A DNA stretch of 44,092 bases. Source: Flavobacteriales bacterium. Its GTDB lineage: Bacteria > Bacteroidota > Bacteroidia > Flavobacteriales_D > Sanyastnellaceae. Shown one piece after another: positions 1 to 44,092 of this stretch; position 1 is the stretch's first letter; each line of letters starts with the position of its first letter. The notes under the pieces were generated by a model. The model was not told where the DNA came from and made no database searches. It saw only the letters and a program-made list of their open reading frames with translations. The DNA lies in NCBI GenBank assembly GCA_947488195.1, contig CANKYR010000006.1:1-44092 (forward strand). The letters are read 5' to 3'. A program made the translations under genes and the position numbers.

Positions 1-308
1 TGGGCGACGGGCAAAAATTCCCTGGTGCGCTTATCGTTGTCGATTGGGCTTATGCAAAAAATCATTTCCCAGAATTAGCCTCTCTATCGAAGGAGGAAAT
101 CATTCAACATGAAAAATTAAATAAAGAAATTAAATCGTTCATTGCTGAAATGAACAAAGGCTTCGGGAGCTGGGAACAAATCAAAGGCATTCATTTAATT
201 GCAAATCCGTTTACCGTAGAAAACGGAGAAATAACTCCTACGCTGAAGCTGAAGCGCAAAAAAATTCTTGAGAATTACGCAACCGCCATAACACAGTTGT
301 ACGGATAA
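1..308 (+). CDS. AMP-forming long-chain fatty acid-CoA ligase, C-terminal end (partial)
   Basis: The reading frame is open from base 3 to a TAA at 306-308, giving the last 101 residues of a gene that begins outside the window. It starts GDGQKFPGALIVVDW and ends with a TPTLKLKRKKI stretch. That stretch is the usual C-terminal motif of AMP-forming acyl-CoA synthetases, and one of its lysines acts in adenylate formation. The family activates free fatty acids to acyl-CoA using ATP. The spacing of residues around GSWEQIKGIHLI and FTVENGEITPTLKLKRK fits the long-chain (FadD15/FAA1-like) branch rather than acetyl-CoA synthetase. The PAP2 gene starts 5 bases later on the same strand, so the two are probably cotranscribed. 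Family assignment is fairly sure; substrate chain length is inference. Confidence 0.8.
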   Translation, partial: GDGQKFPGALIVVDWAYAKNHFPELASLSKEEIIQHEKLNKEIKSFIAEMNKGFGSWEQIKGIHLIANPFTVENGEITPTLKLKRKKILENYATAITQLYG

Positions 309-313
309 CGCGA

Positions 314-874
314 ATGATTGAACTTGACATTGCCCTGCTCAAAGCCATAAACGGTCTCTTTATTTATGGGCTTGACAAGACCATGCTTGTTATTAGCGGG
401 ACCGCCACTTGGATTCCGTTATTCGCATACATCGTTTGGCAATTAGTCATTACACATGGGAAAAAATTTGGCATCTACGCGATTCTTCTTGCTTCTCTTT
501 CTGTAGGAATGAGTGATCTTGTTTCAGGTCGAATTTTCAAACCCTCCGTGCAGCGTCTTCGTCCTTCGCACACCGAAAAACTTCAAGACGAATTGCATTA
601 CGCGAAAGACAGTAACGGTAACGACTATCGCGGAGGCAATTACGGATTCTATTCCTCTCACGCCAGCAATTTCGCAGCGCTAACTTTCTTTGTGCTTCTT
701 ACTTTGCCGAGGCATTATCGATTGAAAACCATTCTCATTTTCGCAACGCTGCTCACTTCGCTTTCAAGAATTTATTTGGGTGTTCACTTCCCTACCGACA
801 TTCTCATGGGTTGGTTCATGGGAGGAATGTTCGGATATGTTTTCTACAGACTATTTGCCTTCATTAAGAGATGA
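314..874 (+). CDS. PAP2-family membrane phosphatase
   Basis: This 186-residue membrane protein has all three PAP2 signature blocks. The first is K76 followed six residues later by R83-P84. The second is Y112-S-S-H116, in the place of the usual PSGH. The third is SR at 151-152 with H158 and D162. The histidines and aspartate form the phosphatase active site, which opens to the periplasmic face. About five hydrophobic segments surround the motifs. The family removes phosphate from lipids such as undecaprenyl diphosphate or phosphatidic acid, and substrate cannot be read from the sequence. It lies 5 bases after the acyl-CoA ligase stop, so it is likely in the same transcript. It converges on the HD gene. 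Confidence 0.85.
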   Translation: MIELDIALLKAINGLFIYGLDKTMLVISGTATWIPLFAYIVWQLVITHGKKFGIYAILLASLSVGMSDLVSGRIFKPSVQRLRPSHTEKLQDELHYAKDSNGNDYRGGNYGFYSSHASNFAALTFFVLLTLPRHYRLKTILIFATLLTSLSRIYLGVHFPTDILMGWFMGGMFGYVFYRLFAFIKR

Positions 875-903
875 ACGGGATAACAATTGGATGAAAAAAC
901 GAA

Positions 904-1509
904 TTAACTCTTTTGCTCAACACGTTGACGCACCTCATTCAAGTTCTCTTCTTTTTTAGCATTCCTTCGTTCCTGATTTGAAACGGTATGATAGGCATGT
1001 CCTTCCAGGAATTTAATTTGCAGATTATCCCAAGTGATGCGGTCGCTCATTTCTCCACACGCCGACATTTCAAGAAATAAATTTTCCGCAATTAAACTAA
1101 AATCTTCTCTTCCTAAATAATCCACATCGGCATCACAAAGTATCCGCGCCAGATGGTTCTTTGGATTTTGAGGTATATGCGTTGCTACAATACATCCTAT
1201 AATAATATCGCAATCTTCGTCGGCAAGTGTGCTCAACCCATCTGCGGATTGAAAAAAATCGACACTCGCTTGTTCATGCCCTGAACGAATCTTTAAGAAC
1301 CCAGTATCGTGGAACAAGGCAGCAATTTTAAGGATTTCTAAATCGCGTACAGAAACACCCTCAAGTTTACCAATTGTTTGTGACTGCTCAATTACATCAA
1401 GCGTATGTCGAACATCATGATAATAATAATGTTTATTCAACCCATCTTTCAAGCGCTGAAGCACTGATTCAAGGTGTTGCATATAGAAGGCTCTTAACTC
1501 AGTCATCAT
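904..1509 (-). CDS. HD-domain metal-dependent phosphohydrolase
   Basis: This 201-residue protein has the HD-superfamily pattern: H31/H35 in HYYYHDVRH, the HD doublet at 67-68 in ALFHDTG, H111, and an aspartate in the DADVDYLG block near 126-128. Those residues bind the metal ions that cut phosphoester bonds, often in nucleotides. No other domain is visible. The C-terminus is a charged helical stretch rich in Lys and Glu. Two adjacent ATG codons (1509 and 1506) are both possible starts. It is a single gene converging on the PAP2 gene, with 29 bases between their stops. The HD call is firm; the substrate is unknown. Confidence 0.8.
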   Translation of the reverse strand: MMTELRAFYMQHLESVLQRLKDGLNKHYYYHDVRHTLDVIEQSQTIGKLEGVSVRDLEILKIAALFHDTGFLKIRSGHEQASVDFFQSADGLSTLADEDCDIIIGCIVATHIPQNPKNHLARILCDADVDYLGREDFSLIAENLFLEMSACGEMSDRITWDNLQIKFLEGHAYHTVSNQERRNAKKEENLNEVRQRVEQKS

Positions 1510-1568
1510 TCAATTTATTAGTGTAAATTTCGTGAAATAAAACCACGACTAAGATGCATATTCTTTAT

Positions 1569-1576
1569 TACTTTTG
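1569..1576 (+). promoter_or_regulatory. Bacteroidota-type -7 element (TACTTTTG)
   Basis: TACTTTTG matches the TAnnTTTG -7 consensus of Bacteroidota. Transcription would begin about 5-8 bases later, near 1582, just ahead of a 22-codon ORF and then the universal stress gene. No clear -33 TTTG was found. Confidence 0.45.
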
Positions 1577-1587
1577 AACCACCGAGG

Positions 1588-1656
1588 ATGAAAAACATTC
1601 ATCGCATTCTTATTCCCTTTGATTTAAGGGAAGATAGCACTAAAAAAAATAATTGA
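1588..1656 (+). pseudogene. 22-codon ORF resembling a universal stress protein N-terminus
   Basis: ATG at 1588 opens a frame reading MKNIHRILIPFDLREDSTKK before a TGA at 1654-1656. The beginning (MKxIxRILIPxDxxEDS) has the form of a universal stress protein start, the first beta strand plus the ATP-binding aspartate. The intact usp gene starts two bases later, at 1658. It may be the relic of a deleted tandem usp copy, or a short translated leader. It lies just after a -7 element, so it would sit at the very 5' end of the transcript. It is too short for a firm call. Confidence 0.35.
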
Positions 1657-1657
1657 T

Positions 1658-2485
1658 ATGTCGAAAATTATTGTCCCTTCTGATTTTTCAAGCACATCTG
1701 ATGTTGCTGTTAAGTATGCATGTGAGATTTCGAAAACGTTAAGTTCTGAAGTACATATTTTGCACATCTTAAAAGATGGTGCAGATGAAACTGAAACACA
1801 ATCGAAACTTAGCGCACAAATTAAACAATCTCATTCAAACACGGGAGTAACTGCGCAGGCCATTGTTCGTCACGGGGAAATTCTCGACGAGATACCCAAA
1901 GTTACTGAAGAGACCAATGCTGAATTAGTTGTAATGGGCACACACGGGTTACGTGGATTTCAATTCATTACCGGCAGCCATGCACTTCGGGTAATCAGCG
2001 AATCGAAAGCTCCATTTATAGTTGTTCAGGAGCAAACTACGCGCACGGCGGATATCAAAAAGATTTTGGTTCCCTTGGACTTGCACAAAGAAACGAAGCA
2101 AAAAATAAAGTTTGCGAGCGAACTGGCTGCCAAGTTCAACGCAGAGGTTCATATAATATGTCCGAAAGAAACCGATGAGTTTTTAAATAACCAAGTGAAG
2201 CGTAACATGAGTTATGCTGAGGGGTATTTCAACGAGCGCGGAATTGCTTGTAAGACGAAAGTAACTGAGGAATGCAGCTCTGGATTTGTGAAGGAGATTA
2301 TTAAATACGGTCAGTACGCCGAGATTGATTTGATTTGTATCTTGAATTTTGCTGGCGAGCGATTGATTCATGCTTTTGGAGCAGATGCTGAGCAAAAAAT
2401 TATTACCAACGAAGCTGGAATTCCGGCCATGGTTATTAATCCGATTAGTGCGAACGTTGATTCACGTAGCATCTTCGCGCAGTAG
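1658..2485 (+). CDS. Tandem-domain universal stress protein
   Basis: This 275-residue protein has two UspA-type domains. Domain 1 (residues 1-123) begins MSKIIVPSDFS and carries the nucleotide-binding motif GTHGLRG followed by a GS in FITGSHA. Domain 2 (about 130-265) begins KKILVPLDL, but the matching segment reads LNFAGERLIHAFGADAEQ and lacks the GxxG/GS pattern, so it probably does not bind ATP. Such tandem proteins are cytoplasmic and are induced in stress or stationary phase. The partner is unknown. It is transcribed alone, preceded by a 22-codon ORF that resembles its own N-terminus. The tRNA promoter follows. Confidence 0.88.
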   Translation: MSKIIVPSDFSSTSDVAVKYACEISKTLSSEVHILHILKDGADETETQSKLSAQIKQSHSNTGVTAQAIVRHGEILDEIPKVTEETNAELVVMGTHGLRGFQFITGSHALRVISESKAPFIVVQEQTTRTADIKKILVPLDLHKETKQKIKFASELAAKFNAEVHIICPKETDEFLNNQVKRNMSYAEGYFNERGIACKTKVTEECSSGFVKEIIKYGQYAEIDLICILNFAGERLIHAFGADAEQKIITNEAGIPAMVINPISANVDSRSIFAQ

Positions 2486-2510
2486 GTTTAAAAAGATTTT
2501 GTTAGAAGTC

Positions 2511-2539
2511 TTGTTAATTAAAAAAGAGATGTATATTTG
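2511..2539 (+). promoter_or_regulatory. Promoter for the tRNA-Pro/tRNA-Arg unit
   Basis: TTG at 2511-2513 and TATATTTG at 2532-2539 match the Bacteroidota -33 and -7 elements with an 18-base spacer. The tRNA-Pro starts 29 bases after the -7 element. Confidence 0.7.
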
Positions 2540-2567
2540 CACCCCCTTAGGGTGCTAAAGAGCATTT

Positions 2568-2641
2568 CGGGGTGTAGCGTAGCCCGGTATCGCGCCTGCT
2601 TTGGGAGCAGGAGGTCGTAGGTTCGAATCCTGCCACCCCGA
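2568..2641 (+). tRNA. tRNA-Pro (anticodon TGG)
   Basis: A 74-base cloverleaf. The acceptor arm CGGGGTG pairs with CACCCCG, the anticodon stem CCTGC/GCAGG encloses the loop TTTGGGA (anticodon TGG), and the T arm has GTAGG-TTCGAAT-CCTGC. The discriminator base is A2641. CCA is not encoded, so it must be added after transcription. Confidence 0.95.
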
Positions 2642-2647
2642 CAAAGA

Positions 2648-2676
2648 AAAGACAACTCGGTTGTCTTTCTTTTTTT
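2648..2676 (+). terminator. Hairpin with T-run between the two tRNAs
   Basis: AAAGACAAC (2648-2656) and GTTGTCTTT (2660-2668) form a perfect 9-bp stem with loop TCG, followed by CTTTTTTT. This is the form of an intrinsic terminator. No promoter is visible between it and tRNA-Arg, so it may be leaky or act in processing. Confidence 0.7.
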
Positions 2677-2686
2677 ACAGATGAAT

Positions 2687-2760
2687 GATCTCGTAGCTCA
2701 GTTGGATAGAGCATCTGCCTTCTAAGCAGACGGCCAGGGGTTCGAATCCCTTCGGGATCA
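2687..2760 (+). tRNA. tRNA-Arg (anticodon TCT)
   Basis: A 74-base cloverleaf. The acceptor GATCTCG pairs with CGGGATC (one T-G pair), the D arm is GCTC..GAGC, the anticodon stem TCTGC/GCAGA encloses CTTCTAA (anticodon TCT, reading AGA/AGG), and the T arm is AGGGG-TTCGAAT-CCCTT. The discriminator is A2760 and CCA is not encoded. Confidence 0.95.
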
Positions 2761-2770
2761 CGAAGAGACA

Positions 2771-2801
2771 AAAAAGTCCTCAACGCAGTTGGGGACTTTT
2801 T
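2771..2801 (+). terminator. Intrinsic terminator after tRNA-Arg
   Basis: A 14-bp stem (2771-2784 with 2788-2801, one T-G pair) with loop GCA. The 3' arm ends in TTTTT, so stem and U-tract are fused. The final Ts also form part of the next -33 element. Confidence 0.85.
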
Positions 2802-2828
2802 GTGTTTTCCATTTTTTCGATACTTTTG
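2797..2828 (+). promoter_or_regulatory. Promoter for the lipoprotein gene, overlapping the terminator
   Basis: TTTTTG (2797-2802) and TACTTTTG (2821-2828) match the -33 and -7 elements with an 18-base spacer. The -33 element uses the U-tract of the preceding terminator. The start codon is ATG 2850. Confidence 0.65.
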
Positions 2829-2849
2829 AATAACCTTACTATTCTATTT

Positions 2850-3971
2850 ATGTCGAAAATTCTTACGCTGATAATTTTCTGTGCACTCTTATTAAACGGA
2901 TGCACAATTGAAAAAAAGCGATACTCGAGCGGATATCACACCACATGGAATGTCCAAAAGTTTGTTCCAAAGAAAACAACGGCTACAAATTTCAAATCTG
3001 AAAAGTATAGCCTGTTGGATATCCCGAAATCTGAAGAGGACAAGAACACCCGAGTTGGTAGCGCTTCCATAGACACCATTCAAAAGACTAAAGTCACTTT
3101 ATTAACTTTTGAGAAAGTAAATTCCAAAATAAAAAAGCAAAACTTGTCGATTTCAAATACCGACACCGTTCCTGAAACCAAGAGCCTCAATCCAACTGAA
3201 GTTAAATCGGCAGAAAAGTATAATCAAGAGGAAAAAGACTTCAAACGTATCCTTCGATCGTGGTTAAGTCTCGCAATAAGTATTGTTGCTTTCTTCGTGA
3301 GTATTCCTATTCTCGTAGAAACCGATGCCGGTGTGGCGTGGGCACTTTTCGGACTTGGTTTTGTAGGAGTGGTCGTTTCCATCATATTAATTATTACCTA
3401 CACTATCATAAAAAACAAGCACCTCGATCAAAGGCATATCTATTATAAACAAGATACCGTTGGGACACCCAGAGCAAACCCAAACGTACCGCGCGACCAA
3501 GAAGAAATAGCTTCAAAACTGACGGACTTAAATAAGAAAATTAAGCGTTACAATATCGTCCGTTTCACATTACTTCCTGTTTCAATTCTGACTTTTACCT
3601 ACCTGTTCCTGTTTGGAATGGCGAGTCTCGTGCTTTTCTCCATTTATACGAGTAAACGTAAACGACTCATTGCAGAAAGAAATAACCTACTCAATATCGA
3701 ACCGAAAACAAATCCCGCTTCAAAACTAAATACTCAAAACACCGCTTCACTGCACGAACAACTTGATAAGCTAAAAAAGAAGATGAGAATCAATAAAATT
3801 TTCATGGCACTCAGCTGTATTACCATTATAATCATGGCAGCTGAAGCCTCCACTGCCGCCTTGAGCGCCATACCAGCAGTAGTTCTAGCTCTTCTAATCT
3901 CAATCTTAATTCAGATAATTTGGTCGGTTAAAAAGTCCAATGTCAGTGACGAACTGAATTTGATTCAATAA
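2850..3971 (+). CDS. Multi-TM lipoprotein of unknown function
   Basis: I chose ATG 2850 because it gives a textbook lipoprotein signal: MSKIL, a hydrophobic run, then LLLNGC with the lipidated cysteine at residue 18. A longer frame opens at GTG 2802, but that codon is inside the terminator and upstream of the promoter. The mature N-terminus has KKRYSSGYHTTWN, a basic-aromatic motif I recall from Bacteroidota membrane lipoproteins of unknown role. A polar, Ser/Thr/Lys-rich stretch follows to about residue 130. Then come hydrophobic blocks near 134-190, 235-265 and 315-360, separated by basic linkers such as LNKKIKRYN and LDKLKKKMR. The last two blocks look like repeats of one unit. The gene overlaps the convergent nitroreductase by 7 bases. 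No function is proposed. Confidence 0.7.
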   Translation: MSKILTLIIFCALLLNGCTIEKKRYSSGYHTTWNVQKFVPKKTTATNFKSEKYSLLDIPKSEEDKNTRVGSASIDTIQKTKVTLLTFEKVNSKIKKQNLSISNTDTVPETKSLNPTEVKSAEKYNQEEKDFKRILRSWLSLAISIVAFFVSIPILVETDAGVAWALFGLGFVGVVVSIILIITYTIIKNKHLDQRHIYYKQDTVGTPRANPNVPRDQEEIASKLTDLNKKIKRYNIVRFTLLPVSILTFTYLFLFGMASLVLFSIYTSKRKRLIAERNNLLNIEPKTNPASKLNTQNTASLHEQLDKLKKKMRINKIFMALSCITIIIMAAEASTAALSAIPAVVLALLISILIQIIWSVKKSNVSDELNLIQ

Positions 3972-4597
3972 ACCTCATGAACAAAATCACTCATCGACTT
4001 CCTCACCTTCTTCGCATTGATTAAATAATCCTTTTCCGGATTTCTATATCCCAATGGAAGTAGAAGTACAGACTTCAATCCTTTCGCTTCAAGACCTAGA
4101 ATGCGATCGACTTCGGCAGGGATAAATCCTTCCATGGGTGTGCTGTCAACTTCTTCCATGGCTGCTGCTAACATGGCTATTCCAAGGGCAATGTAAACTT
4201 GCTTCGAAGCATGCTCGAAATTCACTTCGGCAGGACGCGGAGGATAAGATTTCAAAATGCTGTTACGATAGTTCTCCCATCCTTCGCTCTTCACCCCTCT
4301 TACTTCATTCACCAAATCGAACCACTTGTTAATGCGATCTTCCGTATACGTATCCCATGCCGCGAAAACCAAAAGGTGTGAACAGTCTTCAACTTGACTT
4401 TGGTTGTGCGCTGCTGCTCTCAGCTGAGTCTTCAATTCTGGATTTGTAACCACTAACAATTCATACGGCTGCAATCCGCTTGAAGACGGAGACAAACGTA
4501 TCGCTTCCAATATTCTTTCAACCTTATTGCCACTCACCTTCTCGCCATTCATGGCCTTCACCGCATATCTCCATTGCATTGCTTCTACTGCATTCAT
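3965..4597 (-). CDS. Nitroreductase-family NAD(P)H oxidoreductase
   Basis: This 210-residue protein follows the nitroreductase fold throughout. WRYAVKAMNGEKV near the N-terminus holds the FMN phosphate-binding arginine, SPSSSGLQPYEL follows at 36-47, and the C-terminal half has ALGIAMLAAAMEEVDSTPMEGF and VLLLPLGYRNPEKDYL. The family uses FMN and NAD(P)H to reduce nitroaromatics, quinones or flavins, usually as a cytoplasmic dimer; the natural substrate is not evident. Length matches NfsB-like members. It is a single minus-strand gene after the DsbA-like gene, with a hairpin between them, and its 3' end overlaps the convergent lipoprotein gene. Confidence 0.88.
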   Translation of the reverse strand: MNAVEAMQWRYAVKAMNGEKVSGNKVERILEAIRLSPSSSGLQPYELLVVTNPELKTQLRAAAHNQSQVEDCSHLLVFAAWDTYTEDRINKWFDLVNEVRGVKSEGWENYRNSILKSYPPRPAEVNFEHASKQVYIALGIAMLAAAMEEVDSTPMEGFIPAEVDRILGLEAKGLKSVLLLPLGYRNPEKDYLINAKKVRKSMSDFVHEVY

Positions 4598-4629
4598 TCT
4601 TTGTCGGTTTTTAATGTTAACTCACCCCT

Positions 4630-4656
4630 AAAACAAGAAGATAGCTTACTTGTTTT
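4630..4656 (-). terminator. Inverted repeat after the DsbA-like gene
   Basis: AAAACAAG (4630-4637) pairs with CTTGTTTT (4649-4656), and an inner AAG/CTT extends the stem. Read on the minus strand it lies 26 bases after the DsbA-like stop. The U-run is weak, so termination is tentative. Confidence 0.4.
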
Positions 4657-4681
4657 CAAAAAAATAAATTTACTGGAATAA

Positions 4682-5302
4682 CTATCCACCCAAAAGAATT
4701 TTCTCAAACACCTCTACAGGCTGAGCTCCTGATACCGCCGACTCTCTGTTGAACACAAAGAACGGAACTCCGCGTGCACCGAACTGCTGCCCGGTATATG
4801 CATCTTCATTCACAGCTTCTTCAAATTCGTTGGAAGACAAAACGCGTTTTACATCTACTTCATTCAATCCAACAGAAACAGCCACTCGAATAAGATTTTC
4901 TTCCTCATTCAAATTGATGTTGTCTGTGAAGTGTGCTTTTAAAAACGCTTCTTTTAATTCTGATCCTTTACCCAACGATTTCGCAAAATGCAAAACCCGA
5001 TGTGCATGAAACGTATTCACCACGAATGAACTTCGAAGCTTCATGTCCAATCCAGCTTCAATCGCCATGGATTCCACACGTGCCATCATTCCATTTACTT
5101 GATCAATGGACATTCCTTTCTTCTCTGCTAAATGCTCCACTACCGAAGCACCCGCATCTTCCGGAGTAACACTCGAATCTAACTGAAAACTCTTCCATTC
5201 AATCTCAACCGACTTCCCTGTCTTCGCTATTGCTTGTTCTAAATGACGTTTACCGATGTAACAAAACGGACAAACGATGTCGCTCCAGATTTCTATTTTC
5301 AT
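4682..5302 (-). CDS. DsbA-family (FrnE-like) thioredoxin-fold oxidoreductase
   Basis: This 206-residue protein begins MKIEIWSDIVCPFCYIGKRH, with the redox pair C11-P-F-C14 directly after the first beta strand, as in FrnE-type DsbA proteins. A helical insertion follows (about 60-150). The cis-proline region RGVPFFVFN is near residue 180, and the C-terminus has VSGAQPVEVFEKIL. There is no signal peptide, so it should be cytoplasmic, unlike classical DsbA. FrnE-like proteins do thiol-disulfide exchange and have been linked to oxidative stress. It follows xseB by 57 bases, and that gap holds a short repeat and a weak promoter, so it may be expressed both with xseAB and alone. Confidence 0.87.
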   Translation of the reverse strand: MKIEIWSDIVCPFCYIGKRHLEQAIAKTGKSVEIEWKSFQLDSSVTPEDAGASVVEHLAEKKGMSIDQVNGMMARVESMAIEAGLDMKLRSSFVVNTFHAHRVLHFAKSLGKGSELKEAFLKAHFTDNINLNEEENLIRVAVSVGLNEVDVKRVLSSNEFEEAVNEDAYTGQQFGARGVPFFVFNRESAVSGAQPVEVFEKILLGG

Positions 5303-5306
5303 TCTG

Positions 5307-5334
5307 CAATATTAAGCACAACTTTGCGAAGCAA
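5307..5334 (-). promoter_or_regulatory. Possible promoter of the DsbA-like gene
   Basis: On the minus strand, TTG (5332-5334) and TAATATTG (5307-5314, one mismatch to TAnnTTTG) are 17 bases apart, just before the start codon. This is a weak match. Confidence 0.3.
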
Positions 5335-5357
5335 TCTTGTGCAACATCTTTCGAAGA
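5320..5357. repeat. Short array of the 12-bp CATCTTTCGAAG-type repeat
   Basis: Three degenerate units (AACTTTGCGAAG, a 13-base CAATCTTGTGCAA, CATCTTTCGAAG) fill the xseB-dsbA gap. The last unit and flank, ACATCTTTCGAAGAATCT, are identical to part of the larger array at 17.8 kb. Confidence 0.6.
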
Positions 5358-5359
5358 AT

Positions 5360-5560
5360 CTATCCCTCCAGTTCCTTCAAAATCTGATTCACATCCTCCT
5401 CCGTCGAAGACAACTTCGTTTTGCAGATGGTGATTAACTCCGAAGCGCGTTTTACTTTTTCAGACAAGATGTCTACCGTAATTTGCCCCAATTCAATTTC
5501 AGTTACAATGGCCTGCAATTCCTCGAAGGCACGCGCATAGTTTACTTCTGGTTCACTCAT
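5360..5560 (-). CDS. xseB: Exodeoxyribonuclease VII small subunit
   Basis: This 66-residue protein has the XseB pattern: YARAFEELQAIVTEIELGQI, then a helix with KVKRASELITICKTKL, then an acidic end. The family is a small two-helix protein. Several copies bind one XseA to form exonuclease VII, which degrades single-stranded DNA from both ends. The predicted helices and the length match the family. It starts 4 bases after the xseA stop, so the subunits are surely cotranscribed and probably translationally coupled. The stop is TAG at 5360-5362. Confidence 0.92.
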   Translation of the reverse strand: MSEPEVNYARAFEELQAIVTEIELGQITVDILSEKVKRASELITICKTKLSSTEEDVNQILKELEG

Positions 5561-5564
5561 ATTT

Positions 5565-6935
5565 TTATTCTTTAATAGATTTTAATGTTCCGTTGTATAA
5601 TAGTGTTGTTATCTCTTCTCCTGAACTCACTTCACTCTCATCGGTTACAGCTTTACCATTTACCAAGGTTATGCTGAATCCGCGTTTCAAGACATTTCGT
5701 GGATCTAACAAACGAACGCTATTCTCCAATCCGTTTACCAACATTAGATCTTTCGACAACCGAACGTTTATTCGGTTTTTCATTCCCTCTTGCAATTTTG
5801 AAACGGAAACCCGTTCTGCGGTCAAGAGTGTTCGCGCGTCATTGGCGAGTGCCTTGGACAACTTCTGAACATTTCCTTTTTCATTAGATAATCGCTGAAT
5901 TGTTTTCGTGCGCAATCCCACGCGAAGCGTTTCAATCTTCGAAGTGTTCTTGACCAAGGTTGTTTCAACCACTGAGCGAAACAACAACACAAAGCCATGC
6001 AATTTCGTTTTCGTTTCGGAAAGAAGACGCAACGATTTGTCTGCCAATGCTTCTTCTGCGCGTTGAACGGGCAAAGAGAAATTATGAAATTGTTGAATGA
6101 AGTAATTGCCCAGATCTGTCGGCGTAATTAGATTCTTATAAGCCACCATATCTGCAACCGATTCATTCACCCGGTGACCAATACCCGTGAGCACGGGCAT
6201 AGGAAATTCGGCAATGACTTTGCACAGGTTCACATTATTGTAGCAGGCCAATCCGATATCACCGCCTCCACCTCGCACAATTACGACCGCATCGAAGTGA
6301 TGGGCGACTTTACGAATGCGATTGAGCTGATTGGTTAAATCTGCAACAGCCTTATCTCCTTGTAACAAAGAAGGAAAGAGCATGTGGAAGAATTTGTACT
6401 TCCAGGCGTTCTCATCGAGCACGTGGGTGAAATCTTGATATCCCTTGCTGTTCGCTACAGAGATAATAGCCAATCTTTGCGGAAGCAGAGGCAAACTCTT
6501 TTTCCGATTCAAATCGAAAATGCCCTGCTTCTTTAGTGCCTGGATGCTGTTCTGCTTTTCCTGCTCTAAATCGCCTAAGGTGTAATTCGCATCTATTTCA
6601 TGAATAGTTAAAGAAATACCATATTTCGAATCGAATCCAACCGAAACATTCATAAGCACTTTTATACCATCTTTCAAAGGTTCTTGAATGGCCTGTATAA
6701 AATTCTGATTAATTCGCTCGTAATCGTTCTTCCACAGATTGGCGCGCATTTCAGCAACAATGACTCCGTCTTGTTTTTCAACCAATTCTGGATAGGCGTG
6801 CCCGCTCTTCGGGTAAAGATTCAGCTTATTCATTTCAGCAACTATCCAGTAACGGCCATCGAATGCAGACTGTACTGCTCTATGAATGCTTTGGGTGAGT
6901 TGAAGAAGGGTGAATGTTTTTTTAGGGGCTGACAT
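5565..6935 (-). CDS. xseA: Exodeoxyribonuclease VII large subunit
   Basis: This 456-residue protein matches XseA across its length. An N-terminal OB-fold (about 5-105) is present. The catalytic domain has LPLLPQRLAIISVANSKGYQDF, VVIVRGGGGDIGL and MPVLTGIGHRVNESVADMVA. A long coiled-coil region (about 285-400) binds XseB, and a C-terminal tail has VLKRGFSITLVNGK, the family's end motif. With XseB it makes the nuclease that trims single-stranded DNA in repair. Of the usual catalytic signature, the glycine-rich loop and GIGHRVNES are intact. It is first in the xseA-xseB(-dsbA) transcript. No good TAnnTTTG element was seen upstream on the minus strand. Confidence 0.95.
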   Translation of the reverse strand: MSAPKKTFTLLQLTQSIHRAVQSAFDGRYWIVAEMNKLNLYPKSGHAYPELVEKQDGVIVAEMRANLWKNDYERINQNFIQAIQEPLKDGIKVLMNVSVGFDSKYGISLTIHEIDANYTLGDLEQEKQNSIQALKKQGIFDLNRKKSLPLLPQRLAIISVANSKGYQDFTHVLDENAWKYKFFHMLFPSLLQGDKAVADLTNQLNRIRKVAHHFDAVVIVRGGGGDIGLACYNNVNLCKVIAEFPMPVLTGIGHRVNESVADMVAYKNLITPTDLGNYFIQQFHNFSLPVQRAEEALADKSLRLLSETKTKLHGFVLLFRSVVETTLVKNTSKIETLRVGLRTKTIQRLSNEKGNVQKLSKALANDARTLLTAERVSVSKLQEGMKNRINVRLSKDLMLVNGLENSVRLLDPRNVLKRGFSITLVNGKAVTDESEVSSGEEITTLLYNGTLKSIKE

Positions 6936-7317
6936 AGGGAAGTGAAATTAGGACGAAAATGCACCTTCCTTCCCATTGTGGATAATTATTTCACCGTGCC
7001 AAAAAATTTATTTTCAGTCGAGTTTTATTTCAATTAATTCCGGAAGGCTTATCAAACTTGAAAATAAATATTTTTTAACATCGGTCGAAGCGATTCGTTT
7101 TTTCAACAGTTAAAAACTATTTGCCCTTTCGCGCGAGAAGTCATTCTACTTTTGATATCCCGATTTGAAAAAATCACCCCGCTTTATTTTTTAAACGCTC
7201 AACTCCTTTATTCACGGCACTTCCCGCATATACAGGAACAGCCACCGCTTTGACTTTTTTTTTCATGCAGCAACACTGCACACCTAACAAATACTTTCGC
7301 CAAGAAGACTAAAAACT
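6936..7317. other. 382-base divergent intergenic region
   Basis: AT-rich spacer between xseA (minus) and the AAA ATPase gene (plus). It holds a plus-strand promoter at 7120-7154 and a T9 run near 7255-7263. A 15-codon ORF (7265-7312, MQQHCTPNKYFRQED) ends 5 bases before the ATPase start. I recognise no RNA gene. A TTCCGGAA palindrome lies near 7040. Confidence 0.6.
7120..7154 (+). promoter_or_regulatory. Promoter for the AAA ATPase gene
   Basis: TTTG (7120-7123) and TACTTTTG (7147-7154) match the -33/-7 elements with a 23-base spacer, at the long end of the accepted range. It would leave a leader of about 160 bases before the ATPase start codon. Confidence 0.5.
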
Positions 7318-8742
7318 ATGCATCAAATATTCATTCACGCTGAGAATTTCACTGTATTTCAAGAAAAACAAACCTGGGAAATTGGAAGATTAAATTTCCT
7401 TTATGGAGAATTAGCAACAGGAAAAAGCAGTTTAATTAATCTCCTTGAATTATTCCCGAGTAATGATCAAGAAATGAAGGAAGTGAAATACTTCCAGTCA
7501 TTTGGTCCTTACGCCAATTTCGAGAACATCTTACACGACAAGAGCAAACCTTTGAAGATTGGCTTTGAGGTACGCGCCGATATTGGTGTGTTCACACAAA
7601 CCTACGAATTCAAACCAGCTGAAAAGAAAAAGGAAGCAATACTCTCCAATTTCAAAATCATCTTCAATGAAGAACTTGTCTTTGAATACGCCGATGGCGA
7701 TGGTCAGCTGTTTACCCTTCCCACCTTGAACCTTTTCGAAGCAGCTAAGGACTTCCTTTCCAAACAAGAGAAAAATGTTCCTTTGGCGGAAGATTGTCCT
7801 ACTCGATCTGAATTACTCATAGCCGTTTTTCGTTTAGCAGATGATTCAAATTTCATTGGACAGGCCGAGCGCGAATTCTTCCAGCGTACCCCAGCGCTGA
7901 AAATGAGAAAAAAAGGCACGAACCAAGAAAGCGATCTTCCCTTTGAAGATTTTTTCTTTCAACTCTTTGAAATAACTGAATTCAATAGCTTAACAGAATT
8001 CGCCGAATCACTTTCCTGGTTTATCCGTCAATGCTTCTCAACGCTAGGACTTTACTTTCAAAGAAACCTCCTTAACACTGCGAAGAACTACAATCGCTTC
8101 TCACCTACTGCATTTAAAAATATTGAAGACGGTTTTAAAAAACTCGACGAATTTGAACTTTTCTCCGACGCGAAAAAGATTACACCGATTTTTAAAGATT
8201 TCAGATTGCCCATGCCTATTAAGTCCGAGGTCAATGACAGCGAAGGAAACAACTACGGTTACTCTTACCTCTTCGAATATGCGAACAAGAAGCGTGTTCA
8301 ATACTACCAGCTGAGTTCAACGGAACAACGAAAAATCTTTTTACTCACGCAAATCATCGCACATCAGGACATGCACTGTGAATTCAATTTTCACAATGAC
8401 TACGGTTGGATGTACCTAGACAATTTAGAAAACCTCATGCCTGTTGCCGAGCTTGGCACCTTCATAAAAAATCTCTTGAAGCATTTTCCGAACTACAATT
8501 ACTTTTTTGAAACAAGAGGAACACACATTGAAACTCTGACCAAAGAACTCATTCGTTCAAAGAAAATAACGAAGTCAGATATCCGGATTTACCACTTCAT
8601 TAAAAACAAAAAAAATCAAACTTCACATGTAAGTCAACACGCCGTTACTAAAAGAAACGAAGTGTTCCCTTCGCTCTACAATACCAATAAAATCAATGAA
8701 AACTGGAAGAAGAAAATCCCTCTTCAACTTCATTTCAATTAA
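7318..8742 (+). CDS. ABC-type AAA-family ATPase, unknown role
   Basis: This 474-residue protein begins like SMC/RecF-type ATPases (MHQIFIHAENFTVF). Its Walker A is G30-ELAT-GKSS38, where GKS is kept. A signature-like LSSTEQRK at 332-339 precedes a helix. The Walker B position reads MYLDNLENL (365-373), so the aspartate is kept (D368) but the following catalytic acid is N369. The later FFETRGTHIETL (396-407) matches the family's ETHS segment, with Arg where the H-loop His usually is. These changes suggest slow or absent ATP hydrolysis. No nuclease or TOPRIM domain is visible, and the middle (about 90-310) is unrecognised. A VWA gene follows after 70 bases. The family is widely found in defence and DNA-repair genes, but this does not prove such a role here. 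Confidence 0.75.
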   Translation: MHQIFIHAENFTVFQEKQTWEIGRLNFLYGELATGKSSLINLLELFPSNDQEMKEVKYFQSFGPYANFENILHDKSKPLKIGFEVRADIGVFTQTYEFKPAEKKKEAILSNFKIIFNEELVFEYADGDGQLFTLPTLNLFEAAKDFLSKQEKNVPLAEDCPTRSELLIAVFRLADDSNFIGQAEREFFQRTPALKMRKKGTNQESDLPFEDFFFQLFEITEFNSLTEFAESLSWFIRQCFSTLGLYFQRNLLNTAKNYNRFSPTAFKNIEDGFKKLDEFELFSDAKKITPIFKDFRLPMPIKSEVNDSEGNNYGYSYLFEYANKKRVQYYQLSSTEQRKIFLLTQIIAHQDMHCEFNFHNDYGWMYLDNLENLMPVAELGTFIKNLLKHFPNYNYFFETRGTHIETLTKELIRSKKITKSDIRIYHFIKNKKNQTSHVSQHAVTKRNEVFPSLYNTNKINENWKKKIPLQLHFN

Positions 8743-8812
8743 AAAAACAAGGTTGTCAAAACTTTACTTAGCCTTGTTCAACACCACATCTTTGCGTAAA
8801 TAATTAAACAAA

Positions 8813-9445
8813 ATGAATAAACAAAACGCCACCCACTACCACATTGTCTTGGACAAAAGTGGAAGTATGCAATCGCATTACAAAGAAACCCTTGAAGGGT
8901 TGAATGAAAAGCTTCATTCAATAAAAGCCATTCAAGAGCGCAACTTAGATCAGCCGATCTATGTATCGCTAACACTTTTCTCCGACAGTCCTGAATTGGT
9001 CTTTGAAAATCTTCCTGCAGCAGAATTACCTGTGCTTACGGAAAAAGATTATGTGTTAGACGGAATGACAGGATTGCTTGACGCCATAGGCACCGTGATT
9101 AACCGCATGAAATATGCAGTTGGACGTGACCTGAAGGAAAAGAACGGAACGGTTATGATTGTTATTTTCACAGATGGAGGAGAGAACGCCTCACGTATGT
9201 TCAAATACCAAGAGATCTCATCTTCGATTAAAGAATTAGAGGCAACCGGAAATTGGAACTTCGCTTTCATAGGAGCCGACATAGATGCATGGGGAGCTGC
9301 TAGCAGACTGAACATGCAACAATCACGTGTGTATTCTTCTCAAAAAGCGAATATCAAAGAAACCATGAACTTTGCCTCTGAAGCTTTAGAGAATTCCATA
9401 CGTCAAAAAAGATCTGGAAAAAATTGGGAAGGATTTAATGAATAA
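8813..9445 (+). CDS. Cytoplasmic VWA-domain protein
   Basis: This 210-residue protein is a single von Willebrand A domain with a complete MIDAS metal site. D-K-S-G-S is near residue 14-18 in HIVLDKSGSM, the MIDAS threonine is in LDGMTGLLDA, and the aspartate is in IVIFTDGGENAS. The fold continues through NFAFIGADIDAWGAA. There is no signal peptide or TM segment, so it probably acts in the cytoplasm in metal-dependent protein binding. Similar stand-alone VWA proteins sit beside ATPases in MoxR-type and Ter-type systems, but the neighbour here is ABC-type, not MoxR. It is 70 bases after the ATPase stop, with a weak CATCTTTG -7-like element in the gap, so it may be partly independent. A terminator follows. 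Confidence 0.82.
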   Translation: MNKQNATHYHIVLDKSGSMQSHYKETLEGLNEKLHSIKAIQERNLDQPIYVSLTLFSDSPELVFENLPAAELPVLTEKDYVLDGMTGLLDAIGTVINRMKYAVGRDLKEKNGTVMIVIFTDGGENASRMFKYQEISSSIKELEATGNWNFAFIGADIDAWGAASRLNMQQSRVYSSQKANIKETMNFASEALENSIRQKRSGKNWEGFNE

Positions 9446-9468
9446 GAATTTTCTAATTCTTTCATTTT

Positions 9469-9502
9469 ACACGAGTTCAGAGATGGGCTCGTGTTTTTTT
9501 TT
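9469..9502 (+). terminator. Intrinsic terminator after the VWA gene
   Basis: ACACGAG (9469-9475) pairs with CTCGTGT (9488-9494) and is followed by a 9-T run (9494-9502). A small AAGAATT/AATTCTT hairpin lies just before it (9444-9461). Confidence 0.8.
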
Positions 9503-9617
9503 ATTGAGTACTACCTCTTTGCTAAATAATACAAACCTATCGATAACACTCCAAGGGGCAAATAGGGGGAAATCACAATTCCTTGACACTTATTAAATCT
9601 AATAATAGCAATATTTA

Positions 9618-9628
9618 CCCCCCCCCCC
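9618..9628 (+). repeat. Poly-C tract of 11 bases
   Basis: Eleven consecutive Cs in AT-rich DNA, 55 bases before the adhesin ATG and about 16 bases before the TAACTTTA -7-like element. It is the only G/C homopolymer I noticed on this scale in the window, and a possible slippage site. Confidence 0.9.
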
Positions 9629-9644
9629 GCGAATTATTTTAACC

Positions 9645-9652
9645 TAACTTTA
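9645..9652 (+). promoter_or_regulatory. Possible -7 element of the adhesin operon
   Basis: TAACTTTA matches TAnnTTTG except for the last base. No clear -33 is present at the normal distance, because the poly-C tract lies there. Confidence 0.35.
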
Positions 9653-9683
9653 CCGAAGTATTTATTAAATACAAAAATATTTT

Positions 9684-12600
9684 ATGAGACAAGTACCTCG
9701 TCAATTTTTCATTGCCACTGCATTGTTTTTATTTTGGGCCATTCAATCCCAAGCGCAAACCCCTACTGCTAGCTTCGTTGCAGTGCCCGCGGCTTCCGCT
9801 GGAATTGTTACTGTATGTCAAGGACAAACCGTTACTTATATTAACAATTCCACAAATACCACCGCGAGCTCAACATATACGTGGAGTTTTGGAGCAGGAT
9901 CCCTTCCAAATACAGGCAGTGGTTCAAATCCGCAATCTACCGTTTACAACACCGTTGGAAATACCACAGCAACCTTAACGGTGAATAACAACAATGGTAA
10001 TCCAACTTCTACCTTCAGTTTAACCGTTCAAGTTATTGCAAGCCCGGTCTCAAATCTTACATTAGCAAACACAGGACAAGGCTACGGCACAGCAACTCAA
10101 GGAGGATTGACCATTTTTAAAAACTGCAACGGATTAGATACCATTTCATTCAGTTTCAATTCGACCTACCTCAACACCACCGTACAAACATTTAACTGGG
10201 GAGACGGAAGTGCTGTGGAAAACCAATCGAACATGGTTGGTTCAAACATTAGCCATAACTATCCTCTCGGTCAATTTACATTAACACACACCGTTAGTTT
10301 ATCGAACGGATGCGTGGTCACAAAAAACTATATCGTTTTTAATGGAAGCGCGCCGCTCGTAACCGTTTCCGGTTCTGGACAAACAACTTGCTTGCCTTCA
10401 CCTTTTAGCATTGATGTATTATCGAACGATGTTCCTATCGATTACACAGTATCCTTTTCAGACGGTTCAACCGCATCAACTTTCACCACTGCGAATGACA
10501 CTACGGTTAGCCATATCTTCAACACCTCTTCTTGTGGAGTCGACTATTTTTACGCACCTGGTTTTCCACCTATTGAAAATGCCTTTTCAGCAACAATCGT
10601 CGCGCAAAACGCATGCTCCAGTAACGGTTTGCCAACAGTAGTTACAGTAGGACCCATTACCATTTCTACGGGAACAAACGCGGCATTCACCTACGAACCA
10701 GCCTCACCTATTTGCCTCAACGAACCGGTTTCCTTCACCAATACAAGTTCTGGTGGAGAAAACATTAACGCAAGTGGCTGCGATGACACTTACTCTTATT
10801 ATTGGACTGTCGATGAACCAAGCGGCTATAATGTAAGCAGCGGAACATTCGGTTCTTCCAACGGATTTTCAGGAAGTTCACAGGACTATTCACAATGGAC
10901 AAATGGTACTGATCTCCTTGAATTAACTTTCGACACTCCGGGAACCTACCACATTTGGATGCACACTTCTAATTTTTGCGGAGCAGACTCCGTGCTTCAA
11001 ACAGTAGTGATTAATCCTGTTGGAACAGTGATCATGAATCCAACGGAACAAACCATTTGTAGCGGCGAAACATCAGCCATTTTCACGCTTACAGGAACCA
11101 TTCCCTCGTACACCATCAATTGGAACGTATCTAACACTTCAAACGTATCTGCTGTTTCTCCTTCAAGTGGAAGCGGCGCAAGCCCGTTGAATTCGCCGCA
11201 ATTCACCTTAACGAACACTTCAAACAATGTTGGTTTTGTTGAAATAAGTGCGACCGTAGGCTGTACGAATGAACCCCCTGTGTTGCATACCATCTATGTT
11301 GAGCCGCAGGCCAATGTTCAAGCTACTCCTTCTTCAATGAATATCTGTAGCAACGAGGAAGCAAGTTTTCAAATCTCAAGCAACCTTAACAATATAAGCT
11401 TCACATGGACTGCAACTGGACCAAATACCATAACTGGATTCAGTGATGGCAACGGAACAGCCATTACTCAAACATTAGTCAACAACGGCAATGAAGCCGA
11501 CACTGTTTTTTATCAAATTGAACCTTCCGGAGTGCAATGCCCTGGCAACAATGCAACGGTTTATGTTGTTGTACAACCCAACTTAAGTATTTCTTCCAAT
11601 GTTGATTTAATCGGCTGTGCGAATTTCGTTTTCGATCCCTTAGATTATATCACAACTCCAACAGGCGCCACATTAACCTGGGACAACTCGAACACCTCAA
11701 TTGGCTTAGCCGTTTCAGGAAACGGTAACGTTCCAACATGGACTGCTCCGGAGAACAATACCGGTTCAAACATAACGGGAACAATAACTGTGACCGCTCA
11801 GATAAACAATTGCCCTGTAGCAACCGATGATTTCACAGTCACAGTAAGCCCTTCACCAACACTAACAACAACGGTTAGTCCCGACGGTGGCCTCGACTGT
11901 GTAACTTCTCTAGCCGTTATTTCATCGACCCCAACGCCAAACAACGCAACTCTCGTATGGAGCGGTGGAACAATTGTTTCCGGAGCCACTTCCACAACCA
12001 CAACTGTAAGTGAAGCAGGAACGTATAATGTTATTGTTACTGACCCTGGCACCACTTGCGTATCGCAATATAACGTAACCATTAACCCTCCTACTCCTAT
12101 CAACATCACCAATACTACATACACAGATGTTACGTGCTTCGGAGCGAATGACGGAACCATTCAGGTGAATACGGATTCTCAAGATGCCGTTACTTATGCT
12201 TGGACGCCAAATGCATCGAACAGCGGAACAGCTTCAAACCTTGCTCCTGGAACGTACTCTGTAACTGTAACAAACTTGTCTGGTTGCATAGACAGTGACT
12301 CGTTCGACATTAGTGAGCCAACACCTATAGTTGTTTCTCTCATTGACACGCTCCGCTCTGAGTGCGGAGAGGCAAATGGATATATTCAAGTTGGCGCTTC
12401 CGGAGGAACACCGGGATATTCATTTGATTGGATTGACGAAGCTAATGGCGCAACTTTAAATTCAATAGATGCCGGTACCTATACTGTAGTTGTTTCCGAT
12501 CAAAACAGTTGCGAAGCGCAACTTTCAGTCGCCATTGGTTGCACACCGCTTATACCTGTTGAACCTGTGCAATTCATTTCACCAAATGGAGATAATACAA

Positions 12601-12830
12601 ATGACAATTGGATTGTTACAAATATTGAGCTATATCCTGAAAACGAAGTTTGGGTATTCAACCGATGGGGAACGCTTCTCTACTACGCTTCGCCATATGA
12701 AAATACATGGCAAGGCACAAATGACAAGGGCAACGGAGAAATTTTACCCGCAGCAACCTATTTCTATCTCATAGATACCCATAAAAAATCACAAGATCCA
12801 TTCAAAGGATTTATTGAAGTACAACCATAA
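9684..12830 (+). CDS. T9SS type B sorted PKD/SprB-repeat adhesin
   Basis: This 1048-residue protein has a signal peptide (MRQVPRQFFIATALFLFWAI, cut after QSQA). A PKD-like domain follows at about 28-115 (TYTWSFG ... NTTATLTV). A long Thr/Ser/Asn-rich stretch of Ig/PKD-like modules runs to about 810. Two SprB-like repeats (about 812-900 and 900-965) show TCFGANDGTIQV, APGTYSVTVTN and AGTYTVVVSD. The end (about 975-1048) is the type B gliding-associated CTD: ISPNGDNTNDNW, VWVFNRWGTLLYY and YFYLID. This CTD directs export by the type IX system and attachment to the cell surface. It starts a three-gene unit with a PorP/SprF protein and an OmpA protein, the standard arrangement for such cargo. An 11-C tract lies before it. 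Confidence 0.93.
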   Translation: MRQVPRQFFIATALFLFWAIQSQAQTPTASFVAVPAASAGIVTVCQGQTVTYINNSTNTTASSTYTWSFGAGSLPNTGSGSNPQSTVYNTVGNTTATLTVNNNNGNPTSTFSLTVQVIASPVSNLTLANTGQGYGTATQGGLTIFKNCNGLDTISFSFNSTYLNTTVQTFNWGDGSAVENQSNMVGSNISHNYPLGQFTLTHTVSLSNGCVVTKNYIVFNGSAPLVTVSGSGQTTCLPSPFSIDVLSNDVPIDYTVSFSDGSTASTFTTANDTTVSHIFNTSSCGVDYFYAPGFPPIENAFSATIVAQNACSSNGLPTVVTVGPITISTGTNAAFTYEPASPICLNEPVSFTNTSSGGENINASGCDDTYSYYWTVDEPSGYNVSSGTFGSSNGFSGSSQDYSQWTNGTDLLELTFDTPGTYHIWMHTSNFCGADSVLQTVVINPVGTVIMNPTEQTICSGETSAIFTLTGTIPSYTINWNVSNTSNVSAVSPSSGSGASPLNSPQFTLTNTSNNVGFVEISATVGCTNEPPVLHTIYVEPQANVQATPSSMNICSNEEASFQISSNLNNISFTWTATGPNTITGFSDGNGTAITQTLVNNGNEADTVFYQIEPSGVQCPGNNATVYVVVQPNLSISSNVDLIGCANFVFDPLDYITTPTGATLTWDNSNTSIGLAVSGNGNVPTWTAPENNTGSNITGTITVTAQINNCPVATDDFTVTVSPSPTLTTTVSPDGGLDCVTSLAVISSTPTPNNATLVWSGGTIVSGATSTTTTVSEAGTYNVIVTDPGTTCVSQYNVTINPPTPINITNTTYTDVTCFGANDGTIQVNTDSQDAVTYAWTPNASNSGTASNLAPGTYSVTVTNLSGCIDSDSFDISEPTPIVVSLIDTLRSECGEANGYIQVGASGGTPGYSFDWIDEANGATLNSIDAGTYTVVVSDQNSCEAQLSVAIGCTPLIPVEPVQFISPNGDNTNDNWIVTNIELYPENEVWVFNRWGTLLYYASPYENTWQGTNDKGNGEILPAATYFYLIDTHKKSQDPFKGFIEVQP

Positions 12831-12837
12831 GAATCAA

Positions 12838-13779
12838 ATGAAAATGAAAAAAATATACTTTCTATTATTGCTTTTCGTTGGATCATTTGCTTCCAACGCA
12901 CAGCAAGACCCGCAAAGCTCCTTCTATTTCAACAATCCACTTTCGTACAATCCAGCATATGCCGGAACACGCGGAACGCTGAACATGAACATGGTTCATC
13001 GCTCACAATGGATAGGCTGGGACGGAGCCCCTTCAACACAATACATCTCAGTTCATGCACCTGTCGCAAGACAGAGAATAGGACTTGGCACAAATTTAAC
13101 TTTTGACAAAACAGGCGCGCGTAATTCAATCGACTGGATGAATCACGCTTCTTTTCAAATGCAATTGAATCCGAACAACCTTCGTTTATCCCTGGGCGTT
13201 TCAGGAGGCATTCAGAAATTTCAATATGATTTTAACGGACTTTCGGTTACCAATCCAAACGACCCTAACTTCACAACACCTTACAACAAATCACAAGCTA
13301 ATTTTGGCGCAGGCGCTTATCTGTACAAAGTTGCAAGTGACAACCATGTTCGTCAAGCCTCATATTTCGTTGGACTTTCCGTCCCTCATCTGATAGAAAG
13401 AAACATAGACAACAACATTGGAAATGCTATAACACAGCGTCATTACTTCCTTACAGGCGGATATGTTTTCCCGATTAACTCGGTTACCGATATTCGAACG
13501 TCAACGCTGATGAAATTCACTCAAAACAGCCCTGCTGTTATGGAACTTAACGTCTCTGCTTTGTTCTACAAACAGTTTTGGATTGGCAGTATGTACCGCA
13601 TTGGTGAAGGTCTTGGTTTTAATACATCCTATCAGATAAATGACAATATGATGATTGGTTACGCATTTGATCTTCCAATGAACAGCATGAAGTTAAATCA
13701 ATGGGGAAACCACGAAATAGTTATCTCCTTTGACCTTCGCCCTCGTAATAACGCATTTGTAAGTCCACGATATTTCTAA
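12838..13779 (+). CDS. PorP/SprF-family type IX secretion membrane protein
   Basis: A typical PorP/SprF protein. It has a signal peptide ending SNAQQ, then QSSFYFNNPLSYNPAYAGTRG with the family hallmark NPAYAG, the MVHRSQWIGWDGAPST segment, and a beta-barrel pattern to the end. I chose ATG 12838 (MKMKKIYFLLLLF) over ATG 12814, which lies in the upstream gene and would add a polar stretch before the signal. ATG 12844 is also possible. SprF-type proteins partner with a specific type B CTD protein for its secretion or surface anchoring, here presumably the adhesin directly upstream. It is an outer-membrane protein, with the OmpA gene 6 bases downstream. Confidence 0.93.
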   Translation: MKMKKIYFLLLLFVGSFASNAQQDPQSSFYFNNPLSYNPAYAGTRGTLNMNMVHRSQWIGWDGAPSTQYISVHAPVARQRIGLGTNLTFDKTGARNSIDWMNHASFQMQLNPNNLRLSLGVSGGIQKFQYDFNGLSVTNPNDPNFTTPYNKSQANFGAGAYLYKVASDNHVRQASYFVGLSVPHLIERNIDNNIGNAITQRHYFLTGGYVFPINSVTDIRTSTLMKFTQNSPAVMELNVSALFYKQFWIGSMYRIGEGLGFNTSYQINDNMMIGYAFDLPMNSMKLNQWGNHEIVISFDLRPRNNAFVSPRYF

Positions 13780-13785
13780 TTTATC

Positions 13786-15945
13786 ATGAAAAAAATATTC
13801 ATTTTTCTCTTCTTGTTTTGCGCCTCTATTACTTCGAATGCACAAGCCTTCAAAGAAGATTACGCCAAATCATTGTCAGCTCAATTCAAATTCGTTGAAG
13901 CCTATCCTGTTTGGGCAGATCTCTCTGATAATTTTGTAAAAAAACAAAAAGGCGATTGGAGCTACCTCAGAATGGCTACTGAAGCCGCCTACAACTCAGA
14001 ACAATATAAAAATGCGCTTCATTGGAATTCGATTATAACAAGAGGTAATCAAGCTCTACCGGCGGATTGGACGTTACATTTCGAATTACTTCGTATGAAC
14101 AACATGCATTCGCTTTTGGTAGCTTCGGTAGATTCTGCTTTGACGCTTATTCCTGCAGAAGCTGCTATTCTTGAATGGAAAAAACAAGCTCCTACTATTG
14201 TATCTTATTTGCAAGACACGAGCGAGTTCGAAGTAAAAGATTTTAGAAATGTATCGAAAGGTGAAGAGTTTGCTGCAGTTCCTTATGAGAAAGGATTGGT
14301 TTTCGTTACCTCCGAATTCAATACTGGGTTTTTAGCTCGAAAGGACACCTGGACGGGACAAAACTATTATGAACTTACCTTTATTAAAGATGCGAATTCT
14401 CCTTATGATTCGCATTCGGCCATAGGCAAATTGAAAAACAACGACGTGTGGAATGAAATTGAACACACCTATTCTCATGACGGACCTATTTCATTTAACA
14501 AAGATTTTACTAACGCTTTATTGACACGCAATTTCGAAGAGTTAGACACGATTGCACGCGTAAAGTATGCTCGCTTAAAACTTATATTATTCAAGAAAGA
14601 AGAAGGCAAATGGATCGAAGATGTAACCTTCAATTTTAACGATAAACATTTCTCAACTGGACATGGTGTATTCGATGTGAATGGCAATATCATTTTCGCA
14701 TCTGACAGACCCGGTGGACTTGGAGGTTCAGACCTTTATAACGTTTCATACACAGACGGAAAATGGTCGGTTCCAAATAATTTAGGCAAATACGTGAACA
14801 CTTCATCAGACGAGTTATTTCCATTTGTAGATAGCAACGGAACAATGTACTTTTCCTCCAAGGGATGGGTCGGACTAGGCGGTCTTGATGTATTTTCAGC
14901 CAACACCGCTGGAACACCTAACCACATTGGCATTCCAATTAACACTTCAAGTGATGATTTCGCATTTTACCTCGATGCCGAAGCAGGCACTGGATACTTG
15001 TCTTCAAACAGAAATTCACACAAAGACCAAATCTTCAAAATCTCTACTCCTGTTTACGATATTGAGCTTGAAATTATATTGACGGCTTGCGACAAAAAGC
15101 CCATAGAAAACGCCACAATTGAAATAAAAAACAAGCTTAGCAATACCACTATTTCCCAAAAGACCGATAAAGAAGGAAAGGTACTTTTAAAGCCTAGACT
15201 CAAAGATGAATTCGAAATTTCTTATTCAGGAAATGAGCTCTACGCCTCAAGTAAGAGCCTTCCTTTCAACGCAACTTCTGAGGGGAAGTTTAAAATTAAT
15301 TTGGAATCGAATTATTTGAAATCAAATCAAACTATAACCCTACTCGACGAAAATGGCAAACCACTTGTTGGAAGTCTGATTCAAATTAAATCAAAAGACA
15401 ACACTGTTAAAAAGGCAAACACGAACGAAGATGGTGTGTATTCGTGGTCTAGAACCAGCACCGAATCTGTTCTTACCGAAATAAATTGCAACACCGTAAG
15501 TTATGAGGACCATATGATTAAACTTGACGGAAGCGACTGTAACGCTCCGCAAAATTATCGTGTGACCATGCAAAAAATGTCAGACGAGAAATTTGTTAAG
15601 CTCGACTTGGTTCTCTACGATTTCGATAAGTATTTTTTACGCACAGCCAGCGAAAAAGAACTTGATAAACTTATTCAATACATGATGGAAAGACCTGAAT
15701 TAATTGTTGAATTGTCTTCACATACAGATTGTCGCGGAACTAATAGCTACAACGAAGTGCTATCGCAAAACAGAGCGCAAAGCTGTGTGAATTACATCAT
15801 TAAAAAGGGGATTTCAAAAGATAGAATTATAGCAAAAGGATACGGCGAAAATCAACTCACAAATAAATGTTCTGACGGTGTAAATTGTACAGAAGAAGCG
15901 CATCAGGCGAACAGAAGAACGGAGTTGAGGTTTGTTATAAAATAA
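13786..15945 (+). CDS. OmpA-family protein with propeller repeats
   Basis: This 719-residue protein has a signal peptide (MKKIFIFLFLFCASITSNAQ) and a TPR-like helical region to about 150. PD40/WD40-type beta-propeller blades follow (about 235-415), for example SDRPGGLGGSDLYN and FSSKGWVGLGGLDVF. Next are one or two carboxypeptidase-regulatory/CNA-like sandwich domains (about 425-590). The C-terminus is an OmpA peptidoglycan-binding domain (about 605-719) with LSSHTDCRGTNSYN, LSQNRAQSCVNYI and HQANRRTELRFVIK. Proteins with this layout (PorE/SprE-like neighbours) sit with PorP/SprF genes and anchor surface machinery to peptidoglycan. It is the last gene of the adhesin triad and converges with the transporter gene. 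Confidence 0.9.
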   Translation: MKKIFIFLFLFCASITSNAQAFKEDYAKSLSAQFKFVEAYPVWADLSDNFVKKQKGDWSYLRMATEAAYNSEQYKNALHWNSIITRGNQALPADWTLHFELLRMNNMHSLLVASVDSALTLIPAEAAILEWKKQAPTIVSYLQDTSEFEVKDFRNVSKGEEFAAVPYEKGLVFVTSEFNTGFLARKDTWTGQNYYELTFIKDANSPYDSHSAIGKLKNNDVWNEIEHTYSHDGPISFNKDFTNALLTRNFEELDTIARVKYARLKLILFKKEEGKWIEDVTFNFNDKHFSTGHGVFDVNGNIIFASDRPGGLGGSDLYNVSYTDGKWSVPNNLGKYVNTSSDELFPFVDSNGTMYFSSKGWVGLGGLDVFSANTAGTPNHIGIPINTSSDDFAFYLDAEAGTGYLSSNRNSHKDQIFKISTPVYDIELEIILTACDKKPIENATIEIKNKLSNTTISQKTDKEGKVLLKPRLKDEFEISYSGNELYASSKSLPFNATSEGKFKINLESNYLKSNQTITLLDENGKPLVGSLIQIKSKDNTVKKANTNEDGVYSWSRTSTESVLTEINCNTVSYEDHMIKLDGSDCNAPQNYRVTMQKMSDEKFVKLDLVLYDFDKYFLRTASEKELDKLIQYMMERPELIVELSSHTDCRGTNSYNEVLSQNRAQSCVNYIIKKGISKDRIIAKGYGENQLTNKCSDGVNCTEEAHQANRRTELRFVIK

Positions 15946-15979
15946 TATTCACTCAACAATTCAAAACCTTTTGATATCT

Positions 15980-17395
15980 TCAACTTAAGAGCACGAGTGC
16001 TATCAACAACAAAAACGATATCACATTCACCACAATTCCAATGGTGAACATGTCCTTGGCTTTTACCCATCCCGTGCCATAAGCAATCGCATTCGGAGGA
16101 GTACTCATAGGGAACATAAAATCACAACTTGCAGCAAGCGTTACCGGTATGGCCCATGAAGCTGGAGACATGCCATTGGCTTGAGCCAACACGCCTACAA
16201 TTGGGACGAACAACGTAACCATGGCTAAGTTGCTCATAAGCGCCGTAAGTAGAAGTCCAATTCCACACAGCATAATCAGATACGCAGTTGAACTTCCAAC
16301 ATTCACAACAGCTAACCATTGCGCCAGTCGTTCCAGCAAACCCACTTCTTTAAAGGCCATTGACAGTGCTAATCCACCGCCAAACATCAACAACACCCCC
16401 CAAGCCAATTTCTCAGTGTCTTTCCATTCCAATAAAGCAACCGAATGTTCATTCGGTTGATTTGATTCTTTCGGAATGAAAAACAGACTTAGTCCAAAAG
16501 CTAGAGCTATCCACGTATCATTGAAGGCCGGTAATTTCAACGCAGATGAAATCTGAGACTGGAAAATCCAGCAAAGCACAGCACCCAAAAAGACCATCAA
16601 CACTCTCTTTTCAGATTTCGTTATGCCGCCCATTCCCTGGCGAATGCTATGCAATTCCGTATGCGCGCCATCAATGGTTTCCTTCCTTTTAAAATGAATT
16701 TTAGAAAGAACAAGAAACACAAGAAGCAACAATACCAGCGAAAACGGCACGCCGTATTTCATCCAGTCCAAAAATGAAATCTCTTCACCAAACTGCGCCT
16801 TCACAATTCCAGCTGCCGCCACATTCGGAGGAGTTCCAATTAAAGTGGCCATGCCACCAATGCTCGCTGCATACGCTACTCCCAAAACCAATGCACGTTT
16901 GAATTTCGCTTCGTGATTATGAGCCGCAAGCAAATGCGCGACAGATGCGGCAATGGGAATCAACATCATCGCTGTTGCCGTATTGCTAATCCACATGCTT
17001 AACACATAAGACGATAACATCACAGCAAGTAAAATTCTCGCTTTCGCATTACCCGCTAGATCCAACAAACGAAAAGCAATGCGTTTATGCAATCCGTGTT
17101 TCTCTATGGCTAACGCCAATAGAAATCCACCGAGAAACAAAAAGACAAATTTATCGGCATAAGGCACCACCACCTTTTCCATGCTCATGACATTCGCCAA
17201 AGGAAATATCAAGACAGGAACCAACGCCGTAACAGCCATCGGAATGGCTTCAGAAATCCACCACCATAGCATAACTAAAACGGTAGACAAGACTACCCGT
17301 TCATTCCACGACAACCAATTCGGTAGCCCAAGGGTAATTGCACATGCAAGAATAACAGGAAGAAACAGATTTATTTTTCGCATGGAATAACTCAA
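15980..17395 (-). CDS. SLC13/DASS-family dicarboxylate or sulfate transporter
   Basis: This 471-residue inner-membrane protein has about 12 hydrophobic segments. The first substrate-binding repeat is WISNTATAMMLIPIA, the Ser-Asn-Thr clamp of the DASS family, followed by GGMATLIGTPPN. In the second repeat the motif is LMSNLAMVTLFVPI, so the SNT is degenerate, while SCDFMFPMSTPPNAIAYGTG near the C-terminus is well kept. The family imports dicarboxylates, citrate or sulfate with Na+; the substrate is unknown. Start options are 17395 and ATG 17383 (MRKINLF). The upstream repeat-protein gene ends at 17392, so the two genes touch and are probably cotranscribed. Confidence 0.87.
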   Translation of the reverse strand: MSYSMRKINLFLPVILACAITLGLPNWLSWNERVVLSTVLVMLWWWISEAIPMAVTALVPVLIFPLANVMSMEKVVVPYADKFVFLFLGGFLLALAIEKHGLHKRIAFRLLDLAGNAKARILLAVMLSSYVLSMWISNTATAMMLIPIAASVAHLLAAHNHEAKFKRALVLGVAYAASIGGMATLIGTPPNVAAAGIVKAQFGEEISFLDWMKYGVPFSLVLLLLVFLVLSKIHFKRKETIDGAHTELHSIRQGMGGITKSEKRVLMVFLGAVLCWIFQSQISSALKLPAFNDTWIALAFGLSLFFIPKESNQPNEHSVALLEWKDTEKLAWGVLLMFGGGLALSMAFKEVGLLERLAQWLAVVNVGSSTAYLIMLCGIGLLLTALMSNLAMVTLFVPIVGVLAQANGMSPASWAIPVTLAASCDFMFPMSTPPNAIAYGTGWVKAKDMFTIGIVVNVISFLLLIALVLLS

Positions 17396-17727
17396 TACAA
17401 CAACTGCTTCTTAGAAGCATTCTTCCAACCCGCTTTGTACTCTGCATCGACGAAATAAATTTTCAAATCTGCTTTGTACTCGGCATCTTCAAAATATATT
17501 TTCTTAGTCGCTTTGTATTCAGCATCTACGAAATACCAACGACCGTCGTTGTTCCCTGCTTTATATTCAGCATTCTCTTTATACACCAACAAATCCGCTT
17601 TGTACTCGGCGTCCACAACATAAACCTTCACCTGCGCCTTGTATTCAGCATCTACTGAATAAATCTTTTGTGCAGTTGCACTCAGTCCAAACACGCACAA
17701 TGCAAAAAGGAGAACTATCGATTTCAT
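17392..17727 (-). CDS. Small secreted protein of six DAEYKA repeats
   Basis: This 111-residue protein has a clear signal peptide (MKSIVLLFALCVFGLSATAQ). The mature part is six near-identical units of pattern [KR]-x-Y-x-x-[DN]-A-E-Y-K-A: KIYSVDAEYKA, KVYVVDAEYKA, LVYKENAEYKA, RWYFVDAEYKA, KIYFEDAEYKA, KIYFVDAEYKA, then AGWKN and a lysine tail. The alternating strand pattern suggests a small beta structure of the DUF6150 type, a family I recall with similar KADxxVY repeats; I am not certain. I chose the signal-peptide ATG at 17727. A longer frame upstream to 17919 merely translates the 12-bp repeat array. It overlaps the next gene, the SLC13 transporter, by 4 bases. Confidence 0.72.
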   Translation of the reverse strand: MKSIVLLFALCVFGLSATAQKIYSVDAEYKAQVKVYVVDAEYKADLLVYKENAEYKAGNNDGRWYFVDAEYKATKKIYFEDAEYKADLKIYFVDAEYKAGWKNASKKQLLY

Positions 17728-17756
17728 AACGGTATTTTTTGTTTCAACGAAGATAA

Positions 17757-17926
17757 GCAATGCTACGCAAGACGCTTCACGAGATGTTGCACAAGATGCT
17801 ACGCAAGACGCTTCGCGAGACCTTTCGAAGAATCTTACAAAGTATCTTGTAACACATCTTTCGAAGAATCTTACAAAGTATCTTAAGAAGTATCTTGCAA
17901 AGCATCTTTCGAAGAACATATCTTTG
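17757..17926. repeat. Tandem array of a degenerate 12-bp repeat
   Basis: About 13 copies of a 12-base unit with consensus NATCTTNCNAAG, for example CATCTTTCGAAG, AATCTTACAAAG and TATCTTGCAAAG, with a G/C-richer left half (ATGCTACGCAAG, ACGCTTCGCGAG). One unit is 11 bases. It occupies the divergent region between the DAEYKA gene and rlmD. The unit is nearly palindromic around CTTTCGAAG. A shorter relative is at 5320-5357. Confidence 0.8.
17919..17926 (+). promoter_or_regulatory. -7 element of rlmD inside the repeat array
   Basis: TATCTTTG matches TAnnTTTG exactly and is the last unit of the 12-bp array. Transcription would begin near 17931, at or next to the GTG start codon, so the mRNA may be nearly leaderless. 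Confidence 0.5.
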
Positions 17927-17930
17927 CCCC

Positions 17931-19352
17931 GTGCTGAAAAAAAATCAAATACTCGACATTAAAATAGACCGCTTTGCCTTCGGAGGCAATGGCATTGGAC
18001 TGTTGAAAACCGACAAAGGCGATTTTACCGTTTTTGTTGAAAATACATTCCCCGGACAACTCGTTCGTGCACAGGTGATCAAGCCCGACAAACGATTTGC
18101 AAATTGCAAATTGATTGAAGTACTTGAGAACTCTCCCGATGAAATAGACCTGCCTTTTCAGCGCATTCCAGGCGCACCTTATGCCGCATGGCCTATAGAA
18201 AAACAACACGAAGCGAAAAAAGATTCTTGTCTTCAACTCTACAAGCGCATTGGGAAAATTGAGAACATAGACGAGCTCTTCGATGAATACATCGACTCTC
18301 CTTCCGTTTGGAATTACAGAAACAAAATGGAATATAGCTTCAGTGCTATACGCTACGACCTTCCAACAAAAACTGAACTCGATGATTTCGGATTGGGTTT
18401 CAAGCACAGAGGAACTTGGTGGATGGTTGAAAATCTCGACTCTGAATCAGGTCTCTTCGACGCCACTTTTGAAAACAACCTTCATCGTATTCGCACCTTT
18501 TGTATAAACAGCGGACTACCTGCTTGGCATCCACCCAAACGCGAAGGATTCTTCAGATACGTTGTGGTTCGAAAATCATTCACGCACGACCTCCTTCTGA
18601 TTAACCTAGTTACTTCTTCAGTTGGACTAGAGCAATTCGATCGCGACGGATTTGTTAAACTTGTTTTAGACATATTAGGTGATCGCTGCGGCGGAATCAT
18701 TCATACGTTAAACGACGATACGGGAGACCGAGCTGAACCTCTGAACGGATCTTCCCTTCTGCTCTTCGGAAATTCAGAAATAGAAGAAATTTTATTGGGG
18801 TTGAAGTTCAAAGTAAACATGAAGAGCTTCTTTCAAACCAATCCGAAAAGCGCTGAAAGGCTTTACACCAAGGCAATAGATTACTGCAATCCAGCTGAAG
18901 TTCCAGATGGGTATATTCTCGATTTGTTTTGCGGAACGGGAACAATAGGACAACTTATTGCGCAAAAAACTTCCCTGCCCGTGGTAGGTGTTGATATTGT
19001 AGAAGCTGCCATTGAAGACGCTAAGAAAAATGCAAAAGAAAACAACGTTTCGAATGTTGAATTCTTCGCAGCCGATGTAGGAAAATTCTTGTTGGAACAA
19101 CCGCAATTTCAAAACCAAATAAACACGTTGGTGCTCGACCCACCTCGCGGAGGCATTTCACCAAAGACCCTAAGAAAAGTAATAGGACTCGACGCGAAAC
19201 GCATCGTTTACATTTCATGCAACCCCGCTACACAAGCAAGAGATTGCGAGACACTGATTCTTTCTGGATATAATTTGAAGAAAATCAGTTTCGTTGATCA
19301 GTTTCCACACACCTCTCACTTAGAGGCGGTGGCACTGTTCGAAAAAAATTAA
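17931..19352 (+). CDS. rlmD: RlmD/TrmA-family RNA (uracil-5-)-methyltransferase
   Basis: This 473-residue protein has an N-terminal TRAM domain (about 1-60, ILDIKIDRFAFGGNGIGLL). The SAM-binding motif is LDLFCGTGTIGQLIA, followed by VLDPPRGGISPKTL and the catalytic YISCNPATQARD near the C-terminus, with nucleophile Cys in SCNPAT. The family methylates U1939 or U747 of 23S rRNA, or U54 of tRNA. The block that normally holds three cysteines of a 4Fe-4S cluster reads RIPGAPYAAWPIEKQ, so the cluster appears lost. GTG 17931 is my start; a TTG at 17895 would translate the repeat. The stop overlaps the convergent ftsA stop by 4 bases. The family is certain; the exact target base is not. Confidence 0.88.
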   Translation: MLKKNQILDIKIDRFAFGGNGIGLLKTDKGDFTVFVENTFPGQLVRAQVIKPDKRFANCKLIEVLENSPDEIDLPFQRIPGAPYAAWPIEKQHEAKKDSCLQLYKRIGKIENIDELFDEYIDSPSVWNYRNKMEYSFSAIRYDLPTKTELDDFGLGFKHRGTWWMVENLDSESGLFDATFENNLHRIRTFCINSGLPAWHPPKREGFFRYVVVRKSFTHDLLLINLVTSSVGLEQFDRDGFVKLVLDILGDRCGGIIHTLNDDTGDRAEPLNGSSLLLFGNSEIEEILLGLKFKVNMKSFFQTNPKSAERLYTKAIDYCNPAEVPDGYILDLFCGTGTIGQLIAQKTSLPVVGVDIVEAAIEDAKKNAKENNVSNVEFFAADVGKFLLEQPQFQNQINTLVLDPPRGGISPKTLRKVIGLDAKRIVYISCNPATQARDCETLILSGYNLKKISFVDQFPHTSHLEAVALFEKN

Positions 19353-20875
19353 TTTACCGCTTCGTCGTTTTCGAAGAACCCTTTAAATCGACCCACAATG
19401 CTCTCACCGAAAGGTATGCGTGTCTTGCGAACGGGTGCAACTGATTCTTCCTCTTTTTGACTAACGCTATTTGTCCAATCATGCTCTTTCTCCTCTTGCA
19501 TTTCCGAAGTAACAGCTTCTTCGCGATTCACTTCTTCCTCTGCAGAAGCGACACCCATGGAACTCATATAGTCCGCGAAACTACTAGTGGCAACATCTAA
19601 GTCCACAGAATCCTCTACCTCTGGAGTTACAACTTCCCCTTCAACAAATTCTTCACTCACCACACGCTCAAAATAATCTTCGCCCACATTCTCTTCTCCT
19701 GTAATAACCAATCCAACACCTGTTGAAAGAGCTGGTGGAAGTTGCGACTCATCTGCGTAATTAATAACGTGTTCTATTGGCTTACCGATGCGGCAATCCA
19801 ACCCTGTTATATACTCTACCAATTGCTTAATGTGCTTCAATTGTGCGCCACCACCAGTAAGTACAATTCCTCCAATTAATTTGCGCTCGTATCCGCTGCG
19901 CACAATTTCGAAGTGAACCAACTCCAATATTTCTTTCATGCGCGCTTCAATAATTCCAGAAAGCGCACCCAACGTAATCTCTTTTGGTGTTCTGCCGTTC
20001 AAGCCAGGAACTACAACTTTTGCATTCTGCGTTTCCGCAGGCAATGCAGATCCGTACTGAACTTTCAGTTGTTCAGCATGCTTGCTTAAAATTTTACATC
20101 CCGATTTAATATCCTCTGTCAAAATATTTCCACCGAATGGAATAACTGCTGTGTGACGAATCAGTCCATCATGGAAAATCGCAATGTCCGTTGTTCCTCC
20201 GCCAATATCTACCAATGCAACTCCTGCTTCCTTCTCTTCATCGCTCAATACAGCCGCAGAACTCGCGATGGGTTCAAGAGTTAATTCACCTACCTCTAGA
20301 CCAGCCAATTTCACACAACGATAAATATTTTTTATAGCTGGAAGTGAACCTGTAATAATGTGGAAATTCGCTTGCAAACGAACGCCGGCCATTCCAACTG
20401 GATCTTTAATTCCACCTTCCGTATCTACAGTATATTCTTGTGGAATTACGTGAATTATAGACTCGCCTGCAGGCACATGTATCTTGAACATGTCCTCTTT
20501 CAAGGCTTGTAAATCGGCCATGTTGATTTCCGTTTCTAAATCCTTGCGGGTATAAATTCCGGGCTGTTGAATACTCTTGATGTGCTGACCAGCAATACCC
20601 ACGTTCACGCGATGAACTTTGATTCCACATTCCATTTCTGCTTTCTGAACAGCTTCCTTAATTGAGGCAACCGTTTGATCAATGTTCAACACAATACCGC
20701 GCTTCACACCGTCGCTCTTGCTCCGACCAATTCCAAGAATGGTCACCTTTCCAAGTGAATCTATTTTACCCACAACACAAGCAATCTTGGTTGTTCCAAT
20801 ATCAATTCCAACAACTAATTTTTCTTTGTTGCTCGGGGTTGGAGAGTTGTAAGTGGCGAATGTATTGTATTCCAT
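19349..20875 (-). CDS. ftsA: Cell division protein FtsA
   Basis: This 508-residue actin-like ATPase begins, after a short tail, with LVVGIDIGTTKIACVVG (phosphate 1). It has LVDIGGGTTDIAIF (phosphate 2) and GIVLTGGGAQLKHI (adenosine loop). FtsA tethers FtsZ filaments to the inner membrane and recruits later divisome proteins. The C-terminal part (about 395-508) is an acidic linker rich in Glu, Val and Ser, ending in an amphipathic IPFGESIVGRFKGFFEND helix that acts as the membrane anchor. The protein is longer than the roughly 420 residues of E. coli FtsA because of this linker. It is the last gene of the dcw operon here. ftsZ, expected next, is absent; the converging rlmD gene is there instead. 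Confidence 0.96.
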   Translation of the reverse strand: MEYNTFATYNSPTPSNKEKLVVGIDIGTTKIACVVGKIDSLGKVTILGIGRSKSDGVKRGIVLNIDQTVASIKEAVQKAEMECGIKVHRVNVGIAGQHIKSIQQPGIYTRKDLETEINMADLQALKEDMFKIHVPAGESIIHVIPQEYTVDTEGGIKDPVGMAGVRLQANFHIITGSLPAIKNIYRCVKLAGLEVGELTLEPIASSAAVLSDEEKEAGVALVDIGGGTTDIAIFHDGLIRHTAVIPFGGNILTEDIKSGCKILSKHAEQLKVQYGSALPAETQNAKVVVPGLNGRTPKEITLGALSGIIEARMKEILELVHFEIVRSGYERKLIGGIVLTGGGAQLKHIKQLVEYITGLDCRIGKPIEHVINYADESQLPPALSTGVGLVITGEENVGEDYFERVVSEEFVEGEVVTPEVEDSVDLDVATSSFADYMSSMGVASAEEEVNREEAVTSEMQEEKEHDWTNSVSQKEEESVAPVRKTRIPFGESIVGRFKGFFENDEAVN

Positions 20876-20887
20876 ATTCTTAAATAA

Positions 20888-21835
20888 TTATTGAGGTTGT
20901 TGAACTGCTTGCGCAGCTGGTGATATTAAATCGTTAGCTAAGGCAATCGGCGCGTTGTTCGCCATAATCGCTAGTGTGTCTGTTGGCGCGGCAAACGTTT
21001 CTGCACCGCGCTTTTCGCAAATAACTTGATTTTCAAAATTCAAATTTATGCGACTGTATTTCTCAAGATCTGTGATATATACTTGGGAACGATAAAATTG
21101 AAAAAGCATTTTCGTTTTCATTTCCAAGTTGTAAATGCTTCCGAAATCTATAACGTGCCGGCCAATTCGCGGAATGACTTCCAGCGTTCCCATTGCTGTT
21201 AAATGAACATGCTCAGTCCAATCTTTTAAGTCGGTGTTTTTACGCACATGATTTCCAAATACAATCAACTCATCCAAATAAGTCAATCCCAATGTATTCT
21301 CATCGTAATAATCTTTTGTCGCCGGGTATTGCATAGCACCCATAACTCCTTCAACCCTATAAATCGGAACATAGGCAACAGCGCGATCCAACAAATTAAA
21401 AGACTGTCCCAATGTATCCACGTAGAATCCGCTTCCATCACTGTTCATCACCCTGAACATCGGTGCACGTTGCTGAATGTCTATGTTTAAAATACCATCG
21501 ACTCCCATATGAACGTTACACGATTGAATCGCCGGATGCCTATTCACAGCAACCTGAATCGCACTCACATCTATTTGATTCATGGGAGTTCCTTGAAGCA
21601 AACCAAAGTGACTGTGCACAATAGAATCTATTTCTTGTTTTGAAATTAACTCATCAACGTTTTGCCCGCGCTGAATATTCACGCGCACTTCAGGAACCGG
21701 CTGCGCGTTGTGCTTCGAAATCGAAAAAGCCCATAGAACAATTGCTCCAGCGCCCATGAGTACAAAAAACGCCAACACCAAAACCTTCATGAACCATGAA
21801 GATTTCTTAGTTGTATTTCCCGACTCTCTTTTCAT
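20888..21835 (-). CDS. ftsQ: Cell division protein FtsQ/DivIB
   Basis: This 315-residue protein has a short basic cytoplasmic tail, one TM segment (about 15-38, VLVLAFFVLMGAGAIVLWAF) and a periplasmic part. The POTRA-like region (about 45-115) is followed by a beta domain to about 280 and a Pro/Gln-rich tail. FtsQ links early and late divisome proteins with FtsL and FtsB. Sequence similarity to proteobacterial FtsQ is low, as is usual for this phylum, so position between murC and ftsA is the main evidence, plus the topology and lengths. Its start overlaps the murC stop by 4 bases, implying translational coupling. ftsA follows after 12 bases. Confidence 0.88.
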   Translation of the reverse strand: MKRESGNTTKKSSWFMKVLVLAFFVLMGAGAIVLWAFSISKHNAQPVPEVRVNIQRGQNVDELISKQEIDSIVHSHFGLLQGTPMNQIDVSAIQVAVNRHPAIQSCNVHMGVDGILNIDIQQRAPMFRVMNSDGSGFYVDTLGQSFNLLDRAVAYVPIYRVEGVMGAMQYPATKDYYDENTLGLTYLDELIVFGNHVRKNTDLKDWTEHVHLTAMGTLEVIPRIGRHVIDFGSIYNLEMKTKMLFQFYRSQVYITDLEKYSRINLNFENQVICEKRGAETFAAPTDTLAIMANNAPIALANDLISPAAQAVQQPQ

Positions 21836-23223
21836 TTCACTCGTTCTTTCGTGAACACTTCCAACGGAGAAACAAGGGTGTCAATATCACCCGCTCCCAA
21901 CGTTAAAAGCACATCAAACTGCAGTTTATTCAGTAAGGTGAAGATGGCATCTTTATCAACTAAGTATTTATCGTCCTTTTGAATTTTATCAAATAGCCAT
22001 TGTGAATCAATTCCTTCAAGAGGTATTTCACGGGCTGGATAAATAGGTAGCAAAATAGGAATGTCTAAAAGCGCTAAACTTTCTGCAAATCCTTCTACGA
22101 AATCTCGCGTTCTGCTAAACAAATGAGGCTGAAATATTCCCGCTATTTTTTTATTTGGAAACAATTCACGCACCGAACGAATGCAGGATGAAAGCTCCGT
22201 CGGATGATGCGCGTAATCATCAATATAAACGGTAGATTCACTTTTAAGGCGCACATCAAATCTCCTCGCTACTCCCTTAAAACTCTCCAACACCGCAGGA
22301 AGATCATTTATCTCAACACCAGCCAACAACGAGCAAGCCATTGCCACGACCGCATTCTCAACATTGTGCCTGCCGGGCAATCCAACTCGAACATTACTTA
22401 ATTCACCAAAAGGTGAATTAAAATCGAAGACATATTCCCCGTCTTTTATGCGAATATTACTTCCTGAATAATCGGCTTCCGAAAGAATACTGTAGGTGAA
22501 CACACCCGCTCTTTCCGCCTTTAAATGTTCATGAATATTTAATTCCTTCCTCACCACAATACTTCCATCTGTATGGGTTTGCTTCAAGAAAAGCAAAAAC
22601 CCTTCACGAATACTTTCTTCGTTTCCGTAAATATCCAAATGATCGGGATCCATGGAAGTCAATGCTGAAATCTTCGGAAACAAAGTCAAAAAACTGCGAT
22701 CAAATTCATCGGCTTCCACCACCGTTCGCGATGTATCTGATAGTAAAACATTGCTTTTAAAGTTGGAAGAAATTCCACCTAAAAAAGCATTGCATCCTAT
22801 GGTCGAATGTAGAATATGTGCCACCAATGTTGAAGTGGTTGTCTTGCCGTGGGTTCCGCCAATTGCAATGGTTTCATCGAGTTGTGTGATATAACCCAAC
22901 AACTCGCTTCGCTTCCAAATTCTAAATTCATGTTGAAGGAAATACTGCAATTGCGACGAGTCTTTCGGCACAGCCGGTGTGCGGACAATCAATACTTTTT
23001 CTTTCGGTGTGGAATGAAGCAACTGCGGCAAAGACATCACGCTGTCTTCGTACTGAACCGAAATTCCTTCCAATTCTAATTCTGTCGTTAGTGCGGTAGA
23101 TGTTCTGTCATAGCCCATAACGTGCACTCCCTTGCGATGGAAATAACGCGCAAGGGCCGACATGCCAATGCCACCAATACCCAAGAAATACATGACATCG
23201 CACGTTAGCTTACGCTCTTCCAT
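21832..23223 (-). CDS. murC: UDP-N-acetylmuramate--L-alanine ligase
   Basis: MurC adds L-alanine to UDP-MurNAc, the first amino acid of the peptidoglycan stem. The protein (about 463 residues) has the Rossmann start YFLGIGGIGMSALARYF, the ATP loop GGTHGKTTTSTLVA, and the central domain with EADEFDRSFL and TSMDPDHLDIYG, where the ligase family carries its conserved acids and His. The C-terminal domain has VYIDDYAHHPTELSS, the MurC-specific AHHPTE motif. I prefer ATG 23223 over the longer TTG-started form at 23235. Either way the gene overlaps the end of murG. It acts in the cytoplasm, directly after MurG in gene order though earlier in the pathway. Confidence 0.96.
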   Translation of the reverse strand: MEERKLTCDVMYFLGIGGIGMSALARYFHRKGVHVMGYDRTSTALTTELELEGISVQYEDSVMSLPQLLHSTPKEKVLIVRTPAVPKDSSQLQYFLQHEFRIWKRSELLGYITQLDETIAIGGTHGKTTTSTLVAHILHSTIGCNAFLGGISSNFKSNVLLSDTSRTVVEADEFDRSFLTLFPKISALTSMDPDHLDIYGNEESIREGFLLFLKQTHTDGSIVVRKELNIHEHLKAERAGVFTYSILSEADYSGSNIRIKDGEYVFDFNSPFGELSNVRVGLPGRHNVENAVVAMACSLLAGVEINDLPAVLESFKGVARRFDVRLKSESTVYIDDYAHHPTELSSCIRSVRELFPNKKIAGIFQPHLFSRTRDFVEGFAESLALLDIPILLPIYPAREIPLEGIDSQWLFDKIQKDDKYLVDKDAIFTLLNKLQFDVLLTLGAGDIDTLVSPLEVFTKERVK

Positions 23224-24322
23224 ACACCACTTCAATTAAAGTATCTACAATTTCTGAAGTTGCATTCGGACGAGCGAATGCAGCAATATTTCCTTTCAAT
23301 TCTGAAATTTCTATTTCGTTTTGAATTAATTCTGAAACTACTTCAGCCAGCTTCAATTCCGCCTCGCTATCACGCACCATCAGCGCCGCTCGTTTCGAAA
23401 GGAGCGCCATGGCATTCTTCGTCTGATGGTCTTCCGCCACATTCGGAGAAGGCATAAACACTACTGGCTTTCCTACGAGCGATAGTTCCGAAACACTCAT
23501 GGCTCCTGCGCGAGAAACAATAACATCAGCCGCCGCATACACCAGCGCCATATCGTAAATGAAATCGTAAAGAAGCAATCCTGAAGTCTCTTTGTACTTC
23601 GGTTCTAAATTCACTTTGTAGATCTTTCCACATTGCCAAATAACTTGAAACCCTCGCTGAATCCAAGTATTTAAAGACGCCTCAACAGCATTGTTCACAG
23701 CGCGCGCGCCTAAACTTCCACCAATAATTAATATCGTTTTTTTCGTTGAATCGAAATCCAATTTGGTCAGTGCTTCCGACTGCGAATAAGGCAACTTCAC
23801 GAAGTCTTTCCGAACCGGATTTCCAGTTAACTGAATCTTCTCTTTTTGAAAGAACAATTCCATTCCCTCATATGCTACACATATCGCTTTCGCCCGTTTC
23901 GCTAACAATTTATTCGTAACACCTGCAAATGAATTCTGTTCTTGCAAAACTGTTGGAACACCAGCTGTTCCAGCCGCACGAAGCGTTGGACCGCTTGCAT
24001 ATCCGCCAAAGCCTACAGCAATTTCTGGACGAAATTCCTTCACCACAGCAATTGCCTTCAACATACTTTTCAATATTTTAATTGGAAGTAAAAAATTCGA
24101 AAACGTTAATTTTCGTTGAAGTCCTGCAATGGGAAGTCCAACAATTTTATATCCCGATTGAGGAACTTTTTCCATCTCCATCTTTCCTTCCGCCCCAACA
24201 AATAAAATCTCGCATTCAGGAAAACGTAATTTTATTTCGTTCGCCACTGCAATAGCAGGAAAAATATGTCCGCCCGTTCCTCCGGCAGACAACAAGACTC
24301 TATTTAGAATTCGATTTTCCAT
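23210..24322 (-). CDS. murG: UDP-GlcNAc transferase to lipid I (MurG)
   Basis: This 370-residue GT-B glycosyltransferase begins RVLLSAGGTGGHIFPAIAVA, where GGTGGH is the N-terminal signature. It has VGFGGYASGPTLRAA, VLQEQNSFAGVTNKLLA and IIGGSLGARAVN. The donor-binding C-terminal half has VIVSRAGAMSVSELSLVGKPVVFMPSP. MurG adds GlcNAc to lipid I on the inner face of the cytoplasmic membrane, making lipid II. It lies 6 bases after ftsW and overlaps murC by 14 bases. Length matches the family. No unusual residue was seen. Confidence 0.96.
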   Translation of the reverse strand: MENRILNRVLLSAGGTGGHIFPAIAVANEIKLRFPECEILFVGAEGKMEMEKVPQSGYKIVGLPIAGLQRKLTFSNFLLPIKILKSMLKAIAVVKEFRPEIAVGFGGYASGPTLRAAGTAGVPTVLQEQNSFAGVTNKLLAKRAKAICVAYEGMELFFQKEKIQLTGNPVRKDFVKLPYSQSEALTKLDFDSTKKTILIIGGSLGARAVNNAVEASLNTWIQRGFQVIWQCGKIYKVNLEPKYKETSGLLLYDFIYDMALVYAAADVIVSRAGAMSVSELSLVGKPVVFMPSPNVAEDHQTKNAMALLSKRAALMVRDSEAELKLAEVVSELIQNEIEISELKGNIAAFARPNATSEIVDTLIEVVYGRA

Positions 24323-24328
24323 CTATAA

Positions 24329-25513
24329 TTAAAATGGGGATTCTTCTAATTCATCTGTTTGATCCGCTTCGTCGTTCTCTTCATCCATCTTCGAAATACT
24401 TAATATCACTCCGAACATGATGGCGACGAAAACAATTGACGTTCCGCCCATACTCACTAGTGGTAATGGCTGTCCTGTTGTTGGAAATAAATCCACCGCC
24501 ACACCCATGTTAATGAATGCTTGAATGGTAATGACCAGACCCAGTCCCAACGCAGTTAATCCGCCAAAATATTTCGGGCTTCGAATCGATATTCGTATGA
24601 CCCGAAAAAGAAAAATAACATACATCAGCATCACCAACGCTCCGCCGAGTACAGATCCATATTCTTCAATAATGAACGCGTAGATCATATCTGAATACGG
24701 ATGCGGTAAGAAGTTTCTTGAAGTTCCAGATCCGGGACCTTTCGGAATAATTCCTCCTTCGTAAATGGCGTATTGCGCCAATTCAATTTGATATTTCGAA
24801 TCGTCAATGGCTCCCGCTTGAATTTCCTTTCCCACCAAACGGTTTTTCCAAGTGCTGTAACGAGGTAGTAATTTTTCAGGACCTAATTCGCCAACAACAA
24901 TTATTAGAAGCAAGATCCCCACTACGGCGCCAATGAGCTTAAACAAGTGTTTCCATGGAACTCCTCCAAACACCAACATTAAAAAACACACAAACCCAAT
25001 TAATGCTGCTGTAGAAAAGTTCGCCGGTAGAACCAGCCCGCATACCATGGCTATTGGAATCACGATCGGAAGGACACCCTTCTTAAAATCGTGCAGCATC
25101 TGACGCTTCACGGTTAGTTGCCGCGCCACATATAAAATGAGCACCAACTTCGCCAAGTCACTCGTTTGGAAAGTCACTCCAATTCCGGGAATTCGAATCC
25201 AACGATCGGCGTTGTTAATGTTCGAACCAAAAAACATCGTGAACACCAACAACGGAATTACCACCCAAATCATGAGCTGACCAATTCTCGAAAAGAAGGT
25301 TAATGGAAGGAGATGCGTGCCGTACATAAACGCGAGTCCTAGTCCGAGCATAAATACATGCTTAATTAAAACCCCTGCACTACTTCCGCCTTCTGCCTTC
25401 CACACCAAAGAAGATACTGCACTGTAAACCGCTAACACCGAAAGGGTGCACAAAAAAAGTGCAACCATCCAGATCACGCGATCTCCCTTGAGGTGTGAAA
25501 GAAATTTCTGCAT
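24329..25513 (-). CDS. ftsW: Lipid II polymerase/flippase-family protein FtsW
   Basis: This 394-residue SEDS-family membrane protein has about 10 TM segments. It has the signature regions FQTSDLAKLVLILYVARQL and GPGSGTSRNFLPHPYSDMIYAFIIEEYG, and the late motif MGVAVDLFPTTGQPLPLVSMGGTS, seen across FtsW/RodA proteins. FtsW polymerises glycan strands at the septum, working with the class B transpeptidase FtsI encoded upstream in the same operon. The long acidic C-terminal tail (EENDEADQTDELEESPF) is cytoplasmic. It lies 3 bases after murD and 6 before murG. The dcw location supports FtsW over RodA. Confidence 0.94.
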   Translation of the reverse strand: MQKFLSHLKGDRVIWMVALFLCTLSVLAVYSAVSSLVWKAEGGSSAGVLIKHVFMLGLGLAFMYGTHLLPLTFFSRIGQLMIWVVIPLLVFTMFFGSNINNADRWIRIPGIGVTFQTSDLAKLVLILYVARQLTVKRQMLHDFKKGVLPIVIPIAMVCGLVLPANFSTAALIGFVCFLMLVFGGVPWKHLFKLIGAVVGILLLIIVVGELGPEKLLPRYSTWKNRLVGKEIQAGAIDDSKYQIELAQYAIYEGGIIPKGPGSGTSRNFLPHPYSDMIYAFIIEEYGSVLGGALVMLMYVIFLFRVIRISIRSPKYFGGLTALGLGLVITIQAFINMGVAVDLFPTTGQPLPLVSMGGTSIVFVAIMFGVILSISKMDEENDEADQTDELEESPF

Positions 25514-25516
25514 GAA

Positions 25517-26860
25517 TTACAATCCTTTTACAGCAACTTTAAACTGACGACCTCTGTCTTCGTAGTTCTCGAATAAGTCGAACGAGGCGCATGCTGGTGA
25601 CAACAAAACAGTGTCACCATCTTTTCCAAGATCGTAAGAAACACGAACAGCTTGTTCAGCGCTATTTGTATCAATAATCGTATCTACAAAAGATCCAAAA
25701 GCCTTTCTGATTTTAGAGCTGTCTTTTGTTAAGCATACAATTGCTTTCACTTTAGACTTCACCAATTCAGACAATTCAGAATAGTCGTTTCCTTTGTCTG
25801 TTCCACCAGCAATCCAAATGATTGGCTTATCTACCGACTCCAATGCATACCATGTTGAATTCACATTTGTAGCCTTGCTATCGTTTATGAAACGAATGCC
25901 ATGAATACTAGCAACAAACTCTAGGCGGTGTTCAATGTTTTCGAAGTTCATTAAACTGTCGCGAACAGCCTCTTTTCTTAATTCTAAAAAACGAGCTGCT
26001 GCTCCTGCTGCCATGCTGTTTTGCAAATTGTGTTTGCCTTGTAATGCTAAATCCGTGATTTTCATTGTAAATAAATTATGGTTTGTGTTTAGGTTGAAAT
26101 TTGATTCGTCGCAATAGCCACCTAGCTCGTAATTCTTTCCAGGTTGAATTGAAATTGGAAATAGGGTGGCGTTCAATACGTGTCGTGCCATGGTCTCTGC
26201 AGTAATGGCATCGTCTGCATTGAAAATGAAAACATCGTCCGATGTTTGGTTCTGCACAATGCGCAACTTCGCATCGGCGTATTTACTTAAATCGTAATCG
26301 TAACGATCCAAGTGATCCGGAGTTATATTCGTAAGAATGGCAATGTCAGCCTTGAACGAATACATATTGTCGAGTTGGAAACTACTTACTTCCAAGACAT
26401 AAAAATCGAAGTTCTCTTCAGCGACTTGACGTGCGAAACTCTTCCCCACATTTCCACCAAGACCTACATTCAATCCTGCGTTTTTCAAAATGTGGTAAGT
26501 CAATAAAGTCGTTGTCGTCTTCCCATTACTTCCTGTAATAGCAATAAGTTTCGCTTTGGTATATCTGTATGCGAATTCCAATTCAGACAGTACAGGAATG
26601 TTTTTTTCGTGCAGCGCAACAATCAATTTGGCCGAGTTCGGAATGCCAGGACTCTTCACTACTTCATCTGCATTCAGAATTAATTCATCCGTGTGTATTC
26701 CTTCTTCGAAAGCAACACCGTGTGCATTCAATTCAGCTTTGTATTTGTCTTTCAACAAGCCCTTATCCGAAAGAAATACATCGTACCCCATCTTCTTAGC
26801 CAACACTGCTGTGCCCGCGCCGCTTTCGCCTCCGCCAAGTATGACCAGTCGCTTACTCAT
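25517..26860 (-). CDS. murD: UDP-N-acetylmuramoylalanine--D-glutamate ligase
   Basis: This 447-residue Mur ligase begins with RLVILGGGESGAGTAVLAKK (Rossmann). It carries the ATP loop LIAITGSNGKTTTTLL, the central FYVLEVSSFQLDNMY and NITPDHLDRYD, and the C-terminal FINDSKATNVNSTWYALES and GGTDKGNDYSEL. DSKATN is diagnostic for MurD. It adds D-glutamate to UDP-MurNAc-L-Ala in the cytoplasm. The start ATG shares one base with the mraY stop (TAATG), a sign of translational coupling. The length is typical. The C-terminus ends AVKGL. Confidence 0.96.
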   Translation of the reverse strand: MSKRLVILGGGESGAGTAVLAKKMGYDVFLSDKGLLKDKYKAELNAHGVAFEEGIHTDELILNADEVVKSPGIPNSAKLIVALHEKNIPVLSELEFAYRYTKAKLIAITGSNGKTTTTLLTYHILKNAGLNVGLGGNVGKSFARQVAEENFDFYVLEVSSFQLDNMYSFKADIAILTNITPDHLDRYDYDLSKYADAKLRIVQNQTSDDVFIFNADDAITAETMARHVLNATLFPISIQPGKNYELGGYCDESNFNLNTNHNLFTMKITDLALQGKHNLQNSMAAGAAARFLELRKEAVRDSLMNFENIEHRLEFVASIHGIRFINDSKATNVNSTWYALESVDKPIIWIAGGTDKGNDYSELSELVKSKVKAIVCLTKDSSKIRKAFGSFVDTIIDTNSAEQAVRVSYDLGKDGDTVLLSPACASFDLFENYEDRGRQFKVAVKGL

Positions 26861-28083
26861 TATCTTACTTTTAAAGTGATGATGGTTAATACAGCTAGCA
26901 TAATTCCGATGATCCAGAAGCGAGAAACGATTTTCGCTTCGTGCATTCCCTTGCGTTGATAATGGTGGTGAAGAGGTGACATTAAGAAAATGCGACGACC
27001 TTCACCGTACTTTTTTCTCGTGTACTTGAAGTATCCAACTTGAATCATTACGCTCAAGTTTTCCACCAAGAATATTCCACATAAAACTGGAATAAGAAGT
27101 TCTTTTCGAATAGCAATGGAGAATGTTGCAATAATTCCTCCGAGTGCCAAGCTTCCTGTGTCACCCATGAATACTTGCGCTGGAAAACTATTGTACCAAA
27201 GAAATCCAACGCACGCTCCTACAAACGCCGCAATGAAAACGGTAAGCTCACCGCTTTGCGGGATGTACATAACGTTCAAGTAATCTGCGAAGATGTAGTT
27301 ACCTGAAACGTATGCGAAAATGGCCAGCGTAATACCAATGATAGCGCTAGTGCCCGTTGCTAGCCCGTCTATACCATCAGTAATGTTCGCACCATTCGAA
27401 ACTGCAGTTACAATGAATATGACAATTAGTGTAAACACTCCCCACAACACCCATGGACTTTCCATGCTGTCTGGAACCAACCAAGCATAGTCAAATTCGT
27501 TGCCTTTAATGAAGGGAATAGTTGTCTTTAAACTCTTCTCTTCCTTCCATTGCATGGCCTGTTCTTCGCTTGTTGCGTTCTGAATTTGAACGTCTGAAAC
27601 TTTTTCTTTAATGGTCACAGATGGATTCCAATAAAGCATGCTCGCTACAATAATTCCCACTCCTATTTGTCCGACAATTTTGCTCTTCCCTGCCAGTCCT
27701 TCTTTATTCTTTTTGAATACCTTGATGTAGTCATCTAAGAATCCGATCAGCCCCAACCAAATGGTTGCTATGATCATCGTTTGGATGTAGATGTTGGTCA
27801 AATCTGCTAACAGCAACGTCGGAACCAGAATAGCGGCAAGAATAATAAGTCCGCCCATGGTGGGTGTTCCCGCTTTTTGCATTTGTCCGTCTAATCCCAA
27901 ATCGCGAATGGTCTCACCCACTTGCTTCTTGCGAAGCATACGAATCAAGTTTTTCCCAAAAACCATCGATATGGTTAGTGAGATAAGAATGCTCAAAGCA
28001 GCACGAAACGACAAGTAGTGGAACAACCCTGATCCAGGGAAGTGCATGTGCTTATCGAAATATTCAAATAGGTGGTACAACAT
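26860..28083 (-). CDS. mraY: Phospho-N-acetylmuramoyl-pentapeptide transferase (MraY)
   Basis: This 407-residue polytopic enzyme moves phospho-MurNAc-pentapeptide from UDP onto undecaprenyl phosphate, making lipid I. Diagnostic segments are [27 protein letters not shown] with the active-site aspartates, [26 protein letters not shown] and the C-terminal [23 protein letters not shown]. It is longer than the roughly 360 residues of E. coli MraY because of an insertion after the fourth TM segment (about 160-210, [20 protein letters not shown]) before the loop ENPWVLW-like region. This insertion is characteristic of Bacteroidota MraY in my recollection. It overlaps murD by one base and begins 2 bases after murE. 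Confidence 0.95.
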
Positions 28084-28085
28084 AA

Positions 28086-29540
28086 TTAGTTCGTTTGAAA
28101 GAGTTCTGCTATAATTTGTATATCGTCAAAGGGGTATTTCACTCCACTGATCTCTTGATATTTCTCGTGTCCCTTACCAGCAATAAGAATGATGTCGCCG
28201 GGCTTTGCAAGTGAACAAGCCACTTCAATCGCTTCGCGACGATCGGTTACTGACAATACTTTTTTCTTTTGAATCGGATCAAGACCTGAAACCATTTCTT
28301 GAATAATGCTCTTCGGATCTTCGCTCCGCGGATTATCACTTGTGACGATTACGCGATCGCTTTTGTTAGCTGCTATTGCCGCCATAATCGGACGCTTGGT
28401 GCGATCGCGATCGCCGCCACAACCAACTACTGAAATAATTTCTTCTTGTCCGCGTAGAGCGTGAATGGTATTCAAGACATTTTCCAGGGCATCAGGGGTA
28501 TGCGCGTAATCGACAATAGCAATGGTTCCGTCTTGCTTGCGTATGTATTGAAAACGACCTTCCGGTGCGCCCAATGCTGAAAGGTGAACAAGCACGGTAG
28601 TTGGATCTGTTCCCAGCTCAACCGCAGCTGCAAATACAGCAGTTAAATTGTATGCATTGAATTCTCCAATTAATGGAGAGTGCAATTCAAAACGATCAAT
28701 ATTAATATGAAGTCCTTCAAGGGTGTTCTCAATCAACTTAGCTTTATAGTCAGCCATCGTGTGCAACGCATAGCTGCGAACCCGTGCCTTGCATGCAGAA
28801 ACCAATGCATCGTGGTAGCGATCATCTGCGTTAACAACAGCGTAAGCATTTGCACCCAACTGATCGAATAAAATCTTCTTCGCTTTTATGTACTCATTCA
28901 TTGAACCGTGATAGTCCAAATGATCGTGTGAAAGATTCGTGAAAATGGCACCGTCGATTTGCACGCCAGCCATTCTATTTTGATGCAAAGCATGCGACGA
29001 CGCTTCCATGAAAACATGTGTACATCCTTCACGCTGCATGCGTGACAATAAATCGTTCAACGCAACAGCATCCGGTGTTGTATGTGTGGAAGGAATTTCA
29101 ACTTCGTTGATGCGATTCACAACGGTGGAAAGCAATCCACACTTGAAACCCATTGAACGATACAAGCGAAATAAAAGGGTTGCTACGGTTGTTTTTCCAT
29201 TGGTTCCTGTAACAGCCAACACCTTCATTTTTTCTGAAGGATTCTCAAAAAAATTCGCTGCCATTATTCCTAGCGCTTTCGATGTGTCGGCTACTTGAAC
29301 ATAGACAATGTTCTCTTCTAAACTCTCAGGTAAATCTTGACAAACGACAGCTGCTGCGCCTAACTCAATGGCCTTCGCTATGAATAAATGTCCATCTGAC
29401 TGCAATCCTTTAACAGCGACGAATAGCGCCATGGGTCTGACAGCTCGTGAATCAGAAGTAATACTCTCTACAGCAACATTAGTATTTCCAACAACACCTT
29501 CCAGTCGCACTTTGTACAATATGTCTTGCAGAAGCTTCAT
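28086..29540 (-). CDS. murE: UDP-MurNAc-tripeptide synthetase (meso-DAP type)
   Basis: This 484-residue MurE has [20 protein letters not shown] (uridine site), the ATP loop [45 protein letters not shown] and [14 protein letters not shown]. The C-terminal domain has [15 protein letters not shown]. The DNPR motif is the known determinant for meso-diaminopimelate rather than L-lysine. So this organism probably makes DAP-type peptidoglycan. The ftsI stop overlaps its start by 4 bases (ATGA). The enzyme is cytoplasmic and works between MurD and MurF; no murF is in the window. Confidence 0.96.
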
Positions 29541-31633
29541 CGTAATGTTATTTGAATGAATTGATGATTGGTCTTTGTTCCGGGAAGCACGCTTTGCGAC
29601 ACCACCTTTCCATATCCCGTAGTTGAAACCTTTAATCCTCTTTTTTCCAATACGTATACTGCGTCTGTTAGCCCCATGCCACGGACGTCTGGAACCTTGT
29701 GGCCATTTTCGTCTTTGCTTGAAAGCGTTAGCTTACTGCCGTCAGCGGTTGCACTTACAATTTGTGCATCAGTCTCTAAGGCGTATGGAAATTGAACATG
29801 AGAAAAAGCTTTGCGCAAGGCATTTGATTCACCCGACAATATGTTTGGAATCCATGGCTCAGAAACAAACGTGCTGTCGCTTCCCATGGCGTTGTGAGGA
29901 ATATCCAATTCGGTTCCGAATAATATATTCGCTAAATCGCGAAATACTGGTGCTGCAACCTTGCCACCGAAAGCCTCGAAAACTCTTGCTTTGTTTACTA
30001 CAACAATGCACGAATACTTTGGATCTTCAGCTGGAAAATACCCAACGAATGAAGCTCTGTGATAATTCTCTAGATAAACGCCGTTCTCATTGATACGGGC
30101 AGTTCCCGTTTTTCCAGCTGCGCGATAAGGAGAATGTTTAAACACGCCTTTACCTGTTCCTATAGTCGTTACAGCCTCCATAAGTTTGCGACCTTTCGCA
30201 ATGGTTTCTGGCTTCAAAAAATTCTCGCGAATAACAACGGGCTCAAATTTTTCGTAGGTCAAACCATTCTTTCGAATCTCACTTACCAATCTTGGCTTCA
30301 TGAATTTTCCACCGTTCGCAATCGCATTGTAGAAACACAATTGATGAAGCGGTGTCACCTGAATCTCGTATCCGACAGCCATTTGGGTTAAACTCAAATC
30401 ACTCCATAGAGCATCTTTCGTTGTGCGTTTCACAACCGACTTTCCTTCACCCAGTAAATCAATTCCTACCAATTGTCCGAATCCAAAACGATCGAGGTAA
30501 TCTAAAAACTTTTGTGGATTGCTGCCGAATACATCGCGAACAACCATGGCTGTGCCCACGTTTGAAGATTTCGCATAAACTTGTTCAATCGTAATTGAAC
30601 CACACGCTTTAACATCTCGCAACGTGTGATCACCAATTGTGAATGTCCCTCCTCCAGTATGTATAACCTTTCCAAGATCTAAGTTGCCTTCTTCTATTGC
30701 CGCTAACAGACTCGCAAGCTTCATGGTCGATCCAGGCTCGACACTTTGCGTTAGCGCCAAATTTTCAATTTCATAGAATTTATTTGCAACAGAATCGTAA
30801 GTCAAATTCGCAAGTGCTTTGATGTAGCCAGTTTTCACTTCCATCAAAATCACACAACCCCAATCGGCGCGGTTCACTTCCATGGTGTGACGCAAAGAAC
30901 TTTGCGCAGCGTCTTGCAAGTGAACATCCAACGTAGTAACTACGTCAAACCCAGGTTCTGGCTCAACAACAAACTCATCGCTCATTGGAACCCACGTGTC
31001 TCCACCAACCTTCTGCTGCATCTGCTTGCCAGACTTTCCTCTTAACAGTGAATCATATGAAGCCTCTAAACCCACCATGTTACTCTCTCTGAAAATCCCT
31101 ATAGTTCTTGCGGCAAGCGCTCCGTAGGGTTTTGCACGCTTTTCTCTTGAGTTGATGATAAAGCCACTCTTAAACTTCTTATCTTTAACATAGGGCAATG
31201 CTCTGAACCGCTGCATTTGATTGTAGTTCAAATGATCTCCAACTTTCATGTAACGCGCGCCAGACTCAACAGCCTTCAGGAACAGTTGCTTAATATCCTC
31301 TTTGCTTTTATCAGCAAGAATCTCGGCTATTCCAGCACACAGACTATCTAACTTCGAATTGAATCGCTCAATGTTATAGCCACCTTTGCTGTCCCAGCGA
31401 ATTTCATATTCCGGAATGCTGGTTGAAAGTGGTGATCCGTCTGCAGCTAAAATTCTTCCACGCTCCGGCTCAATATCTCGAATCTTATAGGTGAACTGAG
31501 CAGCTCTTCGCTGGGCATCTTCGTTTGGAATAGCCTGAATGTAGAATACCTTTCCTATAATGATTAATGCCAAAACGCATAAAACCACGTACAAGACGTA
31601 GATCCAAACAGATATTTTCTTCAACTCATTCAT
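29537..31633 (-). CDS. ftsI: Class B penicillin-binding protein FtsI with PASTA domain
   Basis: FtsI cross-links peptidoglycan at the septum. From ATG 31633 it has 698 residues: a TM segment near 8-30, the dimerisation domain with ERGRILAADGSPLSTS, and the transpeptidase domain with SVEPGSTMKLASLL (catalytic S-T-M-K), YAKSSNVGTAMV (SSN) and AAGKTGTARIN (KTGT). A single C-terminal PASTA domain (about 640-698) has VPDVRGMGLTDAVYVLEKRG. A longer frame begins at 31663, but it overlaps ftsL more and adds a polar stretch before the TM segment. The gene overlaps ftsL by 8 bases and murE by 4. PASTA-bearing FtsI is normal for this phylum. Confidence 0.95.
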   Translation of the reverse strand: MNELKKISVWIYVLYVVLCVLALIIIGKVFYIQAIPNEDAQRRAAQFTYKIRDIEPERGRILAADGSPLSTSIPEYEIRWDSKGGYNIERFNSKLDSLCAGIAEILADKSKEDIKQLFLKAVESGARYMKVGDHLNYNQMQRFRALPYVKDKKFKSGFIINSREKRAKPYGALAARTIGIFRESNMVGLEASYDSLLRGKSGKQMQQKVGGDTWVPMSDEFVVEPEPGFDVVTTLDVHLQDAAQSSLRHTMEVNRADWGCVILMEVKTGYIKALANLTYDSVANKFYEIENLALTQSVEPGSTMKLASLLAAIEEGNLDLGKVIHTGGGTFTIGDHTLRDVKACGSITIEQVYAKSSNVGTAMVVRDVFGSNPQKFLDYLDRFGFGQLVGIDLLGEGKSVVKRTTKDALWSDLSLTQMAVGYEIQVTPLHQLCFYNAIANGGKFMKPRLVSEIRKNGLTYEKFEPVVIRENFLKPETIAKGRKLMEAVTTIGTGKGVFKHSPYRAAGKTGTARINENGVYLENYHRASFVGYFPAEDPKYSCIVVVNKARVFEAFGGKVAAPVFRDLANILFGTELDIPHNAMGSDSTFVSEPWIPNILSGESNALRKAFSHVQFPYALETDAQIVSATADGSKLTLSSKDENGHKVPDVRGMGLTDAVYVLEKRGLKVSTTGYGKVVSQSVLPGTKTNHQFIQITLR

Positions 31634-31988
31634 GGCTCGTCTTGAAGAAATTTGAATCGACATCTATGATGAACGGAGTGGTTGTTGAATTCACCAACCC
31701 CCAAGGAGCCACTTGACCTACGACTTCACTATGCTGTGATTTAACACTTAATTCACTTGCGTTGGTGCTGTACTCAGAATTCAAATTCTTAAGTTCATCC
31801 TTCGTGTTCTTGATTTCAATTTGAACCGATTCAAAGTAGTAAATCATACTAATTTGAATGAAGAAAAGAACGACTATGAAAAAGAAAAAAGGCATCTGAC
31901 GCACCAATGACTGGCGTGTCAAGAACTCTCCTCCAATGATTTCTCTGAAGGTAATTCCTTTGCGTTTTGTTTCGTCGTTCTTAGCCAT
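31626..31988 (-). CDS. ftsL: FtsL-like division protein
   Basis: This 120-residue protein is a bitopic membrane protein: a basic cytoplasmic N-terminus (about 1-30, KNDETKRKGITFREI), one TM segment (about 34-53, FFFFIVVLFFIQISMIYYF) and a periplasmic helical stretch (about 55-95) that can form a coiled coil. FtsL proteins are highly divergent, so the topology, the size and the place between rsmH and ftsI decide the call. FtsL joins FtsQ and FtsB and activates FtsWI. A Bacteroidota FtsL-like family (sometimes annotated S-adenosyl-methyltransferase by neighbour error) fits. A 20-bp palindrome lies in the 38-base gap before it. Confidence 0.85.
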   Translation of the reverse strand: MAKNDETKRKGITFREIIGGEFLTRQSLVRQMPFFFFIVVLFFIQISMIYYFESVQIEIKNTKDELKNLNSEYSTNASELSVKSQHSEVVGQVAPWGLVNSTTTPFIIDVDSNFFKTSHE

Positions 31989-31997
31989 TTTTAATTA

Positions 31998-32017
31998 CCG
32001 AACGAATATTCATTCGG
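31998..32017 (-). promoter_or_regulatory. 20-bp near-perfect palindrome in the rsmH-ftsL gap
   Basis: CCGAACGAATATTCATTCGG is palindromic except for one pair, which becomes a G-U wobble in the minus-strand RNA. It could form a 9-bp hairpin in the dcw mRNA or be a protein-binding site. It has no U-run, so it is not an intrinsic terminator. Confidence 0.5.
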
Positions 32018-32026
32018 TTTAATGTT

Positions 32027-32920
32027 TTATTTTTTTTGACCTATTCGAAGTTTAGCACTTCGACTTCTGCCATTTCTTTCTATTTCTTCGTGTGATGGAA
32101 GAACCGGTTTGCTCTTCACCGGCTCTATCTGACGCTCTAGATTTCCGAAAAAATCCTTCTTTATCTCTCCCTCTAAATTTCCAGACCGAAGGAAATCTTT
32201 CACCAAACGATCTTCCAAACTGTGATAACTAATCACCACCAATCTCCCCTCCGGAGCCAACAACTCGAGTGATTGTTGAAGGAACTCTTTCAAAACAGCA
32301 ATCTCATCGTTCACTACCATTCGAAATGCTTGGAACATTTGCGCCAAAAACTGTTTCTCCTTCCCTCTCTTCGCAAATGACTGCGTGCAGTCTATCAAGG
32401 CTTGCGTGGTTCCCAAAGGCTTATGCATATCAATTTCAGTTGCGACTTTGTATGCTCCGTCTAACTCGCCATACATTCTGAGCGCATCTGTAATCTCTTG
32501 AACGCTCGACTTGTTGATCCATTCATCTGCAGAAATGCCAGACGACTGATTCATGCGCATGTCCAAGGGACCGTTGAAACGGATTGAAAATCCACGCTCG
32601 CCAGAATCAAACTGATGACTGCTAACACCCAGATCTGCCAAAATCCCATCGACCTGCTGAAATCCGTGCAGCTCAACCCAATTCTTAACGAACCTAAAAT
32701 TTTGCGGGACAAAAATCAATCGCTCATCTTGCGGGACATTTTTCGCGGCTTCACCATCCTGATCAAATGCAATGAGCTTTCCTGTTGTCAATTGTTTCAA
32801 TATTTCTTTCGAATGGCCTCCGCCTCCGAAAGTCACATCTACATAAACCCCGTTAGGCTTAATGTTCAACCCCTCAATAGACTCTTTCAACAGCACAGGG
32901 GTGTGATAAACTTGCTCCAT
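32027..32920 (-). CDS. rsmH: 16S rRNA (cytosine1402-N4)-methyltransferase
   Basis: This 297-residue RsmH (MraW) begins YHTPVLLKESIEGL, with the SAM site YVDVTFGGGGHSKEIL. It has GILADLGVSSHQFD, RGFSIRFNGPLDMRMN, and the C-terminal VVISYHSLEDRLVKDF and RNGRSRSAKLR. It methylates N4 of C1402 in 16S rRNA at the ribosomal P site. It is the usual second gene of dcw clusters. Its start codon shares one base with the mraZ stop (TAATG). Length is standard, and nothing unusual was seen. Confidence 0.97.
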   Translation of the reverse strand: MEQVYHTPVLLKESIEGLNIKPNGVYVDVTFGGGGHSKEILKQLTTGKLIAFDQDGEAAKNVPQDERLIFVPQNFRFVKNWVELHGFQQVDGILADLGVSSHQFDSGERGFSIRFNGPLDMRMNQSSGISADEWINKSSVQEITDALRMYGELDGAYKVATEIDMHKPLGTTQALIDCTQSFAKRGKEKQFLAQMFQAFRMVVNDEIAVLKEFLQQSLELLAPEGRLVVISYHSLEDRLVKDFLRSGNLEGEIKKDFFGNLERQIEPVKSKPVLPSHEEIERNGRSRSAKLRIGQKK

Positions 32921-33396
32921 TACTTGTCGCCTTTTGCGTCAATGTCTTTTCTAACTTCTTCAGCCAACGCTCCAAAATCTATGTCCTCGCCCAATACTTC
33001 AGCGTTGTATTGATCTAAACTCCAGATTTCCATCTTCTGTCCTAATCCAGAAATAACCAATTCGTTCTTCGAACCGTTTACTCCCGCGTATTCTAAAAGA
33101 CTTGACGGAAGTGACAATCGACCTACGCTATCCAATTCAAGATGCGTTGCGCCTTTCATAAACTTGCGTTGGAACATCTGATGCTTTTGATTGTATCTGC
33201 TCAACTTTGACATCTCTTCGTTTACCATGTCCCATTCTGGTTTTGGATAAACTACCAAGCACTGTGTGAAGATGTCGCGATTGACTACCAACCCATGATG
33301 AAGAATGTCCTCCAGCTGCTTTTTCAAGCGTGCAGGAAAGAGCAAGCGCCCTTTTGCGTCGACTTTACAGTGGTATTCTCCGAGTAGGTTTAACAT
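32920..33396 (-). CDS. mraZ: Transcriptional regulator MraZ
   Basis: From ATG 33396 this 158-residue protein starts MLNLLGEYHCKVDAKGRLLFPARL, the canonical MraZ N-terminus. It has two SpoVT/AbrB-like DNA-binding repeats: the first with DAKGRLLFPARL, the second near 80-100 with ELDSVGRLSLPSSLLEYA. A longer frame to 33438 adds 14 residues, overlaps the promoter and is unlikely. MraZ forms ring-like oligomers and represses its own dcw operon by binding TGGGN-type repeats. Such boxes are found directly upstream here. A tail of charged residues (EEVRKDIDAKGDK) ends the protein. Confidence 0.95.
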   Translation of the reverse strand: MLNLLGEYHCKVDAKGRLLFPARLKKQLEDILHHGLVVNRDIFTQCLVVYPKPEWDMVNEEMSKLSRYNQKHQMFQRKFMKGATHLELDSVGRLSLPSSLLEYAGVNGSKNELVISGLGQKMEIWSLDQYNAEVLGEDIDFGALAEEVRKDIDAKGDK

Positions 33397-33415
33397 TCGA
33401 TTGTGAATTCTTTTC

Positions 33416-33423
33416 CAAAAATA
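33416..33423 (-). promoter_or_regulatory. dcw operon -7 element (TATTTTTG)
   Basis: On the minus strand TATTTTTG matches TAnnTTTG, 20 bases before the mraZ start. No -33 TTTG is present at the normal spacing; the operator boxes lie there instead. Confidence 0.5.
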
Positions 33424-33431
33424 ATCACATC

Positions 33432-33469
33432 TTCCCACTTTTTACCACTAAACAACAATAAATTCCCAT
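33432..33469 (-). promoter_or_regulatory. Probable MraZ operator boxes before mraZ
   Basis: On the minus strand there are GTGGGAA (33432-33438), GTGGTAA (33442-33448) and ATGGGAA (33463-33469), spaced 10 and 21 bases, about one and two helix turns. They cover the -33 region of the dcw promoter. MraZ of other bacteria binds repeated TGGGN boxes, so autorepression is inferred. Confidence 0.6.
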
Positions 33470-33554
33470 TTTGTTAAAAACTTCGGAGAGAATAACAACG
33501 AGTCTTGATTCTAAAAGCCTTGTTAAATAAGGATTTAAAGCTTATTTACAGTTA

Positions 33555-33572
33555 GTGGGAAAAAGTGGGAAA
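33555..33572 (+). promoter_or_regulatory. Second pair of MraZ-like boxes, inverted
   Basis: On the plus strand two GTGGGAA boxes (33555-33561 and 33565-33571) are 10 bases apart. The 18 bases are nearly identical to the minus-strand pair at 33431-33448, two mismatches, in inverted orientation. They face the hydrolase gene at 33681. Confidence 0.5.
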
Positions 33573-33680
33573 TGTTAATTACAATGAACACACCCCTTCA
33601 TACACCGCGAATTGTTCATTGCTTGTAACATTGGGCAGTTGTTCACGCTCAGAATCGCGTAAATTCGTGAGCTATAGATT

Positions 33681-34442
33681 ATGGAATACACTTTAAAAAC
33701 CGATGGTGATTACACCTACATTGAAGAAGGAGAAGGCAAGCCGCTTGTTTTACTTCACGGCTTATTCGGAGCATTAAGCAACTTTAAAGACGTGGTAGAT
33801 CATTTCAAACCACGCTACAAAGTAGTTATACCCATGCTGCCCCTTTACACCATGCCTATGCTTACCACAGGCGTAAAGTCCTTAGCCGAATTTTTACACG
33901 ACTTCATTCAACACAAGAAATGGGACAAGGTGAATCTCTTAGGAAATTCACTGGGCGGACACGTCGCGCTGGTATACACGAAGAATCACTTAGAAAGAGT
34001 TGAGTCGCTTATTCTTACAGCCAGCAGCGGTCTTTATGAAAATGCTTTCGGCTCCAGCTTTCCAAGAAGAGAAGACAAAGAATTCATTCGTCAAAAAGTA
34101 GCTTTAACATTCTTCGACCCGAAACATGCTACCCCGGATTTGGTAGATGAGTGTTATGAAGTAGTCAATGATCGCAATCGCGTGCTTCGCATTTTAGCGC
34201 TTGCGAAAAGCGCTATACGTCATAATATGACCGATGACTTAAAAGACATGAATATTCCGGCGTGCTTAATCTGGGGGAAAAACGACACCATCACCCCTCC
34301 AGAAGTGGCAGAAGAATTTCAACGTAAACTTCCTCAAGCCAAATTGTATTGGATAGATGAATGTGGACATGCACCTATGATGGAGCAATCTCAGCAATTT
34401 AACAATCTACTCGACGCTTGGTTAACCGAGCAAAATATATAA
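33681..34442 (+). CDS. Alpha/beta-fold hydrolase
   Basis: This 253-residue protein has the oxyanion-region VLLHGLFGALSNF, the nucleophile elbow LLGNSLGGHVAL with Ser in GNSLGG, the acid loop LIWGKNDTITPPEVA, and the late histidine in DECGHAPMMEQ. So Ser, Asp and His are all present. There is no signal peptide. The substrate is unknown: esters, lactones and C-C bonds are all possible in this family. It is divergent from the dcw operon across a 284-base region with MraZ-like boxes. engB follows after 6 bases, so the two form one unit. Confidence 0.87.
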   Translation: MEYTLKTDGDYTYIEEGEGKPLVLLHGLFGALSNFKDVVDHFKPRYKVVIPMLPLYTMPMLTTGVKSLAEFLHDFIQHKKWDKVNLLGNSLGGHVALVYTKNHLERVESLILTASSGLYENAFGSSFPRREDKEFIRQKVALTFFDPKHATPDLVDECYEVVNDRNRVLRILALAKSAIRHNMTDDLKDMNIPACLIWGKNDTITPPEVAEEFQRKLPQAKLYWIDECGHAPMMEQSQQFNNLLDAWLTEQNI

Positions 34443-34448
34443 AGCACA

Positions 34449-35081
34449 ATGAGCAAAGAATTAATTCATTCTGCTACGTTCGTCAAGTCATCTGTTGAAA
34501 TCGACAAGTGCCCTCCTCCTGCATATCCTGAATTCGCCTTTATTGGCCGCTCGAATGTGGGCAAGAGCTCCCTCATTAACATGTTGGTGAACAAGAAAGG
34601 TCTTGCCAAAACATCTTCAAGCCCAGGAAAAACACAGACCATTAATCACTTCCTGATAAACGAAGAAAAGAACCCCTGGTTTTTGGTCGATCTTCCAGGT
34701 TACGGTTACGCGAAGACTTCCAAAACCGAACGCAACAAGTGGGGAAGTTTCATTCGGAGCTATCTCGATAAGCGCGAGAACTTGATTTGCACTTTCGTGC
34801 TGCTCGATTTCAGAATACCTCCGCAAAAAATAGATATTGAATTCATGCAATGGTTGGGAGAGCAGGGACTCCCCTTCTGTATCGCGTTCACGAAGTGCGA
34901 AAAACTTACAGAACTTCAAAAAACCCTTCGCTTCGATGCGTTTACAGTTGAATTGAAAAAGACATGGGAAGAACTTCCACAACATTTCCTTACAGCAGCA
35001 GTGGAGCGCATGGGTCGCGTTGAAATTCAAGAGCAAATTGCAGCTTGGAGGAAAGAATTCGCGGACGACTTTACCTTATAA
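34449..35081 (+). CDS. engB: Ribosome biogenesis GTPase EngB (YihA/YsxC)
   Basis: This 210-residue TRAFAC GTPase has P-loop GRSNVGKSSLIN (G1), the G2 region SPGKTQTINHFL, G3 DLPGYGYAK, and G4 FTKCEKL with TKxE. The spacing and the PGYGYAK motif are diagnostic for EngB. It helps late 50S subunit assembly and is essential in many bacteria. It lies 6 bases after the hydrolase. Its stop overlaps the convergent gldC end by 6 bases. EngB beside GldC and GldB is a common order in this phylum as far as I recall. Length is standard. Confidence 0.95.
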   Translation: MSKELIHSATFVKSSVEIDKCPPPAYPEFAFIGRSNVGKSSLINMLVNKKGLAKTSSSPGKTQTINHFLINEEKNPWFLVDLPGYGYAKTSKTERNKWGSFIRSYLDKRENLICTFVLLDFRIPPQKIDIEFMQWLGEQGLPFCIAFTKCEKLTELQKTLRFDAFTVELKKTWEELPQHFLTAAVERMGRVEIQEQIAAWRKEFADDFTL

Positions 35082-35405
35082 CGGAGGATTAATCTTCATT
35101 TTTTCCGCATAATAATCGCAGAAATCACGCATGGTTGCTGCCATGCGAGCATCACCTGTTGCCTTTTCGAAACTGTCTGAAAGAGTCAGCAACGTCTGAT
35201 GAACGAAGAAAGTCATTTCTTCCACCTGCATTTCTTTCGTCCATAAATCTATGCGCATCGTGTTGGCCTCAGCCTTGTCCCACACAGATAAAATCATAGC
35301 TTTACATTCAGCCTTCTTGCCAAGCTCTGAAGCTTCCCATTGAATGGTCTCAGGCACGTTGTTTTCGTCTAATTCTATTTCAATTGAGATCGTTGACTTC
35401 TTCAT
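35076..35405 (-). CDS. gldC: Gliding motility protein GldC
   Basis: This 109-residue cytoplasmic protein matches GldC: KKSTISIEIELDENNVPETIQWEASE at the start, then KAMILSVWD, TMRIDLWTKEMQVEEM, and a C-terminus with ATMRDFCDYYAEKMK. GldC is a small gliding protein of Bacteroidota whose role is unclear. Loss reduces gliding in Flavobacterium johnsoniae, where it is encoded with GldB. Here gldC follows gldB with stop and start overlapping by 4 bases. Presence of gldBC does not by itself show gliding. Confidence 0.92.
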   Translation of the reverse strand: MKKSTISIEIELDENNVPETIQWEASELGKKAECKAMILSVWDKAEANTMRIDLWTKEMQVEEMTFFVHQTLLTLSDSFEKATGDARMAATMRDFCDYYAEKMKINPPL

Positions 35406-36445
35406 AAATTCGGTTTGTATGCTTGTAATATTTTTTGCGCGTTGTCTTCTTTCATCAAACGATCCAAAGTAACCTCCGGATGTTTTTCCATATAACTCTT
35501 CACCATTTGAAAACCCATAAATACACCCAACTGCGGAGCGCTTTCTTGAGGGACATTCTCTGCATTGGTGAAGGGTCCGTATTCAAACCACTTCTGCACC
35601 TCTACTCTATTCTTAGAAAAGAGAACCTCTTGTCTGGCAATTTCCTTCCACACATTCAACTGATGACCTTGTGTCCAGGTGTATTCCTTTGTGGTCCACG
35701 CCATGAGTGTCGAGTCTTGAATTTCTTCAAAAGCTAACCAAGTCAGGTAGTGTGCCTTTCCGTGAAAGATCATTTCCGACAGCATATCATTTTCATGTTG
35801 AATAGTATCGGCCTTCAACAAATAATAATAAGCTAAATTCTTAACAGCATTCGGAACCAACTGCGCGCGAGTCATATCGTCCTTCTGGTATTGCGGAAAA
35901 GGAACCGACTTCGTAATTCTGTTTTCGTTACCCAAATAAAAATCCAATCCAACTGCTAAGTATTCGTCTGTACTGTAGGCACCAATATTGAATCCTGAAT
36001 TCATCCAGATCAACTGAGGAAGTTGCATATTCGGAACCAACGTTTGCATGCGAAGAGCAGCTTCCAATATTTTTTCATGAAGGGAATCGAGGCGTTCTTG
36101 AGGATAATTCTTTTCAATTTCAATTTTCAAATCTCGAAAATCGGAATGACCAACAAACCCCTGAACCATTTGAATCGTTGAAAGACTATCGCAAGGTCCG
36201 GCATTTAGAATGCGCTCGAGATAAAGGCAAAAAAACTTCCCGTATTTCGATTTCAAAACAGAAACTTGTTGAAAGTTATTCCAATCGGTATTGAAAAAAT
36301 CTTGATCAAATCTCAGTGGATTCAAGGATTTTCCTTCAATTTCCACATCTATATCTTTGTGCTTATCAGCTTCACGGCATGAATAACAAAACATTGTCAA
36401 CAAAATTGACAATACAATAAGGAGGGAATTCGTTAGCTTTGGCAT
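35402..36445 (-). CDS. gldB: Gliding motility lipoprotein GldB
   Basis: From ATG 36445 this protein of about 347 residues has a lipoprotein-type signal (MPKLTNSLLIVLSILLTMFC) with the likely lipidated Cys in CYSCREAD. Family blocks follow: LNPLRFDQDFF, YGKFFCLYLERIL, FVGHSDFRDL, PQLIWMNSGFNIGAYSTDEY and the C-terminal GFQMVKSYMEKHPEVTLDRLM. GldB is an essential gliding lipoprotein in Flavobacterium, of unknown enzymatic activity. A longer frame starts at TTG 36457; I prefer ATG. It is divergent from the barrel protein gene and directly upstream of gldC. A one-mismatch -7 (GACTTTTG) lies at 36455-36462 on its strand. Confidence 0.9.
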   Translation of the reverse strand: MPKLTNSLLIVLSILLTMFCYSCREADKHKDIDVEIEGKSLNPLRFDQDFFNTDWNNFQQVSVLKSKYGKFFCLYLERILNAGPCDSLSTIQMVQGFVGHSDFRDLKIEIEKNYPQERLDSLHEKILEAALRMQTLVPNMQLPQLIWMNSGFNIGAYSTDEYLAVGLDFYLGNENRITKSVPFPQYQKDDMTRAQLVPNAVKNLAYYYLLKADTIQHENDMLSEMIFHGKAHYLTWLAFEEIQDSTLMAWTTKEYTWTQGHQLNVWKEIARQEVLFSKNRVEVQKWFEYGPFTNAENVPQESAPQLGVFMGFQMVKSYMEKHPEVTLDRLMKEDNAQKILQAYKPNL

Positions 36446-36480
36446 AGTTATTTGCAAAAGTCAATAAAAAAGATCTTTAT

Positions 36481-37308
36481 ATGAAAAAAATAAACACCTT
36501 AATTCTATTCTGCCTCTTGACTATTATGTCTTTTGCGCAGGCAACTAAAACAGCAACAACCAACAAGTTTCGTTTGGGCTTTAAAGCCTCTCCTAATGTT
36601 TCTTGGTTGGCTAGTGATAACAGCAATATGACTGTTGGCGACAAATCACTTCAATTCGGATACGGATTGAACTTCGATATTTTCTTCGCAGATCATTACG
36701 CTATTGGCACCGGGTTTAACATTAACAATTCTGGCGGGAAATACTCCTATTTCGCAGAATATACTGGAGATGATATTGACGCAGCAGGCGCCGCGATAGC
36801 CAACATGAAACAAGTAGGCTTAATTAGCAGAGATCTTCGACTTAAGTATCTTCAGATTCCTCTAACCTTTAAAATGAAAACCGACGAGATCGGATATATC
36901 ACCTATTGGGGACAGTTTGGCTTGGGCTTGAATATGAATCTCAAGGCACTTAGTGACGATAATATTGATTATCTATATTATCAAAATAAAAATACATACG
37001 CTTGGGAAAAGTCAAATCGCGAAAGCTCTACAGTAAGCACGAACGATATTAAAAATGAGATAAACATATTTTCCTCTAATCTAATTTTCGCTGCTGGAAT
37101 AGAGTACAACCTTTCGGGAAACACAAGCCTTTTAGCGGGATTTACTTTCCAAAACGGATTCACAGATGCGTTTAAAGGAAGCGGAGTTGCGAAAGACCAA
37201 AGCACAAATTCACCAGTATTCAATAACGACGCGACTAAAACAGCAAAAACATTCGAGTTATCAGGACTACCAAATTATATTGAATTGAACATCGGTATTT
37301 TATTCTAA
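36481..37308 (+). CDS. PorT-like outer-membrane beta-barrel protein
   Basis: This 275-residue protein has a signal peptide (MKKINTLILFCLLTIMSFAQ). The mature part shows the alternating pattern of a beta-barrel: KFRLGFKASPNVSWL, LQFGYGLNFDIFF, HYAIGTGFNINNSGGKY, LKYLQIPLTFKMKT and FELSGLPNYIELNIGILF, with an aromatic-rich end. This matches the PorT-type (outer membrane protein beta-barrel) domain of Bacteroidota. PorT itself is a T9SS component; I cannot say whether this copy has that role. It lies between gldBC and nadE. Its terminator overlaps the nadE promoter. Confidence 0.83.
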   Translation: MKKINTLILFCLLTIMSFAQATKTATTNKFRLGFKASPNVSWLASDNSNMTVGDKSLQFGYGLNFDIFFADHYAIGTGFNINNSGGKYSYFAEYTGDDIDAAGAAIANMKQVGLISRDLRLKYLQIPLTFKMKTDEIGYITYWGQFGLGLNMNLKALSDDNIDYLYYQNKNTYAWEKSNRESSTVSTNDIKNEINIFSSNLIFAAGIEYNLSGNTSLLAGFTFQNGFTDAFKGSGVAKDQSTNSPVFNNDATKTAKTFELSGLPNYIELNIGILF

Positions 37309-37327
37309 GAGATAAAATTCATTTTGT

Positions 37328-37360
37328 AAATCCCGTACCTTTGAGGTCCGGGATTTTTTT
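37328..37360 (+). terminator. Intrinsic terminator abutting nadE
   Basis: AAATCCCG (37328-37335) pairs with CGGGATTT (37349-37356), with an inner ACCT/AGGT stem and loop TTG, then a T-run to 37360. The nadE ATG is the next base. The hairpin also contains the nadE -7 element. Confidence 0.8.
37336..37343 (+). promoter_or_regulatory. nadE -7 element inside the terminator hairpin
   Basis: TACCTTTG matches TAnnTTTG exactly and lies in the left arm and loop of the terminator. The start site would be near 37349, leaving a leader of about 12 bases. No good -33 was seen at the normal spacing. Confidence 0.5.
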
Positions 37361-38143
37361 ATGAAAAAAAAGCAAACTGTAGATCACATTGTAAACTGGC
37401 TTCGCAACTATTGCGAGACCAGTGGCATGAGCGGATTCGTAGTTGGAGTTAGTGGCGGTATAGACTCGGCATTAACCTCCACCTTGTGCGCCATGACCGA
37501 GAAGCCAACCCTATTGGTTGAAATGCCCATTCACCAAGCGCAAAGCCACGTGACGCGCGCGCAGCAGCACATGGATCTTTTGGAGCAAAGATTTGAGCAC
37601 GTGAGCACGACTCGTGTTGAACTGACTTCATCATTTGACATTTGGGTGCATTCACTTCCTTCTTCTGATGACCATGCGCTCTACAACTTAAGTTTAGCGA
37701 ACTCTCGTGCCCGACTGCGCATGACCACCTTGTATTACTTTGCAGGAATTCACAAATACCTTGTTGCAGGAACCGGAAATAAAGTGGAAGATTTCGGGGT
37801 TGGCTTTTATACTAAATACGGAGATGGTGGAGTGGATCTTTCACCCATTGCAGATTTAACCAAGACTGAAGTTTATTCCTTAGCTGAATCGTTGGGTATA
37901 CATGAAGATATTCTGAATGCTGCACCAACAGATGGTTTATTTGGAGATGGCAGAAGCGATGAAGATCAACTGGGAGCGAGCTATCCTGAGCTCGAGTGGG
38001 CAATGACGTACACTAACAATGGTGAAAAAATCTCCACACGCGAACGTGAGGTTTTAGATATTTATCAAAAATTAAACAAGCAGAATCAACACAAAATGCA
38101 ACCCATTCCGGTTTGTATTATACCTGAAGACTTAAGAACATGA
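37361..38143 (+). CDS. nadE: Ammonia-dependent NAD+ synthetase
   Basis: This 260-residue NadE has the PP-loop GVSGGIDSALTSTL, the adenylate site LVAGTGNKVEDFGVGFYTKYGDGG, and the C-terminal GLFGDGRSDEDQLG. It adenylates deamido-NAD and amidates it with ammonia to make NAD+. No N-terminal glutaminase domain is present, so it is the short, ammonia-using type. I recall nadE near gldB and gldC in flavobacteria. It overlaps the SDR gene by 4 bases (ATGA), so the two are coupled. It begins directly after a terminator. Confidence 0.93.
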   Translation: MKKKQTVDHIVNWLRNYCETSGMSGFVVGVSGGIDSALTSTLCAMTEKPTLLVEMPIHQAQSHVTRAQQHMDLLEQRFEHVSTTRVELTSSFDIWVHSLPSSDDHALYNLSLANSRARLRMTTLYYFAGIHKYLVAGTGNKVEDFGVGFYTKYGDGGVDLSPIADLTKTEVYSLAESLGIHEDILNAAPTDGLFGDGRSDEDQLGASYPELEWAMTYTNNGEKISTREREVLDIYQKLNKQNQHKMQPIPVCIIPEDLRT

Positions 38144-38922
38144 TGAATTTAGATTTAACTGGAAAGATTGCTGTGGTATGCGGCGCCACGCAAGGAATTG
38201 GTTTCGCAACAGCCATGCAATTGGCAAAGCAAGGGGCATCGCTTGTGCTTATTGCTCGCAATGAGGAACGATTGATACACGCCATTTCGCAACTTGAACA
38301 TTCAGAAAGACATTCCTACGCAGTCGCAGACTTCTCTCATCCGCAATCGGTAAAAGAGGCTATTCAGAAAGTCACTGCGCAACACGACATAAACATTCTT
38401 GTAAACAATACAGCCGGACCTAATCCAGGTAAGGCCATTGACGCCGACATTGAAGAATTTCGTCAAGCGTTTAACGCCCATCTCATTTGCAATCAAATCT
38501 TAGCTCAAGCAGTTGTTGAAGGAATGAAGAAAACAGGATACGGTCGTATTGTCAATGTGATTTCTACTTCTGTAAAACAACCCCTTCCGAACTTGGGCGT
38601 AAGCAATACCATTCGCGGAGCTGTAGCCAGCTGGAGTAAGACACTGGCTTCGGAATTAGGTGCTTTCGGAATTACGGTAAACAACGTGCTTCCGGGTGCT
38701 ACTTCAACAGGAAGACTGGAACAAATCATGAATAATAAAGCCGCGAAAACCGGACACACTGCAGAAGAAGTGAAGCATGAAATGGAAAATGAAGTCCCAT
38801 TGAAGCGACTTGCTAAACCTGAGGAAATCGCTAATGCAATTGCCTTCCTTTGCTCTCCAGCCGCCGCCTACATCAACGGAATTAACTTACCCGTTGACGG
38901 AGGAAGAACGCTTTCTTTATAA
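38140..38922 (+). CDS. SDR-family protein lacking the usual Tyr/Lys pair
   Basis: This 260-residue short-chain dehydrogenase-like protein has the dinucleotide site VVCGATQGIGFATAM, the NNTAGPN motif, and the C-terminal LPVDGGRTLSL seen in the family. At the active site, where Tyr-x-x-x-Lys normally follows VISTSVKQP, the sequence reads LGVSNTIRGAVASW, so Tyr is Ser or Asn and Lys is Arg. A branch of SDRs with SN..R exists, so this is likely a subfamily trait rather than a mutation. The substrate is unknown. The first ATG at 38140 overlaps the nadE stop; ATG 38143 is also possible. A terminator follows. Confidence 0.85.
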   Translation: MMNLDLTGKIAVVCGATQGIGFATAMQLAKQGASLVLIARNEERLIHAISQLEHSERHSYAVADFSHPQSVKEAIQKVTAQHDINILVNNTAGPNPGKAIDADIEEFRQAFNAHLICNQILAQAVVEGMKKTGYGRIVNVISTSVKQPLPNLGVSNTIRGAVASWSKTLASELGAFGITVNNVLPGATSTGRLEQIMNNKAAKTGHTAEEVKHEMENEVPLKRLAKPEEIANAIAFLCSPAAAYINGINLPVDGGRTLSL

Positions 38923-38947
38923 TTTCTTTCAAATTGCTTGAAAAGAA

Positions 38948-38972
38948 AAGGGTTGTCTTTCGACAACCCTCT
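38948..38972. terminator. Bidirectional terminator between SDR gene and ahcY
   Basis: GGGTTGTC (38950-38957), loop TTTC, GACAACCC (38962-38969). The minus-strand reading is followed by CTTTTCTTTTC and the plus-strand by CTCTTTATT, so it can serve both converging genes. Confidence 0.7.
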
Positions 38973-38993
38973 CTTTATTACTTTCAGTTTATA

Positions 38994-40310
38994 TCAATAT
39001 CTGTAAGCATCGTTTTTGAAAGGTCCAGCAACTGGAACCCCGATGTAGTCTGCTTGACTTTGAGACAATGATTCTAACTCAACACCAATCTTAGCCAAGT
39101 GCAACATAGCCACTTTCTCATCGAGATTCTTAGGCAATACATAGACTTTGTTCTCGTATTTGTCGCGGTGCATCCACAATTCCAATTGAGCCAAAACCTG
39201 GTTGGTGAATGAAGCACTCATTACAAACGAAGGGTGACCAGTAGCACAACCCAAGTTCACCAAGCGACCTTCAGCCAAAACAATAATATCTTTTCCTTCC
39301 AAGGTGTACTTGTCTACTTGCGGCTTAATGGTATCTTTCGATGCGCCGTAGTTGCTGTTCAACCAAGCCATATCAATTTCATTGTCGAAGTGTCCAATGT
39401 TACAAACCACTGCATTGTGCTTCATAGCCATGAAGTGCTTTCCAACAATAATTTGATGGTTACCGGTTGCTGTTACAATAATGTCTGCTTCAGCAATTGC
39501 GGTGTCCATGCGTTTAACTTCATATCCCTCCATTGCAGCTTGAAGCGCACAAATCGGATCAATTTCAGTTACGATTACACGAACGCCTGCGTTACTCAAA
39601 GAATCAGCAGATCCTTTTCCAACATCGCCATAACCTGCAACAACCGCCACTTTACCAGCCATCATTAAGTCAGTAGCTCTGCGAATTGCATCTACCAAAG
39701 ACTCACGACATCCGTACTTATTGTCGAATTTACTCTTCGTAACAGAGTCGTTGATGTTAATCGCAGGAAGCATTAACGTTCCGTTCTTTTCACGATCGTA
39801 CAAACGAAGAACTCCAGTTGTGGTCTCTTCAGAAATACCACGGATACCCGCAGCCAATTCAGGAAAACGATCGAACACCATGTTCGTTAAATCGCCGCCG
39901 TCATCTAATATCATATTCAAAGCTTCACCGCCTTCGAACGCGTGAAGTGTTTGTTCAATACACCAATCGAATTCTTCTTCGTTCATTCCCTTCCATGCGA
40001 AAACAGGAATACCCGCAGCAGCAATAGCAGCAGCAGCGTGATCTTGTGTAGAGAAGATGTTACATGAGCTCCAAGAAACTTGTGCTCCCAATTCAATAAG
40101 CGTTTCAATTAAAACTGCTGTTTGAATAGTCATGTGCAGACACCCCGCAACGCGAGCGCCTTGTAAAGGTTTGCTGGCTCCGAATTCAGCACGCAAGGAC
40201 ATCAATCCTGGCATCTCTGCTTCCGCCAATAAAATTTCTTTACGTCCCCATTCTGCGAGAGACATATCTTTTACTTTGTAGTTCATTGTGCTGGTGAGTG
40301 TTTGGCTCAT
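38994..40310 (-). CDS. ahcY: Adenosylhomocysteinase
   Basis: This 438-residue enzyme splits S-adenosylhomocysteine into adenosine and homocysteine, recycling the product of methyltransferases such as RsmH and RlmD. It has [34 protein letters not shown], the NAD site [14 protein letters not shown], and the C-terminus FKNDAYRY, typical of bacterial AhcY. ATG 40310 ([13 protein letters not shown]) is my start; the longer frame to 40409 runs through the promoter and into the divergent gene. A -7 element (40330-40337) supports this. The protein is cytoplasmic and tetrameric in other bacteria. Confidence 0.97.
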
Positions 40311-40329
40311 TTTTTCAATTATTAGTTTG

Positions 40330-40357
40330 CAAAGGTATAAACAGAACATTAAACAAA
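40330..40357 (-). promoter_or_regulatory. ahcY promoter
   Basis: On the minus strand TACCTTTG (40330-40337) and TTTG (40354-40357) match the -7 and -33 elements with a 16-base spacer, slightly short. The ahcY start is 19 bases downstream. Confidence 0.5.
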
Positions 40358-40386
40358 AGGTTGAATACATTAGCAAAAAAAAATTC

Positions 40387-40974
40387 ATGCCCCTTTGGCC
40401 CCACAACATTCACAAAGACTTGCACCTCTGGAATTTGACCGAGAGCATTGACTCGTGGATACAATTAGCCGAAGCAAATGCCTACTCTTTCAAGAACAAC
40501 CCTCCCAACCGCAGAGATATCGAGCGTTTCTCAACATTTTTGTTGCTGAAGGAAATACAACTGGAAGACCAAATTCAATACAACGAATTGGGAAAACCCC
40601 TTTTGAAAGACGGAAGATTTATTAGCATTTCGCACGATAAAAACTTTGTGGGGATTATTCTTCACGAAAGTGACGTTGGACTCGATATTCAAACTGCAGA
40701 AGAACGAATACATCGTATTGCAAGCAAATTCTGTAACAACAAAGAACTCGCTCAATTTCATTCAACAGAAGACAGAACAGCCATCTGGTGCACCAAGGAA
40801 GCCATCTTCAAATTTTTCGGAACGGATGTTCCTTTCGCAGAAAGTATAACCGTGTCCGCCATAGATTGGGATTCCGAACAAATAATTGCTAACTATTCGG
40901 GTGTTCATGGCGAACGTATTTTCACCCTCAAGCTCATGAACCTTAACAATACCTTTGTAGTATACACACTTTGA
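40387..40974 (+). CDS. 4'-phosphopantetheinyl transferase superfamily protein
   Basis: From ATG 40387 this 195-residue protein moves the phosphopantetheine arm of CoA to a carrier protein. Family blocks are [19 protein letters not shown], with the His of ISISHD, then [15 protein letters not shown] with the Mg-binding Asp, and [13 protein letters not shown], the WxxKEAxxK signature. It is the single-domain type with a short C-terminus. A longer frame to 40288 crosses ahcY and is rejected. It diverges from ahcY, with 76 bases between starts. The T9SS cargo gene starts one base after the stop. Confidence 0.88.
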
Positions 40975-40975
40975 C

Positions 40976-42838
40976 ATGAGAAGCTTCTTAACCCTTGCTC
41001 TGATTCTTTTTTCTATTTATGTGGAAGGACAATTCCTGTCGGCTCCTGGAACATACATTCATGCCCGCAACGCTTCAAATACTTCGGAAAGAGAGACCGT
41101 CATTTGGTCGGAAGACTTCGCCAACGGCATCCCTGCAACATGGAATAACTCGGGTGCTCCAACGCTAGCCGTTTGGGAATACCGCGGGCCTTCAACAAAC
41201 CCAAATCAACTCGTTGGTTCAAGAGGATCGTGTCTTCCCGACGGGAACGTGGGTGAAGCTATGACCAGCAGCACCGCTTCAAACGGATTTGTGATTTTCG
41301 ATTCGAATTATTGGGACAACAATATAAATCCATGCACAGTAGATAATTTCGGAACAGGACAAGCTCCTGGTCCGCACCTCTCCTATTTAACCACTCCTTC
41401 CATTGACCTATCCGGTTTTCCAAATGCAGTATTGGAATTCGAGCAATACATTCGTTATTATCTAGGAAATACTCGCGTTGAAATTTCCATAGCCAACGGA
41501 CCGTGGGAAGTTCTTTACACCAACATTCTCGATCAAGGAATTACTACAGCCAATGCGCAAACCGTTCGCATGCCTTTGCCGGCTTCAGCAGGAAATCAGA
41601 GCAATGTGAAGTTGCGATTTGTCTATGACGGATTGTACTACTTCTGGCAGCTCGATGACATTCAAATTATTCAAGGATATGCCAATGACTTGATTATTGA
41701 GAATTCTTCTTATGGCGATTTCGATTTCAACAATCCAGACCATATCACCGGATTCGAAATGATGGAGTACACGCAATACCCCAGTGCATTTGCTCCACTC
41801 GTGCATTTGGAGAGCAACGTGTTCAATTTAGGTACGAATGTTCAAACCAACGTGGCATTGAACGCGCGCATTATCAATGATAATTCTGGAGCATTGATCT
41901 TCGAAAGCAATTCGCCCACTCTAGCCGATTTAGCTCCAGGTGCAGACTCCGTTCTTGTTGCAGGAGAATTTCAAATTGACCCAACGGTTTCGCATTACAG
42001 CGCCTACTTCAACAGTCTTCAAACCGAAACTGAGGAGAACATTTTCAATCAAATCGAATGGCTTCAGTTCGACGTAACTCCTGTGACCTATGCTCGTGAC
42101 GAAAACAACTTAGGATCCATGTTTCTTCCTTCAGAAGCATACGCAGATGCACCTTTCGAAATGGGAGCAGTTTATTTACTTCCATCATCTGGGCAACAAC
42201 TGCACAGCGTAAGTGTTGCTATTGGTGAAGGAACTACACTTCCAACTTCTGTCTACGCCACTGTGTTCACTTTCTCGCTTTCATCGGGAATTGGAGCTGC
42301 CATTGCCACCACGCCAGACTTCGCAATTACTGAAGCCGACATCAATGCCTTCGGCGAAGCAAGCATGAAAGTTTTATCTTTCGACACGCCAGTTAATTTG
42401 TCGCAAGGCCTGTACCTTGTTGCCGTGGGATCTCCGAACAGCGCGTTTCAAGCCGTGATTGGATTGTCTGGGAAATCAGAAGACTTGAGTGCGTGGGTTC
42501 GTTTCAACAATTCAAACACCGATCTATTTTACCTCACGCGAACACCTATGATTCGAATGAATTTTGGTGTTGTATCTGATGTAACCGAACAATCATTCGG
42601 TAGTTCGTTCCAATGCTTTCCAAATCCGGCGAAGGAGTCCATTTCCATTGTTTTAGGTGGAAATGAATCGGCCCTGGTTGAACTTTTCGACGCAACAGGC
42701 AGACTTCTTCATTCTCAAAAGACAGCCACGTTAACAGGGAAAATCGAAATGAACATCGCTGACTTTTCAAATGGTATTTACACCCTTCGTGTAACCGAAT
42801 CGAATCGCTCGTCGTCTCAAATTTTCATTAAGCAATAA
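40976..42838 (+). CDS. T9SS type A sorted secreted protein
   Basis: This 620-residue protein has a signal peptide (MRSFLTLALILFSIYVEGQ). The N-terminal part (about 40-230) resembles a choice-of-anchor J/MAM-like sandwich: VIWSEDFANGIPATWNN, GFVIFDSNYWDNN, LEFEQYIRYYL and FYFWQLDDIQII-type strands. A large unrecognised beta region follows to about 530. The last about 75 residues (QCFPNPAKESISIV ... LFDATGRLLHSQKT ... FSNGIYTLRVTESN) are a type A CTD (Por-secretion tail), the export signal of the type IX system. No protease or hydrolase motif was seen. It adjoins the PPTase gene, so it may share its transcript. Confidence 0.88.
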   Translation: MRSFLTLALILFSIYVEGQFLSAPGTYIHARNASNTSERETVIWSEDFANGIPATWNNSGAPTLAVWEYRGPSTNPNQLVGSRGSCLPDGNVGEAMTSSTASNGFVIFDSNYWDNNINPCTVDNFGTGQAPGPHLSYLTTPSIDLSGFPNAVLEFEQYIRYYLGNTRVEISIANGPWEVLYTNILDQGITTANAQTVRMPLPASAGNQSNVKLRFVYDGLYYFWQLDDIQIIQGYANDLIIENSSYGDFDFNNPDHITGFEMMEYTQYPSAFAPLVHLESNVFNLGTNVQTNVALNARIINDNSGALIFESNSPTLADLAPGADSVLVAGEFQIDPTVSHYSAYFNSLQTETEENIFNQIEWLQFDVTPVTYARDENNLGSMFLPSEAYADAPFEMGAVYLLPSSGQQLHSVSVAIGEGTTLPTSVYATVFTFSLSSGIGAAIATTPDFAITEADINAFGEASMKVLSFDTPVNLSQGLYLVAVGSPNSAFQAVIGLSGKSEDLSAWVRFNNSNTDLFYLTRTPMIRMNFGVVSDVTEQSFGSSFQCFPNPAKESISIVLGGNESALVELFDATGRLLHSQKTATLTGKIEMNIADFSNGIYTLRVTESNRSSSQIFIKQ

Positions 42839-42841
42839 CGC

Positions 42842-44092
42842 ATGTCTATCAAGTCAAGCGCCAGTCTTTGGCTCGGAAAACGTATTCGAAAAACGCTGCT
42901 GAATGAAAACGATCATGCGCAAGCATTGCAACAAAGCGTTTTAAAAAACCTCTTGCATGAGGCTAGCAATACTGCTTTTGGCAACGACCACAATTTCAAG
43001 AATATTTCGAATCATTCCGAGTGGACACGAGCAGTTCCTGTGCGTGATTACGAAGAATTAGTTCCCTACATGGAACGTGCAAAGGCAGGAGAGCTTTCTG
43101 TTTTATGGCCCGGCATGCCAAAATATTTCTGTAAGACTTCAGGCACAACCAGCGGAACGAAATTCATTCCGCTTACACAAGCATCTTTGCCGAACCACAT
43201 CGGCTCTGCGCGGAATGCCCTGTTGAATTACATTGGCGAAACGGGTAAGTCAAACTTCGTCGACGGCAAAATGATTTTCCTTCAAGGAAGTCCTGAACTC
43301 GACCGATTAGATTCTGGAATTCCATTCGGAAGACTTTCAGGCATTGTGGCCAATCACGTTCCTGCTTATTTGCAGAAGAATCGAATGCCTTCTTACGCAA
43401 CCAATTGCATTGAAGATTGGGAAACGAAGATCAATAGAATTGTTGAAGAGACCTGCAAGCAAGACATGCGACTCATCTCTGGAATTCCAAGTTGGGTGCA
43501 GATGTACTTCGAAATGCTTCTTGAAAAAACAGGTAAAAAAACCGTAAAAGAAATTTTTCCGAATTTCGAATTGTTCGTTTTCGGAGGAGTGAATTTCGCT
43601 CCGTATAAATCAAGATTTGCAGAACTCATTGGAGAAGAAATTCCAACCATCGAATTATATCCAGCAAGCGAAGGTTTCCTTGCCTATCAAGACAGTCAAG
43701 AGGCTGAAGGACTTCGCTTAAACATCAACAGCGGTATCTATTTCGAATTTATCAAAGCAGATGAATACTTCTCTGAAAATCCGAAACGCTATGCATTGTA
43801 TGAAGTTGAATTGGGTGTGAACTACGCGCTCATCCTTAGCAACAACGCAGGACTTTGGGCCTATAGCATAGGAGACACTGTGAAGTTTGTTTCGCTCAAT
43901 CCTTACCGCATTTTAGTCACTGGAAGAATTAAACATTTCACCAGTGCCTTTGGCGAACATGTCATTGGTGAAGAAGTTGATCGCGCCATGACACACGCGC
44001 TGACACAGCTGAACTTTTCGGTGAATGAGTTTCATGTCGCTCCACAGGTGCAGCCAACAGAAGGACTTCCCTATCACGAATGGATTATTGAA
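42842..44092 (+). CDS. GH3-family acyl-acid-amido synthetase-like protein (partial)
   Basis: ATG 42842 opens a frame that stays open to the last base of the window (417 codons, no stop). It has YFCKTSGTTSGTKFIPLT, the ATP-binding loop of ANL/GH3 enzymes, then IELYPASEGFLAYQ (motif II) and WAYSIGDTVKF (motif III with GD). The N-terminal helix bundle is also present. Plant GH3 proteins couple auxin or jasmonate to amino acids; bacterial ones are largely uncharacterised, so the acid is unknown. The start is 3 bases after the cargo-protein stop. The missing C-terminal part is probably about 90 residues. Confidence 0.87.
   Translation, partial: MSIKSSASLWLGKRIRKTLLNENDHAQALQQSVLKNLLHEASNTAFGNDHNFKNISNHSEWTRAVPVRDYEELVPYMERAKAGELSVLWPGMPKYFCKTSGTTSGTKFIPLTQASLPNHIGSARNALLNYIGETGKSNFVDGKMIFLQGSPELDRLDSGIPFGRLSGIVANHVPAYLQKNRMPSYATNCIEDWETKINRIVEETCKQDMRLISGIPSWVQMYFEMLLEKTGKKTVKEIFPNFELFVFGGVNFAPYKSRFAELIGEEIPTIELYPASEGFLAYQDSQEAEGLRLNINSGIYFEFIKADEYFSENPKRYALYEVELGVNYALILSNNAGLWAYSIGDTVKFVSLNPYRILVTGRIKHFTSAFGEHVIGEEVDRAMTHALTQLNFSVNEFHVAPQVQPTEGLPYHEWIIE

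Follow-up and report, generated by a model that had tools for sequence, protein, structure and literature searches.

A run of eleven cytosines before a type IX adhesin operon may be a young, slippage-prone promoter repeat in a Flavobacteriales genome

Why does a run of eleven cytosines stand directly before a large adhesin gene, and could changes in its length tune the expression of that gene? The run, here called C11, lies in the window (the whole 44,092-nucleotide stretch that was analysed), which is contig 6 of a draft Flavobacteriales genome (2.19 Mb, 159 contigs, completeness 85%). A sequence-only reading had proposed possible phase variation of a triad of adhesin genes through this tract, and the layout that it described holds: the eleven Cs are present (Table 1), 16 bases (9629-9644) separate them from a TAnnTTTA box, TAACTTTA at 9645-9652, and the adhesin gene opens after 55 bases (9629-9683), with its ATG at 9684. 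The triad itself was also recognized correctly, as its genes encode a PKD/CHU_C type IX adhesin, a PorP/SprF protein and an OmpA-family protein. Specifically, the large secreted protein carries a T9SS sorting domain (TIGR04131, 56.7 bits, cut-off 35; PF13585, 81.1, cut-off 27), and the adjacent genes match PorP/SprF (TIGR03519, 234.5 bits, cut-off 90.55) and OmpA (PF00691, 61.5, cut-off 27.2), the two properties that define a type IX secretion adhesin-PorP/SprF-OmpA gene triad.

Table 1. Features around C11 in the window, with loci from other genomes of the family in the last two rows
Feature	Position	Strand	Description
vWA-domain-like gene	8813..9445		Pfam matches below curated cut-offs
Intrinsic terminator of vWA gene	9469..9502	+	11-bp stem + T9
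Upstream block	9570..9610	+	about -87 to -47; TTGACA at 9583; 40/41 bases identical in G006
C11 tract	9618..9628	+	homopolymer of eleven Cs
Candidate -7 box TAACTTTA	9645..9652	+	5/6 match to TAHHTTTG, usual final G absent
Secreted protein, 1048 aa	9684..12830	+	PKD domain, SprB-repeat-like match, CHU_C / T9SS type B sorting domain
PorP/SprF family type IX secretion membrane protein	12814..13779	+	profile matches
OmpA-family protein	13786..15945	+	PorE-like match below that model's cut-off
Tracted signal-peptide genes			L188 (=L133), L191, L134 (G019); L189, L192 (G063)
tRNA-Met C10 loci			L087, L089, L091, L149, L151, L154, L157, L160, L162, L175

C11 is an outlier in its own genome. It is the only C/G run of at least 8 in the draft (four overlapping matches, all within C11), and the genome's run spectrum (72 places) falls from 50 runs of length 6 and 8 of length 7 to none of lengths 8-10 before the single run of 11. 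About 0.006 runs of at least 11 would be expected by geometric extrapolation from lengths 6 and 7, and this expectation, together with the spectrum, rules out chance as the origin of the length of C11. The tract therefore has the repeat length, beyond chance, of an SSR-mediated transcriptional phase-variable (contingency) locus, and the adhesin, PorP/SprF and OmpA genes have the surface or phase-variable type of function found at such loci. The five further PorP/SprF genes in the draft have no C/G run of at least 8 nearby, because the genome has no other such run. C11 is less unusual within its family, where C/G runs of at least 10 are present in 59 of 114 genomes. No second copy of the C11 region was found in the same assembly. 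The mismatch-repair gene MutS is present and intact, and loss of mismatch repair was rejected on this ground.

Does C11 belong to the triad? The hairpin behind the preceding gene has a z-score of -4.3, with 0 of 200 shuffles folding equally well, and a gene that ends in so strong a terminator leaves the triad in need of its own promoter. An Rfam L20-leader match at 9403-9506 spans this terminator and was ignored, since it scores 27.4 bits against a gathering threshold of 58.7. The extent of the control region is indicated by a sister genome, G006 (CANIBZ010000001.1), a Flavobacteriales MAG in which the triad is kept and the adhesin is 91% identical to that of the window. Upstream DNA homology with G006 starts at 9570 and continues through the triad, so 9570-9683 belongs to the triad; among the 114 family genomes, G006 is the only other one in which the control-region DNA was found. 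The block at 9570-9610 is well conserved but not unique, because 1010 of 16900 windows of 41 columns in the regions aligned to G006 hold at least 40 identities. Runs of GGGG and GGGGG lie at 9555-9570, 50-60 bases before C11 and just outside the G006-conserved part. Further along the window, 17760-17916 consists of short tandem repeats close to an ORF end, and aligns to several offset places in the orthologous region of G006.

The promoter itself was predicted from Flavobacterium-type anatomy. In F. johnsoniae, transcription starts 4-5 nt after a -7 box TAHHTTTG, leaders average 33 nt and the signal at -33 is only weak (PMC6847099, in excerpt), and this consensus was used for a box search over 9504-9683. 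From TAACTTTA, the best match there, the start is predicted at about 9657 with a leader of 27 nt, and C11 would span -39 to -29 relative to that start. This agrees with the earlier placement of the tract at the -33 element or in the spacer. G006 also has no TTTG at -33, so C11 replaces no identifiable -33 box. Shuffling these 55 bases yields a 5/6 match to TAHHTTTG in 44% of cases, so the argument for the box is its conservation and not the quality of its match: G006 has TAAATTTA at the same place, with a predicted leader of 26 nt. At the tract position, G006 has two Cs between flanks that are conserved on both sides, and the distance from the block to the -7 box is 34 nt in the window but 29 nt in G006, a difference of half a helical turn. 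A tract at the orthologous locus of relatives, which would be supporting but is not strictly required of a contingency locus, was accordingly not found in G006.

Other tracts in the genus behave in a similar way. A C12 tract in G006 (L112, 2072-2083) lies 101 bp before a lipocalin-like lipoprotein gene and is absent from the G004 orthologue (88% identical), where the flanks align around a shorter, non-C sequence. In G004, a C9 tract precedes a PKD protein gene by 93 bp; the nearest relative with the orthologous gene, G005 (92%), has no tract there, the alignment ends just downstream of the tract, and the sole C/G run of at least 8 in G005 is located elsewhere. Thus, in three of three orthologous comparisons, the tract is in one species and missing in the next. 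Further tracts in the genus are intragenic, for example a C14 in a TonB-like proline stretch of G001.

The tracts of G004 and G006, which lie upstream of secreted-protein genes, suggested that long C/G tracts might be specially associated with surface genes, but no such association was found in a family-wide survey. The survey covered 80 tracts of at least 10 among the places listed, including C11 itself (10 of the 59 genomes have no places there, and for others the list gives the first places only); G099, with runs of 41 and 12 Cs that are likely artefacts, was excluded before counting, and one coding tract (L100) lies directly next to a stretch of N and could stem from scaffolding. With genes taken as greedy ORFs, and in loci of GC at most 0.48, a limit chosen after the list was seen (33 tracts, 30 minus tRNA ends), 20 of 30 tracts are noncoding, compared with 75 of the 282 control runs (length 4-5) from those loci (Fisher p 3e-5). 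Over all GC contents, tRNA ends included, 41 of 80 tracts and 822 of 989 control runs are coding. Noncoding tracts lie in the 250 bp before a gene not significantly more often than control runs do (12/20 versus 39/75, p 0.62), and those upstream of genes are not enriched before secreted-type proteins (5/12 versus 15/39, p 1.0; "secreted" being a crude hydrophobicity count and not a trained predictor). Family tracts therefore tend to stay out of coding DNA, the pattern expected from drift and frame constraint, and do not favour the promoters of surface genes, which weakens any inference from position to function. A conserved C10 about 200 bp before a START-like gene was considered as a shared regulatory tract but belongs to a tRNA-Met gene, whose 3' end it forms. 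Such ends make up 10 of the 80 surveyed tracts; this run of ten at the 3' end of tRNA-Met (CAT) is common to several genera, a stable and structure-bound C10.

How, then, might C11 act? We tentatively prefer the explanation that C11 is slippage-prone and has a graded effect on transcription of the triad. C11 would have arisen recently as a simple-sequence tract between the conserved block and the conserved -7-like box, and replication slippage would add or remove a C in a minority of cells. Each C gained or lost would change the distance between the upstream block and the -7 box by one base, or about 34 degrees of helix, and this shift would alter triad transcription by degrees, like the sabA T-tract in Helicobacter pylori. 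C11 may thus be a young promoter repeat that possibly tunes the triad, and is a candidate expression switch for the adhesin operon, with possible cell-to-cell variation. There is evidence on both sides. The tract is the sole C/G run of at least 8 and an outlier in the run spectrum, the terminator and the homology from 9570 assign the control region to the triad, the block, the TAnnTTTA box and the leader length are conserved in G006, and the two spacings differ by half a helical turn. The genes downstream encode surface proteins, frame breaks occur at tracts of secreted-protein genes elsewhere in the family, and there is a mechanistic precedent (PMC4081817, in excerpt). On the other hand, the same flanks occur in G006 with no tract, and the survey found no enrichment upstream of genes or of secreted-protein genes, both of which argue against a selected switch. 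SSR-using species usually carry several such repeats, and the lack of any other run of at least 8 in this genome argues in the same direction. The presence of MutS also counts against this explanation, as do the missing G of the -7 box and the ease with which shuffling produces a similar box.

It is quite possible that C11 is instead an inert by-product: a run of Cs that arose by chance and lengthened in noncoding DNA, where the gain or loss of a base disrupts no reading frame, and that leaves expression unchanged. Runs of at least 10 in 59 of the 114 family genomes would fit, as would the mostly noncoding position of tracts outside tRNA genes in AT-rich loci, with no promoter or secreted-gene preference, and the three orthologous comparisons, which resemble fast birth and loss. 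However, C11 is only 16 bases from the -7 box and is flanked by conserved segments, where spacing changes commonly matter, and a run of 11 is far beyond its own genome's spectrum. It is unlikely that transcription starts at or upstream of C11, from the TTGACA-type block, with the poly-C in the 5' leader and any effect of it exerted on the RNA via initiation slippage or leader structure. Although conservation in the control region is highest at 9570-9610, which also has a perfect TTGACA, no TAHHTTTG-like -7 was found at a suitable distance after it; the best candidate matches at 4/6, and its TAGC puts a G at a position that is almost never G in F. johnsoniae (PMC6847099, in excerpt). Moreover, a sigma-70 scan found no + strand promoter, and the leader has no unusual fold (z -0.82). 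Least probable, and very unlikely in our view, is an assembly or consensus artefact, in which the true length is other than 11 or mixed strains were collapsed. The fragmented and incomplete state of the draft leaves room for this, and the 41-C run of G099 is hard to believe real, but C11 lies inside a contig of 44 kb, the sequence on either side of it is conserved, and the assembly has no second copy.

A clearer contingency pattern than that of C11 is found in another genus of the family. G019 and G063, which belong to one genus, have a set of paralogous genes for secreted proteins, each about 500 aa long, with a G8-G10 tract inside the signal peptide or shortly behind it. All five copies that carry a tract have the signal peptide and the mature part in different frames on the two sides of it, whereas four tract-free members (G062, G006, G016 and G044) are open from the signal peptide and have no C/G run of at least 6 in their loci. 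Judged from sequence, these genes are candidate translational contingency genes, and the frame breaks suggest that, in this family, C/G tracts of 8-10 gain or lose bases; homopolymer sequencing error is a possible alternative source of the breaks. In one of the proteins, the mature part matches a type A sorting domain at 22.6, just below the cut-off of 23.

How does C11 compare with known systems? Unlike C11, the repeat of Neisseria meningitidis nadA is a tetranucleotide, and it works with the NadR repressor. The opc gene of N. meningitidis has a poly-C promoter, and the porA and opc tracts are located between -35 and -10, whereas C11 would overlap the -33 position, upstream of the main part of the spacer. 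Like the poly-G promoter of porA (PMC3639595, in excerpt), the predicted promoter at C11 would have a C/G homopolymer and serve a surface protein. The nadA repeat causes differential spacing of distal promoter elements, and C11 would likewise change the spacing of upstream elements at an adhesin promoter according to repeat number (PMC2791445, in excerpt). In H. pylori sabA, a promoter T-tract acts as a rheostat; as predicted for C11, a homopolymer stands beside the core promoter of an adhesin gene, and its length would shift the alignment of an upstream element with the core promoter, but sabA has a T tract, a sigma-80/70-type promoter, and proven length variation with graded output (PMC4081817, in excerpt). 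Within the same phylum, Bacteroides phase-varies surface components with invertible promoters, through recombinase-driven inversion and not slippage (PMC11868660, in excerpt).

In the excerpts available, the SSR phase-variation literature concerns Neisseria, Helicobacter, Campylobacter, Bordetella, Treponema and others; at the level of titles and abstract openings, homopolymer-promoter phase variation was not found for Flavobacteriales. A poly-C rheostat on a type IX adhesin operon would be slippage-driven transcriptional phase variation in this order and, together with the G-tract genes, would mean that the family uses homopolymer slippage on several surface genes; we regard this reading as a whole as doubtful. 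Such a rheostat would fall in a phylum where phase variation is known mainly via DNA inversion. If the tract varies, slippage would let a free-living member of the Flavobacteriales switch or tune one of its type IX adhesins, as host-adapted bacteria do with theirs. The G8-G10 signal-peptide genes of the related genus offer an easier test of slippage phase variation in the phylum.

Two further tracts deserve mention. In G003 (contig C175, locus L050), a G11 at 1133-1143 falls in the final codons of a gene for a LuxR-type response regulator, so that a change in length would alter the C-terminal tail only. In G051 (L126), a 13-long C/G run at 1501-1513 lies between two divergent genes. One of them, at 89 bp, encodes a NIDO-domain secreted protein, the other is 31 bp away, and TAACTTTG lies 8 bases past the run on one side.
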